Source of the DNA: Franzmannia pantelleriensis
Lineage (GTDB): Bacteria > Pseudomonadota > Gammaproteobacteria > Pseudomonadales > Halomonadaceae
Assembly: GCF_900102875.1 (NCBI RefSeq)
Contig: NZ_FNGH01000020.1
Coordinates: 1-50,537 of the forward strand
Direction of reading: 5' to 3'
DNA length: 50,537 bases
Shown: positions 1-50,537 of the stretch, piece by piece
Numbering within the stretch: position 1 is the first letter of the stretch
How the letters are laid out: each line of letters starts with the position of its first letter
Program-made: the position numbers and the translations under genes
The notes under the pieces: generated by a model
What the model was told of the DNA's origin: nothing
Databases searched by the model: none
What the model saw: only the letters and a program-made list of their open reading frames with translations

Positions 1-518
1 CCGGCGGCCAGCCCCTTGAGGAAAGAGCCGCCGGCCATGCCGGCAATGAACACCAGGGCGAAGACCAGGATCGCCGCCAGCTCATAGGGCCCGAACTTGA
101 GCGCCACCGAGGCGAACGGGATGGCCACGGCGATCAGCAGCAGGGTGGCCAGCAGGTCGCCGATCACCGAGGCCAGCAGACCCACCTTGAGGGCCTTGCG
201 CGGCTTGCCCGAGCTGGCCATGGGATAGCCGTCGAGGCAGGTAGCGGCGGAGGAGGGCTCCCCCGGGGTGTTGAGGAGGATGGCCGAGACCGCGCTGCCC
301 GCCGCCGTGCCCTTGGAGAGGCCGATCAGAAAGGCGATGGCGGCATAGGCCGACATGTAGAAGGTCAGCGGAATGGCGATGGCGATGGCCACCGAGCGGT
401 TGAGGCCAGGAATTACCCCGACGATATAGCCGAGCAGTACCCCGCCGAGGATGATGGCGATGGACTCGTAGTGAAAGGCCGCGGAAAAGGAGGTGAAAAT
501 GGCATCGAATCCGATCAT
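1..518 (-). CDS. tctA: TctA, large permease subunit of a tripartite tricarboxylate transporter (partial)
   Basis: The 172 visible residues are the N-terminal part of the large membrane subunit of a TTT-family transporter, which uses an ion gradient to import organic acids delivered by a periplasmic TctC protein. The stretch IPGLNRSVAIAIAIPLTFYM, followed by GTAAGSAVSAILLNTPGEPS and LDGYPMA, is the conserved TctA signature, set among hydrophobic helices. The ATG lies one base after the tctB stop, so the two are translationally coupled. The gene runs off the left edge of the window. The substrate cannot be read from the sequence. Family assignment is firm. Confidence 0.93.
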   Translation of the reverse strand, partial: MIGFDAIFTSFSAAFHYESIAIILGGVLLGYIVGVIPGLNRSVAIAIAIPLTFYMSAYAAIAFLIGLSKGTAAGSAVSAILLNTPGEPSSAATCLDGYPMASSGKPRKALKVGLLASVIGDLLATLLLIAVAIPFASVALKFGPYELAAILVFALVFIAGMAGGSFLKGLAA

Positions 519-519
519 G

Positions 520-969
520 TCATACCACCCCGATGCGCATCAGGTGGGCGGTCAGCACGTAGAGCCCCAGGGCCGGGACCACGGCTACCGGGAGCAGCAG
601 GTACCAGCGTCGCTCGCCGAAGATCAGCAGCAGGCCGCCGATCAGCAGCGGGGCGACCCAGGTCAATGGAAAGCGGTCGACCAGCAGGATAAAGCCGAGC
701 ACGTAGAGGAACGGCCACAGCAGGTGCCAGAGATGGCTAGCGCCCGGCAAGCGGATGGGGGGCTCGCCGATGCGCCACAGTTTGACGGCACTCACCGCGC
801 AGAGTGCCGCGGCGCAGATCAGCATCAGCCAGGCACCGAGACTGGCCAATAGCTGAGGGGGGAGGCCGAATGAGGCGCCACTTCCGCCATACTCAGGGAT
901 GATCCAGGTAAGCAGTGCCAGGGCCAGCACACTGACGGCGAGCCCCGACCAGAAATCCATGCGTATCAT
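520..969 (-). CDS. tctB: TctB, small membrane subunit of the tripartite tricarboxylate transporter
   Basis: A 149-residue protein made almost wholly of four hydrophobic segments (about residues 5-24, 38-60, 82-100 and 102-140), the size and topology of the TctB small permease subunit. It sits directly before tctA, which is the usual order. The open frame extends upstream to 1125, but that extension is basic and low-complexity, and I place the start at MIRMDFWSG (969) after a weak GGCGGC; MDFWSG at 960 is the alternative. No tctC-like binding protein is encoded upstream in this window. The assignment rests on position and topology because TctB proteins diverge strongly. Confidence 0.82.
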   Translation of the reverse strand: MIRMDFWSGLAVSVLALALLTWIIPEYGGSGASFGLPPQLLASLGAWLMLICAAALCAVSAVKLWRIGEPPIRLPGASHLWHLLWPFLYVLGFILLVDRFPLTWVAPLLIGGLLLIFGERRWYLLLPVAVVPALGLYVLTAHLMRIGVV

Positions 970-1128
970 GCCGCCGTCACCATGGTTGTTTAGTTGACAA
1001 TGAAACAGCAACTTCTTCTGATGCGGTGCACGCGAGCAAGTGTAATTGCTGTTTTTGTTAGAGCGAACGCGCAAACTAACCAGTCGATCGTTGAGAAACA
1101 ATCTCCGTGGTCGACGAGCCTTCAACGC

Positions 1129-2148
1129 TCAATGCGTAGGCGGGAGGGTATCGAGCGGTTGCCAGTGGCTCAGCAGCCAGTCGTAGAGCCGCCCCGGGCT
1201 CTGGGCCACTGGCTGGCTGATGGGAATTCGGGGGAGTGCCAATGGATCGAGCTGGGGCGTCAGCCAACCGCCGCAACCGGCTAGCGCCTGGCGAACGCCG
1301 CAGCGGCTGGCCAGGCGTCTTAAGCGCCTAGATGGCTGCTCATCCGGGTAGGAGAAGGCCTCCAGGGGTGACTCACAGAGCTTTGCCAGGTCGTCGCGGG
1401 AACGGCGGATATGCCAGCAGATGCGGGCATCGCTGAGCGGGTCCAGTGACTCCGGTAGCACGCCGTGGGCGCCAAAGCGAAACAGGCCGCTGTGCTCCAG
1501 GCGCCTGACGCTGAACGGATCGAGTCCGTGGGGCGGTTGGTCGAGGTCGGGATAGAGCGCCTCGGCCACGGCATTGACGGTCAGCGGGTCGCAGCGACGC
1601 AGCGCGGTGAGGTAGTCGAGCAGCGCTTCGCTGTAGGCGTGATCGGGATGCGCCGGGGGCAGCGGCGGCGGTGGCAGCCCGGCATCGCACAGGCTATCGT
1701 GGATAAGCTGGCAGGCACGCCCTTGCCACAGCCCTTCGCCAATCACCTCCCACCATACGCCGCGGGGTCGGCCGAGCAGTCCGGTAGTGACGAAGATGCT
1801 GGCCGGCAGCGCATAGTGCTCGAGCAGGGGTGCAGCGACCTCGGCATTGTCGCGCCAGCCGTCGTCGAAGGTCAGCGCGATGCAGGCGCGCGGGTCGTGG
1901 TGGGGTTTCAAGGCGGTGTCGAGGCAGACGATGCGGGATACCTCCACCAGCGACATCAGCAGATGCTTGAAGCTCTCCGGACCGAGACAGTAGGGCGCCC
2001 GATGCGGCAGCCGGGCTGCGTCTTCATCGGGCAGTACCCGGTGCAGTACCAGAATCGCGCGGCGACCCTGCAGTGGCACGCGCAGGCTGCGACGCCAATG
2101 CCCGCGTAGGCGTTGGGCCATATCCAGAGCGAGGTTCCAATGGGTCAT
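1129..2148 (-). CDS. NodB-type polysaccharide deacetylase family protein with an altered metal site
   Basis: A 339-residue protein of the carbohydrate esterase 4 (NodB) fold. The hallmark TFDDG is at residues 93-97, preceded by the early beta-strand AILVLHRVL at 31-39 and followed by the SIFVTTG strand near 117-123. In this family a HxxxH metal motif normally follows; here the matching stretch is FGAHGVLPES (226-234), where His228 is kept but the second His is a Pro. A late AFSYPD motif (264-269) matches the usual FxYPxG. The start has a strong AGGAGG eight bases upstream. It is followed by tctB and preceded 88 bp upstream by a glycosyltransferase on the same strand, suggesting a surface-polysaccharide role. 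Activity is uncertain because of the missing His. Confidence 0.85.
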   Translation of the reverse strand: MTHWNLALDMAQRLRGHWRRSLRVPLQGRRAILVLHRVLPDEDAARLPHRAPYCLGPESFKHLLMSLVEVSRIVCLDTALKPHHDPRACIALTFDDGWRDNAEVAAPLLEHYALPASIFVTTGLLGRPRGVWWEVIGEGLWQGRACQLIHDSLCDAGLPPPPLPPAHPDHAYSEALLDYLTALRRCDPLTVNAVAEALYPDLDQPPHGLDPFSVRRLEHSGLFRFGAHGVLPESLDPLSDARICWHIRRSRDDLAKLCESPLEAFSYPDEQPSRRLRRLASRCGVRQALAGCGGWLTPQLDPLALPRIPISQPVAQSPGRLYDWLLSHWQPLDTLPPTH

Positions 2149-2236
2149 GGTGAACCTCCTGCGCGTGGCATGTCACGTTATGTCAGTGTAATGCCCTTGG
2201 GTGAATCGCGCCGCGTCGTACGTCGGCCATCTATTG

Positions 2237-2776
2237 CTATAGCGGGAACTCCAGCACACGGGCCTGGCAGGCGCGCAGCCGCGCCAGCAGGTCGCTGTGG
2301 GCACTCTCGTCGAGGCTCGGGTCGAAGCCGCCAATCCGTTCGAACCAGTCGCGTCTCACGCACAGGGTGCCGGCCTCCGGCTCGCGCTGCCAGAGTCGCT
2401 TGAATCCCTGGGAAAGCGGTCGTCGACGCGGCGTGAGCAGTACCGCGTCCCACTGATGATGCGTCAGTAGGTGATCGGCCTTATCCAACCAGTCGGAAAC
2501 CAAGCGCATGCGGGGCGTGGGAAAGATCAGCGTGGCACCCGGGGTGCGGCGTACCATTTCGTTGCTGCGCGCGCCGATCGACCCCAGACGTATGGTTTCG
2601 AAGTGTGCTCCGATGCGGCGGGTCAGGGTATGCAGGTTGCCGTTGTCATCATCGCTGACCACACGGATATCGACCTTGTCGGGGTGGCGCGCTACGGCGT
2701 GATGCAGGGTGGCCAGGCAGCGCGGCAGGCGCGCTGCCATTAGACGAGAATCGATGATGATGCAGTAGGGGTCCAT
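2237..2776 (-). CDS. Short glycosyltransferase family 2-like protein
   Basis: A 179-residue protein beginning with a beta-strand (YCIIIDSRL) and carrying DIRVVSDDDNGN near residues 36-47 in the place of the nucleotide-sugar binding segment. ARSNEMVRRTPGATLIFPTP lies in the position of the GT2 segment that precedes the DxD, and WFERIGGFDPSL near 148-159 is the typical acceptor-side motif. It is shorter than most GT2 enzymes (about 250-300 residues), as in the TIGR04283-like group. ATG at 2776 follows AAGGG by nine bases; an adjacent GTG at 2779 could also be used. It sits upstream of the deacetylase on the same strand, so the pair may act on the same glycan. The substrate is unknown. Confidence 0.72.
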   Translation of the reverse strand: MDPYCIIIDSRLMAARLPRCLATLHHAVARHPDKVDIRVVSDDDNGNLHTLTRRIGAHFETIRLGSIGARSNEMVRRTPGATLIFPTPRMRLVSDWLDKADHLLTHHQWDAVLLTPRRRPLSQGFKRLWQREPEAGTLCVRRDWFERIGGFDPSLDESAHSDLLARLRACQARVLEFPL

Positions 2777-2779
2777 CAC

Positions 2780-3004
2780 AACGTGCCCTTAGCGCATTGC
2801 CCTGGCCCAGTGACTGGCGGCTAGCGGCAGATCGGTCGCATCATGTCTGCGCCGTGGCGCCGAGCATGTGGTTATGTAAGCAATAGTAGCCTTGAGTTTC
2901 AAAAGGTATCAATCATTTTGTCGGCTGATTTTCCTAGCAGGAGACGCCGAGCCGTGGCTGATACTGGCGCATTGGCACCATCACGTGGCATGGCGTGGAG
3001 TTCT
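2780..3004. other. Intergenic region between the glycosyltransferase and the glnA enhancers
   Basis: No convincing coding sequence. It must hold the minus-strand promoter of the glycosyltransferase gene; an AT-richer stretch at 2876-2935 is the likeliest place. An imperfect GCACC-N5-GTGGC at 2975-2989 looks like a degraded NtrC site. Confidence 0.4.
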
Positions 3005-3021
3005 TGCACTACATGAGTGCG
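3005..3021 (+). promoter_or_regulatory. NtrC-binding site upstream of glnA, distal
   Basis: TGCACTACATGAGTGCG contains a perfect GCACT-N5-AGTGC palindrome and matches the NtrC dyad (TGCACCA-N3-TGGTGCA type). Its centre is 30 bp, about three helical turns, from the next site, the usual geometry for cooperative NtrC binding. It lies about 185 bp before the predicted sigma-54 start site. Confidence 0.75.
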
Positions 3022-3034
3022 GTCTGGGTTTTTT

Positions 3035-3051
3035 TGCACCAACATGGTTCG
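3035..3051 (+). promoter_or_regulatory. NtrC-binding site upstream of glnA, middle
   Basis: TGCACCAACATGGTTCG has a consensus left half and spacer and one changed base in the right half. It closely resembles the strong enhancer site of enterobacterial glnA and lies about 155 bp before the predicted start site. Confidence 0.8.
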
Positions 3052-3085
3052 GGCAGGGCCTTGCTCGGCCCTCTCTTGGTTCCGT

Positions 3086-3101
3086 GTAAACTCATGGTGC
3101 A
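3086..3101 (+). promoter_or_regulatory. Possible third NtrC site upstream of glnA, proximal
   Basis: GTAAACTCATGGTGCA keeps only the right half (TGGTGCA) of the NtrC dyad. Its centre is 50 bp from the middle site and about 105 bp before the predicted start. It would be a weak, helper or governor site if used. Confidence 0.5.
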
Positions 3102-3170
3102 TTTGTGGGTGGTAGAAAAAAATCCCTTCATTCATGAGGTTGGCTATTTTTCTCGGTATTTTGCGCCATT

Positions 3171-3187
3171 TTGGCACGCTGCCTGCA
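3171..3187 (+). promoter_or_regulatory. Sigma-54 promoter of glnA
   Basis: TTGGCACGCTGCCTGCA matches the -24/-12 consensus TGGCACG-N4-TTGCA with one change, and GG and GC are correctly spaced. The predicted start is near 3198, giving a leader of about 120 nt. Together with the NtrC sites at 3005-3101 this is a nitrogen-regulated glnA promoter. Confidence 0.85.
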
Positions 3188-3320
3188 TTGCACAGTGCAG
3201 AAGCATCACCCGAGTCGTCGTCGAAGGCGACCGCCGTGGGCAAGCTGCCCCGGCCGTGCTACAAACGACGCTGGACACGCAACGCCAATATTCGAGCAAC
3301 GCTCACTAGTGGAGGACAAC

Positions 3321-4727
3321 ATGTCTGAGAAGACTCTCGCCCTGATCGAAGAACACGATATCAAGTGGGTTGATCTGCGCTTCACCGATACCAAGGGTAA
3401 AGAGCAGCACGTCACCATCCCGGCCCGCGACGTCGACGATGAGTTCTTCGAGAACGGTCAGATGTTCGACGGCTCGTCCATTTCAGGCTGGAAGGGCATC
3501 AACGAGTCGGACATGATCCTGCGTCCGGAAGATGGCTCTGCCTTCCTCGACCCGTTCACCGAAGACGCCACCCTGGTGCTGCGTTGCGACATCATCGAGC
3601 CGGCTACCATGCAGGGCTATGAGCGCGATCCGCGCTCCATTGCCAAGCGTGCCGAAGCGTATCTGCAGTCTACCGGCCTGGGCGACACTGCATTCTTCGG
3701 TCCGGAGCCGGAGTTCTTCATCTTCGACGAGGTGCACTGGAAGGCCGATATCGAAGGCGCCATGTACAAGATCACCTCGGAAGAAGGCGCCTGGGCTACC
3801 GACCGCCAGGTCGATGGCGGCAACCTGGCCCACCGTCCGCGGGTCAAGGGTGGCTACTTCCCGGTGCCGCCGGTGGACAGCTTCCACGATATCCGCAGCG
3901 CCATGTGTAACACCCTGGAAGCTATCGGCCAGAGCGTCGAAGTGCATCACCACGAGGTGGCCAACGCCGGCCAGAACGAGATCGGCGTCAAGTTCAACAC
4001 CCTGGTGAAGAAGGCCGACGAAGTTCAGGAAATGAAGTACGTGATCCACAACGTGGCCCACGCCTATGGCAAGACCGCCACCTTCATGCCCAAGCCGCTG
4101 GTCGGCGACAACGGCTCCGGTATGCACGTCCACCAGTCCTTCTGGAAGGATGGTCAGAACCAGTTTGCCGGTGACGAGTACGCTGGGCTGTCCGAGATGG
4201 CGCTCTACTACATTGGCGGCATCATCAAGCACGCACGTGCCCTGAACGCCTTCACCAATGCCTCCACCAACTCCTACAAGCGTCTGGTGCCGGGCTTCGA
4301 AGCGCCGGTGATGCTGGCCTACAGCGCCCGCAACCGCTCCGCGTCGATCCGTATTCCTTACACCGCTAGCCCCAAGGGCAAGCGTGTCGAGGCGCGTTTC
4401 CCGGATCCGACCGCCAACCCTTACCTGTGCTTCGCCGCCATGCTGATGGCGGGCATCGACGGCATCAAGAACAAGATCCACCCTGGCGATGCCATGGACA
4501 AGAACCTCTATGACCTGCCGCCGGAAGAGGGCAAGTCCATTCCCACCGTCGCCGAGAGCCTCGATCAGGCCCTCGAGGCGCTGGACAAGGACCGCGCCTT
4601 CCTCACCGAGGGTGACGTGTTCACCGACGAGATGATCGATGCCTACATCGAACTCAAGGAAGAGGATGTGGAACGCCTGCGCATGACCACGCATCCGGTC
4701 GAGTTCGACATGTACTACAGCTGCTGA
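3321..4727 (+). CDS. glnA: Glutamine synthetase, type I
   Basis: Joins ammonia to glutamate with ATP; the main ammonium-assimilating enzyme, a cytoplasmic dodecamer. At 468 residues it is the standard GSI-beta length. Visible motifs are [10 protein letters not shown] (48-57) in the N-terminal domain, FGPEPEFF (126-133) with metal-binding glutamates, the ATP-binding segment [17 protein letters not shown] (258-274) and [20 protein letters not shown] (344-363). Tyr397 in NLYDLPPEE is the canonical adenylylation site, so GlnE control is expected. The start has GGAGGA four bases upstream; the frame stays open further upstream, but that part overlaps the sigma-54 promoter and is not coding. A strong terminator follows. 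Confidence 0.99.
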
Positions 4728-4762
4728 TGACGCGCCGCGTTCGCGGCGCTGGGTAGCAATCG

Positions 4763-4793
4763 AAGGGGTTCCGCCACGGCGGAACCCCTTTTT
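4763..4793 (+). terminator. Rho-independent terminator of glnA
   Basis: AGGGGTTCCGCC at 4764-4775 pairs perfectly with GGCGGAACCCCT at 4778-4789 and is followed by a run of T. It separates glnA from the downstream nitrogen genes. Confidence 0.92.
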
Positions 4794-4854
4794 GCACTAG
4801 ACTATCCAAACGATTATCGGACCCGCTTGGGTCGTCATAGGTTGGAGCCGGTGC

Positions 4855-5451
4855 ATGACTGTATTGCCAATGAATGCCAGTTGCTGTGTGCTGCTGGTTG
4901 CCTTGTTGAGTGCCGCCAGCGGTGCCCAGGCCACCTCGATCTATCGCACCACCGATGCTCAGGGCAACGTAGTGTTCACCGACAATCCCGAGCGTGGGGG
5001 GGAGCAGATCGAGCTCAACCCGCTGACCGTGGTGCCGTCGGGGGCGCGCACGCCGGCGCCGCAGGCGGCGCCCGAGGCCACTGCTCCCTCCTCCTCCCCC
5101 TCGGAGTCACTGTCGTCGCCGTTCATGCCCTACTCGACCTTCCGCATCGCGTCACCGCGCAATGAGGAGACCCTGCAGACCGGCGCGGCAGGCAACCTGC
5201 AGGTCCAGCTGGGTATCGAGCCGTCCCTGCGTGAGGATCATCGTGTGCGGCTGCTGGTCGATGGTGCGGTCAGCCAGTCGGCGCTGCACAGCGATGTGTT
5301 CATGATCGGCAACCTCGAGCGCGGCGAGCGCGTGTTGCAGGCCGAGTTGCTCGATGCCCGCGGTGAGGTGCGCCATCGCAGTGCGCCGGTGACGCTCTAC
5401 GTGCAGCGTGCCAGCGTCAACCTGCCGCAGAATCCCAACAACCCCAATTAG
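4855..5451 (+). CDS. DUF4124 domain-containing exported protein
   Basis: A 198-residue protein with an N-terminal signal peptide (hydrophobic core VLLVALLSAASG, probable cleavage after AQA near residue 26). It is followed directly by the DUF4124 core SIYRTTDAQGNVVFTDNP (28-45). A Pro/Ala/Ser-rich linker (about 61-85) leads to a C-terminal beta-rich part (about 90-190) that looks immunoglobulin-like. Proteins of this family commonly lie between glnA and glnL in Halomonas and Pseudomonas relatives. The function is unknown; it is presumably periplasmic. The ribosome site is weak (GGAG 8 bases before ATG), and Met6 at 4870 is a possible alternative start. It sits after the glnA terminator and so probably has its own promoter or depends on readthrough. 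Confidence 0.85.
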   Translation: MTVLPMNASCCVLLVALLSAASGAQATSIYRTTDAQGNVVFTDNPERGGEQIELNPLTVVPSGARTPAPQAAPEATAPSSSPSESLSSPFMPYSTFRIASPRNEETLQTGAAGNLQVQLGIEPSLREDHRVRLLVDGAVSQSALHSDVFMIGNLERGERVLQAELLDARGEVRHRSAPVTLYVQRASVNLPQNPNNPN

Positions 5452-5698
5452 CTGCCCCCTCGCCGGGTACCTCGGTCGCCGTGCCCGGACGGCAGCTCCA
5501 GACCCTGCCGCCCGGCTGCGCCGGCAGCGGGCAATTTTGATGCCTTCGATCACGCCGAGCGAGTGCGCGACAACAGTGCGCTCGACTATCAGGCCGGCTC
5601 CAGCAGCGCCGCCCGCGATTGATCGTAGCGGCCGGCGCGCCGCGAGGCCAATGATCGAGCGTGGCACTGCACCGCAGTGATCGTCGCGCCGTCTGCAT
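5452..5698. other. Intergenic region upstream of the glnL enhancer
   Basis: No coding sequence that I can support. It holds two short dyads, GCCGT-N6-ACGGC near 5477-5492 and a perfect CACTGC-ACC-GCAGTG at 5664-5678. Neither is followed by a T run, so they are not obvious terminators. The second lies 36 bp from the NtrC site and could be a degenerate activator site. Confidence 0.35.
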
Positions 5699-5715
5699 TG
5701 CACTAATATGGTGCG
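5699..5715 (+). promoter_or_regulatory. NtrC-binding site upstream of glnL
   Basis: TGCACTAATATGGTGCG is a near-consensus NtrC dyad (GCACT-N5-GGTGC), centred about 86 bp before the start site predicted for the sigma-54 promoter at 5766-5782. Confidence 0.78.
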
Positions 5716-5765
5716 AAAGTGCTCCTTGCACTCTCCTGGAACGCCGCCGACAGGCGCTTGCCAGG

Positions 5766-5782
5766 CTGGCGCGCTTCTTGCA
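5766..5782 (+). promoter_or_regulatory. Sigma-54 promoter of glnL-glnG
   Basis: CTGGCGCGCTTCTTGCA fits TGGCACG-N4-TTGCA with one mismatch and correct spacing. The predicted start, near 5793, is about 25 nt before the glnL ATG. With the NtrC site it implies that the nitrogen regulators activate their own synthesis independently of glnA. Confidence 0.8.
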
Positions 5783-5817
5783 CAGCAATAGTGAACTCAA
5801 GGACGGCGGAATGCCCC

Positions 5818-6861
5818 ATGTATCAACGTCTGCTGGAACACCTCACCACGGCGGTGCTGCTGTTAGACGGCACCCTGCGCCTGCGGTGGATGAATCCGGC
5901 CGCCGAAGCGTTGCTCGCGGTAAGTATCGGACGCGTTCAAGGTACGCGCCTGGATAGCCTGGAAGGCGTCGACGGGGCGGTAGCCAGCGTGCTGATCAAG
6001 GCGCGGCGCGAGTTTCATCCCTTTACCCAGCGCGAGGCGGTACTGACCCTGGCTGGCGGCGAGAGCGTCACCGTTGACTTCACCGTCACGCCACTCTCCG
6101 ATGACGAGCTGCTGCTGGAGATCGAGCCCCGAGATCGACTGCTGCGGATCTCCCGCGAAGAGGCGCTGATCGCCCGCCAGGAAACCATCAAGACCCTGAC
6201 CCGGGGCCTGGCCCATGAGGTCAAGAACCCCCTGGGCGGCATTCGTGGTGCCGCCCAGCTGCTCGAGCGCGATCTGCCTGACCCACAGCTGGCGGAATTC
6301 ACCCGCATTATCGTCGAGGAGGCCGACCGCCTGCGCGATCTGGTCGACCGCATGCTCGGGCCCAACCAGGTCAGTCACCACCAGCCCCTCAATATTCACA
6401 AGGTGCTGGAGCGGGTGCGCTCGCTGCTGATCGCCGAGCAGCCGGCGGTGACGATCGAGCGCGACTACGATCCCAGTCTGCCGGATCTGCATGGCGATGA
6501 AGCGCGCATGATCCAGGCGGTGCTCAACGTGGCACGCAACGCCGTGGAGGCGATGAGCGAGAGCGAAATTGATTCACCGCGGCTGATTCTTAGCACTCGC
6601 GCCCGGCGTCAGTTCACCCTCGGCGCCGAGCGTCATCGGCTGGTCTGCGAGGTGGCGATCATCGACAACGGGCCGGGGATTCCCGAGCCCCTGCGCGAGA
6701 CGCTGTTCTACCCAATGGTCTCAGGCCGCGCCGAGGGCAGCGGCCTGGGGCTCTCGATTGCCCAGTCGATCCTTCACCAGCACCAGGGCCTGATCGAGTG
6801 CGACTCGCGGCCCGGGCGTACCGAGTTCCGGCTGTTGACGCCGCTGGAGGCGCCGCCATGA
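5818..6861 (+). CDS. glnL: Nitrogen regulation sensor histidine kinase NtrB (NRII)
   Basis: Cytoplasmic kinase/phosphatase for NtrC, normally controlled by PII. The 347-residue protein begins with a PAS domain (LLEHLTTAVLLLDGTLRLRWMNPAAE, about 4-30). It then has the dimerization/phosphoacceptor helix with the H-box GLAHEVKNPLGGIRGAAQLL near residues 131-150, followed by the kinase domain with an N box (NVARNAVEAM), G1 (IIDNGPGIP) and G2 (GSGLGLSIAQ). There is no membrane segment, as expected. I start it at MYQRLLEH (5818); the upstream extension of the frame overlaps the sigma-54 promoter. Its stop overlaps the start of a 24-codon ORF that leads into glnG. Confidence 0.96.
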   Translation: MYQRLLEHLTTAVLLLDGTLRLRWMNPAAEALLAVSIGRVQGTRLDSLEGVDGAVASVLIKARREFHPFTQREAVLTLAGGESVTVDFTVTPLSDDELLLEIEPRDRLLRISREEALIARQETIKTLTRGLAHEVKNPLGGIRGAAQLLERDLPDPQLAEFTRIIVEEADRLRDLVDRMLGPNQVSHHQPLNIHKVLERVRSLLIAEQPAVTIERDYDPSLPDLHGDEARMIQAVLNVARNAVEAMSESEIDSPRLILSTRARRQFTLGAERHRLVCEVAIIDNGPGIPEPLRETLFYPMVSGRAEGSGLGLSIAQSILHQHQGLIECDSRPGRTEFRLLTPLEAPP

Positions 6862-6928
6862 GCCGTACCACCCGCTATTTCATCTGTGCCACGGCTGTCC
6901 ACTGTCGTGATGTTCTCTGGAGGCTTGC

Positions 6929-6932
<4 letters not shown>
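6858..6932 (+). CDS. 24-codon ORF coupling glnL to glnG
   Basis: A short ORF beginning MSRTTRYFIC that fills the gap between glnL and glnG. Its ATG overlaps the glnL stop (ATGA, 6858-6861), and its stop overlaps the glnG start (ATGA, 6929-6932). It has its own strong GGAGG seven bases before the start (6846-6850), and glnG has another GGAGG at 6919-6923 inside the ORF. The arrangement looks like a translational coupler that hands ribosomes from the kinase to the regulator. The peptide contains two cysteines and no recognisable domain. It may be a leader whose product does not matter. I know of no named family. Confidence 0.55.
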
Positions 6933-8341
<1,409 letters not shown>

Positions 8342-8388
8342 CGGTGGGGCAGGGCGATCGCAGTTGCCCCTAAGCGGAGGACGCCGGG

Positions 8389-8472
8389 GGCAGGCCGAAG
8401 AGGAGGTTCTACGCCATGGATGGCGTAGGTAGCGCCCAGGGATGTTTTACAGCGCCTCCTCGCAGGCCTGCC
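8389..8472. repeat. Long imperfect palindromic intergenic element before dgt
   Basis: Outer arms at 8389-8406 and 8455-8472 are inverted repeats matching at 15 of 18 positions. Inside lies a perfect 8-bp dyad, TACGCCAT-GG-ATGGCGTA at 8410-8427. There is no T run, so it is not a standard terminator. It resembles, from memory, palindromic intergenic units scattered in Halomonas and Marinobacter genomes; only one copy is visible here. Confidence 0.6.
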
Positions 8473-8551
8473 GACGGACTAGTCCGAGCGTGCTGACCTA
8501 GCGCCAGGCGCCTAGCACTGCCAGAATACGCCTCTCAAGGAGGCCTCACCG

Positions 8552-9889
8552 ATGACGCAGATGCACTGGGAGCGACTGCTCGACCCGAGCCGGCTCAACG
8601 ACAAGCCGCGCTCGGTGAGCAATGAGATCGGCCGTAGCCCGTTTCACAAGGATCATGACAGGATCGTCTTCGCCGGTTCGTTCCGGCGCCTGGGGCGCAA
8701 GACCCAGGTCCACCCGCTGACCGACAACGACCATATCCACACCCGGCTGACCCACTCGCTGGAAGTGGGCTGCGTGGGTCGCTCGTTGGGCATGATCGTC
8801 GGCGAGCAGCTCAGCCACCGGCTACCGCAGTGGATCACCCCGGCCGACCTCGGCGTCATCGTGCAGGCCGCCTGCCTGGGCCACGATATCGGCAACCCAC
8901 CGTTCGGTCACGCCGGCGAATACGCCATCCGCGACTGGTTCAAGCGCGCCGAACAGGACGGCAGCGGGCTGCTCGATGGCCTGTCGGATCTCGAGCGCGC
9001 CGACCTGCTGACCTACGAGGGCAATGCCCAGGGCTTTCGCGTGGTGACTCAGATCGAATACAACCAGTTCAAGGGTGGCATGCGCCTCACCGGCGCGACC
9101 CTCGGCACCCTGCTCAAATATCCCTGGACCGTGGAGCACGGCGGCAGCGCCGGCAAGTTCGGCAGCTACCAGTCCGAGGCGCACCTGCTCACCGAGGTCG
9201 CCGAGCGCCTGGGGCTCAAGCCGCGCGGCAGCAATGCCTGGTGCCGCCATCCGCTGGCCTGGTTGGTCGAAGCGGCAGACGACATCTGCTACGCGCTGCT
9301 GGATCTCGAGGATGGCCTGGAGATGGGCATCCTGCGCTACGACGAGGTCGCCGAGGTGCTGACCCAGATCGCCGGTGGCAAGCCGCCGGAGTATGACGCC
9401 ATGCTGCGCGACGGGGTTTCCCAGCGGCGGCGCATCGCTGCGCTGCGCGGTGCGGCCATGGAGCGTGCGGTCAGCGATGTGGGGGCGGTATTCGTCCAGC
9501 ATGAGAGCGAACTGCTCAACGGTGCACTCGAGCACGACCTGCTGGAGCTGTGCCATCCGGATCTCGACTGGGGGGTCAAGTCCGCCAAGCAGCTGGCCCG
9601 CGAGCGGATCTTCCAGAATGAGCGCAAGGCCAAGCTGGAGATCGGCGCCTACACCACCCTGGGGATTCTGCTCGAGGCTTTTATCGGCGCCGCCCATGAG
9701 CTGCACTATCACGGCGAGTCGAGCTTCAAGCACCAGCGGGTGCTGGCACTGATCGGCGAGAATACGCCGCGTCGCTCCTGGTCGCTCTACGCCAGCTACC
9801 GGCGCATGCTCGATTTCATCGGTGGCATGACCGACCACTACGCCGTCGACCTGGCCCAGGAAATGGGCGGGCGGCTCAAGGGGGATTGA
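8552..9889 (+). CDS. dgt: dGTPase / deoxynucleoside triphosphate triphosphohydrolase
   Basis: HD-superfamily enzyme that hydrolyses dNTPs to the nucleoside and triphosphate. The 445-residue protein carries FAGSFRRLGRKTQV (40-53), the metal-binding RLTHSLEV (65-72, His68) and the HD pair in ACLGHDIGNPPFGHAGE (107-123, His111-Asp112), with a second metal Asp expected in AADDICYALLD. The length fits the dGTPase-like type 1 subfamily. The start has AAGGAGG nine bases upstream. It converges with the NERD gene with only 15 bp between stops and is preceded by a palindromic element. Substrate preference (dGTP or all dNTPs) cannot be told from sequence alone. Confidence 0.94.
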   Translation: MTQMHWERLLDPSRLNDKPRSVSNEIGRSPFHKDHDRIVFAGSFRRLGRKTQVHPLTDNDHIHTRLTHSLEVGCVGRSLGMIVGEQLSHRLPQWITPADLGVIVQAACLGHDIGNPPFGHAGEYAIRDWFKRAEQDGSGLLDGLSDLERADLLTYEGNAQGFRVVTQIEYNQFKGGMRLTGATLGTLLKYPWTVEHGGSAGKFGSYQSEAHLLTEVAERLGLKPRGSNAWCRHPLAWLVEAADDICYALLDLEDGLEMGILRYDEVAEVLTQIAGGKPPEYDAMLRDGVSQRRRIAALRGAAMERAVSDVGAVFVQHESELLNGALEHDLLELCHPDLDWGVKSAKQLARERIFQNERKAKLEIGAYTTLGILLEAFIGAAHELHYHGESSFKHQRVLALIGENTPRRSWSLYASYRRMLDFIGGMTDHYAVDLAQEMGGRLKGD

Positions 9890-9904
9890 GCGATAGCCCT
9901 GGGC

Positions 9905-10816
9905 TCAGACGGAGGGTTCCTGGAGATGCTGCAACTCGACCAGCGCGGCGCGCTGCATCAGAGCACGGATGGCGCGGTCGTGCGTGGCATCGTCGAACGG
10001 GCCGAGCGGCATCACGGCGAGCTGCTCGGAGAGCTTGTCGCCGCCGACCACCAGCAGGTCGTCGTCGGCCTGACTGGCATCGATCTCCCAGCCGGGCAGT
10101 GCCAGCACCCCCTTTACCGGCACTGTGGTGCCGCACTCCTGCGCCAACCATTTGCGTAGCCATTTGACGGCCTGGCGGGTCTTGAGCAGCGGACGGCGCT
10201 CGCTCCAGCCTGGAAAGCGCAATCGCTGTCGCTCTACGGCGACCTGGTTGCGTCCTTCGCCGCCGGGGTCCACCGGCCAGGTGCGGGCGCGGGTCTCGAT
10301 CACGAACACGCCGTGGGGGGTGACCGCGACGTGGTCGATGGTATAGGTGTCGGCGGGGATGTCATGGAAGATGTGATAGGGGTGGGCGTCGGGGCGCACC
10401 AGGCGCTCCAGTTCCTGGCCGATCACCAGCTCGCAGGCCAGGCCAAGCTTGAGGCGACGGATACGCTGATAATCGCGGATCAGCAGGAAGCAGAACACCA
10501 TCACCAGCAGCGTGCTGAGCAGCCCGTAGAGGCTCCATTCCACCCAGTCCTGCTGGCTGGCGAACAGCATGCGGCCCATGCCGTACACCAGCGGTGCCAG
10601 CACCACGATAGGCCCCAACGCGCCGTTGAGAAACAGGCTGGCAAAGGCGCGGTCGAGGCGGTCGCGCAGCGCCTGGCCAGGCTCGCGCAGCGGGTGGGCA
10701 TCGAACGGCGAGCGCACCCGCGCGTCGTGCAGATTGCGCAGCGCGAGAACGATTACCGCGGTTGCCCCCAGGGGGAACATAAAGATCAGCGGTAGTAGGT
10801 ATTCCAGCCAGGCCAT
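9905..10816 (-). CDS. Membrane-anchored NERD domain protein
   Basis: A 303-residue protein with two or three N-terminal membrane segments (about residues 5-26, 62-82 and 92-113) and a NERD (nuclease-related) domain. The domain runs from about residue 125 to 240: GLACELVIGQELERL, then DIPADTYTIDHVAVTPHGVFVIETRARTW, which matches the NERD core (D-H-V-x-V-x-x-x-G-V-F-V-I-E-x-K) with Arg where Lys is common. NERD is distantly related to Holliday-junction resolvase and restriction-endonuclease folds. The biological role is unknown. It is convergent with dgt and divergent from the sirtuin gene, so it is probably a single-gene unit. Confidence 0.87.
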   Translation of the reverse strand: MAWLEYLLPLIFMFPLGATAVIVLALRNLHDARVRSPFDAHPLREPGQALRDRLDRAFASLFLNGALGPIVVLAPLVYGMGRMLFASQQDWVEWSLYGLLSTLLVMVFCFLLIRDYQRIRRLKLGLACELVIGQELERLVRPDAHPYHIFHDIPADTYTIDHVAVTPHGVFVIETRARTWPVDPGGEGRNQVAVERQRLRFPGWSERRPLLKTRQAVKWLRKWLAQECGTTVPVKGVLALPGWEIDASQADDDLLVVGGDKLSEQLAVMPLGPFDDATHDRAIRALMQRAALVELQHLQEPSV

Positions 10817-10964
10817 CGGCAGCGGTCCTTACCTAGTGGGATGGATTGCCATACGGCGGTGACGATTGCGCGTTCATTCTAGCTAACCTCGGCAGGCTTG
10901 CGTGAACAATGTCATCATTTGTGGTTCCAAGATCATCGTCACCGGCCTGCAGAGTGAGCCCTCT

Positions 10965-11852
10965 ATGACGACTATGCCGCCTAGCGCCTCCAGCACAGAA
11001 GCGGCGAGCGATGTTCCGGCCCATGTCGCCAGGGCCGCCGCGTCGCTCGCGCGGTTCATCACCCGCCATCCGCGGCTGGTGGTGCTGACCGGTGCCGGTG
11101 TCAGCACCGACAGTGGCATTCCCGACTACCGCGACGGCGATGGCGCCTGGAAGCGTCCGCCGCCGATGAATCACCAGTCGTTCATGAGCAGTCATGCCGC
11201 CCGGCAACGCTACTGGGCTCGCGCTCTGGTTGGCTTTCGCGCACTCAGCGAGGCGCGTCCCGGGGCCTCCCACCGAGGTCTGGCGCTGCTCGAGCGGCTC
11301 GACCATATCGATACCCTGATCACCCAGAACGTCGACGGCCTGCATCAGCGCGCCGGCAACCGGCGTGTCATCGATCTTCACGGTCGCGCCGAGATCGTGC
11401 GCTGCATGAGCTGCGATGCGCGCCGCATGCGCCACGACCTGCATGCCGAGCTGGCGGCCAGGAATCCACGCTGGCTGGACGTGGAGGCGCGTATCGGCCC
11501 CGATGGCGATGCCGACTTGGAGCATGACTTCGGCACCTTTCAAGTGCCTGATTGCGCACGCTGCGGGCGAGGCATCTGGAAACCCGATGTGGTGTTCTTC
11601 GGTGATCGGGTGCCGGAGGCACGGGTCACCGCGGCCCGTGCAGCGGTCTCGCGCGGCGATGCGCTGCTGGTGGTGGGCTCGTCGCTGATGGTTTATTCCG
11701 GCTACCGCTTCGCCCGCCAGGCGGCGGCTGAGGGCAAGCCGCTGGCCTGCCTCAACCTCGGCCACACCCGGGCCGATGCGCTCTATGACCTCAAGCTCGA
11801 AGCGCCGATCGGGGCTACCCTCGAGGCGCTGGCGATCCATCTCGACGCATGA
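10965..11852 (+). CDS. NAD-dependent protein deacylase, SIR2 family
   Basis: Sirtuin that removes acyl groups from lysines using NAD+. It has the Rossmann motif GAGVSTDSGIPDYR, the QNVDGLH motif, the catalytic His in DLHGRAE, and two CxxC zinc pairs (CMSC and CARC) separated by an unusually long insert of about 44 residues. Near the C terminus are VVGSSLMVYSGYR and CLNLG, which bind NAD. The order of motifs resembles SIRT4-like class II sirtuins. I choose ATG 10965 (295 residues); the frame stays open to a GTG at 10902 and another Met lies at 10974, and none has a clear ribosome site. It ends six bases from the convergent lipoprotein gene. Confidence 0.93.
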   Translation: MTTMPPSASSTEAASDVPAHVARAAASLARFITRHPRLVVLTGAGVSTDSGIPDYRDGDGAWKRPPPMNHQSFMSSHAARQRYWARALVGFRALSEARPGASHRGLALLERLDHIDTLITQNVDGLHQRAGNRRVIDLHGRAEIVRCMSCDARRMRHDLHAELAARNPRWLDVEARIGPDGDADLEHDFGTFQVPDCARCGRGIWKPDVVFFGDRVPEARVTAARAAVSRGDALLVVGSSLMVYSGYRFARQAAAEGKPLACLNLGHTRADALYDLKLEAPIGATLEALAIHLDA

Positions 11853-11858
11853 CGTCTC

Positions 11859-12290
11859 TCAGCGCGGTGTCAGCGGTATCTCGATGCGCTGAGAGCCGAT
11901 TTGCGCTCCCGTCACTTCTACCTGTTCGCTGTTGCGGTGGGTGATGCGGCCGTCGTCGCGAATCTCGGCAATCAGCGCGTAGTTACGTTCGGTTTCTATG
12001 GCGCGGGCGTCGAACTGCAGGCTGACATCCATTGGCGTATCGCTGACCTGTGACGAGGTGGTCTCGGCGATCAATTCGCCGCGGGCGCCGTCGGCCTCCA
12101 GGGATTCGAGGGCCACGCGCAGCGTGGCGCTATCGCCCGTCTCCAATGCTGAGTCGGGCACCACGCGAGTCTCCAGGGTGGCGAAATCCGGGCGTCCGGC
12201 GCAGGCGGCCAGCAGCGCGGTACACAGGCAGATCGCGGCGATGTGCCAGGCGCGGCGCGCCAGCGCAGGGCGAATGGGGTCTTGGGTCAT
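11859..12290 (-). CDS. YscW/YbaY-family lipoprotein
   Basis: A 143-residue lipoprotein: basic N terminus, hydrophobic stretch and the lipobox LLAAC with the lipidated Cys near residue 30. The mature part has the YbaY/YscW-type beta-sandwich pattern: ATLRVALESL, then a conserved region DTPMDVSLQFDARAIETERNYALIAEIRDDGRITHRNSEQ (about 84-124). Members act as type III pilotins or are outer-membrane lipoproteins of unknown role; nothing nearby suggests type III secretion. The start has AGGAGA eight bases upstream. It follows yciH by 14 bp and is likely cotranscribed with it. Confidence 0.8.
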   Translation of the reverse strand: MTQDPIRPALARRAWHIAAICLCTALLAACAGRPDFATLETRVVPDSALETGDSATLRVALESLEADGARGELIAETTSSQVSDTPMDVSLQFDARAIETERNYALIAEIRDDGRITHRNSEQVEVTGAQIGSQRIEIPLTPR

Positions 12291-12304
12291 GGGGAGTCTC
12301 CTGA

Positions 12305-12679
12305 TCAGCCGCCGGCCAGCTTGACGCGGTAGCCTTGGCGAGTGAGTGCGTCGCGTAAGGTGTCGCGGTGGTCGCCCTGGATTTCAATGATGCCGTGCTT
12401 AACGGCGCCGCCGGTGCCACAGCGCTTCTTGAGCGACTTGGCCAGCACCTTGAGCTCGGCGTCGCCCAGCGGTACGCCTTCGATGGTGGTGACGCCCTTG
12501 CCTTTCCTGCCGCTGGTTTCGCGGCGGATGCGCACCACGCCATCGAGTTCGGCCAGGCGGGCCTGCTCAGCTTGGGATGCGCACTCGCAGTCATCGACCG
12601 GCGCGCGACACCCGGGGCAGATGTCGCCATGCTCGGTGGAGTAGACGAGTCCACTGAGCTGGTCGCGAAGGGATGCCAT
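12305..12679 (-). CDS. yciH: SUI1/eIF1-like translation factor YciH
   Basis: A 124-residue bacterial homologue of eukaryotic initiation factor 1, thought to influence start-site fidelity and stress translation. It starts with a short Cys-rich segment (CPGCRAPVDDCEC, about 21-33) followed by the SUI1 core VRIRRETSGRKGKGVTTIEG, LKKRCGTGGAVKHG and IIEIQGDHRDTLRDALTRQGY. The chosen ATG has AGGAG eight bases upstream; the frame is open further up without a ribosome site. A pair of inverted DnaA-box-like sequences lies 77-116 bp upstream, in the probable promoter region. Confidence 0.95.
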   Translation of the reverse strand: MASLRDQLSGLVYSTEHGDICPGCRAPVDDCECASQAEQARLAELDGVVRIRRETSGRKGKGVTTIEGVPLGDAELKVLAKSLKKRCGTGGAVKHGIIEIQGDHRDTLRDALTRQGYRVKLAGG

Positions 12680-12755
12680 ATTGATGCTCCTGCTCGGGCA
12701 ATGCCCGGTTGAGAGTGTCGCACCATGATACCCGAGGGCGTCCCAGCCCGGCAGG

Positions 12756-12798
12756 GGGTTATCCACTGCGGGTGGTCGCGAGGCGCTGTGGATAACCC
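12756..12798. promoter_or_regulatory. Inverted pair of DnaA-box-like sequences forming an 11-bp dyad
   Basis: GGGTTATCCAC (12756-12766) and GTGGATAACCC (12788-12798) are perfect inverted repeats. Each contains a DnaA 9-mer: TTATCCACT (8 of 9) on the plus strand at 12759 and TTATCCACA (9 of 9) on the minus strand at 12787-12795. They lie between the phosphatase gene and yciH. They could bind DnaA, form a transcript hairpin, or be chance. Confidence 0.5.
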
Positions 12799-12814
12799 GA
12801 GGCCGAGCCTTGTG

Positions 12815-13492
12815 TCAGGTGGTGGCAACCTGTGGCAGCAGCAGTCGACCGATCACGGTAGGTAGCTGATGCATGTTACTGATGCTGATGGCGCCGTCAG
12901 GCGTGGCTTCGACATCGGGGAAGCGGTTGAGATGCACCACTCGCATGCCGGCCGCCAGGGCCGCCTTGACGCCGACGATGGCATCGTCGATTGCCAGACA
13001 TTCGTCGGCCCGGTATCCCATGATGCTGGCGGCATGCAGATAGAGGCAGGGGTCGGGCTTCCAGCAGTTGGCGGTATAGCCGCTGAACAGGTTGTCGCCG
13101 AAGGCCTCGGCCAGGCCAGTGGCGCGCAGGCCGGCGCGGATCTTGCTCTCAGGGCCGTTGGAGACCACGGCGCGGGGAAAGTCTCCCAGGGCATCGAGCG
13201 CCTCGCGCACGCCGGGTAGCGGCAGCAATTCGTTGTCGATGCGATCGGCGAGCCGACGGCGCATCTCGCCTTCGGAGTGGCTGAGCCGCTGGGGGTCGAT
13301 GGATCCGTGGCGGCGCTGCAGCTCTGCCACGATGTTACAGAAGCGTGCGCCGCGAAACTCCCCCATGTAATCGCTGGGAGAAAAGGGCAGGCCCGCCTGG
13401 GTGAGGCTCTCCGCCATCTCGGCGGCCAGCAACGGCTCGCTGTCGACGAGGGTGCCGTCGCAATCGAAAAGTAGGCATCGAGGTGTTGCCAT
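12815..13492 (-). CDS. HAD-IA family hydrolase, YieH/6-phosphogluconate phosphatase-like
   Basis: A 225-residue haloacid-dehalogenase phosphatase. Motif I is CLLFDCDGTLVDSEP (residues 6-20, nucleophile Asp10), motif II is VVSNG, the motif III Lys lies in WKPDP and motif IV is AIDDAIVG. FRGARFCNI in the cap and LFSGYTANCWKPDPCLYLHAA closely resemble E. coli YieH, a 6-phosphogluconate phosphatase. The substrate is an inference from that likeness. The ATG at 13492 has AGAGGT seven bases upstream. It is a single gene, with about 135 bp between its stop and yciH. Confidence 0.9.
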   Translation of the reverse strand: MATPRCLLFDCDGTLVDSEPLLAAEMAESLTQAGLPFSPSDYMGEFRGARFCNIVAELQRRHGSIDPQRLSHSEGEMRRRLADRIDNELLPLPGVREALDALGDFPRAVVSNGPESKIRAGLRATGLAEAFGDNLFSGYTANCWKPDPCLYLHAASIMGYRADECLAIDDAIVGVKAALAAGMRVVHLNRFPDVEATPDGAISISNMHQLPTVIGRLLLPQVATT

Positions 13493-13803
13493 TGCCAGAC
13501 CTCTATCGGCGCAAGTCAAGGACTTATAACCCTAGTGTTACAGATATCGGCCTATCTTGCCCAATATTGAGGGTCATTTTCCGCATTTTTTGAACACTGT
13601 TCGCCAATGCGCAGATCAGCCGCGTCCTCGTACCGAACATCGTGGCCCCCTCTGACACACCGACCCGGCGTGTCGAATCTGCCCCATGTGTCATATGTCG
13701 CCACCCGTTTCGCCGTTTTGCGCGGGGACATGGGGGCTACCTGGCATGCCGGGGTCTTTGCAAGTTAATGTTTTTTAAGGATTTTTATTTTTCATGGCAT
13801 GAG
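13493..13803. other. Regulatory region upstream of the acidic-protein genes
   Basis: Non-coding as far as I can tell; a 63-residue frame at 13642 has no ribosome site or recognisable product. It holds several dyads: GAACACTGTTC (13592-13602), TGACAC/GTGTCG arms at 13653-13658 and 13670-13675, and CCCCATGTGTC (13682-13692) facing GGGACATGGGG. They could be sites for an activator of the sigma-54-like promoter at 13804. Confidence 0.45.
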
Positions 13804-13820
13804 GTGGCATGGCCGCTGCA
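13804..13820 (+). promoter_or_regulatory. Candidate sigma-54 promoter of the acidic-protein gene
   Basis: GTGGCATGGCCGCTGCA fits TGGCACG-N4-TTGCA with two changes and the correct GG-to-GC spacing. The predicted start, near 13831, leaves a leader of about 108 nt before the ATG at 13939. Confidence 0.6.
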
Positions 13821-13938
13821 ATACTCAGGGTGAGAGACGAACAGCATCGAAGCGACGCAGCAAGTTCGATTCGATACCTAGCAATAGGCGGTACGTCTTC
13901 ACACTCAGCAAGCACTGAAGACAAATGGAGGTGCGAGC

Positions 13939-14229
13939 ATGATGTCCAAGGAATTTCTCAAGAAGATCGGTATTCTCGGCGTTTCTTTCGGCCTGATCGC
14001 CAGCCCGCTGGCCTTCGCCGACATGCACGACGAAGAGTACGAGCCGCAGGACCCGGCGCCGCAGGAAGAGCCTGCACCGGATGTTGACGGCAACGATGAA
14101 TTCGGTGGCACCGATTACGACACCGAATATGAGGATGAGGAAGAAGAGTTCACCTTCGATGACGAGGAAGAGAACGAAGAGGAAGAGTGGGAAACGCCTG
14201 AAGAGGACGACGAAGAGCAGTCCTGGTAA
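13939..14229 (+). CDS. Small acidic secreted protein, paralogue 1
   Basis: A 96-residue protein of unknown function. Residues 1-27 are a signal peptide (MMSKEFLKKIGILGVSFGLI then SPLAFA, cleavage before DMHDEEYEPQDPAPQ). The mature 69 residues hold about 37 Asp/Glu and no Lys or Arg, with runs such as YEDEEEEFTFDDEEENEEEE, and end in EEQSW. The composition suggests an unfolded polyanion, possibly binding cations or cationic peptides in the periplasm; this is inference. The start has GGAGG upstream. Paralogue 2 follows 109 bp downstream and paralogue 3 after a terminator. The intervening GGCGCCC-AGGGAC-GGGCGCC hairpin (14246-14265) has no T run. Confidence 0.82.
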   Translation: MMSKEFLKKIGILGVSFGLIASPLAFADMHDEEYEPQDPAPQEEPAPDVDGNDEFGGTDYDTEYEDEEEEFTFDDEEENEEEEWETPEEDDEEQSW

Positions 14230-14338
14230 CAGCGGCTGACTCGGGCGCCCAGGGACGGGCGCCAGCGACCACAGGGATGCTTTGCTTCACTCGCTATCGA
14301 CAGCGTCATATGGCGCACCCCAATGGAGGATGTACGAC

Positions 14339-14632
14339 ATGATGTCCAAGGACTTTCTGAAGAAAATCGGAATTCTGGGTGTTTCGTTTGGCTTGATCGC
14401 CAGCCCACTGGCCTTCGCCGACATGCACGACGAAGAGTACGAGCCGCAAGACCCGGCGCCGCAGGAAGAGCCGGCACCTGATGTCGACGGTGGCGACGAG
14501 TTCGGCACCAATGACGACGAATTCGACACTGAGTACGAAGACGAGGAAGAAGAGTTCACTTTCGACGAAGAGGAAGAGAACGAAGAGGAGGAGTGGGAGA
14601 CTCCTGAGGACGATGAAGAGCAGTCCTGGTAA
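14339..14632 (+). CDS. Small acidic secreted protein, paralogue 2
   Basis: A 97-residue close copy of paralogue 1: the signal peptide differs only at residue 5 (Asp for Glu), and the mature part differs mainly by a small insertion (TNDDEF) near residue 58 and the loss of one acidic residue near the EEQSW end. It is a recent tandem duplicate by appearance. ATG at 14339 has GGAGGA eight bases upstream; longer in-frame starts lack this. No promoter is evident between copies 1 and 2, so they are probably cotranscribed and end at the terminator at 14735. Function unknown. Confidence 0.82.
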   Translation: MMSKDFLKKIGILGVSFGLIASPLAFADMHDEEYEPQDPAPQEEPAPDVDGGDEFGTNDDEFDTEYEDEEEEFTFDEEEENEEEEWETPEDDEEQSW

Positions 14633-14734
14633 TCATTGAACCGTTCCCTTGCAAGATGATGCTGCCCAGGGAGGGGCGGTGGGCTCTCCCCCTCGAGCCC
14701 CAGCGTGTGTCCACTGCACGTTGATCACAGCGCT

Positions 14735-14768
14735 GCCGCTTCCGGCCACCCCCGGAAGCGGCTTTTTT
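14735..14768 (+). terminator. Rho-independent terminator after acidic paralogues 1-2
   Basis: GCCGCTTCCGG (14735-14745) pairs perfectly with CCGGAAGCGGC (14752-14762), followed by six T. It implies that paralogue 3 has its own promoter in 14769-14865, where I see only weak -10-like AT-rich sequences. Confidence 0.93.
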
Positions 14769-14879
14769 ATTGGGCAGCACTTGTACAGGTTGCCATATAG
14801 TTCTACAGTATTTGTTCGTCAGGTGTTCGTGGTCATTCATCACACGCTGACGCTAATGGATTAACGAGAGGTAAGTGAC

Positions 14880-15245
14880 ATGATGTCCAAGGAATTTCTC
14901 AAGAAGGTAGGTATCGTTGGTGTGTCATTCGGTCTGATTGCCAGCCCGCTGGCTTTTGCCGACATGCACGACGAAGGGTACGAGCCTCAAGATCCGGCGC
15001 CGCAGGAAGCGACTGACGTCGAAACCACTACCGACAGCGGTATGGGCTCCGCCGACGGCGATGCGACTCACGGCGGCGTCGGCACTGACGATCCGACCAT
15101 GGGTACCGAATCGGCCCCGGAAATGGATGACATCGATTCCGCAGGTGACGGATCTTCTTCGCCCGAACACGGCGGTGTAGGGTCCGATGACCCCGATCAC
15201 GGGACCGAGTCGCTGCCGGACTTCGAAGATGATGACGCCACCTGA
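14880..15245 (+). CDS. Small acidic secreted protein, paralogue 3, with internal duplication
   Basis: A 121-residue protein sharing the signal peptide and the first 16 mature residues (DMHDEGYEPQDPAPQE) with paralogues 1 and 2, then diverging. The remainder holds two copies of the unit HGGVG(T/S)DDP-x2-GTES-xP, near residues 64-82 and 99-117, separated by an acidic linker, so it is less extreme in charge and richer in Gly, Thr and Ser. AGAGG lies nine bases before the ATG. A terminator follows. Function unknown; probably periplasmic. Confidence 0.8.
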   Translation: MMSKEFLKKVGIVGVSFGLIASPLAFADMHDEGYEPQDPAPQEATDVETTTDSGMGSADGDATHGGVGTDDPTMGTESAPEMDDIDSAGDGSSSPEHGGVGSDDPDHGTESLPDFEDDDAT

Positions 15246-15268
15246 ACAGCGTGATGCGTTAATGATGA

Positions 15269-15293
15269 GCCGCCCCTGCCGGGCGGCTTTTTT
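15269..15293. terminator. Terminator between acidic paralogue 3 and ghrB
   Basis: GCCGCCC (15269-15275) pairs with GGGCGGC (15281-15287), followed by a run of T on the plus strand. It lies between convergent genes and mainly serves the plus-strand gene. Confidence 0.88.
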
Positions 15294-15297
15294 GTGG

Positions 15298-16287
15298 TTA
15301 GCCGCCGCGGCGCGACGTCCATGCGGCCTCGTTGACCAAGTTGATCGGGCGCTCGCCATTGAGTGCCAGGGTCAGGTTGTCGACTGCCCGCTGGGCCATG
15401 GCGGTGCGCGTTTCGTGGGTTGCCGAGCCGATATGCGGCAGTGCCACGACATTGGCCAGATATGGCAGCGGTGAGTCTGCCGCCAGCGGTTCCTGTTCGA
15501 ACACATCCAGCCCGGCGGCGTGTAGCTGGCCGTTCTGCAGTGCGTCGATCAGCGCAGCTTCATCGACCACCTTGCCGCGGGCGATATTGATGAAGATGGC
15601 GCCGGGCTTCATCAGGCCCAACTCGCGTGCGCCAATCAACTTCTCGGTGTCGGCGGTGAGCGGAACGGTCACGCAGACGAAATCGGCCTCGGCCAGCAAG
15701 GCGTCCATGTCACGGCGCCGAGCACCGAGTTCGGCTTCGAGCTGGGGTTTGGGCGAGGCGTTGGAGTAGAGAATGGGCATATTGAAGCCCAGCGCGCCCC
15801 GCCGCGCGATGGCGGCACCGATACGGCCCATGCCGATCAGGCCCAGGGTCTTGCCGTGTACGTCGCTGCCGAACTGCGCCTCGCCGATGCTCTCCTGCCA
15901 GTCGCCGCGCTTGATGAAGTCGGCAAGCTCTACTACCCGGCGTGCGCTGGCCATGATCAGCGTAAAGGCGGTGTCGGCGGTGGTCTCGGTGAGTACGTCC
16001 GGGGTATTGCAGAGCAGGATATTGCGCTCGGTGAGCGCCTCGACCGGGTAGTTATCGTAGCCCACCGAGATCGTCGCCACTGCTTCGAGCTGAGGCGCGC
16101 TGTCCAGCAGCGCCGGCGTCAGCGGTAGGCCGGCGCCGATTACGCCGTGGGCTTGGCTCAGCGCCTCACGAAAGGCCGGGTCGTCGGTGGAGGCGAGGTC
16201 GGCGAAGTAGTCGACGTGAAAGTCGTGCCGCAGCGCCGCGAGCTGACTGTCGCTGAGGCGTCGATAGGCCACGATACGTTTGTTCAT
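15298..16287 (-). CDS. ghrB: 2-hydroxyacid dehydrogenase, glyoxylate/hydroxypyruvate reductase B-like
   Basis: NAD(P)H-dependent reductase of glyoxylate, hydroxypyruvate or 2-ketogluconate. The 329-residue protein is standard length and closely resembles E. coli GhrB: TISVGYDNYPVEAL (73-86), TPDVLTETTADTAFTLIMAS (94-113), the Rossmann GMGRIGAAIARR (about 151-162), Arg in NIARGKVVDE, the Glu in DVFEQEPL and the catalytic His in LPHIGSATHETR. The start has GGGGAG seven bases upstream. It converges with the acidic-protein cluster across a terminator; a palindromic repeat lies upstream at 16330. Exact substrate is an inference. Confidence 0.93.
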   Translation of the reverse strand: MNKRIVAYRRLSDSQLAALRHDFHVDYFADLASTDDPAFREALSQAHGVIGAGLPLTPALLDSAPQLEAVATISVGYDNYPVEALTERNILLCNTPDVLTETTADTAFTLIMASARRVVELADFIKRGDWQESIGEAQFGSDVHGKTLGLIGMGRIGAAIARRGALGFNMPILYSNASPKPQLEAELGARRRDMDALLAEADFVCVTVPLTADTEKLIGARELGLMKPGAIFINIARGKVVDEAALIDALQNGQLHAAGLDVFEQEPLAADSPLPYLANVVALPHIGSATHETRTAMAQRAVDNLTLALNGERPINLVNEAAWTSRRGG

Positions 16288-16329
16288 AAGCGCTCCCCGG
16301 AGAGGTGAATGAGACGTCGATCATAAGAC

Positions 16330-16476
16330 TAGGCTTTAATACGAAAAGTTGGCGAGCGAAGGTCAGGCAAGGCAAAAGTCGGCGAAAAGGCGCAGTTTAC
16401 GTGGGTGTAAATGAGCATTTTGAGCCGACTTTCAACGCCGCATGGCCGAGCGCAGGCAGTTTTCGTACAAAGCCTA
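16330..16476. repeat. 147-bp palindromic MITE-like repeat
   Basis: The ends are inverted: the left starts TAGGCTTTAATACGAAAAG and the right, read in reverse complement, starts TAGGCTTTGTACGAAAAC. Nested inside are AAAGTCGGC facing GCCGACTTT, and TTTAC facing GTAAA in the centre, so the whole unit can fold into one long imperfect hairpin. A short relative lies at 22104-22145. It sits between ghrB and a divergent acidic-protein gene. No transposase is encoded, so it would be non-autonomous. Confidence 0.75.
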
Positions 16477-16493
16477 ACACGCAAGGCGCATTT

Positions 16494-16545
16494 CTCTGCG
16501 CGCAGAGCTGGGCTAGGCTGAATCAGCGCTGACTCCCCGCGCTGA
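16494..16545 (+). promoter_or_regulatory. Two palindromes upstream of the fourth acidic-protein gene
   Basis: CTCTGCGCGCAGAG (16494-16507) is a perfect 14-bp palindrome. TCAGCGC (16523-16529) faces GCGCTGA (16539-16545). They lie 34-85 bp before the ATG and could be operators or a leader hairpin. Confidence 0.4.
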
Positions 16546-16578
16546 TACGACATCCCGATCATACAAGGAGATAGCCGG

Positions 16579-16887
16579 ATGCGATTGCCCCCCTGGTGGA
16601 CCACCGTTGGTCTTGCTGCCGCACTGCTGCTGGGCACCACTACCCTGGTACACGCCGACCAACCGATGAGCGATGCCGAACTCGAGGAAGAGTACGGCAT
16701 CAAGGCCGGCTCGCTGATACGCGATGATGATGACGACGACGGTGAGGCGCGGGACGAGGATGCGTCGAGCCATGATAACGGCGACGATGAGGAAGAAAGC
16801 CCAGAGGCCGGCACCGGTGGCTCGGGTAGTCCTGAGGAGGCCCACGACGGTAGCGAAGCGGAGCAGAATAACGAAGAGGACGACTGA
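16579..16887 (+). CDS. Small acidic secreted protein (fourth, distinct)
   Basis: A 102-residue protein of unknown function with a signal peptide (WWTTVGLAAALLLGTTTLVHA, cleavage before DQPMSDAELEEEYGI). After a short predicted helix (about 30-45), the rest is Asp/Glu-rich: RDDDDDDGEARDEDASSHD, then Gly/Ser/Glu-rich to EQNNEEDD. It shares composition and export with the cluster at 13.9-15.2 kb, but its signal peptide and sequence are not alignable with them. AAGGAG lies nine bases before the ATG. A hairpin terminator follows. Confidence 0.8.
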   Translation: MRLPPWWTTVGLAAALLLGTTTLVHADQPMSDAELEEEYGIKAGSLIRDDDDDDGEARDEDASSHDNGDDEEESPEAGTGGSGSPEEAHDGSEAEQNNEEDD

Positions 16888-16918
16888 TCGGTTGGTTCGA
16901 TGAGTCTTTGCCATGCAG

Positions 16919-16950
16919 CAGCGGCGGCCCAAGGGCCGCCGCTTGTGTTT
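16919..16950. terminator. Hairpin terminator between the acidic-protein gene and fbaA
   Basis: GCGGCGGCCC (16921-16930) pairs with GGGCCGCCGC (16933-16942), followed by TTGTGTTT. It separates convergent genes and may act on both strands. Confidence 0.75.
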
Positions 16951-16963
16951 ACTGCGGTGTGTG

Positions 16964-18028
16964 CTACTTCACCTTGGGTGCCAGCTCGCCGCTGTCGTAG
17001 CGGCCGACCATGGCTTCGAGGCTGATCGGCTTGATGCGGCTGGCGTTGCCGGCGGTGCCGAAGGCCTCGTAGCGGGCAATGCACACCTCGCGCATGGCGG
17101 AGACGGTCTCCTTGAGGAACTTGCGCGGGTCGAACTCGGCCGGGTTGTTGGCCAGGAAACGACGCACGGCACCGGTGGAGGCCAGGCGCAGGTCGGTGTC
17201 GATGTTGACCTTGCGCACGCCGTGCTTGATGCCCTCGACGATCTCTTCCACCGGTACGCCGTAGGTCTCGGGAATCTCACCGCCGAACTCGTTGATGATC
17301 GCCAGCCACTCCTGGGGCACCGAGGAAGAGCCGTGCATCACCAGGTGGGTGTCAGGGATGCGCGCGTGGATCTCCTTGATACGCTGAATGGAGAGGGTGT
17401 CGCCGGTGGGCGGCCGGGTAAACTTGTAGGCGCCGTGGCTGGTGCCGATGGCGATGGCCAGGGCGTCCACCTGAGTGGCTTTGACGAAGGCGGCGGCCTC
17501 TTCCGGGTCGGTGAGCAGCTGCTCCATGTCGAGCTTACCCTCGGCGCCGATGCCATCTTCCTCGCCGGCCATGCCGGTCTCCAGGCTGCCCAGGCAACCC
17601 AGCTCGCCCTCCACCGAGACGCCGCAGGCGTGGGCCATCTCGACGGTACGGCGGGTGACGTCGACGTTGTAGTCGTAATCCATGGGGGTCTTGCCGTCCT
17701 CGCCCAGCGAGCCGTCCATCATCACCGAGGAGAACCCCAGCTGGATGGAGCGCTGGCAGACCGCGGGGCTGGTGCCGTGGTCCTGGTGCATCACCACCGG
17801 GATATGCGGGAACTCCTCCACCGCGGCCAGGATCAGGTGGCGCAGGAAGGGGGCACCGGCGTACTTGCGGGCGCCAGCGGAGGCCTGGACGATGACCGGT
17901 GAATCGGTCTGGTCGGCGGCTTCCATGATGGCGCGCATCTGCTCGAGGTTGTTGACGTTGAAGGCCGGGATGCCATAACCGCGCTCAGCGGCGTGGTCCA
18001 GCATCTGGCGCATGCTGATCAGTGCCAT
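16964..18028 (-). CDS. fbaA: Fructose-bisphosphate aldolase, class II
   Basis: Zinc enzyme that interconverts fructose 1,6-bisphosphate and two triose phosphates. The 354-residue length and sequence fit the class II type common in pseudomonads and halomonads. Motifs: [11 protein letters not shown] near the start, [10 protein letters not shown] (catalytic Asp and zinc His near residue 84), [10 protein letters not shown] (zinc Glu), [12 protein letters not shown] (zinc His), [10 protein letters not shown] (zinc His) and [11 protein letters not shown]. The start at [10 protein letters not shown] has only a weak GAG; the frame stays open upstream in low-complexity sequence. Order epd-pgk-fbaA matches the enterobacterial operon. 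A class I aldolase lies 4.7 kb away. Confidence 0.98.
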
Positions 18029-18107
18029 AGTATGTCTCGACGTTATCGATGATGGCGGTGCGCCCGCCGGGCGCGCCGCCTGTAGGGTAAACGGGGTAAA
18101 GGCTGGC

Positions 18108-19280
18108 CTAGCGGGCGGCCTCGTAGGCGGCCTCGAGCGCCGCCACCGCCGGCAGGGTCTTGCCCTCGACGTACTCGAGGAAGGCGCCGCCGCCGGTGGA
18201 AATGTAGGAGACCCGGTCGGCGATGGCGTACTTGTCGATGGCTGCCAGGGTGTCGCCGCCGCCGGCGATGGAGAAGCCGTTGCTTTCGGCGATCGCCTGG
18301 GACAGCGCCTCGGTGCCGTGGCCGAACTGGTCGATCTCGAACACGCCCACCGGACCATTCCAGAGGATGGTGCCAGCGTTCTTGAGAAGCCCGGCGAGGC
18401 GCCCGGCGGTATCGGGACCGATGTCGAGAATCATCTCGTCATCGTTGACCTGGTCGACCGGCTTGGTCACCGCGGTGGCGCGCTCCGAGAACTCGGTGGC
18501 GACGACCACGTCGGTAGGCAGCGGGATCTCGACCTTGGCCATCAGCGCCTTGGCTTGCTCGATCAGGTCGGCTTCATGCAGCGACTTGCCGACGTTGTGG
18601 CCCGCCGCAGCGATAAAGGTATTGGCGATGCCGCCGCCGACGATCAGCTGATCGCAGCGCTCGGAGAGGGCGTTGAGTACCTCTAGCTTGGTGGAGACCT
18701 TGGAGCCGCCGACGATCGCTGCCATCGGCCGCTGCGGGGTAGCCAGGGCCTTCTCCAGGGCGTCGAGCTCCTTGGCCAGCAGTGGGCCGGCACAGGCGGT
18801 GGGCGCGAAGCGTGCCACGCCGTGGGTCGAAGCCTGGGCGCGATGGGCGGTACCGAAGGCGTCCATCACATAGATGTCGCACAGCGCGGCGTACTGCTTG
18901 GCCAGCGTTTCATCGTCCTTTTTCTCGCCGACGTTGAAGCGCACGTTTTCGAGCAGTACCACTTCGCCGTCGAGCAGGTCGAGGGACACGTCCAGGTAGT
19001 CGTCGACCAGACGCACGGGGTGCTCGAGCAGGTCGCCGAGTCGCTCGGCCACCGGCGCCAGTGAGAATTCCTCGGCGGGTTCGCCCTCGGTGGGACGTCC
19101 GAGATGGCTCATCAGCAGCACCTTGGCACCGGCTTCGGCGGCGGCCCTGATGGTGGGCAGGGCGGCGCGCAGGCGAGCGTCGCTGGACACACGCCCATGC
19201 TTGACCGGTACGTTCAAGTCTTCGCGGATCAGCACTCGCTGGCCGGCGAGGGGCAGGTCGGTCATCTTGCGTACGTTCAT
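18108..19280 (-). CDS. pgk: Phosphoglycerate kinase
   Basis: Transfers phosphate between 1,3-bisphosphoglycerate and ADP. The 390-residue protein shows [11 protein letters not shown] (15-25), [10 protein letters not shown] (59-68), [53 protein letters not shown], the WNGPVGVFE loop and [11 protein letters not shown] near the C terminus. I start at MNVRKMTDL (19280), ten bases after GAGGA; an in-frame ATG at 19310 is less well placed. It lies 44 bp after epd and 79 bp before fbaA, consistent with one operon. Confidence 0.98.
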
Positions 19281-19324
19281 CGCAGGGTAGTCCTCGCGTT
19301 GAGATGCCATGAAGGAAAACGGGG

Positions 19325-20362
19325 TCATGCAGGCGACGTCGGCGGCGGGCCGAAGCGCGCCAGGCGGCCGGCGAGATCGAGCATGCGGTTGGCGAACCCC
19401 CACTCGTTGTCGAACCAGCACAGCAGCTTGATCAGGCGGCCACCGGCCACTCGGGTCTGGGTGGCGTCCACGATACCCGAGCGTGGATCGTGGTTGAAGT
19501 CGACCGAGGCCATCGGCTCCTCGGTGAAGCCCAGCAGTCCGCTCAGGCGCCCGCCGCAGGCCTCGGCGAGCAGCGCGTTGACGTCGGCGGCGCTGGTGTC
19601 GCGGTTGACGGTGATCGCCAGATCCATGGCCGAGACGTTGATGGTTGGCACGCGCACGTGGAGGCACTCGAAGCGTCCTGCCAGATGTGGCATCAGTCGG
19701 TTGATGCCGCGCGCCAGCCCGGTGTCTACCGGCACGATCGACTGCATGGCCGAGCGCGTCAGGCGCAGGTCGGTCTGATGGTAGGCGTCGATGACCGGCT
19801 GGTCGTTCATCGCCGAATGGATGGTGGTGGTGACGCCGTGGGCAATGCCCAGGGCGTCGTCGAGCACGGTGAGCACCGGGATCAGACAGTTGGTGGTGCA
19901 CGACGCGGCGGAAATGATGCGCTGCTCAGGTGCCAGGGCATGGTCGTTGATACCACACACGATGGTGGCGTCGACGTCGCTCTCGGCGGGCTGCGAGAAC
20001 AGCAGGCGCCCGGCACCGGCCGCAAGGTGGCGTTCGGCCATGTCGCGCTCGCTGAAGCTGCCCGAACACTCCAGCACCAGATCGATGCCCAGTTCGCGCC
20101 ACGGTAACTGCTGCGGCTCGGCAGCCGAGACCACGCGGATCGCTCGCTCATCGATCAGCAAATAGTCGCCGTTGCGCTCGACCCGGCCGGGGAAGCGCCC
20201 GTGGGTGGTGTCATAGCGGGTCAGGTAGGCAATGGTGTCGAGATCGGAGAGCTCGTTGATCGCCACCACCTCGAGATCGTCGAGATCGCGGCGCTCATGC
20301 AGCGCGCGCAGCACGCACTGGCCGATACGGCCGTAACCATTGATGGCAATACGATGGGCCAT
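19325..20362 (-). CDS. epd: D-erythrose-4-phosphate dehydrogenase (GapB/Epd type)
   Basis: NAD-dependent enzyme of the GAPDH superfamily that oxidises erythrose 4-phosphate to 4-phosphoerythronate, the first step toward pyridoxal phosphate. It has the NAD-binding start [16 protein letters not shown], catalytic Cys in SAASCTTNC and later His in [17 protein letters not shown], a motif typical of Epd rather than Gap[21 protein letters not shown] and [16 protein letters not shown] also match Epd. The context epd-pgk-fbaA, with tkt nearby, is the Epd neighbourhood. 345 residues. A TAGAAT box at 20404-20409 (minus strand) could be its -10. Dual use as a second GAPDH is possible. Confidence 0.92.
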
Positions 20363-20422
20363 GGAGGAGCTCGCAAGCGATGGCTGACGTCGGAAAAAAC
20401 GCGATTCTAGCGCATTTGCCCC

Positions 20423-21145
20423 TCACAGGCCCACCAGTCGCCAGGCCAGGGGCAGGAATAGCGCACTGAAGATGCCGGTGAGGCTCATGCCCAGCGAGGC
20501 GAAGGCGCCGGCGGTAGGGCCCAATTCGAAGGCGCGCACGGTGCCGATGACATGGCCGTTGACGCCTAGCACGAAGCCCAGCACTCGCGGATCGCGTAGT
20601 TGCAGGTATCGGGCCAGCAGGCTGACGCAGGCGGTGGTGACCACGCCGGTGATCAGCAGGCCCCCCATCATCAGCGGGATCACCCCGCCGAGCTGTTCGG
20701 TGATGCCGATGGCGATCGGTGCGGTAACCGATTTGGGGGCGAGCGAGGCCAGTACCTCGGGGGTGGCGCCCAGCAGCCAGGCCAGGCCGACCGCGTAGAA
20801 GGCGGCCAGCATCGCCGCCGGCGGCAGGCTGATCAGCAGCGGCCGCCATACTGCCCGAATCCGCGGCAGCTGCTGGTAGAGTGGCACGCCCAGTGCCACC
20901 GTGGCCGGGCCAAGCAGCAGCATCAGCCAGCTGGCGCCGGCACGGTAGTCGGTATAGTCGATGCCGAGCAGCGCCAGAGTGGCGGCCAGCAGCATGGCGG
21001 CGAACAGGATCCCCGGGCACCAGCCGGGCTTGCCGAGCCGGACGAAGATCCAGCTCCCGGCGAAATAGGCGGCGAGCGTCAGGGCGATGGCCAGCATCGG
21101 TGTGGCCAGTAGCTGTTCGCGTAGCGCGCCCCAGGCGTCACTCAT
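20423..21145 (-). CDS. lrgB: LrgB/CidB family membrane protein
   Basis: A 240-residue integral membrane protein with about seven hydrophobic segments. The conserved LrgB motif APKSVTAPIAIGITEQLGG lies near residues 136-154, followed by a glycine-rich helix (PLMMGGLLITGVV) and GFVLGVNGHVIGT(V)RAFELG. LrgAB/CidAB pairs have been linked to murein hydrolase control and, more recently, to pyruvate or glycolate transport (PlgG in plants). It overlaps lrgA by eight bases (ATGAGTGA), so they are coupled. epd starts 60 bp downstream on the same strand and might be partly cotranscribed. Confidence 0.93.
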   Translation of the reverse strand: MSDAWGALREQLLATPMLAIALTLAAYFAGSWIFVRLGKPGWCPGILFAAMLLAATLALLGIDYTDYRAGASWLMLLLGPATVALGVPLYQQLPRIRAVWRPLLISLPPAAMLAAFYAVGLAWLLGATPEVLASLAPKSVTAPIAIGITEQLGGVIPLMMGGLLITGVVTTACVSLLARYLQLRDPRVLGFVLGVNGHVIGTVRAFELGPTAGAFASLGMSLTGIFSALFLPLAWRLVGL

Positions 21146-21494
21146 TGGTGGTCTCCGGTGGCATGAAGCGCAGCATCAGCCACAGCGTGGTGGCGACGCT
21201 GGCCAGGGTGCCGAATAGCAGCGCGGCGGCCACCGCCAGCCACTGGCTGGAGAATTCATCGGCGATAAAGAAGATCCCCACCACGCCGGGCATGATCAGC
21301 ATCGCCAGCATTGAGATAAGCGGCTGGCTGGCGGCCTGGATGTCACTGCCGGCGCGCCCGCGCAGGGTCAGCCCCAGGGTCAACAGCAGCATACCGATCA
21401 CGCCGGGGGAAACTGGCAGCGCCAGCGCCCAGACCAATGCCTCACCACACAGCAACAATATCACCAGCCACAGAAACCCGCGCAGTGTCGGCAT
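21138..21494 (-). CDS. lrgA: LrgA/CidA family membrane protein
   Basis: A 118-residue protein with four hydrophobic segments and the CidA/LrgA pattern: PVSPGVIGMLLLTLGL near residues 27-42 and FIADEF near 75-80, after the conserved helix LAMLIMPGVVGIFF. It is the small holin-like partner of LrgB. AAGGA lies six bases before the ATG. It diverges from the Hsp20 genes; their promoter is within 140 bp upstream. Confidence 0.92.
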   Translation of the reverse strand: MPTLRGFLWLVILLLCGEALVWALALPVSPGVIGMLLLTLGLTLRGRAGSDIQAASQPLISMLAMLIMPGVVGIFFIADEFSSQWLAVAAALLFGTLASVATTLWLMLRFMPPETTNE

Positions 21495-21533
21495 AAGCGT
21501 CCTTGGTCATCGAAAAAAATTCTCGGAGAGGGA

Positions 21534-21561
21534 CTTGAAAGCCGCTCGAGCGCTCCTATTT
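21534..21561 (+). promoter_or_regulatory. Sigma-32 (heat-shock) promoter of the Hsp20 genes
   Basis: CTTGAAA at 21534-21540 matches the sigma-32 -35 element exactly. After 13 bases, TCCTATTT (21554-21561) matches CCCCATNT at most positions. A start near 21568 gives a leader of about 65 nt ending in GGAGG, in which CCTC at 21593-21596 could pair with that ribosome site as a thermosensor; this last point is speculative. Confidence 0.68.
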
Positions 21562-21633
21562 TGCAGATTATCGAGGCCCTGTCAGCTCTGTGGCCTCTTT
21601 CATCACAACCTGCCCACGTAGGAGGTGTTCGAT

Positions 21634-22095
21634 ATGTTCGGAGATCTCAAGCGTTTCGATACCGGCGCATCCCAGCGCCAGGACTGGTTTCGTCAGTTGG
21701 TCGACGAGTTGTTTCCTGACGGTCGCGCCGCGGATATACGCGCCGTGCCCCGCGGTAGTTTCCCGATGATCAACGTGGCGCGCAGCGACGAGGCGGTACG
21801 TGTCTATGTGTTCGCCGCAGGGCTTGCCCGTGGTGATCTGACCATCGATATCCAGGACAACGTGCTGACCCTGCGTGGCCGGCGTGAGCCGATCGCCGCC
21901 AATGATGATACTGGCAACGCCCGCCCGGTGTTTCGCCGCGAGCGTGCCAGCGGCGAGTTCGTTCGCGCCATTGCGCTGCCTGACGGCTTGGACGCCGAGC
22001 GCGCCGAGGCTCGCCATGCCAATGGCGTGTTCGAGATCGTGCTGCCCAAGCGCGAGGAGTTGAAGCCACGGCGTATCGAGGTCCAGGTCGCCTAG
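21634..22095 (+). CDS. Small heat-shock protein, Hsp20/alpha-crystallin family (first)
   Basis: ATP-independent holdase chaperone. 153 residues; alpha-crystallin domain from about residue 45 to 150: NVARSDEAVRVYVFAAGLARGDLTIDIQDNVLTLRGRRE, with the C-terminal ANGVFEIVLPK (A-x-x-x-N-G-V-L type) and RIEVQVA. GGAGG eight bases before the ATG at 21634; the frame also opens at a GTG at 21625, inside that spacing. First of a pair, behind a sigma-32-like promoter. Confidence 0.94.
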   Translation: MFGDLKRFDTGASQRQDWFRQLVDELFPDGRAADIRAVPRGSFPMINVARSDEAVRVYVFAAGLARGDLTIDIQDNVLTLRGRREPIAANDDTGNARPVFRRERASGEFVRAIALPDGLDAERAEARHANGVFEIVLPKREELKPRRIEVQVA

Positions 22096-22103
22096 GCGCT
22101 GTC

Positions 22104-22145
22104 CAAAAACTGGCTGCGCTCGCCGACTTTTCAGACAAAGCCTAG
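22104..22145. repeat. Short copy of the palindromic repeat at 16330
   Basis: In reverse complement it reads TAGGCTTTGTCTGAAAAG then TCGGCGAGCGCAGCCAGTTTT, matching the outer arm of the 147-bp element but lacking its interior. It lies between the two Hsp20 genes. Confidence 0.6.
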
Positions 22146-22209
22146 GAGAACACTGGATGAATGTCTGCGCTCCCGAGAGCGTGATATTGGCAACAGGAGG
22201 TGATCGATC

Positions 22210-22608
22210 ATGAACGAGGTCGTACATCAAACTCAGCAGAGCCAGCCCGAGACTCCGCCCAGCGAGAGCCGAAGCCAGACCGCGCTGGCGCCGGCGGTGG
22301 ATATCGTCGAACAGGCGGATTCACTTATGCTGATCGCCGACATGCCGGGTGTGACGCGTGAGTCGCTGTATCTGGAGGTCGACAACAACGTGCTCAGCCT
22401 GGAGGGCGACATACAGCTGAGCATGCCCGAGGGCCTCACGGCGCTGCATGCCGAAGTCAACGGGCAACGCTTCGCGCGGCGTTTCACGCTCAGCCACGAG
22501 ATCGATAGCGAGGCGATCTCGGCGTGCATCGACAACGGCGTGCTGACGGTGACCCTGCCCAAGAAGGATAGTCACCGGGTGCGCCGCATCGAGGTACAGG
22601 CTGCCTGA
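22210..22608 (+). CDS. Small heat-shock protein, Hsp20/alpha-crystallin family (second)
   Basis: A 132-residue holdase paralogue. Polar N-terminal tail (residues 1-25, Gln/Ser-rich), then the alpha-crystallin domain: PAVDIVEQADSLMLIADMPGVTRESLYLEVDNNVLSLEGD, RRFTLSHEIDSEAISACIDNGVLTVTLPKKD, ending RRIEVQAA. AGGAGG eight bases before ATG. It follows the first Hsp20 gene by 114 bp that hold a short repeat and a CGCTC-CCGA-GAGCG hairpin; no separate promoter is evident. Class II-type partner pairs are known to co-assemble, which is an inference here. Confidence 0.94.
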   Translation: MNEVVHQTQQSQPETPPSESRSQTALAPAVDIVEQADSLMLIADMPGVTRESLYLEVDNNVLSLEGDIQLSMPEGLTALHAEVNGQRFARRFTLSHEIDSEAISACIDNGVLTVTLPKKDSHRVRRIEVQAA

Positions 22609-22616
22609 CCCTGCAC

Positions 22617-22645
22617 TGCCGCCCCTGCATCGGGGCGGCAATTCC
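22617..22645 (+). terminator. Terminator after the Hsp20 genes
   Basis: TGCCGCCCC (22617-22625) pairs with GGGGCGGCA (22632-22640), followed by ATTCCT. The T run is weak, so efficiency is uncertain. Confidence 0.6.
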
Positions 22646-22718
22646 TCTACGCTAAGGGAGTCGCTTCGCGCCACGCACATCGCACCCACCCCACTTCACG
22701 GATGTAGAGGATGACACC

Positions 22719-23771
22719 ATGACGGACATTGCCGCCTTACTCGGCAGCGACGCCGATAACCTGCTCGGCCACACTTGCCAAGGCGTGCACCGCGACAGCC
22801 TGCACCTGCCCGGCCCCGACTTCATCGACCGGGTGATGGCCGCTAGCGACCGCAGCCCGGCGGTGCTGCGCAACCTGCAAGCCTTCTTCAATCATGGCCG
22901 ACTAGCCGGCACTGGCTACCTCAGCCTGCTGCCGGTGGACCAGGGCATCGAGCACTCGGCGGGGGCCTCCTTCGCGCCCAATCCGCTCTACTTCGACCCC
23001 GCCAATATCGTCGAGCTGGCGCTGGAGGGCGGCTGCAACGGCGTTGCCTCGACGCTGGGCGTGCTGTCGTCGGTGGCACGGCGCTACGCCCACAGGATTC
23101 CGATGATGCTCAAGCTCAACCACAACGAGACCCTGAGCTACCCGGCGATCTACGACCAGACGCTGTTCGCCGAGGTCGAGCAGGCCCATGACATGGGCTG
23201 TGTGGCGGTCGGCGCGACCATCTACTTCGGTTCCCACGAGAGCCGCCGTCAGATCATGGAGATCAGCGAGGCCTTCGAGCGTGCTCATCAGTTGGGCATG
23301 GTCACGGTGCTGTGGGCCTACCTGCGCAATCCGGCCTTCAAGCAGGACGGCAGCGACTATCACGTCGCCGCCGATCTCACCAGCCAGGCCAACCACCTGG
23401 CGGCGACCCTCAAGGCCGATATCGTCAAGCAGAAGCTGCCCGAGAACAACGGCGGCTACCGCGCGGTGGGCTTTGGCCATACCCACGACAAGGTCTACGA
23501 CGAGCTGACCACGGACCACCCCATCGACCTGGCCCGCTATCAGGTCGCCAACTGCTTCATGGGCCGCGCCGGGCTGATCAACTCCGGCGGCGGTTCCAAG
23601 GGGCACTCCGATCTCGGCGAGGCGGTACGCACGGCGGTGATCAACAAGCGCGCCGGGGGCATGGGGCTGATCTCCGGACGCAAGGCGTTCCAGAAGCCGA
23701 TGGCCGAGGGGGTCGAGTTGCTCCACGCGATCCAGGATGTCTATCTCGACAACCGCGTGACGGTGGCCTAG
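22719..23771 (+). CDS. fbaB: Fructose-bisphosphate aldolase, class I (DhnA type)
   Basis: Schiff-base aldolase of the DhnA family, not related to class II. 350 residues; key stretches are [15 protein letters not shown] (near 70-84), [14 protein letters not shown] with the probable Schiff-base or binding Lys, [46 protein letters not shown] and [12 protein letters not shown]. Such enzymes often run in the gluconeogenic direction. AGAGGA nine bases before the ATG. It is a single gene between the Hsp20 pair and a bidirectional terminator shared with tkt. Confidence 0.95.
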
Positions 23772-23793
23772 GCCGCGTCGTCGCCAGGCAAAC

Positions 23794-23825
23794 AAAAGGG
23801 CACGACCGTGAGGTCGTGCCCTTTG
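23794..23825. terminator. Bidirectional terminator between fbaB and tkt
   Basis: AAAGGGCACGACC (23795-23807), loop GTGA, GGTCGTGCCCTTT (23812-23824): a perfect 13-bp stem flanked by A and T on each side, between convergent genes. Confidence 0.9.
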
Positions 23826-23850
23826 CGTATGGGGATGCCCCTGCCAGCGA

Positions 23851-25842
23851 TCAGCCCAGGAGTGTCTCGGCCTTGTCGACCAGATTCTCGACGGTGAAGC
23901 CGAAGTGCGGGAACAGGTCGCCGGCCGGGGCCGACTCGCCGAAGGTGTGCATCCCGAGGATGTCGCCATCCAGGCCGACGTACTTGTACCAGTAGGCGTA
24001 GTGGCTGGCTTCGATGGCGATGCGCTTGGTCACGCTGCGCGGCAGCACCGACTCGCGGTAGTCGGCGTCCTGCTCGTCGAAGGTGCTGGTGGAGGGCAGC
24101 GACACCACGCGCACCGCGCGGCCCTTGGTCGCCAGCTCGGCGGCGGCGTCCATGGCCAGGCCGACCTCGGAGCCGGTGGCGATCAGGATCAGCTCCGGGG
24201 TGCCGTCGCAGTCGCGCAGCACATAGCCGCCGCGCTCGATATTGGCCAGCTGCGCCTTGTCGCGCTGCTGGTGGGGCAGGTTCTGGCGCGACAGCACCAG
24301 CGCGGTGGGGCCACTGTGACGCTTGAGGGCGGCATCCCAGGCGGCGGCGGTCTCCACCGCATCGGCGGGGCGCCAGGTCGCCAGGTTGGGGGTCGAGCGC
24401 AACGCGCCCAGCTGTTCGATGGGCTGGTGGGTGGGGCCATCCTCGCCCAGGCCGATGGAGTCATGGGTAAAGACGTAGATCGCCTGCTGGTTCATGATCG
24501 CCGCCATGCGTACGGCGTTGTGCATGTACTCCATGAAGGTCAGGAAGGTCGCGCCGTAGGGCACGAAACCGCCGTGTACGCCGATGCCGTTCATGATCGC
24601 GCCCATGCCGAACTCGCGCACCCCGTAGTGCAGGTAGTTGCCCCCGGGGGCATCCTTGGCGATCGCTTGGGCGCCGTTCCAGAAGGTCAGGTTGGAGGGC
24701 GCCAGGTCGGCACTGCCGCCGAGCAGCTCGGGCAGCTGCGGGCCGAGTTCGTTTAGGCAGGCCAGCGACGCCTTGCGCGAGGCGATGCTCTCGGCTTTCT
24801 CCTGGGCCTGCTCGATGAGCTTCTCACTGGTCAGATCGCTGGGCAGCTCGCCCTTGAGACGCCGCTGGAGCTCGGCCGCCTCGGCGGGGAAGGCCTCGGC
24901 GTAGCGCGCCAGCCGCGCCTCCCATTCCTGCTCGCGCTCGGCGCCGCGAGCGGTGGCGTCCCAGCCCTGGTAGATCGCTTCCGGGACATGGAAGGGCGCG
25001 TGGGGCCAGTCGAGCTGGACGCGTGCCGCGGCCACCTCGTCGTCGCCCAGGGCGGCGCCATGGCACTCCTCCTTGCCCTGCTTGTTGGGAGCGCCGAAGC
25101 CGATGATGGTCTTGCAGATGATCAGGCTGGGCTTGTCGTCGTGGTTCTTGGCCAGCTCGATGGCGGCCTGGATCTCCTCGGGCTTGTGGCCGTCGACGTT
25201 GGGCACCACGTGCCAGCCGTAGGCCTCGAAGCGCTTGGCGGTATCGTCGGTGAACCAGCCTTTGACCTCGCCGTCGATGGAGATGCCGTTGTCGTCGTAG
25301 AAGGCCACCAGCTTGCCCAGGCCCTGGGTGCCGGCCAGTGAGGCGACCTCGTGGGAGATGCCCTCCATCAGGCAGCCGTCACCCAGGAAGCACCAAGTGC
25401 GATGGTCGATGACGGTGTGGCCGGGGCGATTGAACTGCGCCGCCAGGGTGCGCTCGGCGATGGCCATGCCCACCGCATTGGCCAGGCCCTGACCCAGCGG
25501 GCCGGTGGTGGTCTCGACGCCGGCGGTGTAGCCAAGCTCGGGATGGCCCGGGGTCCGAGAGTGCAGCTGACGGAAGTTCTGCAGGTCCTCGAGGCCCAGC
25601 GCATAGCCGCTGAGATGCAGCAGCGAATAGAGCAGCATCGAGCCGTGGCCGTTGGAGAGCACGAAGCGGTCGCGGTTGGCCCAGTGCGGGTTGGCCGGGT
25701 TGTGGCTGAGGTGGTCGTTCCACAGCACTTCGGCGATATCGGCCATGCCCATGGGGGCACCGGGGTGGCCGGACTTGGCCTTCTGTACGGCATCCATGGA
25801 GAGCGCGCGAATGGCATTGGCCAGTTCGAAACGGGACGGCAT
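23851..25842 (-). CDS. tkt: Transketolase
   Basis: Thiamine-diphosphate enzyme of the pentose phosphate pathway. The 663-residue length equals that of E. coli TktA. Motifs: [11 protein letters not shown] (24-34), [29 protein letters not shown], the ThDP-binding [18 protein letters not shown] with later DDNGISIDG, and the pyrimidine-domain segment [20 protein letters not shown]. The start at [12 protein letters not shown] has GAGGAG eight bases upstream. Divergent from metK across 269 bp. Supplies erythrose 4-phosphate, the substrate of Epd. Confidence 0.98.
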
Positions 25843-26111
25843 TGAGTAGCTCCTCGCCTGCGGCAGCAAATAGTAGGGATGACGTCGGTCGAGCCTGTGT
25901 AGTGGGCCGTAACCGCGGGTCGTCTAGGCTGGGGCGCCGACGCTCGACGCAAAAAACAGGCGCTTATTGTCGCCGAGTTGCGGCGATCCATCAAATCATT
26001 GCCAGCCGGCGACGAGCCGTGACGCTAGGAACCGGCCCTGGGGCTGTGTAGAATTTTCCCACCGAGCCCCATGGGCCCCTTCTCTATCTTACCCAAAGGG
26101 TCGAGCACGCC
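25843..26111. other. Divergent promoter region of tkt and metK
   Basis: Holds several GC-rich dyads, e.g. TCGCC-N7-GGCGA near 25970-25990, and a TAGAAT box at 26049-26054 that could be the -10 of metK without a clear -35. I do not recognise a SAM riboswitch here. Confidence 0.4.
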
Positions 26112-27332
26112 ATGAGCGAATACTCCCTGTTCACCTCTGAGTCCGTCTCCGAGGGTCATCCCGACAAGATTGCCGACCAGATCTCCGATGCGGTGCTGGA
26201 CGCCATCATCGCTCGCGACAAGCAGGCCCGCGTGGCCTGCGAAACGCTGGTCAAGACCGGCGTGGCGATCGTCGCCGGCGAGATCTCGACCAGCGCCTGG
26301 GTCGACCTCGAGGCGCTGGTGCGCGAGGTGATCACCGAGATTGGCTATACCTCCTCGGACGTCGGCTTCGACGGCGAGACCTGTGGCGTGCTCAACCTGA
26401 TCGGTAAGCAGAGCGTGGATATTGCCCAGGGCGTCGACCGTAGCAAGCCCGAGGACCAAGGCGCCGGCGACCAGGGGCTGATGTTCGGCTATGCCACCAA
26501 CGAGACCGCCTCGTTCATGCCGGCGCCGATCCACTACGCTCACCGTCTGGTGGAGCGCCAGGCCGAACTGCGCAAGCAGGGGCTGCTACCGTGGCTGCGG
26601 CCGGATGCCAAGAGCCAGGTGACCTTCCGCTACGATGCCGAGGGCAAGCCATGCGGTGTCGATGCGGTGGTACTCTCGACCCAGCACGACCCGGAAATCG
26701 AGCAGGAGGCGCTGCGCAAGATGGTCAAGCACGAGATCATCGAGCAGGTGCTGCCCGCCGAGTGGCTCGATGACACGACCAAGTACCATATCAACCCCAC
26801 CGGCAAATTCGTGATCGGCGGGCCGGTGGGCGACTGCGGCCTCACCGGGCGCAAGATCATCGTCGACACCTATGGCGGCATGGCACGCCACGGCGGCGGT
26901 GCCTTCTCCGGCAAGGACCCCTCCAAGGTCGACCGCAGCGCTGCCTATGCCGGACGCTACGTGGCCAAGAACATCGTCGCCGCCGGCCTTGCCGACAAGT
27001 GCGAGATCCAGGTCTCCTACGCCATTGGCGTGGCCGAGCCGACCTCGGTGTCGATCGACACCTTCGGCACCGCCCGGGTCGCCGATGCCAAGATCATCGA
27101 GCTGGTACGCGAGCACTTCGACCTGCGGCCCAACGCCATCACCCGCATGCTCGACCTGCTGCACCCCATGTATCGCCTCACCGCAGCCTATGGCCACTTC
27201 GGCCGCGAGCCGTTCGAGACCTCCTACACCTGGATCGATGTCGACGGTCGCGAGCACACCGAGACCTTCACTGCCTTCCCCTGGGAGAAGGTCGACAAGG
27301 CCGAGGCACTGAAAGCCGCCGCCGGCCTGTAA
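26112..27332 (+). CDS. metK: S-adenosylmethionine synthetase
   Basis: Makes SAM from methionine and ATP. 406 residues, slightly longer than E. coli MetK. Motifs: [20 protein letters not shown] (13-32), [13 protein letters not shown] (about 117-129), [20 protein letters not shown] and [22 protein letters not shown], with DP for metal and K for phosphate binding. The ribosome site is weak. It starts the methyl-cycle block metK, ahcY, metF; a hairpin (27350) separates it from ahcY. Confidence 0.98.
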
Positions 27333-27349
27333 GCGGCTCCAGCCCCCGC

Positions 27350-27388
27350 GACGCCCGACTGCCTCTGGCAGCCGGGCGTCTTGCGTTG
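27350..27388 (+). terminator. Hairpin after metK
   Basis: GACGCCCG (27350-27357) pairs with CGGGCGTC (27373-27380), with an inner CTGCC/GGCAG stem. It is followed by TTGCGTTGG, a poor T run; probable but not certain terminator. Confidence 0.6.
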
Positions 27389-27453
27389 GTGGTGCGCGTG
27401 ATCGGGGAGTTTGAACTGCGGCGTGAGTTGTGACTCTATGGTCCTAGTTGCTG

Positions 27454-27549
27454 CTGCCCGAGGGGCGCTGCAGCGCCCGTGGGTTGGTCAAACGGGCGCG
27501 AGGCTCGGGCAGGTTGGGCATAGGCAACGGCGCCCATTCCCCGGAATGG
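27454..27549 (+). promoter_or_regulatory. S-adenosylhomocysteine (SAH) riboswitch of ahcY
   Basis: P1 is a perfect 9-bp pair, CTGCCCGAG (27454-27462) with CTCGGGCAG (27504-27512). P2 is GCGCCCGT (27473-27480) with ACGGGCGC (27492-27499). The conserved core GAGGGGCGCTGCAGCG follows P1, and TGGGC facing GCGCCCA closes the 3' domain near 27515-27536. This is the known SAH-riboswitch layout, immediately upstream of ahcY; SAH binding turns expression on. ATTCC-CC-GGAAT at 27536-27548 next to the ribosome site could be the expression platform. Confidence 0.9.
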
Positions 27550-27558
27550 AGTAGACCC

Positions 27559-28968
27559 ATGAGCCAACTGGCTTCCGCTGCAGTTCCCGCCCAGGATTAC
27601 AAGGTGGCCGATATCGGCCTGGCCGACTGGGGCCGGCGCGAGATCCGCATCGCCGAGACCGAGATGCCGGCGCTGATGAAGATCCGTGCCAAGTATCGTG
27701 ACCAGCAGCCGCTGGCCGGTGCACGCATCGCCGGCTGTATCCATATGACCATCCAGACCGCGGTGCTGATCGAGACGCTGATCGATCTCGGCGCCAGCGT
27801 GCGCTGGTCGTCGTGCAATATCTTCTCGACCCAGGATCACGCCGCCGCGGCGATTGCCGCCGCGGGTATTCCGGTCTTCGCCTGGAAGGGCGAGACCGAG
27901 GAGGAGTTCTGGTGGTGCATCGAGCAGACCGTCGAGGGCCCCGATGGCTGGACGCCCAACATGGTGCTCGACGATGGCGGTGACCTTACCCAGCTATTGC
28001 ATGAACAGCGGCCCGAGTTGCTCGACGCGGTCCACGGCATCAGCGAGGAGACCACCACCGGCGTGCATCGCCTCCACGAGATGCTGCGCGACGGCTCGCT
28101 CAAGGTGCCGGCGATCAACGTCAACGACGCCGTGACCAAGTCCAAGAACGACAACAAGTACGGCTGCCGCCACTCGCTCAACGACGCCATCAAGCGCGCC
28201 CTCGACCATCTGCTGGCCGGCAAGCAGGCGCTGGTGATCGGCTACGGTGACGTCGGCAAGGGCTCGGCCGCGTCGCTGCGTCAGGAGGGCATGATCGTCA
28301 AGGTCACCGAGATCGACCCGATCTGTGCCATGCAGGCCTGCATGGATGGCTTCGAGGTGGTCTCGCCCTACGTGGACGGGATCAACCAGGGGGTGAGCAG
28401 CATCGACCAGGCGCTGCTAGGCAAGATTGACCTGGTGGTCACCGCCACCGGCAACGTCGACGCCTGCGATGCACCGATGCTCAAGGCGCTAAAAAAGGGC
28501 GCGGTGGTGTGCAACATCGGCCACTTCGACAGCGAGATCGACACTGCCTTCATGCGCCGCCAGTGGCACTGGGAGGAGATCAAGCCGCAGGTCCACAAGG
28601 TCTATCGTGACAGCGACCCCGGCGACTTCGACCCCGAGAGCCGCGACTACCTGCTGCTGCTCGCCGAGGGGCGGCTGGTCAACCTGGGCAACGCCACCGG
28701 GCACCCGTCGCGGATCATGGACGGCTCCTTCGCCAACCAGGTGCTGGCCCAGATCCACCTCTTCGAGGGGCGCTTCGCCGAGCTCGACGCTGCGGCCAAG
28801 CGTGAGGCGCTGTCCCTCAGCGTGCTGCCGCGCCACCTCGATGAAGAAGTGGCGCGCTACATGGTCGAGGGCTTCGGCGGCGTGGTGACCCAGATGACAC
28901 CTGAGCAGGCCGACTACCTTGGGCTGCCCGCCGAGGGGCCCTTCAAGCCCGACAGCTACCGCTACTGA
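27559..28968 (+). CDS. ahcY: Adenosylhomocysteinase
   Basis: Reversibly splits S-adenosylhomocysteine to homocysteine and adenosine, removing the by-product inhibitor of methyltransferases. 469 residues. Motifs: [17 protein letters not shown] (about 57-73), [17 protein letters not shown], the substrate-binding [20 protein letters not shown], the NAD-binding [16 protein letters not shown] and [10 protein letters not shown], and the C-terminal NAD-contacting PDSYRY. ATG 27559 is after GGAG; an in-frame extension upstream runs through the riboswitch and is not coding. Controlled by the SAH riboswitch at 27454. Confidence 0.98.
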
Positions 28969-28996
28969 GCCTTAGTCGGCCTGCTGTGCAGGCCGG

Positions 28997-29935
28997 CTAT
29001 GCCAGGCCGGCGATTCGCATCAGCAGCCACAGATAGAGGGGAATCAACAGCGGCGCCATCAGGGTGGTGATCAGCACCGCGATGGCGCCTTTCTCGGGGC
29101 GTATATTGAGCTCCATGGCCACCACCACCACGTTGGCCGCCATCGGCACCACGCCGACCAGCAGCAGCGCCAGGGCGAGCTGTTCGTCTATCCCCAGGGT
29201 GGCCTGCAGCCCGAGCACGGCGAGCCCTGCCAACAGCGGCCACAGCCCATAGCGCAGCGCCACGCAGGCAGCGATAAAGCGCCCATCCACTTCGCGAATG
29301 GTCACCCGGCCCAGGGTCATGCCGATCACCATCATGCCGAGCAGGGTATAGGTGGCGGGGAATACCGCCAGGCCGTCCATCACCCCGGCGGGGACCGACA
29401 GCCCCACGCCGCTGGCCAACAGCGCCGCGACGAAGGCATAGATCAACGGCAGGCGGGCGATCTTGACCAGGCTCTGGCGCACCGAGAAGCGACCGCGGGC
29501 GCTGAGGTAGAAGCCCACCGTGAACTCGTAGAGGGTCACGCCGAGCATGCAGAACAGATAGATCGTGACCCCTTCGGCGGGCAGTAACACCATCGCCACC
29601 GGCAGGCCGAAGTAGCCGGTATTGCCGGTGCCGGCGGAGAACGCCAGCACCGCCGCTTCCTGGGGGGCAAACCAGCGCTGCGCCAGCCGGTTGGCGAGCA
29701 TCGCCACCAGGCTGGCAGCGACAAAAGTGCCCAGTGTCAGCATCAGATAGCCCAGGGTTGGCCCGCCCAAGGTCAGCCCGCGGAATGCCGTGAGCGGGGC
29801 GATCAGGTAGATCAGCAGGGTGGCGATGGGGCGCGCCTCCAGCGCCAGCCAGCGAGCGCATACCACCCCCAGGCCGACGTAGGCCAGCAGCATCCAGAGG
29901 GGGGCTATCAAGGTGCCGCCGAGGTCGAGGTTCAC
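28997..29935 (-). CDS. AEC family transporter (auxin efflux carrier-like)
   Basis: A 312-residue membrane protein with about ten hydrophobic segments in two repeats. GTGNTGYFGLPVAM near residues 102-115 matches the N-terminal half signature of the AEC family, and NVVVVAME with VLITTLMAPLLIPL the C-terminal half. Bacterial members export or import small organic acids such as malonate or malate; the substrate is not evident. Start is GTG, with GGAG nine bases upstream. It is convergent with ahcY and divergent from metF. Confidence 0.88.
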   Translation of the reverse strand: MNLDLGGTLIAPLWMLLAYVGLGVVCARWLALEARPIATLLIYLIAPLTAFRGLTLGGPTLGYLMLTLGTFVAASLVAMLANRLAQRWFAPQEAAVLAFSAGTGNTGYFGLPVAMVLLPAEGVTIYLFCMLGVTLYEFTVGFYLSARGRFSVRQSLVKIARLPLIYAFVAALLASGVGLSVPAGVMDGLAVFPATYTLLGMMVIGMTLGRVTIREVDGRFIAACVALRYGLWPLLAGLAVLGLQATLGIDEQLALALLLVGVVPMAANVVVVAMELNIRPEKGAIAVLITTLMAPLLIPLYLWLLMRIAGLA

Positions 29936-30149
29936 GTGGGGCGTCTCCGCTACATGCTGAAACGCTCATGATGCCGGTTCCCGGAGCGGGGGTGAAGCCG
30001 GCAACATGAATGAAATTGATACAGTGGTCGGGAAACTTTCATTGGCCGGGGCGACGCCGAGTCGTCAGAATGCGACCCTATCAGGCCATGGCGCCATACC
30101 ACCCGTTAGCCGCGCCGCCCGAGCAGGCGGCCCATGAGGATCAGAGTCG

Positions 30150-30989
30150 ATGAGTGTACAAGAGCATCCGCTGGGCATCAGCTTCGAGTTCTTTCCGCCC
30201 AATACCGAGGCCGGACACGAGAAGCTGGTCGGCGTGCGCGATGCCCTCGCCGAACGCGGGCCGCGTTTCTTCTCGGTGACTTACGGCGCCGGTGGCTCGA
30301 CACAGGCACGCACTCGGCGCACTGTCAGCATGATCGGTGAGAGTGGTATCAATACCGCGCCGCACCTGTCGTGCATCGGCAGCGACAAGGGCGAGCTGCG
30401 CGAGCTGCTCGCCCAGTACCGCGAGGAAGGCATCAACAGCCTGGTGGCCCTGCGCGGCGACCAGCCGTCGGGCATGGGCGGCATCGGTGAGTTGCGCTAC
30501 GCCAACGAGCTGGTGGAATTCATTCGCGCCGAAACCGGCGACCACTTCGAGATCGCCGTTGCCGCTTACCCGGAGTGTCACCCCCAGGCGCCGAGCTTCG
30601 AGCATGACCTGCAGAACTTCGTACGCAAGATGAAGGCAGGTGCCAACCTGGCGATTACCCAGTACTTCTTCAGCGCCGAGGCCTACTTTCATTTTGCCGA
30701 CCGCGCTCGCGCGCTGGGTGTCGAGGCGCCCATCGTGCCCGGCATCATGCCGATTACCAACTACACCAAGCTGGCGCGCTTCTCCGATGCCTGCGGTGCC
30801 GATATTCCGCGCTGGATGCGCAAGCAGCTCGAGGCCTACGGTGACGACAGCGAGAGCATCCAGGCCTTTGGCGAAGAGGTGATCTCTCGTCTCTGTCAGC
30901 GGCTGCTCGACGGTGGTGCACCCGGTCTACATTTCTACACTCTCAATCAGGCCACCGCTTCGCTGCGGGTACTCGACAATCTGGCCTGA
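30150..30989 (+). CDS. metF: 5,10-methylenetetrahydrofolate reductase
   Basis: FAD enzyme that makes 5-methyl-THF for methionine synthesis. 279 residues, standard for bacterial MetF. Motifs: SFEFFPPNTEAG (11-22, catalytic Glu), SVTYGAGGST, PHLSCIG, NSLVALRGDQP (FAD site Asp) and AITQYFF. Start ATG at 30150 after a modest AGGA. Completes the SAM cycle begun by metK and ahcY. The upstream divergent region (29936-30149) holds a TTGATA -35-like box at 30017 but no clear -10. Confidence 0.97.
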   Translation: MSVQEHPLGISFEFFPPNTEAGHEKLVGVRDALAERGPRFFSVTYGAGGSTQARTRRTVSMIGESGINTAPHLSCIGSDKGELRELLAQYREEGINSLVALRGDQPSGMGGIGELRYANELVEFIRAETGDHFEIAVAAYPECHPQAPSFEHDLQNFVRKMKAGANLAITQYFFSAEAYFHFADRARALGVEAPIVPGIMPITNYTKLARFSDACGADIPRWMRKQLEAYGDDSESIQAFGEEVISRLCQRLLDGGAPGLHFYTLNQATASLRVLDNLA

Positions 30990-31060
30990 TCGGCGCCTTC
31001 TTCACGACCTGCCCCCAGCGCAGCGTGTTAGCCCGGATCGACACTGGCAAATGTGAAGTG

Positions 31061-31095
31061 CAAAAAAACGCCGGCCCTTTGGGCCGGCGTTCTTG
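31061..31095. terminator. Bidirectional terminator between metF and the TRAP permease
   Basis: AACGCCGGCCC (31067-31077), loop TTT, GGGCCGGCGTT (31081-31091). A run of A precedes it, giving a T run on the minus strand, so it chiefly serves the TRAP operon. Confidence 0.88.
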
Positions 31096-31112
31096 GTTGC
31101 TTCAGGTGTTGC

Positions 31113-33308
31113 TTAACTCGCGGTTTGGGGTGAATCACCACCACGCTTGAGGCTGCGCTGCATCAGTAGCAGGCCAACCCCCACCGCAAGACCGGCGATG
31201 TCGGTATAGATCCCGCCGTAGATCATGCAGATGGCGCCGGCCAGCAGCAGTAGCCGCTGCCACGCCTTGACCGCCCCGAAATACCAGGCCTGCACGGCCG
31301 CGGCGAGCATCACCACGCCAATCGTCGCGGTCACCGCGACGCGCAGGATCTGCATGCCGCTGCCCTCCATCAGGATCGCCGGGCTGTAGAAGAACATGAA
31401 CGGCACGATAAAGGCCGCCAGCCCGATCTTGAACGAGGTGGTCGAGGTCTCCATGGCGTTGGCCCCGGAGATCCCCGAGGCGGCGTAGGCGGCCAGCGCC
31501 ACCGGCGGGGTGATCGCCGACATCACCGCGAAGTAGAACACGAAGAAGTGCGCCACCAGCGGCTGGATGCCGATGCCGATCAGGCCCGGCGCCACCACCG
31601 AGGCGGCCACCGCATAGGCCGCCGTGGTCGGCATGCCCATGCCCAGCAGGATCGAGATGCACATGGCGAAGAACAGCGCCAGCAGCTGGCTGACCCCGGC
31701 CAGGCCCAGCAGCAGCGACGAGAAGCGCGCGCCGACCCCGGTTAGCGAGATCACCCCGACGATCAGGCCGGCACAGGCACATACCACGATGATCTGGATC
31801 GACATGGTGCCGGCCAGCTGCAGCGCCTTGAGGATTGCGCGCACGCCCATCTTGTTGGGCGACAGCCAGCTGACCATGGCCGCCGAGGCGGTCGCCAGGG
31901 TACCGGCACGGATCACCGAGTAGCCCATGAACAGCGCGGCGATCAGGATCACGATCGGCGCGAACAGGTAGACATGCTTGATCAGGCGCCGGAACTGCGG
32001 GATCTCGTCCTTGCGCATGCCGCGCATGCCCTTGCGCGCCGCCTCGAAGTCGACCATGCAGTAGACCGACAGGAAGTAGAGCGCGGCGGGAATCAGCGCC
32101 GCCACGGCGATCTCGCGGTAGGGGATACCGGTGATCTCGGCCATGATGAAGGCGCCGGCGCCCATGATCGGTGGCATGATCTGGCCGCCGCTGGAGGCCG
32201 CGGCCTCGATCGCCCCGGCGCTGCGCGACGGGTAGCCGACCTTCTTCATCAGCGGAATGGTCAGCGAGCCGGTGGAGACCACGTTACCGGCGCTGGTGCC
32301 GTTGATCATGCCCATCAGGCCGGAGGCGAAGATCGACACCTTGGCCGGGCCACCGCGGGCACGGCCAGCGGCGGCGAAGGCGAAGTTGACGAAGTAGTCG
32401 CCGACCTTGGAAGCCTGCAGGAAGGCGGCGAAGATGATGAACAGGATGATATAGGTCGACGACACCGCGGTGGTCGGGCCGAGGATCCCGGCATCGGTGT
32501 ACACCTGGCTGAAGAAGCGGCCGATCGACAGCCCCGGATAGCCGAGGAAGCCAGGCAGGTAGGGCCCACCCCAGACGTAGAGCAGGAACACCAGCGAGAT
32601 GATCACCAGCGCATTGCCGGTGACCCGGCGGGTCATCTCGAGAATCAGCAGCGAGCCGGCGATGGCGGCATAGGAGATGCCCATCGGCGCGAAGGAGGTG
32701 CCGGTCGACATGCGCAGCGGGGTGTTGTAGATGACCAGGAAGTAACCGGCGCTGGCCAGCGCACAGACCATCAGCACCACATCCGGCAGTGCGCACTTCT
32801 CGCGCACCTGGCGGTAGCACCACGACATCACGATGGCGCCGGCCGTGGCCAGGATCAGTGGATAGCCGTAGTGCCAGGCCTCGATATGCGGCTCGATGCG
32901 CTGCGCGCCGCCCTCGATGGCGCGCCACATCAGGACGGTCTGCAGCAGCGCGTAGAGTGCCGGCAGCATCAGCAGCCCGGAGACCCAGGTTTGCCAGCGC
33001 GGCGCGGCCTGGTGGGTGTCGGCGGCGAAACGGCCGCCGGTGTAGAGGCCGTAGCCGAGAATCAAGGCGCCGGCGATGTGGACCACCCGGTACGACCAGG
33101 TCTCCATCGGCAGCACGTTGAGGGTGATCAGGTGAAACAGCGAATAGGCCACGGCCAGGCCGCCGAACAGCGTCCACTGCCAGCCGGCAAACAGCCGGCG
33201 GTTGGACTCGATGACCTCTTCATCGACGCCATCGGCCAGGAGCTCCTGGGCGTCTTGTTCTTCCGCTGTGGTCTTGGCGGAAGAGTGGTTGTCGGGTGTG
33301 GTGCTCAT
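31113..33308 (-). CDS. TRAP transporter fused permease subunit (4TM/12TM, TAXI type)
   Basis: A 731-residue membrane protein joining the small (DctQ-like, about 40-210) and large (DctM-like, about 215-650) TRAP subunits, as usual with TAXI binding proteins. Characteristic stretches are IFAAFLQASKVGDYFVNFAFAAAGRARGGPAKV, SGLMGMINGTSAGNVVSTGSLTIPLMKKVGY, AIEAAASSGGQIMPPIMGAGAFIMAE and SVVAPGLIGIGIQPLVAHFFVFYFAVMSAITPPVALA, near the binding-protein interface. It imports an organic acid with Na+ or H+. Follows the TAXI gene after a 147-bp gap with a strong hairpin. A bidirectional terminator ends the operon. Confidence 0.95.
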   Translation of the reverse strand: MSTTPDNHSSAKTTAEEQDAQELLADGVDEEVIESNRRLFAGWQWTLFGGLAVAYSLFHLITLNVLPMETWSYRVVHIAGALILGYGLYTGGRFAADTHQAAPRWQTWVSGLLMLPALYALLQTVLMWRAIEGGAQRIEPHIEAWHYGYPLILATAGAIVMSWCYRQVREKCALPDVVLMVCALASAGYFLVIYNTPLRMSTGTSFAPMGISYAAIAGSLLILEMTRRVTGNALVIISLVFLLYVWGGPYLPGFLGYPGLSIGRFFSQVYTDAGILGPTTAVSSTYIILFIIFAAFLQASKVGDYFVNFAFAAAGRARGGPAKVSIFASGLMGMINGTSAGNVVSTGSLTIPLMKKVGYPSRSAGAIEAAASSGGQIMPPIMGAGAFIMAEITGIPYREIAVAALIPAALYFLSVYCMVDFEAARKGMRGMRKDEIPQFRRLIKHVYLFAPIVILIAALFMGYSVIRAGTLATASAAMVSWLSPNKMGVRAILKALQLAGTMSIQIIVVCACAGLIVGVISLTGVGARFSSLLLGLAGVSQLLALFFAMCISILLGMGMPTTAAYAVAASVVAPGLIGIGIQPLVAHFFVFYFAVMSAITPPVALAAYAASGISGANAMETSTTSFKIGLAAFIVPFMFFYSPAILMEGSGMQILRVAVTATIGVVMLAAAVQAWYFGAVKAWQRLLLLAGAICMIYGGIYTDIAGLAVGVGLLLMQRSLKRGGDSPQTAS

Positions 33309-33397
33309 GGGACAGTTACCCTTGAGTGTCGGAAGCCAGCTGATCGGCTCGGTCGAGCCACACTAGATCAGCATTTCCTGAAGCAGTAGTAGCGTGG

Positions 33398-33432
33398 CAA
33401 GGGCCGGCCCTGAGAACAGGTGCCGGCCCTTG
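33398..33432 (-). other. Intercistronic hairpin between TAXI gene and TRAP permease
   Basis: CAAGGGCCGGC (33398-33408) pairs perfectly with GCCGGCCCTTG (33422-33432), with an inner CCTG/CAGG. No T run follows on the minus strand. Such hairpins commonly protect the upstream mRNA or attenuate readthrough, so the binding protein can outnumber the permease. Confidence 0.6.
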
Positions 33433-33455
33433 TGGTGGGTGCGTTGCCTGGTGGC

Positions 33456-34472
33456 TTAGCGGATCATGTCGTCATCGATCTCGTAGCCGTTCTCGTTGAA
33501 CCAGCGCGCGGCGCCCGGGTGGAACGGCATCACGGTGTTGTGCACGACGTTCTCGGGGATGGTGGTGGCGGCACTGCGGTGCACGTCCATCATCTTGTCG
33601 TTGTTTTCCATGGTGATGCGCGTCACTTCGTAGACGAAGTCTTCCGGCAGGTCGCAGCGGGCGATGGCGAAGTTCCACATCGACACGGCGCGGGCGTCTT
33701 CCTCGAGGGTCTCGTAGGTGTCGGCGGGGATCATGAACTCGGAGACCGGGAAGGCGTCGATGGCGGCCTGCTGCTCTTCCTCGGTGAACTCGATGATGTT
33801 GACGTTGGTCTGCACCTCGAGCTGGCTGACCGCCGGGATCGGGATGCCCGCGGCGAAGGCGATGACGTCGAGCAGGCCATCCTGGAGCTGGCCACCGAGG
33901 TCGGTCCAGCCGCCGTTACGACGCTCGAAGTCGATGCCCAGCTCCTCGAGGATGGCCGGGAAATAGGTGTCGGAAGTCGAGCCGGACGGCCCGAAGCCGA
34001 TACGCGCGCCGTCGGGAATCTCGGAGATGCTGGTAATTCCGGAGCTGGACAGTGCGGTGATCGAGAACGGCGTCTCGTACATCGGGAAGATGGCGCAGGC
34101 GTTGTCCATCACCACGCCCGGCGCCAGCGGGCTCTCGCCGCTCATGGCGTCCGCGGCCGGCCCCATGGTGGCCATGCCGAAGGAGATGTCGCCGTTGTGA
34201 ACCAGCGCCAGGTTCTGGGTCGGACCGCCGGTGACTTCGCCGCCGCCGGAGATATCGCCCAGTTCGTCGGCGATCAGGTTGGCCCAGCCGGAGCCATAGA
34301 TGTAGTAGGTGCCGCCCTGGCTGGCCGTACCCATGGTGAAGCTGGACGGCCAGCCGTCGCGGTCGGCTTGGGCGCTGGCGCTGACCAGCAAGCCGCCGAT
34401 CAGGGCGCTGGAGGCCAGGGCCATGCCAAGGGTGCGGGGAGCGGCGCGCATGAAGTGCTTGGGAGCGGTCAT
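33456..34472 (-). CDS. TAXI family TRAP transporter solute-binding protein
   Basis: A 338-residue periplasmic protein with a signal peptide (LGMALASSALIGGLLVSASAQA, cleavage near residue 36). TAXI-family features follow: FTMGTASQGGTYYIYGSGWANLI near 45-67, GGPTQNLALVHNGDISFGMA and GARIGFGPSGSTSDTYFPAIL. It delivers a ligand, perhaps glutamate or a dicarboxylate, to the fused permease downstream; the ligand is not known from sequence. Transcription probably starts at the sigma-54-like promoter 55-75 bp upstream. Ends 147 bp before the permease. Confidence 0.94.
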   Translation of the reverse strand: MTAPKHFMRAAPRTLGMALASSALIGGLLVSASAQADRDGWPSSFTMGTASQGGTYYIYGSGWANLIADELGDISGGGEVTGGPTQNLALVHNGDISFGMATMGPAADAMSGESPLAPGVVMDNACAIFPMYETPFSITALSSSGITSISEIPDGARIGFGPSGSTSDTYFPAILEELGIDFERRNGGWTDLGGQLQDGLLDVIAFAAGIPIPAVSQLEVQTNVNIIEFTEEEQQAAIDAFPVSEFMIPADTYETLEEDARAVSMWNFAIARCDLPEDFVYEVTRITMENNDKMMDVHRSAATTIPENVVHNTVMPFHPGAARWFNENGYEIDDDMIR

Positions 34473-34527
34473 AGGGACTCTCTCACTGTCGTTGTCGTTG
34501 AGGTGTTGCTATATCGCCCTTATAAAC

Positions 34528-34544
34528 AGCAAGCCCTGTGCCCA
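34528..34544 (-). promoter_or_regulatory. Candidate sigma-54 promoter of the TAXI-TRAP operon
   Basis: On the minus strand it reads TGGGCACAGGGCTTGCT, fitting TGGCACG-N4-TTGC with two changes and exact GG-to-GC spacing. The predicted start, near 34517, leaves a leader of about 45 nt. Confidence 0.65.
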
Positions 34545-34654
34545 TTGGTATAAAGTTGTTTAAATTCAATTAATTGCAAATTTTTTATTCCACCAAAGTC
34601 GAATTCTGTTAGTCGCCTCCTGTCTGAGGGTTCGCACAGTGGCAGTCCTGGGGC

Positions 34655-34670
34655 GTGCGGAAATCCGCAC
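34655..34670 (-). promoter_or_regulatory. Palindromic activator site upstream of the TAXI operon
   Basis: GTGCGGAAATCCGCAC is a dyad with 7-bp perfect arms, about 145 bp before the predicted sigma-54 start. A second half-site TTCGCAC lies at 34631-34637. This is the expected place and form for a DctD-type enhancer site; dctBD lie 5.4 kb away. The assignment to DctD is inference. Confidence 0.55.
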
Positions 34671-34729
34671 AGATTGTGGCGCCAGGCGATGGAATGACGT
34701 AGCAGGCCCGCACGTTTTCAATGCCCATG

Positions 34730-34758
34730 CGAAAGCGCCTCCCGAGCGGGAGGCGCAA
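34730..34758 (-). terminator. Terminator of prlC-yheV
   Basis: GCGCCTCCC (34735-34743), loop GAGC, GGGAGGCGC (34748-34756), with a short T run on the minus strand beyond it. Confidence 0.75.
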
Positions 34759-34804
34759 TAGGCGTGCCGTGTGGATTGCCGCATTCGGCGCGGCAAGAGG
34801 GCGT

Positions 34805-35050
34805 TCAGCGCCCCTTGGGGTCGAGGATCTTTACTGTCTGCACGTCGTCACGGGCCTGATCGTCACGCACGCGGTTGACGCGGGTCTCGAGTTCGTCGGC
34901 AGCCTGTTCTTCAATGGGCAGCTGCTCGAAGAAGTCGCAGGCAACGCAGTCGCGATAGCGCACCCCGTTCTGCTCCCAGGCGCGGATACGGTCCATGGCG
35001 GCGCAGCGTGGGCAGATGGCGCCGGCAATAAAGCGTTTGGGAACGGCCAT
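34805..35050 (-). CDS. yheV: YheV family putative zinc-ribbon protein
   Basis: An 81-residue protein with two CxxC pairs, CPRC (13-16) and CVAC (35-38), spaced as a zinc ribbon, then a charged tail. It matches the YheV family, whose members regularly follow prlC, as here with a 12-bp gap. AGGAGA lies six bases before the ATG, overlapping the end of prlC, so the genes are translationally linked. Function unknown. Confidence 0.9.
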   Translation of the reverse strand: MAVPKRFIAGAICPRCAAMDRIRAWEQNGVRYRDCVACDFFEQLPIEEQAADELETRVNRVRDDQARDDVQTVKILDPKGR

Positions 35051-35062
35051 TAACGTCTCCTG

Positions 35063-37114
35063 TCAGGCGGCGTGAATACCGGTGTGGCGCAGTAGCGGCT
35101 CGACGCTGGGCTCGCGACCGCGGAAGGCGCGGAACAGCTCGGCGGCATCGCGGGCGCCGCCTGGCTCGAGGATCTCGCGGCGAAAGCGCGCGCCGGTGTC
35201 GGCATCGAAGATGCCGGCCTCCTCGAAGGCACTGTAGGCATCGGCGGACAGCACTTCGGCCCACTTGTAGCTGTAGTAGCCTGCCGCATAGCCGCCAGCG
35301 AAGATATGCCCAAAACCGTTCTGGAAGCGGTTGAAGTCGACCTTGGGCAGCACCGACAGGCCGTCGCGCACCTCGTCGAGCAGTGCCTGGACGTCAGTGG
35401 CGCTGGGGGCGGCGAGCTCCAAGTGCAGGCGGAAGTCGAACAGCGAGAACTCTAGCTGGCGGGCCATGCCCATTGCCGACTGGAAGTTGCGCGCCGCCTG
35501 CAGGCGATCGAGCAGCTCGCCCGGCAGTTTGGCACCGGTGTCGATATGACCGGCGATCAGGTCGAGCCCCTCACGCTCCCAGCAGAAGTTCTCCATGAAC
35601 TGGCTGGGCAGCTCCACCGCATCCCAGGCCACACCGTTGATGCCAGAGACATCGGCGACCTGCTGCTTGGTGAGCATATGGTGCAAGCCGTGGCCGAACT
35701 CATGGAATAGGGTGGTGACCTCGTCGTGGGTCAGCAGCGCCGGCTTGTCGCCCACCGGGCGGGTGAAGTTGCAGGTCAGGTAGGCCACCGGCAGTTGGAT
35801 GCGACCGTCCTCACGGGCGCGGCGTACCCGGCACTCGTCCATCCAGGCGCCGCCGCGCTTGCCCTCGCGGGCGTAGAGATCGAAGTAGAAGCCGGCGATC
35901 GGCTCGCCCTGTTCGAGGATCCGGTAGTAGCGCACGTCAGGGTGGTAGCGGGGCGCCTCGGGGTCCTCCTCGAAGCTCACCCCGTAGAGCGTCTCGACCA
36001 CTTCGAACAGGCCGTCGATCACCCGCGGTGCGGGGAAGTAGGGGCGCAGCTGTTCCTGAGAGATAGCGTAGCGCGCCTCACGCAGTTTCTCGCTGGCGTA
36101 GCCGACGTCCCATGGCTGCAGGTCCTCCAGGCCCAGCTCGTCGCGAGCAAAAGCGGCCAGGTCGGCGAATTCCTGTTTTGCCTGCGGGTAGGCACGCCGC
36201 GCCAGGTCATTGAGGAAATCGAGTACCTCTTGGGGTGACTCGGCCATCTTGGTGGCCAGCGAGTAGTCGGCATAGCTGGAGAAGCCGAGCAGCTCGGCGA
36301 GCTCGCGGCGTAGTGCCAGCAGCTCCTCGATGATCGGTGCGTTGTCGAACTTGCCGGCGTCGGGACCCTGGTCGGAGGCGCGAGTGACGAAGGCAGTGTA
36401 GACCTCGCGGCGCAGTTCGCGGTCGTGGGCGTAACTGACCACCGGGAAGAAGCTCGGGAAGTCGAGGGTGATACGAAAACCGTCGACGCCCTTGGCTTCT
36501 GCATTGGCACGCAGCGTATCGAGCGCGCTGTCGGGCAGGCCGTCGAGGGCCGAGGCGTCGGCGATATCCTTGTGCCAGGCCTGGGTAGCGTCGAGCACAT
36601 TGTTGGAAAAGCCGTTGGCGAGTGCCGACAAGCGTGCCTGGATCTCGCCATAGCGGGCCTTCTTGTCGGCCGGCAAATCGACGCCGGCGAGACGGAAATC
36701 GCGAAGCGTATTGTCCACCGAGCGCTGCTGACCTTCATCGAGACGCACATAGGCCGGCGAGTCCCTGAGTGCCTGGTAGGCCTGGCACAGCCCCTCGTGC
36801 TGGCCGAGCCAGGTGCTGTACTCGGAGAGCTTGGCCAGGCACGCCTGGTAGGCCTCTCGCAGCGGCTCTGAGTTCATGGTGCCGTTGAGGTGCGATACCG
36901 GCGACCAGGCCTGGGCCAACTGGTCGTTGAGCGCCTCCAGCGGTGCGGCCAGGCTCTCCCAGGTGGGAGGTTCATGCCGGGCGCGGTCTACCAGGCGTTC
37001 GATGGCGGTGCGGTTGTCGTCCAGCAATTGCTCGATGGCCGGCACCACGTGCTCGGGCTGAATCTCGGAGAAAGGCGGCAGGGTGTGGCGTTCGAGCAGC
37101 GGATTGCGGGACAT
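35063..37114 (-). CDS. prlC: Oligopeptidase A
   Basis: Cytoplasmic M3-family zinc metallopeptidase that degrades oligopeptides, including cleaved signal peptides. 683 residues, standard length. The zinc motif HEFGH is at 471-475 (His471, Glu472, His475) in TTLFHEFGHGLHHML, with a third ligand Glu in MENFCWE. N-terminal helical region about 1-220. GAGG precedes the ATG by five bases. Forms an operon with yheV and diverges from the SNF transporter gene. Confidence 0.97.
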   Translation of the reverse strand: MSRNPLLERHTLPPFSEIQPEHVVPAIEQLLDDNRTAIERLVDRARHEPPTWESLAAPLEALNDQLAQAWSPVSHLNGTMNSEPLREAYQACLAKLSEYSTWLGQHEGLCQAYQALRDSPAYVRLDEGQQRSVDNTLRDFRLAGVDLPADKKARYGEIQARLSALANGFSNNVLDATQAWHKDIADASALDGLPDSALDTLRANAEAKGVDGFRITLDFPSFFPVVSYAHDRELRREVYTAFVTRASDQGPDAGKFDNAPIIEELLALRRELAELLGFSSYADYSLATKMAESPQEVLDFLNDLARRAYPQAKQEFADLAAFARDELGLEDLQPWDVGYASEKLREARYAISQEQLRPYFPAPRVIDGLFEVVETLYGVSFEEDPEAPRYHPDVRYYRILEQGEPIAGFYFDLYAREGKRGGAWMDECRVRRAREDGRIQLPVAYLTCNFTRPVGDKPALLTHDEVTTLFHEFGHGLHHMLTKQQVADVSGINGVAWDAVELPSQFMENFCWEREGLDLIAGHIDTGAKLPGELLDRLQAARNFQSAMGMARQLEFSLFDFRLHLELAAPSATDVQALLDEVRDGLSVLPKVDFNRFQNGFGHIFAGGYAAGYYSYKWAEVLSADAYSAFEEAGIFDADTGARFRREILEPGGARDAAELFRAFRGREPSVEPLLRHTGIHAA

Positions 37115-37255
37115 GCGAACCTCGTCGGTGAAGTGTCTCCCCGCTTAGATGCGGGCAGGGGCGGCGGGTTTCAATGGATTGGCCGACGTTGGGTGGACTG
37201 GTAGGCTTGCGCCTCCGCCGCCGGCCTGGCCGGCGAGGCAACAAGGGATCACTCG

Positions 37256-38596
37256 ATGAACGAGACACTCGAACGCTGGGGCTCACGGCGCGCCTTCATT
37301 CTGGCGGTCACCGGGGCCGCCGTCGGCCTGGGCAATATCTGGCGTTTCCCCTATATGACCGGCGAAAACGGCGGTGGCGCCTTCCTGCTGCTGTATATCG
37401 TCTTCGTGCTGCTGCTCGGCCTGCCGGTGATGATGGCCGAGATCATGATTGGCCGCGCTGGGCGCCGCAGCCCAAGCCAGTCACTGGCGGTATTGGCGCG
37501 CCAAGCTGGCAGCAGCGAGCATTGGCGCTGGTTGGGGCTGTTCGGCGCCGTGACGGTATTCTGTATTCTGTCCTTCTACTCGGTGGTATCGGGCTGGTCG
37601 ATCGAGTACCTGATCGCTGCCATCAACGGCAATTTCGTGGACCAGGGGCCGGGCGAGGTAGGCGCTTTCTTCGACGGTTTTCTCGCCGACCCGCTGCGCA
37701 TGACCTTCAATCACACCCTATTCCTGCTGATGACCATGACGGTGGTGGCGGCCGGTGTCAGCAAGGGCCTGGAGCGGCTCAACAACCTGATGATGCCGCT
37801 GCTCTACCTACTGCTGGTGGTGCTGGCGATCTATGCCGCTACCACCGATGGCTTCGCGCCGGCGCTGAACTGGCTGTTCACGCCGGACCTGTCGGCGATC
37901 AGCGTAGGCGTGGTGCTCAACGCCATGGGCCATGCCTTCTTCACCCTGGCGGTGGGTGCTTGTGCGCTGATGGCCTACGGCGCCTACATGCCCGACCACC
38001 AGAGCCTGCCGCGCGCCGCCGGTGCGGTGGCGGTGCTCGACGTGCTGGTGGCACTGCTGGCCGGTATCGCCATCTTCTCGGTGGTGTTCGCCCAGGGCAT
38101 CGACCCGGCCGAAGGCCCGGGGCTGATGTTCGTCACCCTGCCGATCGTCTTTGCCGAGCTTCCGTGGGGCTCGCTGTGGCTGGGCTTGTTCTTTCTGCTG
38201 CTGCTGCTGGCGACCTGGACCTCGTCGATCAACCTGGCCGAACCGATGGTCGCCGGCTTGCAGGGGCTGGGTCTGCGGCGCAGTCGAGCCACGGCGCTGA
38301 TCGCGGTAAGCATCTGGCTGGTGGGGATCCTTTCGGTGCTGTCTTTTTCGCACCTTGAGGCTGTGCATATCGTGGCCGGCATGAACTTCTTCGAGCTGGT
38401 CTCCAGTGTGCCCAGCGAGACCTTCCTGCCCATCGGCGGGTTGCTGATCGCGGTCTTCGCCGCCTGGGTGGTGCCGCGTGAGACCGCGCTGCGGGCTCTC
38501 GACGCCGGGCCCACCGGCTTCCGCCTATGGCAGGGCGTGGTACGCTGGGTGTCGATTCCGCTGACCGCACTGGTGCTGCTGAGCGGCTTGATCTGA
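37256..38596 (+). CDS. SNF (NSS) family sodium-dependent transporter
   Basis: A 446-residue protein with about eleven membrane helices of the neurotransmitter:sodium symporter fold. RRAFILAVTGAAVGLGNIWRFPYMTGENGGGAFLLLYI (about 10-47) contains the unwound TM1 sodium- and substrate-binding motif. FFTLAVGACALMAYGAYMP and the later ATWTSSINLAEP segment (TM8, Na2 site region) also fit. The substrate is probably an amino acid. The ribosome site is AAGGGA at eight bases. A gamma-carbonic anhydrase gene follows 37 bp downstream and may be cotranscribed. Confidence 0.95.
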   Translation: MNETLERWGSRRAFILAVTGAAVGLGNIWRFPYMTGENGGGAFLLLYIVFVLLLGLPVMMAEIMIGRAGRRSPSQSLAVLARQAGSSEHWRWLGLFGAVTVFCILSFYSVVSGWSIEYLIAAINGNFVDQGPGEVGAFFDGFLADPLRMTFNHTLFLLMTMTVVAAGVSKGLERLNNLMMPLLYLLLVVLAIYAATTDGFAPALNWLFTPDLSAISVGVVLNAMGHAFFTLAVGACALMAYGAYMPDHQSLPRAAGAVAVLDVLVALLAGIAIFSVVFAQGIDPAEGPGLMFVTLPIVFAELPWGSLWLGLFFLLLLLATWTSSINLAEPMVAGLQGLGLRRSRATALIAVSIWLVGILSVLSFSHLEAVHIVAGMNFFELVSSVPSETFLPIGGLLIAVFAAWVVPRETALRALDAGPTGFRLWQGVVRWVSIPLTALVLLSGLI

Positions 38597-38633
38597 GCCA
38601 TCCGGCAGTGGCCTGCCATGATAGGAGCCTGCG

Positions 38634-39176
38634 ATGAGAGAACCCTCTGCCCTACGGTCCTTCCAGGGCCACACGCCGCGCCTCGGTGAGCGCGTCTATC
38701 TCGACCCCCAGAGTCTGGTGCTCGGCGATGTGACCCTCGGTGACGACTGCTCGGTGTGGCCGATGGCGGTGGTGCGCGGCGACATGCATCGTATCCGCAT
38801 CGGTGCGCGCAGCAGCGTGCAGGACGGCTGTGTGCTGCACATCACCCATGCCAGCGACTTCAATCCTGGTGGCCACCCGCTGACCATTGGCGACGACGTG
38901 ACCATCGGCCACAAGGCGATTCTCCACGGGTGCACCCTGGGCAGTCGTATCCTGGTGGGCATGGGCGCCATCGTCATGGATGGCGCGGTGGTCGAGGACG
39001 AGGTGATCATCGCTGCCGGTGCGGTGGTCACGCCGGGCAAGCGCCTGGAGGGTGGCCATGTCTACGCCGGTAACCCGGCCAAGCCGCTGCGCGCCTTGAA
39101 GGAGAGCGAACGTGCCTTCTTTACCTATACCGCTGGCAACTACGTCAAACTCAAGGATCAGTATCTGGCGGAATAG
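38634..39176 (+). CDS. Gamma-carbonic anhydrase family protein (YrdA-like)
   Basis: A 180-residue left-handed beta-helix protein with hexapeptide repeats. SVWPMAVVRGDMHRIRIG (about 40-57) and SSVQDGCVLH are typical; the metal-binding histidines expected for the family lie at His70 and in IGHKAILHGC (His92 and His97). The C-terminal alpha helix is short. Members may bind zinc or iron; carbonic anhydrase activity is not certain for YrdA-like proteins. AGGAG precedes the ATG by eight bases. Confidence 0.93.
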   Translation: MREPSALRSFQGHTPRLGERVYLDPQSLVLGDVTLGDDCSVWPMAVVRGDMHRIRIGARSSVQDGCVLHITHASDFNPGGHPLTIGDDVTIGHKAILHGCTLGSRILVGMGAIVMDGAVVEDEVIIAAGAVVTPGKRLEGGHVYAGNPAKPLRALKESERAFFTYTAGNYVKLKDQYLAE

Positions 39177-39259
39177 CCCGCTGTTTGGCGACAACTGATT
39201 GTTTTTGCAGGCCTAGGCAGGCGATAATCTGGTATTTTATCCAGTATTGGCGCCCTTGC

Positions 39260-39906
39260 ATGGCCGACTTTCGCACTCACCTCAGCGTGGCCGCCGGCGG
39301 CGGTGCCTTGCTGGCCCACGGCGGCTGGCAGGCGGGCTTGTGGGGGGGCGTCGAGAGCCTGCCGCTAGTGGCGCTGGTCACCCTGGGCGGCATCCTGCCG
39401 GATATCGATGCCGACCACTCGCGGGCGATTCGCCTGATCTTCAATCTGCTGGCGGTGCTCGCCGTGGTGGCCGGGGCGCTGCTACTGCAGCATCGCCTGA
39501 CGCCCGGCGAGCTGCTGGTGGCCTGCGGGAGCCTCTATCTGACGGTGCGCTATGTGGCAGGGATGATCTTTGCGCGCTTCACGGTACACCGCGGCAGCTG
39601 GCACTCGCTGATGGCCGGCGCACTGTGTGGCCTGATCACCACGGCGCTCAGCTATGGCCTGCTGCAGCAGAGCCCCGATATGGCCTGGACGTTTGGGGTA
39701 GCGCTGGGGCTGGGCTATGTGATTCATCTGCTGCTCGATGAGCTGTACAGCGTCGATCTGGTCGGTGCGCGCATCAAGCGCTCGTTCGGTACTGCGCTCA
39801 AGCTATGTAGCCTGCGCGCCCCTGGCCATGCGCTGATCATGCTCATGGGGGGAGCGGCCCTGATTCCCTGGCTCCCCCCGCTCTCCTCACTGCTGGAACT
39901 GGTTGC

Positions 39907-39931
<25 letters not shown>
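39260..39931 (+). CDS. YdjM-like membrane-bound metal-dependent hydrolase (DUF457)
   Basis: A 223-residue membrane protein. Conserved polar residues sit between helices: THLSVAAGG (6-14), LGGILPDIDADHS (42-54), HRGSWHSL (about 109-116) and YVIHLLLDELYSVD (about 153-166), the His/Asp pattern of the YdjM/DUF457 family related to phospholipase C-like hydrolases. Substrate unknown. I start at MADFRTHL; upstream frame lacks a ribosome site. The 3' end overlaps the end of dctD by 25 bp, tail to tail. Confidence 0.88.
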
Positions 39932-41281
<1,350 letters not shown>

Positions 41282-41289
<8 letters not shown>

Positions 41290-43189
41290 GGGGGGTGGAC
41301 TCCTGCTGGCTGAGGGTGGTGCGTGCGCTGCTTTCGCCATCGGCGGGTAGACGGATGGTGAACAGCGCGCCGCCTTCGGGGCGGTTGGCGGCAGCGAGCC
41401 TGCCGCCGAGGTCGTCGATGATGCGTGACGAGATCGACAGCCCCAGGCCTAGGCCGCTGCCCGGCGACTTGGTGGTGAAGAATGGCTCGAAGAGTCGCTC
41501 GAGGTGGGCTTCGGCGATGCCCGGACCGTTATCGGCGACCCCGATCAGTACCTCGCCGTCGCGGCGCTCGACGCTCAGGGTGAGCTGCGGATCGGGCGTC
41601 TCGCCCATCGCCTGCAGAGCGTTGCCGATCAGGTTGACCAGCACCTGCTCGAGGCGTACCAGGTCAGCGCGTACCCAGACCTCTTGCTCGGCGAAGTGGC
41701 GCTCGACATGAACGTTGGCGGCGTTGAGCCGCGCCTGGTAGAGCCTTAGCGCATAGTCGAAGCAGGCAGCGACCGAGACCGCAGTGAGGGTCTCGCCGCT
41801 CTTACGCGAGAACTGACGCAGCTGGGCGCTGATCTCGGCCATGCGTGCGGTCAGTTCGACGATCTGTTCGAGATTGTCGCCGGCGGCGTCGGGGCGCTGG
41901 TGGGCGAGAAAGGTGCGGGCGTTCTCGGCATAGGCGCGAATCGCCGCCAGCGGCTGGTTGAGCTCATGATTGATGCCGGCGGCGAGCTGGCCGAGTACCG
42001 CAAGCTTGGTGGCCTGGATCAGCTCGTCACGGGTCTGGCGCAGGTTGTCCTCGGCGCGGCGGCGTTCTTCGATCTCGTCGGAGAGGCGCCGGTTGGAGTC
42101 GACCAGGTCGCGGGTGCGACGTTCGACGTTGAGCTCCAGTTCATCGCGGGCGCGAGCCAGGGTCTGGCGCTCGCGTTCGGCGAACTCCTCGCGTTCGCGA
42201 CGCAGGCGCAGGCGCTGCCAGCCAAAGCCGCCGGCGAACACCACCACGCCGTACAACCCGCCGGCAAGCAGGCCGGCCTGCCACTGGGCGCGCTGTACCT
42301 GCTGCTTCGGCTTGAGAATGTGCATCTCCCAGCCGAACTCGGGCAGGCTGCGGTTCAGCAGCAGATACTCCTGATCGGCCAGCGGACCGTCGTTGAAGCC
42401 CACCAGCAGGCTGCCGTCGCGGTGCCGGTCGAGAGCTTCGATGCCGGCAGCGGAGAGCGGCTCGTCGGCGTAGCGGCGGGTGCGCAGTAGGGCGCGGCGC
42501 TCCTCTTCGGAGAGTGGCTGCATGGCGCGCATGCGCAGCTCCGGGCGGCTGGCCATGAAGATGATGTCATCCTGGTCGGTCACCAGTAGCTCGGCGTTTT
42601 GCTCGGCCCAGCTCTCCTCAACGGCGTCGAGCAGTACCTTGACCACCATCACGCCGTCGGGTCGACCATCGTCCTCGTCGTCGAGGTACACCGGAGCGGA
42701 AAAGTAGTAGCCGCGCTCCAGCGACTGCACGCCAAGACCGTGGAAGCGACCCAGGCCGCCGGCGATGGCGTCCTGATAGTAGCTGCGAAACGCATAGTTC
42801 TGGCCGATGAAGGTGTTGGGCATATGCCAGTTACTGGCCACCAGGGTATTGGCGAAATGGTCGAGCAAGTAGATGTCGGAGACATCGGTGGTGGCGCGAA
42901 AGCGATCCAGCATCAGGTTGATGGGCATCGGATCGTGAGCGTCAGGGTTGGCAAGGAAATCTCGCACGCTGCTGCGCGAGGCGAGCAGTTCGGGCAGGTA
43001 GTCATGGCGCGACAGGTGCCCTTCGAGGCCGGTGGCGGAGAGCCGCAGTTCGTTCTCGGCCTCATCGCGCAGCGTCTGAAGGGCTTGGTCGCGGGCCACC
43101 CAGGCGGCCTGCCAGACCACCAACACGAAGCCGAGCGGCGCTAGCAGCCACAGCCAGCGACGCCAGCGGGAAGCGCGGCGACTAACCAC
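41282..43189 (-). CDS. dctB: Sensor histidine kinase DctB
   Basis: Membrane kinase partner of DctD. With a GTG start at 43189 the protein is 635 residues: first membrane helix 12-32; a periplasmic double-Cache sensor region (about 33-300) including LASRSSVRDFLANPD, DIYLLDHFANTLVASNW and GYYFSAPVY; second helix about 303-323; a long coiled coil (about 330-390); phosphoacceptor His408 in GINHELNQPLAAIRAYAEN; and an ATPase domain with NLIGNALQAM, DNGPGI and GSGLGLGLSIS. The frame is open further upstream but overlaps lldR. The GTG overlaps the lldR stop, so kinase synthesis is tied to the lactate regulator. The sensed acid may be a C4-dicarboxylate or, given the context, lactate. Confidence 0.93.
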
Positions 43190-43958
43190 TGGCAGGCTCG
43201 GGCATCGCCTGCGCGCGGCGCAGGGCGCGCTGGGCGCGGGTCTCGACGCGCTCCATCTCCAGCAGCCCCTCCTCGACGTAGACGAGGTGTTCGTGGGCCC
43301 TGGTGCGCGCATCCTCGGCGCGTCCTTCGAGGATGGCGTCGAGCAGTGCACGGTGCTGCGTCATCAGACGATTGCGGGCGTCGGGCCGCTGAAACAGGTG
43401 GGCGAGGCTGTCGACGATGCTCTTCTCGAGCAGGTGGAAGGTACTGCGGATGGTGTGCAGTAGCATGACGTTGTGGGCGGCCTCGGCGATGGCCAGGTGA
43501 AAGGCCGCGTCGGCTTTGGCTTCGTGCGCCGGGTTGCGGCCGAGAAAGCAGGCGTCGAGCTCTTCGAAGCGTTGCACCAGCAGTGCCTTGTCGGCAGGCG
43601 TGGAGCGTAGCGCTGCATAGTAGGCAGAGATCCCTTCCATGGCATCGCGAAACTCGAGCAGGTCGAGGTTGAATTCGCTGTGGCGACTGAGGGTCTCCAG
43701 CAGCGGATCGCTGAAACGGCTGTTGAGGGTTTCGGTGACGAAGGTGCCGCCGCCCTGGCGGCTCGACAGCAGCCCCCGGGCAGCGAGCTTCTGAATCGCT
43801 TCGCGTAGCGATGGACGCGATACGCCGAAGCGCTCGGCCAGCTCGCGCTCGGGTGGTAGCCGGTGGCCGGGCTTGAGGCTACCTTCAAGAATCATCGCCT
43901 CGAGTCGCTCGGTGATCACGTCGGCGATACGCGGCTGTCGAACGGGCTGATAGGCCAT
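43182..43958 (-). CDS. lldR: FadR/GntR-family transcriptional regulator LldR
   Basis: A 258-residue regulator with an N-terminal winged helix-turn-helix (ELAERFGVSRPSLREAIQKLAARGLLSSRQGGGTFV, about 39-75) and a C-terminal FCD ligand-binding domain (about 95-235) with the metal-binding D-x3-H pattern in FRDAMEG and FHLAIAEAAHN. Family members such as LldR repress lactate genes and are released by L-lactate. It is divergent from lutABC-dld, and two TTGGT-N3-ACCAA operators lie between. Its stop overlaps the dctB start. GAGAA before the ATG is a weak ribosome site. Confidence 0.93.
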   Translation of the reverse strand: MAYQPVRQPRIADVITERLEAMILEGSLKPGHRLPPERELAERFGVSRPSLREAIQKLAARGLLSSRQGGGTFVTETLNSRFSDPLLETLSRHSEFNLDLLEFRDAMEGISAYYAALRSTPADKALLVQRFEELDACFLGRNPAHEAKADAAFHLAIAEAAHNVMLLHTIRSTFHLLEKSIVDSLAHLFQRPDARNRLMTQHRALLDAILEGRAEDARTRAHEHLVYVEEGLLEMERVETRAQRALRRAQAMPEPASG

Positions 43959-44035
43959 GCGGAGTTCTCGCAGTGCGGGTGAAACGTGGGCGCGGGCATG
44001 GATTGTGGCAAAAACGCCGGCCGCTGTCTGGTGAA

Positions 44036-44053
44036 AATTGGTATTACCAAATT
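44036..44053. promoter_or_regulatory. LldR operator 1, near lldR
   Basis: AATTGGTATTACCAAATT is a near-perfect palindrome of the FadR/LldR/PdhR type (AATTGGT-N3-ACCAATT), 78 bp upstream of the lldR start. Probably autoregulatory and part of a two-operator loop. Confidence 0.85.
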
Positions 44054-44186
44054 TAGACCATTTGGCGACACTCCTGCAATGCCGGTAGCGTGTTGTATTT
44101 GATGGAATTTCAATGGCTTAAAATCACGTCGGCAGGCTCGATACCAAAGTATAAAGCCATTGAGTGGGTAAAACCGGGCGGCGGGT

Positions 44187-44216
44187 TTGACACTCGAACA
44201 GCGCGCCCACTAAGGT
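44187..44216 (+). promoter_or_regulatory. Sigma-70 promoter of lutABC-dld
   Basis: TTGACA at 44187-44192 is a perfect -35; after 18 bp, TAAGGT (44211-44216) is a weak -10. The start near 44223 lies just before operator 2, which would block transcription when bound. Confidence 0.6.
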
Positions 44217-44233
44217 GCATCGATAAAAATCGT

Positions 44234-44252
44234 AAATTGGTTTTACCAATTT
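44234..44252. promoter_or_regulatory. LldR operator 2, near lutA
   Basis: AAATTGGTTTTACCAATTT is a consensus operator with perfect arms. Its centre is about 199 bp from operator 1, about 19 helical turns, which suits a repression loop. Confidence 0.88.
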
Positions 44253-44336
44253 CCCAGGGCGGGCGGTCGTAACCATGCGCACCAGCGAGGTGGCCGGCGA
44301 TCCGGCGCGATGGGTCTTGGTGATGGAGAAGCAGCA

Positions 44337-45092
44337 ATGGCACCAGTCAAGCTCTACCCCCCGAGGCCGGAGAAGGTCTATCTCTTCGGCACCTGTCTGA
44401 TCGACATGTTCTATCCCGAGGCGGGGCTCGATGCCATTCGCCTTTTGGAGCGCGAGGGTATCGAGGTGATCTTTCCCGACGATCAGACCTGTTGCGGTCA
44501 GCCGGCCTATACCTCTGGCTATCACGACGAGGCCCGCGAGGTGGCGCGCGCTCAGCTTGGGCTGTTTCCCGACCCCTGGCCAATCGTCGTGCCCTCGGGC
44601 TCCTGCGGCGGGATGATGCGTACGCATTATCCTCAGCTGTTTGCCGGCAGTGTCGATGAGGCTCTGGCGCGAGACGTCGCCGAGCGGGTCTTCGAGCTCA
44701 CCGAGTTTCTGGTTCACGTCTGCCACCTGCCGCTCGAGGACCACGGCGAGCCCGAGACCATCGCCATGCACACCTCGTGCAGCGCACGGCGCGAGATGGG
44801 ACTGGCCGACACCGGGCCGGCCCTGCTCGCTAAGCTGGGCCAGGTCGAGCTGGTAGAGCAGGTGCGGGCCAGCGAGTGCTGCGGTTTCGGCGGCACCTTT
44901 GCGGTGCGCCACCCCGAGGTCTCGTCAGCCATGGTCGAGGACAAGACCCAGGCCATCGAGGCCACCGGCGCCAAGCATTTCGTGACCTCCGACTGCGGTT
45001 GCCTGATGAACATCGCCGGGCGTTTCGCCCATCAGGGCAAGGATGTGAAAGGCGAACACATTGCCAGCTATCTGTGGCGGAGAACCTCATGA
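44337..45092 (+). CDS. lutA: L-lactate oxidation protein LutA (LldE)
   Basis: A 251-residue subunit of the LutABC L-lactate dehydrogenase complex, containing two CCG (DUF3400-type Cys-rich) domains. The motif CCGQPAYTSGYHDEA lies near residues 52-66, with CGGMM near 88-92, and the second CCGFGGTFAVRHPEVS near 180-195, with TSDCGCLMN near 219-227. Starts at MAPVKLYPP with GGAG eight bases upstream; a longer in-frame start exists at 44310. Its stop overlaps the lutB start (ATGA). Confidence 0.95.
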   Translation: MAPVKLYPPRPEKVYLFGTCLIDMFYPEAGLDAIRLLEREGIEVIFPDDQTCCGQPAYTSGYHDEAREVARAQLGLFPDPWPIVVPSGSCGGMMRTHYPQLFAGSVDEALARDVAERVFELTEFLVHVCHLPLEDHGEPETIAMHTSCSARREMGLADTGPALLAKLGQVELVEQVRASECCGFGGTFAVRHPEVSSAMVEDKTQAIEATGAKHFVTSDCGCLMNIAGRFAHQGKDVKGEHIASYLWRRTS

Positions 45093-46522
45093 GTGCAGCG
45101 GTACAGACCTTTACCCCCAAGGCCTTTCATCGCCAGGCGCATGATGCCCTGGGCAACCCGCAGATCCGTGACAACTTCCGGCGCGCGATGGACGGCCTGA
45201 TGAGCAAGCGTCGCGATGTGTTCAGCGACTGGGACCTCGAGACGCTGCGCGAATTGGGCGCCAACATTCGCTTGCGTGCCCTGGCCAAGCTGCCTGACCT
45301 GCTCGAGCAGCTCGAGGCCAACTGCCAGGCCAACGGCATTCGCGTGCACTGGGCGGCCGACGGTGACGAGGCGTGTCGTATCATTCGCGATATCTGCGAG
45401 TCCCACGACGCGCGCGCCGTCATCAAGGGCAAGTCGATGGTGTCCGAGGAGATGCATCTCAACGACCATCTCGAGCAGGCCGGCATCGAGGCGCTAGAAT
45501 CGGACCTCGGCGAGTACCTGGTGCAGCTCAACCAGCAGACGCCTTCCCACATCATCATGCCGGCGATCCATCTCAACACCGATGAGATCTCCGAGATCAT
45601 GCACACCAAGACCGGCACCGAGCGCACCCGCGACGTCGACTACATGACCGCGGCGGCCCGCCAGCAGCTGCGCGAGCGCTTCATGGCCGCCGACGTGGGC
45701 GTGTCCGGGGTCAACTTCGCGGTTGCCGAGACCGGTACCCTGTGCCTGGTGGAGAACGAGGGCAACGGCCGCATGACCACTACGGTGCCGCCGGTGCATA
45801 TCGCGGTGACCGGGATCGAAAAGGTGGTCGAGCAGCTGCGCGACGTGCCACCGCTTTATGCACTGCTGACCCGCTCGGCCACCGGCCAGCACGTGACCAC
45901 TTACTTCAACATGATCTCAGGGCCGCGCAAGGCCGACGAGCATGACGGTCCGCGGGAAGTACATTTGGTGCTGGTCGACAACGGCCGCTCCAGCATCTAC
46001 CAGGACGACGAGCTGCTCGACACCCTGCGCTGCATTCGCTGTGGAGCGTGCATGAACCACTGTCCGGTGTATACCCGGGTCGGCGGCCACACCTACGGCA
46101 CCACCTACCCAGGGCCCATCGGTAGCATCCTGATGCCGCACATGCTGGGGCTGGAGGAGACCAAGGACCTGCCCACCGCCTCCAGCCTGTGCGGCGCCTG
46201 CGGTGAGGTGTGCCCGGTCAAGATTCCGATTCCTGACCTGCTGGTGCGGCTGCGCAAGGAGTCGGTCGGCGAGGGGCGCGGCAACGTGCCGGGTGCCGGC
46301 GTCAAGCGCAGCGGCAAGGAAGTGGCCGCGTGGAAGAGCTTTCAGTGGTTGGCCACCCATCCGGCCGCCTGGCGACGCTCCACGGCGCTGGCCGGCAAGC
46401 TGCAGGCGCTGATGCCCTCGAGTATCGGCCCTTGGACCGACCATCGCACCGCACCCAAGCCTGCCAAGGCTTCGCTGCATGCGCTGGTCAAGCGACACCG
46501 GCGCGGGGAGGGTGAGGCATGA
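45089..46522 (+). CDS. lutB: L-lactate oxidation iron-sulfur protein LutB (LldF)
   Basis: A 477-residue subunit: an N-terminal LUD domain (about 55-300), including VIKGKSMVSEEMHLN and VGVSGVNFAVAETGTLCLVENEGNGR, and a C-terminal ferredoxin-like domain with two 4Fe-4S motifs, CIRCGACMNHCPVY (from about 314) and CGACGEVCPVKIPIPDL (from about 368). It passes electrons from lactate oxidation toward quinone. Joined to lutA and lutC by ATGA overlaps. Upstream in-frame extension lies inside lutA and is not coding. Confidence 0.97.
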   Translation: MSAAVQTFTPKAFHRQAHDALGNPQIRDNFRRAMDGLMSKRRDVFSDWDLETLRELGANIRLRALAKLPDLLEQLEANCQANGIRVHWAADGDEACRIIRDICESHDARAVIKGKSMVSEEMHLNDHLEQAGIEALESDLGEYLVQLNQQTPSHIIMPAIHLNTDEISEIMHTKTGTERTRDVDYMTAAARQQLRERFMAADVGVSGVNFAVAETGTLCLVENEGNGRMTTTVPPVHIAVTGIEKVVEQLRDVPPLYALLTRSATGQHVTTYFNMISGPRKADEHDGPREVHLVLVDNGRSSIYQDDELLDTLRCIRCGACMNHCPVYTRVGGHTYGTTYPGPIGSILMPHMLGLEETKDLPTASSLCGACGEVCPVKIPIPDLLVRLRKESVGEGRGNVPGAGVKRSGKEVAAWKSFQWLATHPAAWRRSTALAGKLQALMPSSIGPWTDHRTAPKPAKASLHALVKRHRRGEGEA

Positions 46523-47186
46523 GTAGCCGCGAGCAGATTCTCAAGCGCTTGCGCGAGCGCAGCGATGGGCCGTTGACCGCGCCCGTCAGCGACTTTGCGG
46601 TGGTCACCGGCCGCGGCTGGGATTCCGCTGAGCGGCTGGCGCGCTTCGAGCGGCTGATCGGCTCAGTGCATGGCGAGGTGGTGCATGCTCCTCAGGCCCG
46701 TTGGATAGAAGCGCTCAGCGAGGTGCTGGTCGCCAAGGGCGTGCGCCGGCTGGCGCTGGGGCGCGAGCACCCGGTGCCCGCCGAGGCGCGGCAGGCATTG
46801 GCCGATAGCGACATCGAGCTGGTCGACGTCGACCGCGATATCGAGGCGTGGCAGCGTGAACAGTTCGAGTCGGTGGATGCCGGTCTGACCTCGACCCGCG
46901 GCGGGATCGCCGAGACCGGCAGCCTGTGGCTATGGCCGACTGCCGATGAGCCGCGCCTAATTAGTCTGGTGCCGCCGATCCATATCGCGGTGCTCGACGC
47001 CGAGAGCATCGAAGACACCTTCTTCGATGTGGTGGAGCGCCATGGTTGGGCGCAGGGCATGCCGACCAATGCGCTGTTGGTCTCGGGCCCCAGCAAGACC
47101 GCCGATATCGAACAGACCCTGGCCTACGGGGTGCATGGCCCCAAGGCCCTGGTAGTCATCCTTCGCCACACCGCAGAGGTGCCGGC

Positions 47187-47190
<4 letters not shown>
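46519..47190 (+). CDS. lutC: L-lactate oxidation protein LutC (LldG)
   Basis: A 223-residue LUD-domain protein. Key stretch STRGGIAETGSLWLWPTADEPRLISLVPPIHIAVLDAESI (about 124-163), then LLVSGPSKTADIEQTLAYGVHGPKALVVIL near the C terminus, typical of LutC. Required with LutA and LutB for L-lactate oxidation in Bacillus and other bacteria. Start overlaps the lutB stop; its own stop overlaps the following dehydrogenase start. Confidence 0.96.
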
Positions 47191-50066
<2,876 letters not shown>

Positions 50067-50097
50067 TGCTTGGATGAACTTTTTCTTTCGGTGGGTC
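50067..50097. other. Gap after dld
   Basis: A short AT-richer segment before the first rrn promoter. No terminator hairpin is evident, so lactate-operon readthrough into rrn is not excluded. Confidence 0.3.
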
Positions 50098-50126
50098 TTG
50101 CGTGGTTCCGGGTAAGTCCGTAAAGT
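50098..50126 (+). promoter_or_regulatory. rrn promoter, distal
   Basis: TTGCGT, 17 bp, TAAAGT, followed by ACGCATCC, which resembles the GC-rich discriminator and start of the two downstream promoters. Confidence 0.5.
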
Positions 50127-50228
50127 ACGCATCCGCTGCTGCCGACGGGCACACGTTGGTAGCGGTTTGGAGAGGTGCAAGCACTTGGTTTTGTTAGGTT
50201 TTTCTGGTCGGTTCGACGAGATAAACGA

Positions 50229-50256
50229 TTGACAGAGCCGCCGGAAACGGTAGAAT
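50229..50256 (+). promoter_or_regulatory. rrn promoter, middle
   Basis: Perfect -35 TTGACA (50229-50234), 16-bp spacer, TAGAAT (50251-50256), then GCGCACC, a stringent-type GC-rich discriminator. Confidence 0.82.
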
Positions 50257-50342
50257 GCGCACCACTTGAACGGCGCGTCGCAAGACGCTCGAGCAAAGTG
50301 AGTTGGCAGCGACGAGGTCGCCGCGATATTCGCCGCCGAGGC

Positions 50343-50370
50343 TTGACAACGCACGCCGCTTCAGTAGAAT
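50343..50370 (+). promoter_or_regulatory. rrn promoter, proximal
   Basis: TTGACA (50343-50348), 16-bp spacer, TAGAAT (50365-50370), then ACGCC, the same layout as the middle promoter. Confidence 0.82.
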
Positions 50371-50416
50371 ACGCCTTCCTTGCAGGGCGCTAGGCCAAGG
50401 GCCTGGCAATGCAAGA

Positions 50417-50428
50417 TGCTCTTTAACA
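50417..50428 (+). promoter_or_regulatory. boxA antitermination site of an rRNA operon leader
   Basis: TGCTCTTTAACA is the consensus rrn boxA bound by NusB/S10. With the upstream promoters it shows that a 16S rRNA gene begins just past the right edge. Confidence 0.9.
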
Positions 50429-50537
50429 ATCGATCAGGTAATTCATGTGGGCGCTTGTCGATGACGAGGTGATCAGTCACCACATCATCAAGGCAAGCGA
50501 CTCGTCACCGATCTTCGGATCGGAATTGAGTAAACGT
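50429..50537 (+). ncRNA. rRNA operon leader (partial)
   Basis: Transcribed leader downstream of boxA; it contains short dyads such as GTGATCAGTCAC and CCGATCTTCGGATCGG, consistent with boxC/RNase III processing stems. The mature 16S sequence has not yet started at the window end. Confidence 0.75.

Follow-up and report, generated by a model that had tools for sequence, protein, structure and literature searches.

Closest described systems

In Escherichia coli, the QseE/QseG/QseF system (GlrK/GlrR) consists of a kinase, a sigma-54 response regulator and a co-encoded exported lipoprotein; its target there is an sRNA, GlmY, with a UAS and a sigma-54 promoter with IHF (PMC6075780). A comparable arrangement is described for ZraPSR, in which a sigma-54 two-component pair lies beside an exported accessory protein that is itself under sigma-54 control (PMC4987338).

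The locus described here belongs to Franzmannia pantelleriensis (assembly GCF_900102875.1) and lies on contig NZ_FNGH01000020.1, positions 1–50,537 of which are referred to as a whole as the window. Like QseEGF, the halomonad locus also has lipoprotein genes, and in one group of genomes (g11) its promoter module precedes apparent non-coding transcripts. Unlike QseEGF, its main targets are acidic exported proteins, its enhancer-like site (UAS) differs from TGTN12ACA, the lipoprotein of the F. pantelleriensis locus is low-complexity and Met/Asp-rich and is encoded apart from the window cluster, and the regulator scores 361.9 bits against a GlrR NCBIfam cut-off of 763. As in ZraPSR, a sigma-54 two-component pair adjoins the gene of an exported accessory protein. 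The halomonad targets differ from those of ZraPSR in that they match no Pfam or NCBIfam family, ZraP-type families included, contain no Cys, are modelled as disordered and lie at several loci; the regulator (368.0 bits, ZraR cut-off 760) and the kinase (168.7 bits, ZraS cut-off 479) both score below the curated level. AtoS and AtoC are the top-scoring NCBIfam relatives of the kinase (200.3 bits) and the regulator (430.2 bits), below their respective cut-offs of 646 and 714; the AtoS match is confined to the kinase half (residues 248–477), and an acetoacetate gene is absent among the named kinase neighbours. Against PEP-CTERM PrsR, the regulator reaches 364 of the 502.6 bits demanded by TIGR02915.

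The system thus resembles QseEGF and ZraPSR in arrangement, but both proteins score far under the curated thresholds of ZraSR and AtoSC, and the regulator under those of GlrR and PrsR. As judged by sequence, it is a distinct form of a known regulatory kind, with a new effector family. Taken as a whole, the cluster is probably the output of a dedicated two-component, sigma-54-driven, envelope-sensing regulon that exports disposable protein polyanions.

Tandem genes and upstream elements in the window

The following features were located in the window.

13685–13703, + strand: enhancer-like site (UAS) CATGTGTCATATGTCGCCA, the only exact match in the window
13755–13804, + strand: AT-rich stretch between UAS and promoter, a possible IHF bend
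13805–13820, + strand: sigma-54-type (-24/-12) promoter TGGCATGGCCGCTGCA, matching the consensus
13939–14229, + strand: family gene copy 1, 96 aa, C-terminal Trp, pN/pS 0.095 in the mature part
14339–14632, + strand: family gene copy 2, 97 aa, preceded by a gap with neither a UAS nor a strong sigma-54 site
14735–14770, + strand: terminator-like hairpin and T run 3' of copies 1 and 2 (stem-loop 14735–14762)
14779–14818, + strand: conserved block upstream of copy 3, from a three-genome alignment
14880–15245, + strand: family gene copy 3, 121 aa, divergent tail with two HGGVG(T/S)DDP..GTES units
15267–15293, + strand: terminator-like hairpin and T run 3' of copy 3 (stem-loop 15267–15289)

A preliminary description of this DNA had proposed three tandem genes with a nearly identical 43-residue start and different tails. 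All three open reading frames are present, and within the first 43 residues, 42 positions are identical between copies 1 and 2, 40 between copies 1 and 3, and 39 between copies 2 and 3. The tails bear out the proposal for copy 3, which diverges after the head; copies 1 and 2, by contrast, differ little from end to end (94% identity). The mature parts (residue 28 onward) of copies 1 and 2 were likewise correctly described as over half Asp/Glu and free of Lys and Arg: acidic residues make up 37/69 (54%) in copy 1 and 38/70 (54%) in copy 2, giving net charges of -37 and -38 over 69–70 residues, and 29/94 (31%) in copy 3, which also lacks Lys and Arg. The suggestion that the head anchors the protein was not borne out, as the head reads by eye as an ordinary cleavable Sec signal peptide with an A-x-A end and without a lipobox, and the lipoprotein is the product of a separate gene on another contig. 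In a structure model of copy 1 (pLDDT 57.9), the signal helix gives way to coil, so that the protein models as disordered after the helix. The regulatory module at 13685–13820, a fourth paralogue on another contig and a linked two-component system are additions to the earlier account.

Since the gap between copies 1 and 2 contains neither a UAS nor a strong sigma-54 site, copy 2 is presumably co-transcribed with copy 1. Three terminator-like hairpins were counted in the region, against a mean of 1.7 in shuffles. The conserved block at 14779–14818 could represent a separate, non-sigma-54 promoter for copy 3; a scan of 13500–15400 returned no sigma-70 consensus site that passed.

The 5' leader of copy 1 (window 13834–13970) is near-invariant: in an alignment of five congeners that includes the first 10 codons, 123 of 144 columns do not vary. 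A structured leader was considered and rejected, as the window sequence folds no better than its shuffles (z 0.00). Further downstream, at 16579–16887, the window holds another acidic exported reading frame with an unrelated head (MRLPPWWTTVG..), which is 69–82% identical to its counterparts in three named congeners (L123, L124, L125) and has no Pfam or NCBIfam match at E ≤ 1.

A halomonad family with fixed ends and free middles

A search with copy 1 identified the fourth paralogue of the same genome, on contig 13, and a search with the head recovered relatives in other genera. A profile search of the head in Halomonadaceae had been suggested as a check. Built from 30 sequences, the profile matched 23 of 81 Halomonadaceae genomes at E ≤ 1e-3, of which 21 were strong matches at E ≤ 1e-7. 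The count of 21 leaves out two weak matches (G098, 2.3e-5; G081, 3.5e-4), and weak additional head matches in G001 and G036 were also dropped. Among 274 genomes across the class, the F. pantelleriensis genome itself was the sole match at E ≤ 1e-5. A scan of named genomes yielded 116 relatives, the best 80 of which (78 loci) were kept; these belong to Halomonas, Billgrantia, Vreelandella, Litchfieldella and Aidingimonas. Together with the window, the 78 named loci supplied a set of 100 ORFs encoding 98 distinct proteins, which was drawn by similarity and is biased to the window type.

None of the 98 distinct proteins contains Cys, 67 are without Lys and Arg, the median net charge is -33, and 84 end in Trp. 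In a broader first set of 45, the C-terminal residue was Trp in 18 and Phe in 3. The earlier picture of a constant export head joined to variable and mostly anionic tails holds across the family, in which some tails are more than half Glu/Asp and others Gly-rich. Weakly acidic members exist, including L034 with 9% Asp/Glu and members in G014 and G036 with 6 to 9 Lys/Arg; they weaken a pure polyanion role, and charge may not explain everything. L034 (G026:C1:1041069-1041203) joins the usual head to a Gly-rich tail of 130 residues, 60 of them Gly.

Pfam and NCBIfam returned no match at E ≤ 1 for copies 1–3 or the fourth paralogue, in agreement with the earlier statement that no known domain could be recognised, and homologues were found outside this strain, in several genera. 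Comparison of the members supports a family defined by its conserved head, with an often conserved C-terminus and a free middle, which is apparently uncharacterised. No publication on the acidic family or its regulator was found among the matches listed by a full-text literature search that covers few subscription journals.

Spread by mobile elements was considered and set aside, as a plasmid collection yielded one record, a 1.83-Mb Halomonas replicon. In that replicon (Halomonas sp. PA16-9), NZ_CP040452.1:311124-311210 encodes a partial head of 29 residues with 76% identity and no annotated feature beneath it.

These compositional features bear on a different account of the same regulon, in which the proteins would be ZraP-like periplasmic chaperones or holdases whose acid-flanked, exposed aromatics bind unfolded or amphipathic clients. 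The layout of a sigma-54 two-component system with an exported accessory protein is indeed ZraP-like (PMC4987338), and aromatics do occur within the acidic runs, together with the common C-terminal Trp. The missing Pfam and NCBIfam matches, the lack of a predicted fold and the distance of kinase and regulator from the ZraS/ZraR cut-offs make such a function unlikely.

A UAS and sigma-54-type promoter precede many family operons

The promoter TGGCATGGCCGCTGCA fits the sigma-54 consensus, which has 2 full matches in the whole window, against 0.21 expected. The second match, TGGCACGCTGCCTGCA, lies at 3172–3187 on the + strand. The UAS has the form CATGTG(T/C)CA followed by an invariant CA eight bases on; this CA, at UAS positions 18–19, is present in 86/86 sites even though it lay outside the search pattern. 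With 1 mismatch allowed, the UAS has 3 matches in the window against 2.0 expected and is not significant there by itself. Across the whole F. pantelleriensis genome, a search for CCATGTGTCATATGTC that allowed up to 2 mismatches gave two sites, one upstream of the window operon and one upstream of the contig-13 paralogue operon, where the element lies at G000:C13:174837-174856.

Both UAS and promoter are present upstream of 86 of the 100 family ORFs when 50–160 bp are allowed between them. The spacing falls at 99–103 in 34 ORFs and at 109–112 in 51, with none at 104–108 and a single outlier at 64. Such a separation of the two groups, by roughly a helical turn, would be required by an activator that works through DNA looping. 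The 86 module-bearing upstreams have a mean AT content of 0.75 in the 50 nt that precede the promoter, compared with 0.51 in the leader. A stricter composite was found in 67/100 real upstreams and in 1/20000 first-order Markov resamplings. The 14 ORFs without the module are 6 inner genes, copies 2 and 3 among them, and 8 first genes, of which L136 has a short upstream. In the broader set of 45, a UAS was found in 17 and a strong sigma-54-like site in 17, within 400 nt, the latter score being reached by 2% of shuffles; the low share is partly due to the counting of inner genes and of genes behind a lipoprotein gene.

In five congeneric genomes, all 7 UAS sites with at most one mismatch precede family genes. 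Over the 81 genomes, up to 2 mismatches gave 45 sites, against 8 for the reversed control; 16 of the 17 sites with 0–1 mismatch lie upstream of family operons, and most of the 28 sites with 2 mismatches are not near family genes. G062, which has neither the family nor the kinase described below, carries a UAS with one mismatch and no adjoining family gene. The exact composite occurs at 41 sites in the 81 genomes, and the reversed pattern at 2: 37 of the 41 sites are in 18 of the 19 genomes with that kinase, and 4 sites are in 4 of the 62 others. Family operons lie downstream of 29 of these 37 sites, with coordinates compared by eye. In G023, the kinase is present and the exact composite absent.

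The F. pantelleriensis genome has one RpoN gene. The -24/-12 promoter, the upstream enhancer site and the RpoN gene that characterise the sigma-54-dependent promoter class are all present, an assignment made from sequence.

One histidine kinase and sigma-54 regulator pair travels with the family

Contig 13 (G000:C13) carries a histidine kinase gene and a sigma-54 response regulator gene that point towards genes for a lipoprotein and a family protein, a layout repeated in other genera. Nineteen of the 81 genomes encode the kinase N-terminus at 67% identity or above, and all 19 carry the family. Of the 21 family genomes in all, two (G016 and G017) are without the kinase, and neither has the exact composite. 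The Fisher values (1.4e-16 and 2.9e-13) come from related genomes and are not independent probabilities. In genera g9 and g20, where genomes vary, family and kinase are jointly present or jointly absent. A distant kinase (40–43%) occurs in six genomes, all without the family.

Eighteen two-component regions were fetched; the kinase genome G003 is not among them. In 17 of the 18, a gene with a GFG..(M/L)P motif is convergent to the regulator, as against none of three regions around the distant kinase. The motif is carried by a family protein or, in five of six g11 genomes, by a lipoprotein. In G070 the motif is present with no reading frame displayed, and in G026 the signal peptide of the motif-bearing protein is altered. 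The one region of the 18 that departs from this layout is that of G035, where the family gene with the motif is on the same contig but at a distance of several kb.

The sensor region of the kinase was modelled with a pLDDT of 81, and the WalK and CitA sensor domains are among its top PDB matches (E 2.8e-8 to 1.1e-5, with modest TM-scores of 0.25–0.65). From this model the region may be a domain that we term Cache/PAS-like.

Comparison across genomes supports the conclusion that module and family travel with one histidine kinase/sigma-54 response regulator pair. The regulatory part of the regulon reading is, on these sequence patterns, very likely correct.

Betaine uptake or catabolism genes lie near the kinase in 16 of the 18 regions and in none of the three distant-kinase regions; betaine genes are common in halomonads generally, which tempers the association. 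They encode glycine-betaine monooxygenase subunits, BCCT carriers or a ProV/ProW-type transporter, and were named by scoring one representative per cluster: GbcA, GbcB and ProV exceed NCBIfam cut-offs and BCCT exceeds its Pfam cut-off, while ProW falls under the NCBIfam cut-offs.

The named neighbours bear on two further possibilities. The proteins could act as decoys for cationic antimicrobial peptides or polyamines, either within the periplasm or extracellularly, a function for which the charges of copies 1 and 2 and their complete lack of Lys and Arg would be well suited. The recurrent named neighbours of the kinase are betaine genes, however, these searches recovered the family from halomonads alone, and the attraction between polyanions and peptides is weak at high salt; we regard the decoy function as improbable. 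A surface or matrix component, such as an anionic hydration or calcium-binding layer, would fit the repetitive low-complexity tails, some of them Gly-rich, and the separate lipoprotein gene at the kinase locus. It appears distinctly unlikely in view of the small size of the proteins, the lack of any cell-wall or anchoring domain by Pfam or NCBIfam in the scanned proteins, and the absence of an exopolysaccharide gene among the named kinase neighbours.

The reading frames are maintained as proteins

Among copy-1 orthologues from five congeneric genomes, pN/pS was 0.095 in the mature part, 0.065 in the acidic tail (residues 52–96) and 0.43 in the head, the last value resting on few synonymous changes. 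Across genera, the head gave a pN/pS of 0.24 with a pS of 0.50, which is near saturation, over 74 of the 100 ORFs picked for an ungapped MM..SP head. By these ratios, the family is under purifying selection as proteins.

Low complexity and the lack of a named relative would also be expected of functionless reading frames kept by linkage. That explanation is scarcely credible given the low ratios in the tail and in the cross-genus heads (the within-genus head being the higher value), the conserved ends and the promoter module in 86 of the 100 ORFs.

Conservation of the head at the DNA level was considered separately. In copy-1 orthologues, pS was lower in the head (0.063) than in the mature part (0.218), yet the codon-level test was not significant (3/23 against 12/59 variable conserved-residue codons, p = 0.54), and the proposal was dropped.

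Proposed mechanism and role

In the regulon reading, the kinase would sense an extracytoplasmic cue through its Cache/PAS-like domain, and the phosphorylated regulator would bind the UAS and activate RNA polymerase-sigma54 across the AT-rich bend. Sec would export the product, which is expected to remain disordered and highly anionic. Copies 1 and 2 would be the effectors, and copy 3 would be under a different promoter. The common C-terminal Trp may serve as a docking or recognition end, and the GFG..MP protein and the locus lipoprotein probably report back to the kinase, by analogy with QseG or ZraP.

The composition of the proteins, their restriction to halomonads in these searches and the betaine genes near the kinase suggest an ionic or osmotic role in the envelope. 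The product could then be a soluble polyanion, produced on demand and located in the periplasm or at the surface, that balances cations and hydration as salinity changes; we put this polyanion role forward tentatively, as the likeliest of those considered. Osmoregulated periplasmic glucans are a soluble, exported, anionic envelope polymer, and the halomonad product would be their protein counterpart. It differs from them in being a protein and not a sugar, and the likeness lies in the proposed working mode.

A bolder and rather doubtful reading is that halomonads have a dedicated, envelope-sensing sigma-54 three-component system, made up of a Cache-type kinase, an enhancer-binding regulator and a reporter (the GFG..MP protein or lipoprotein), which fills the periplasm with large amounts of disposable, disordered protein polyelectrolytes that have fixed ends and variable middles, and that structured non-coding RNAs in g11 are under the same control. 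If true, it would represent a protein answer to a problem that other bacteria meet with anionic periplasmic glucans.

The regulon reading assigns a predicted sensor, activator, binding site and promoter to what were anonymous acidic reading frames, and makes the function of extremely acidic exported halophile proteins testable through one regulator. Should the polyanion role hold, it would point to a protein-based conditioning of the periplasm in salt. The conserved GFG..MP motif suggests a specific way in which a kinase might receive a signal from an exported disordered protein. In halomonads, which serve as industrial hosts, a native regulated sigma-54 promoter that drives exported proteins might be useful.

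Apparent non-coding transcripts behind the same module in g11

Six g11 genomes (G014, G070, G100, G080, G036 and G090), called Vreelandella-like by their resemblance to the named loci L195–L197, have the UAS and sigma-54 module in front of apparent non-coding transcripts with intrinsic terminators. The transcripts, at L256, L257, L258, L259, L260 and L263 and at L261 and L262, fall into two sequence groups, and no ORF longer than 77 aa lies within about 2 kb on the transcript strand.

A reading of these transcripts as Csr/Rsm sponges was rejected. The Rfam scores (rsmX 25.8 of 56 bits; RsmY 24.5 and 20.5 of 57) are far under gathering, the RsmY matches fall on the strand opposite the transcript, and the GGA counts in all eight transcripts lie inside the range of 500 shuffles each.

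A blastn search with the second group gave no match in the F. pantelleriensis genome. This group has a 48–50-nt element in common, at 84–92% identity, with sequence at the 3' side of the family genes of L183, L195, L196 and L197.
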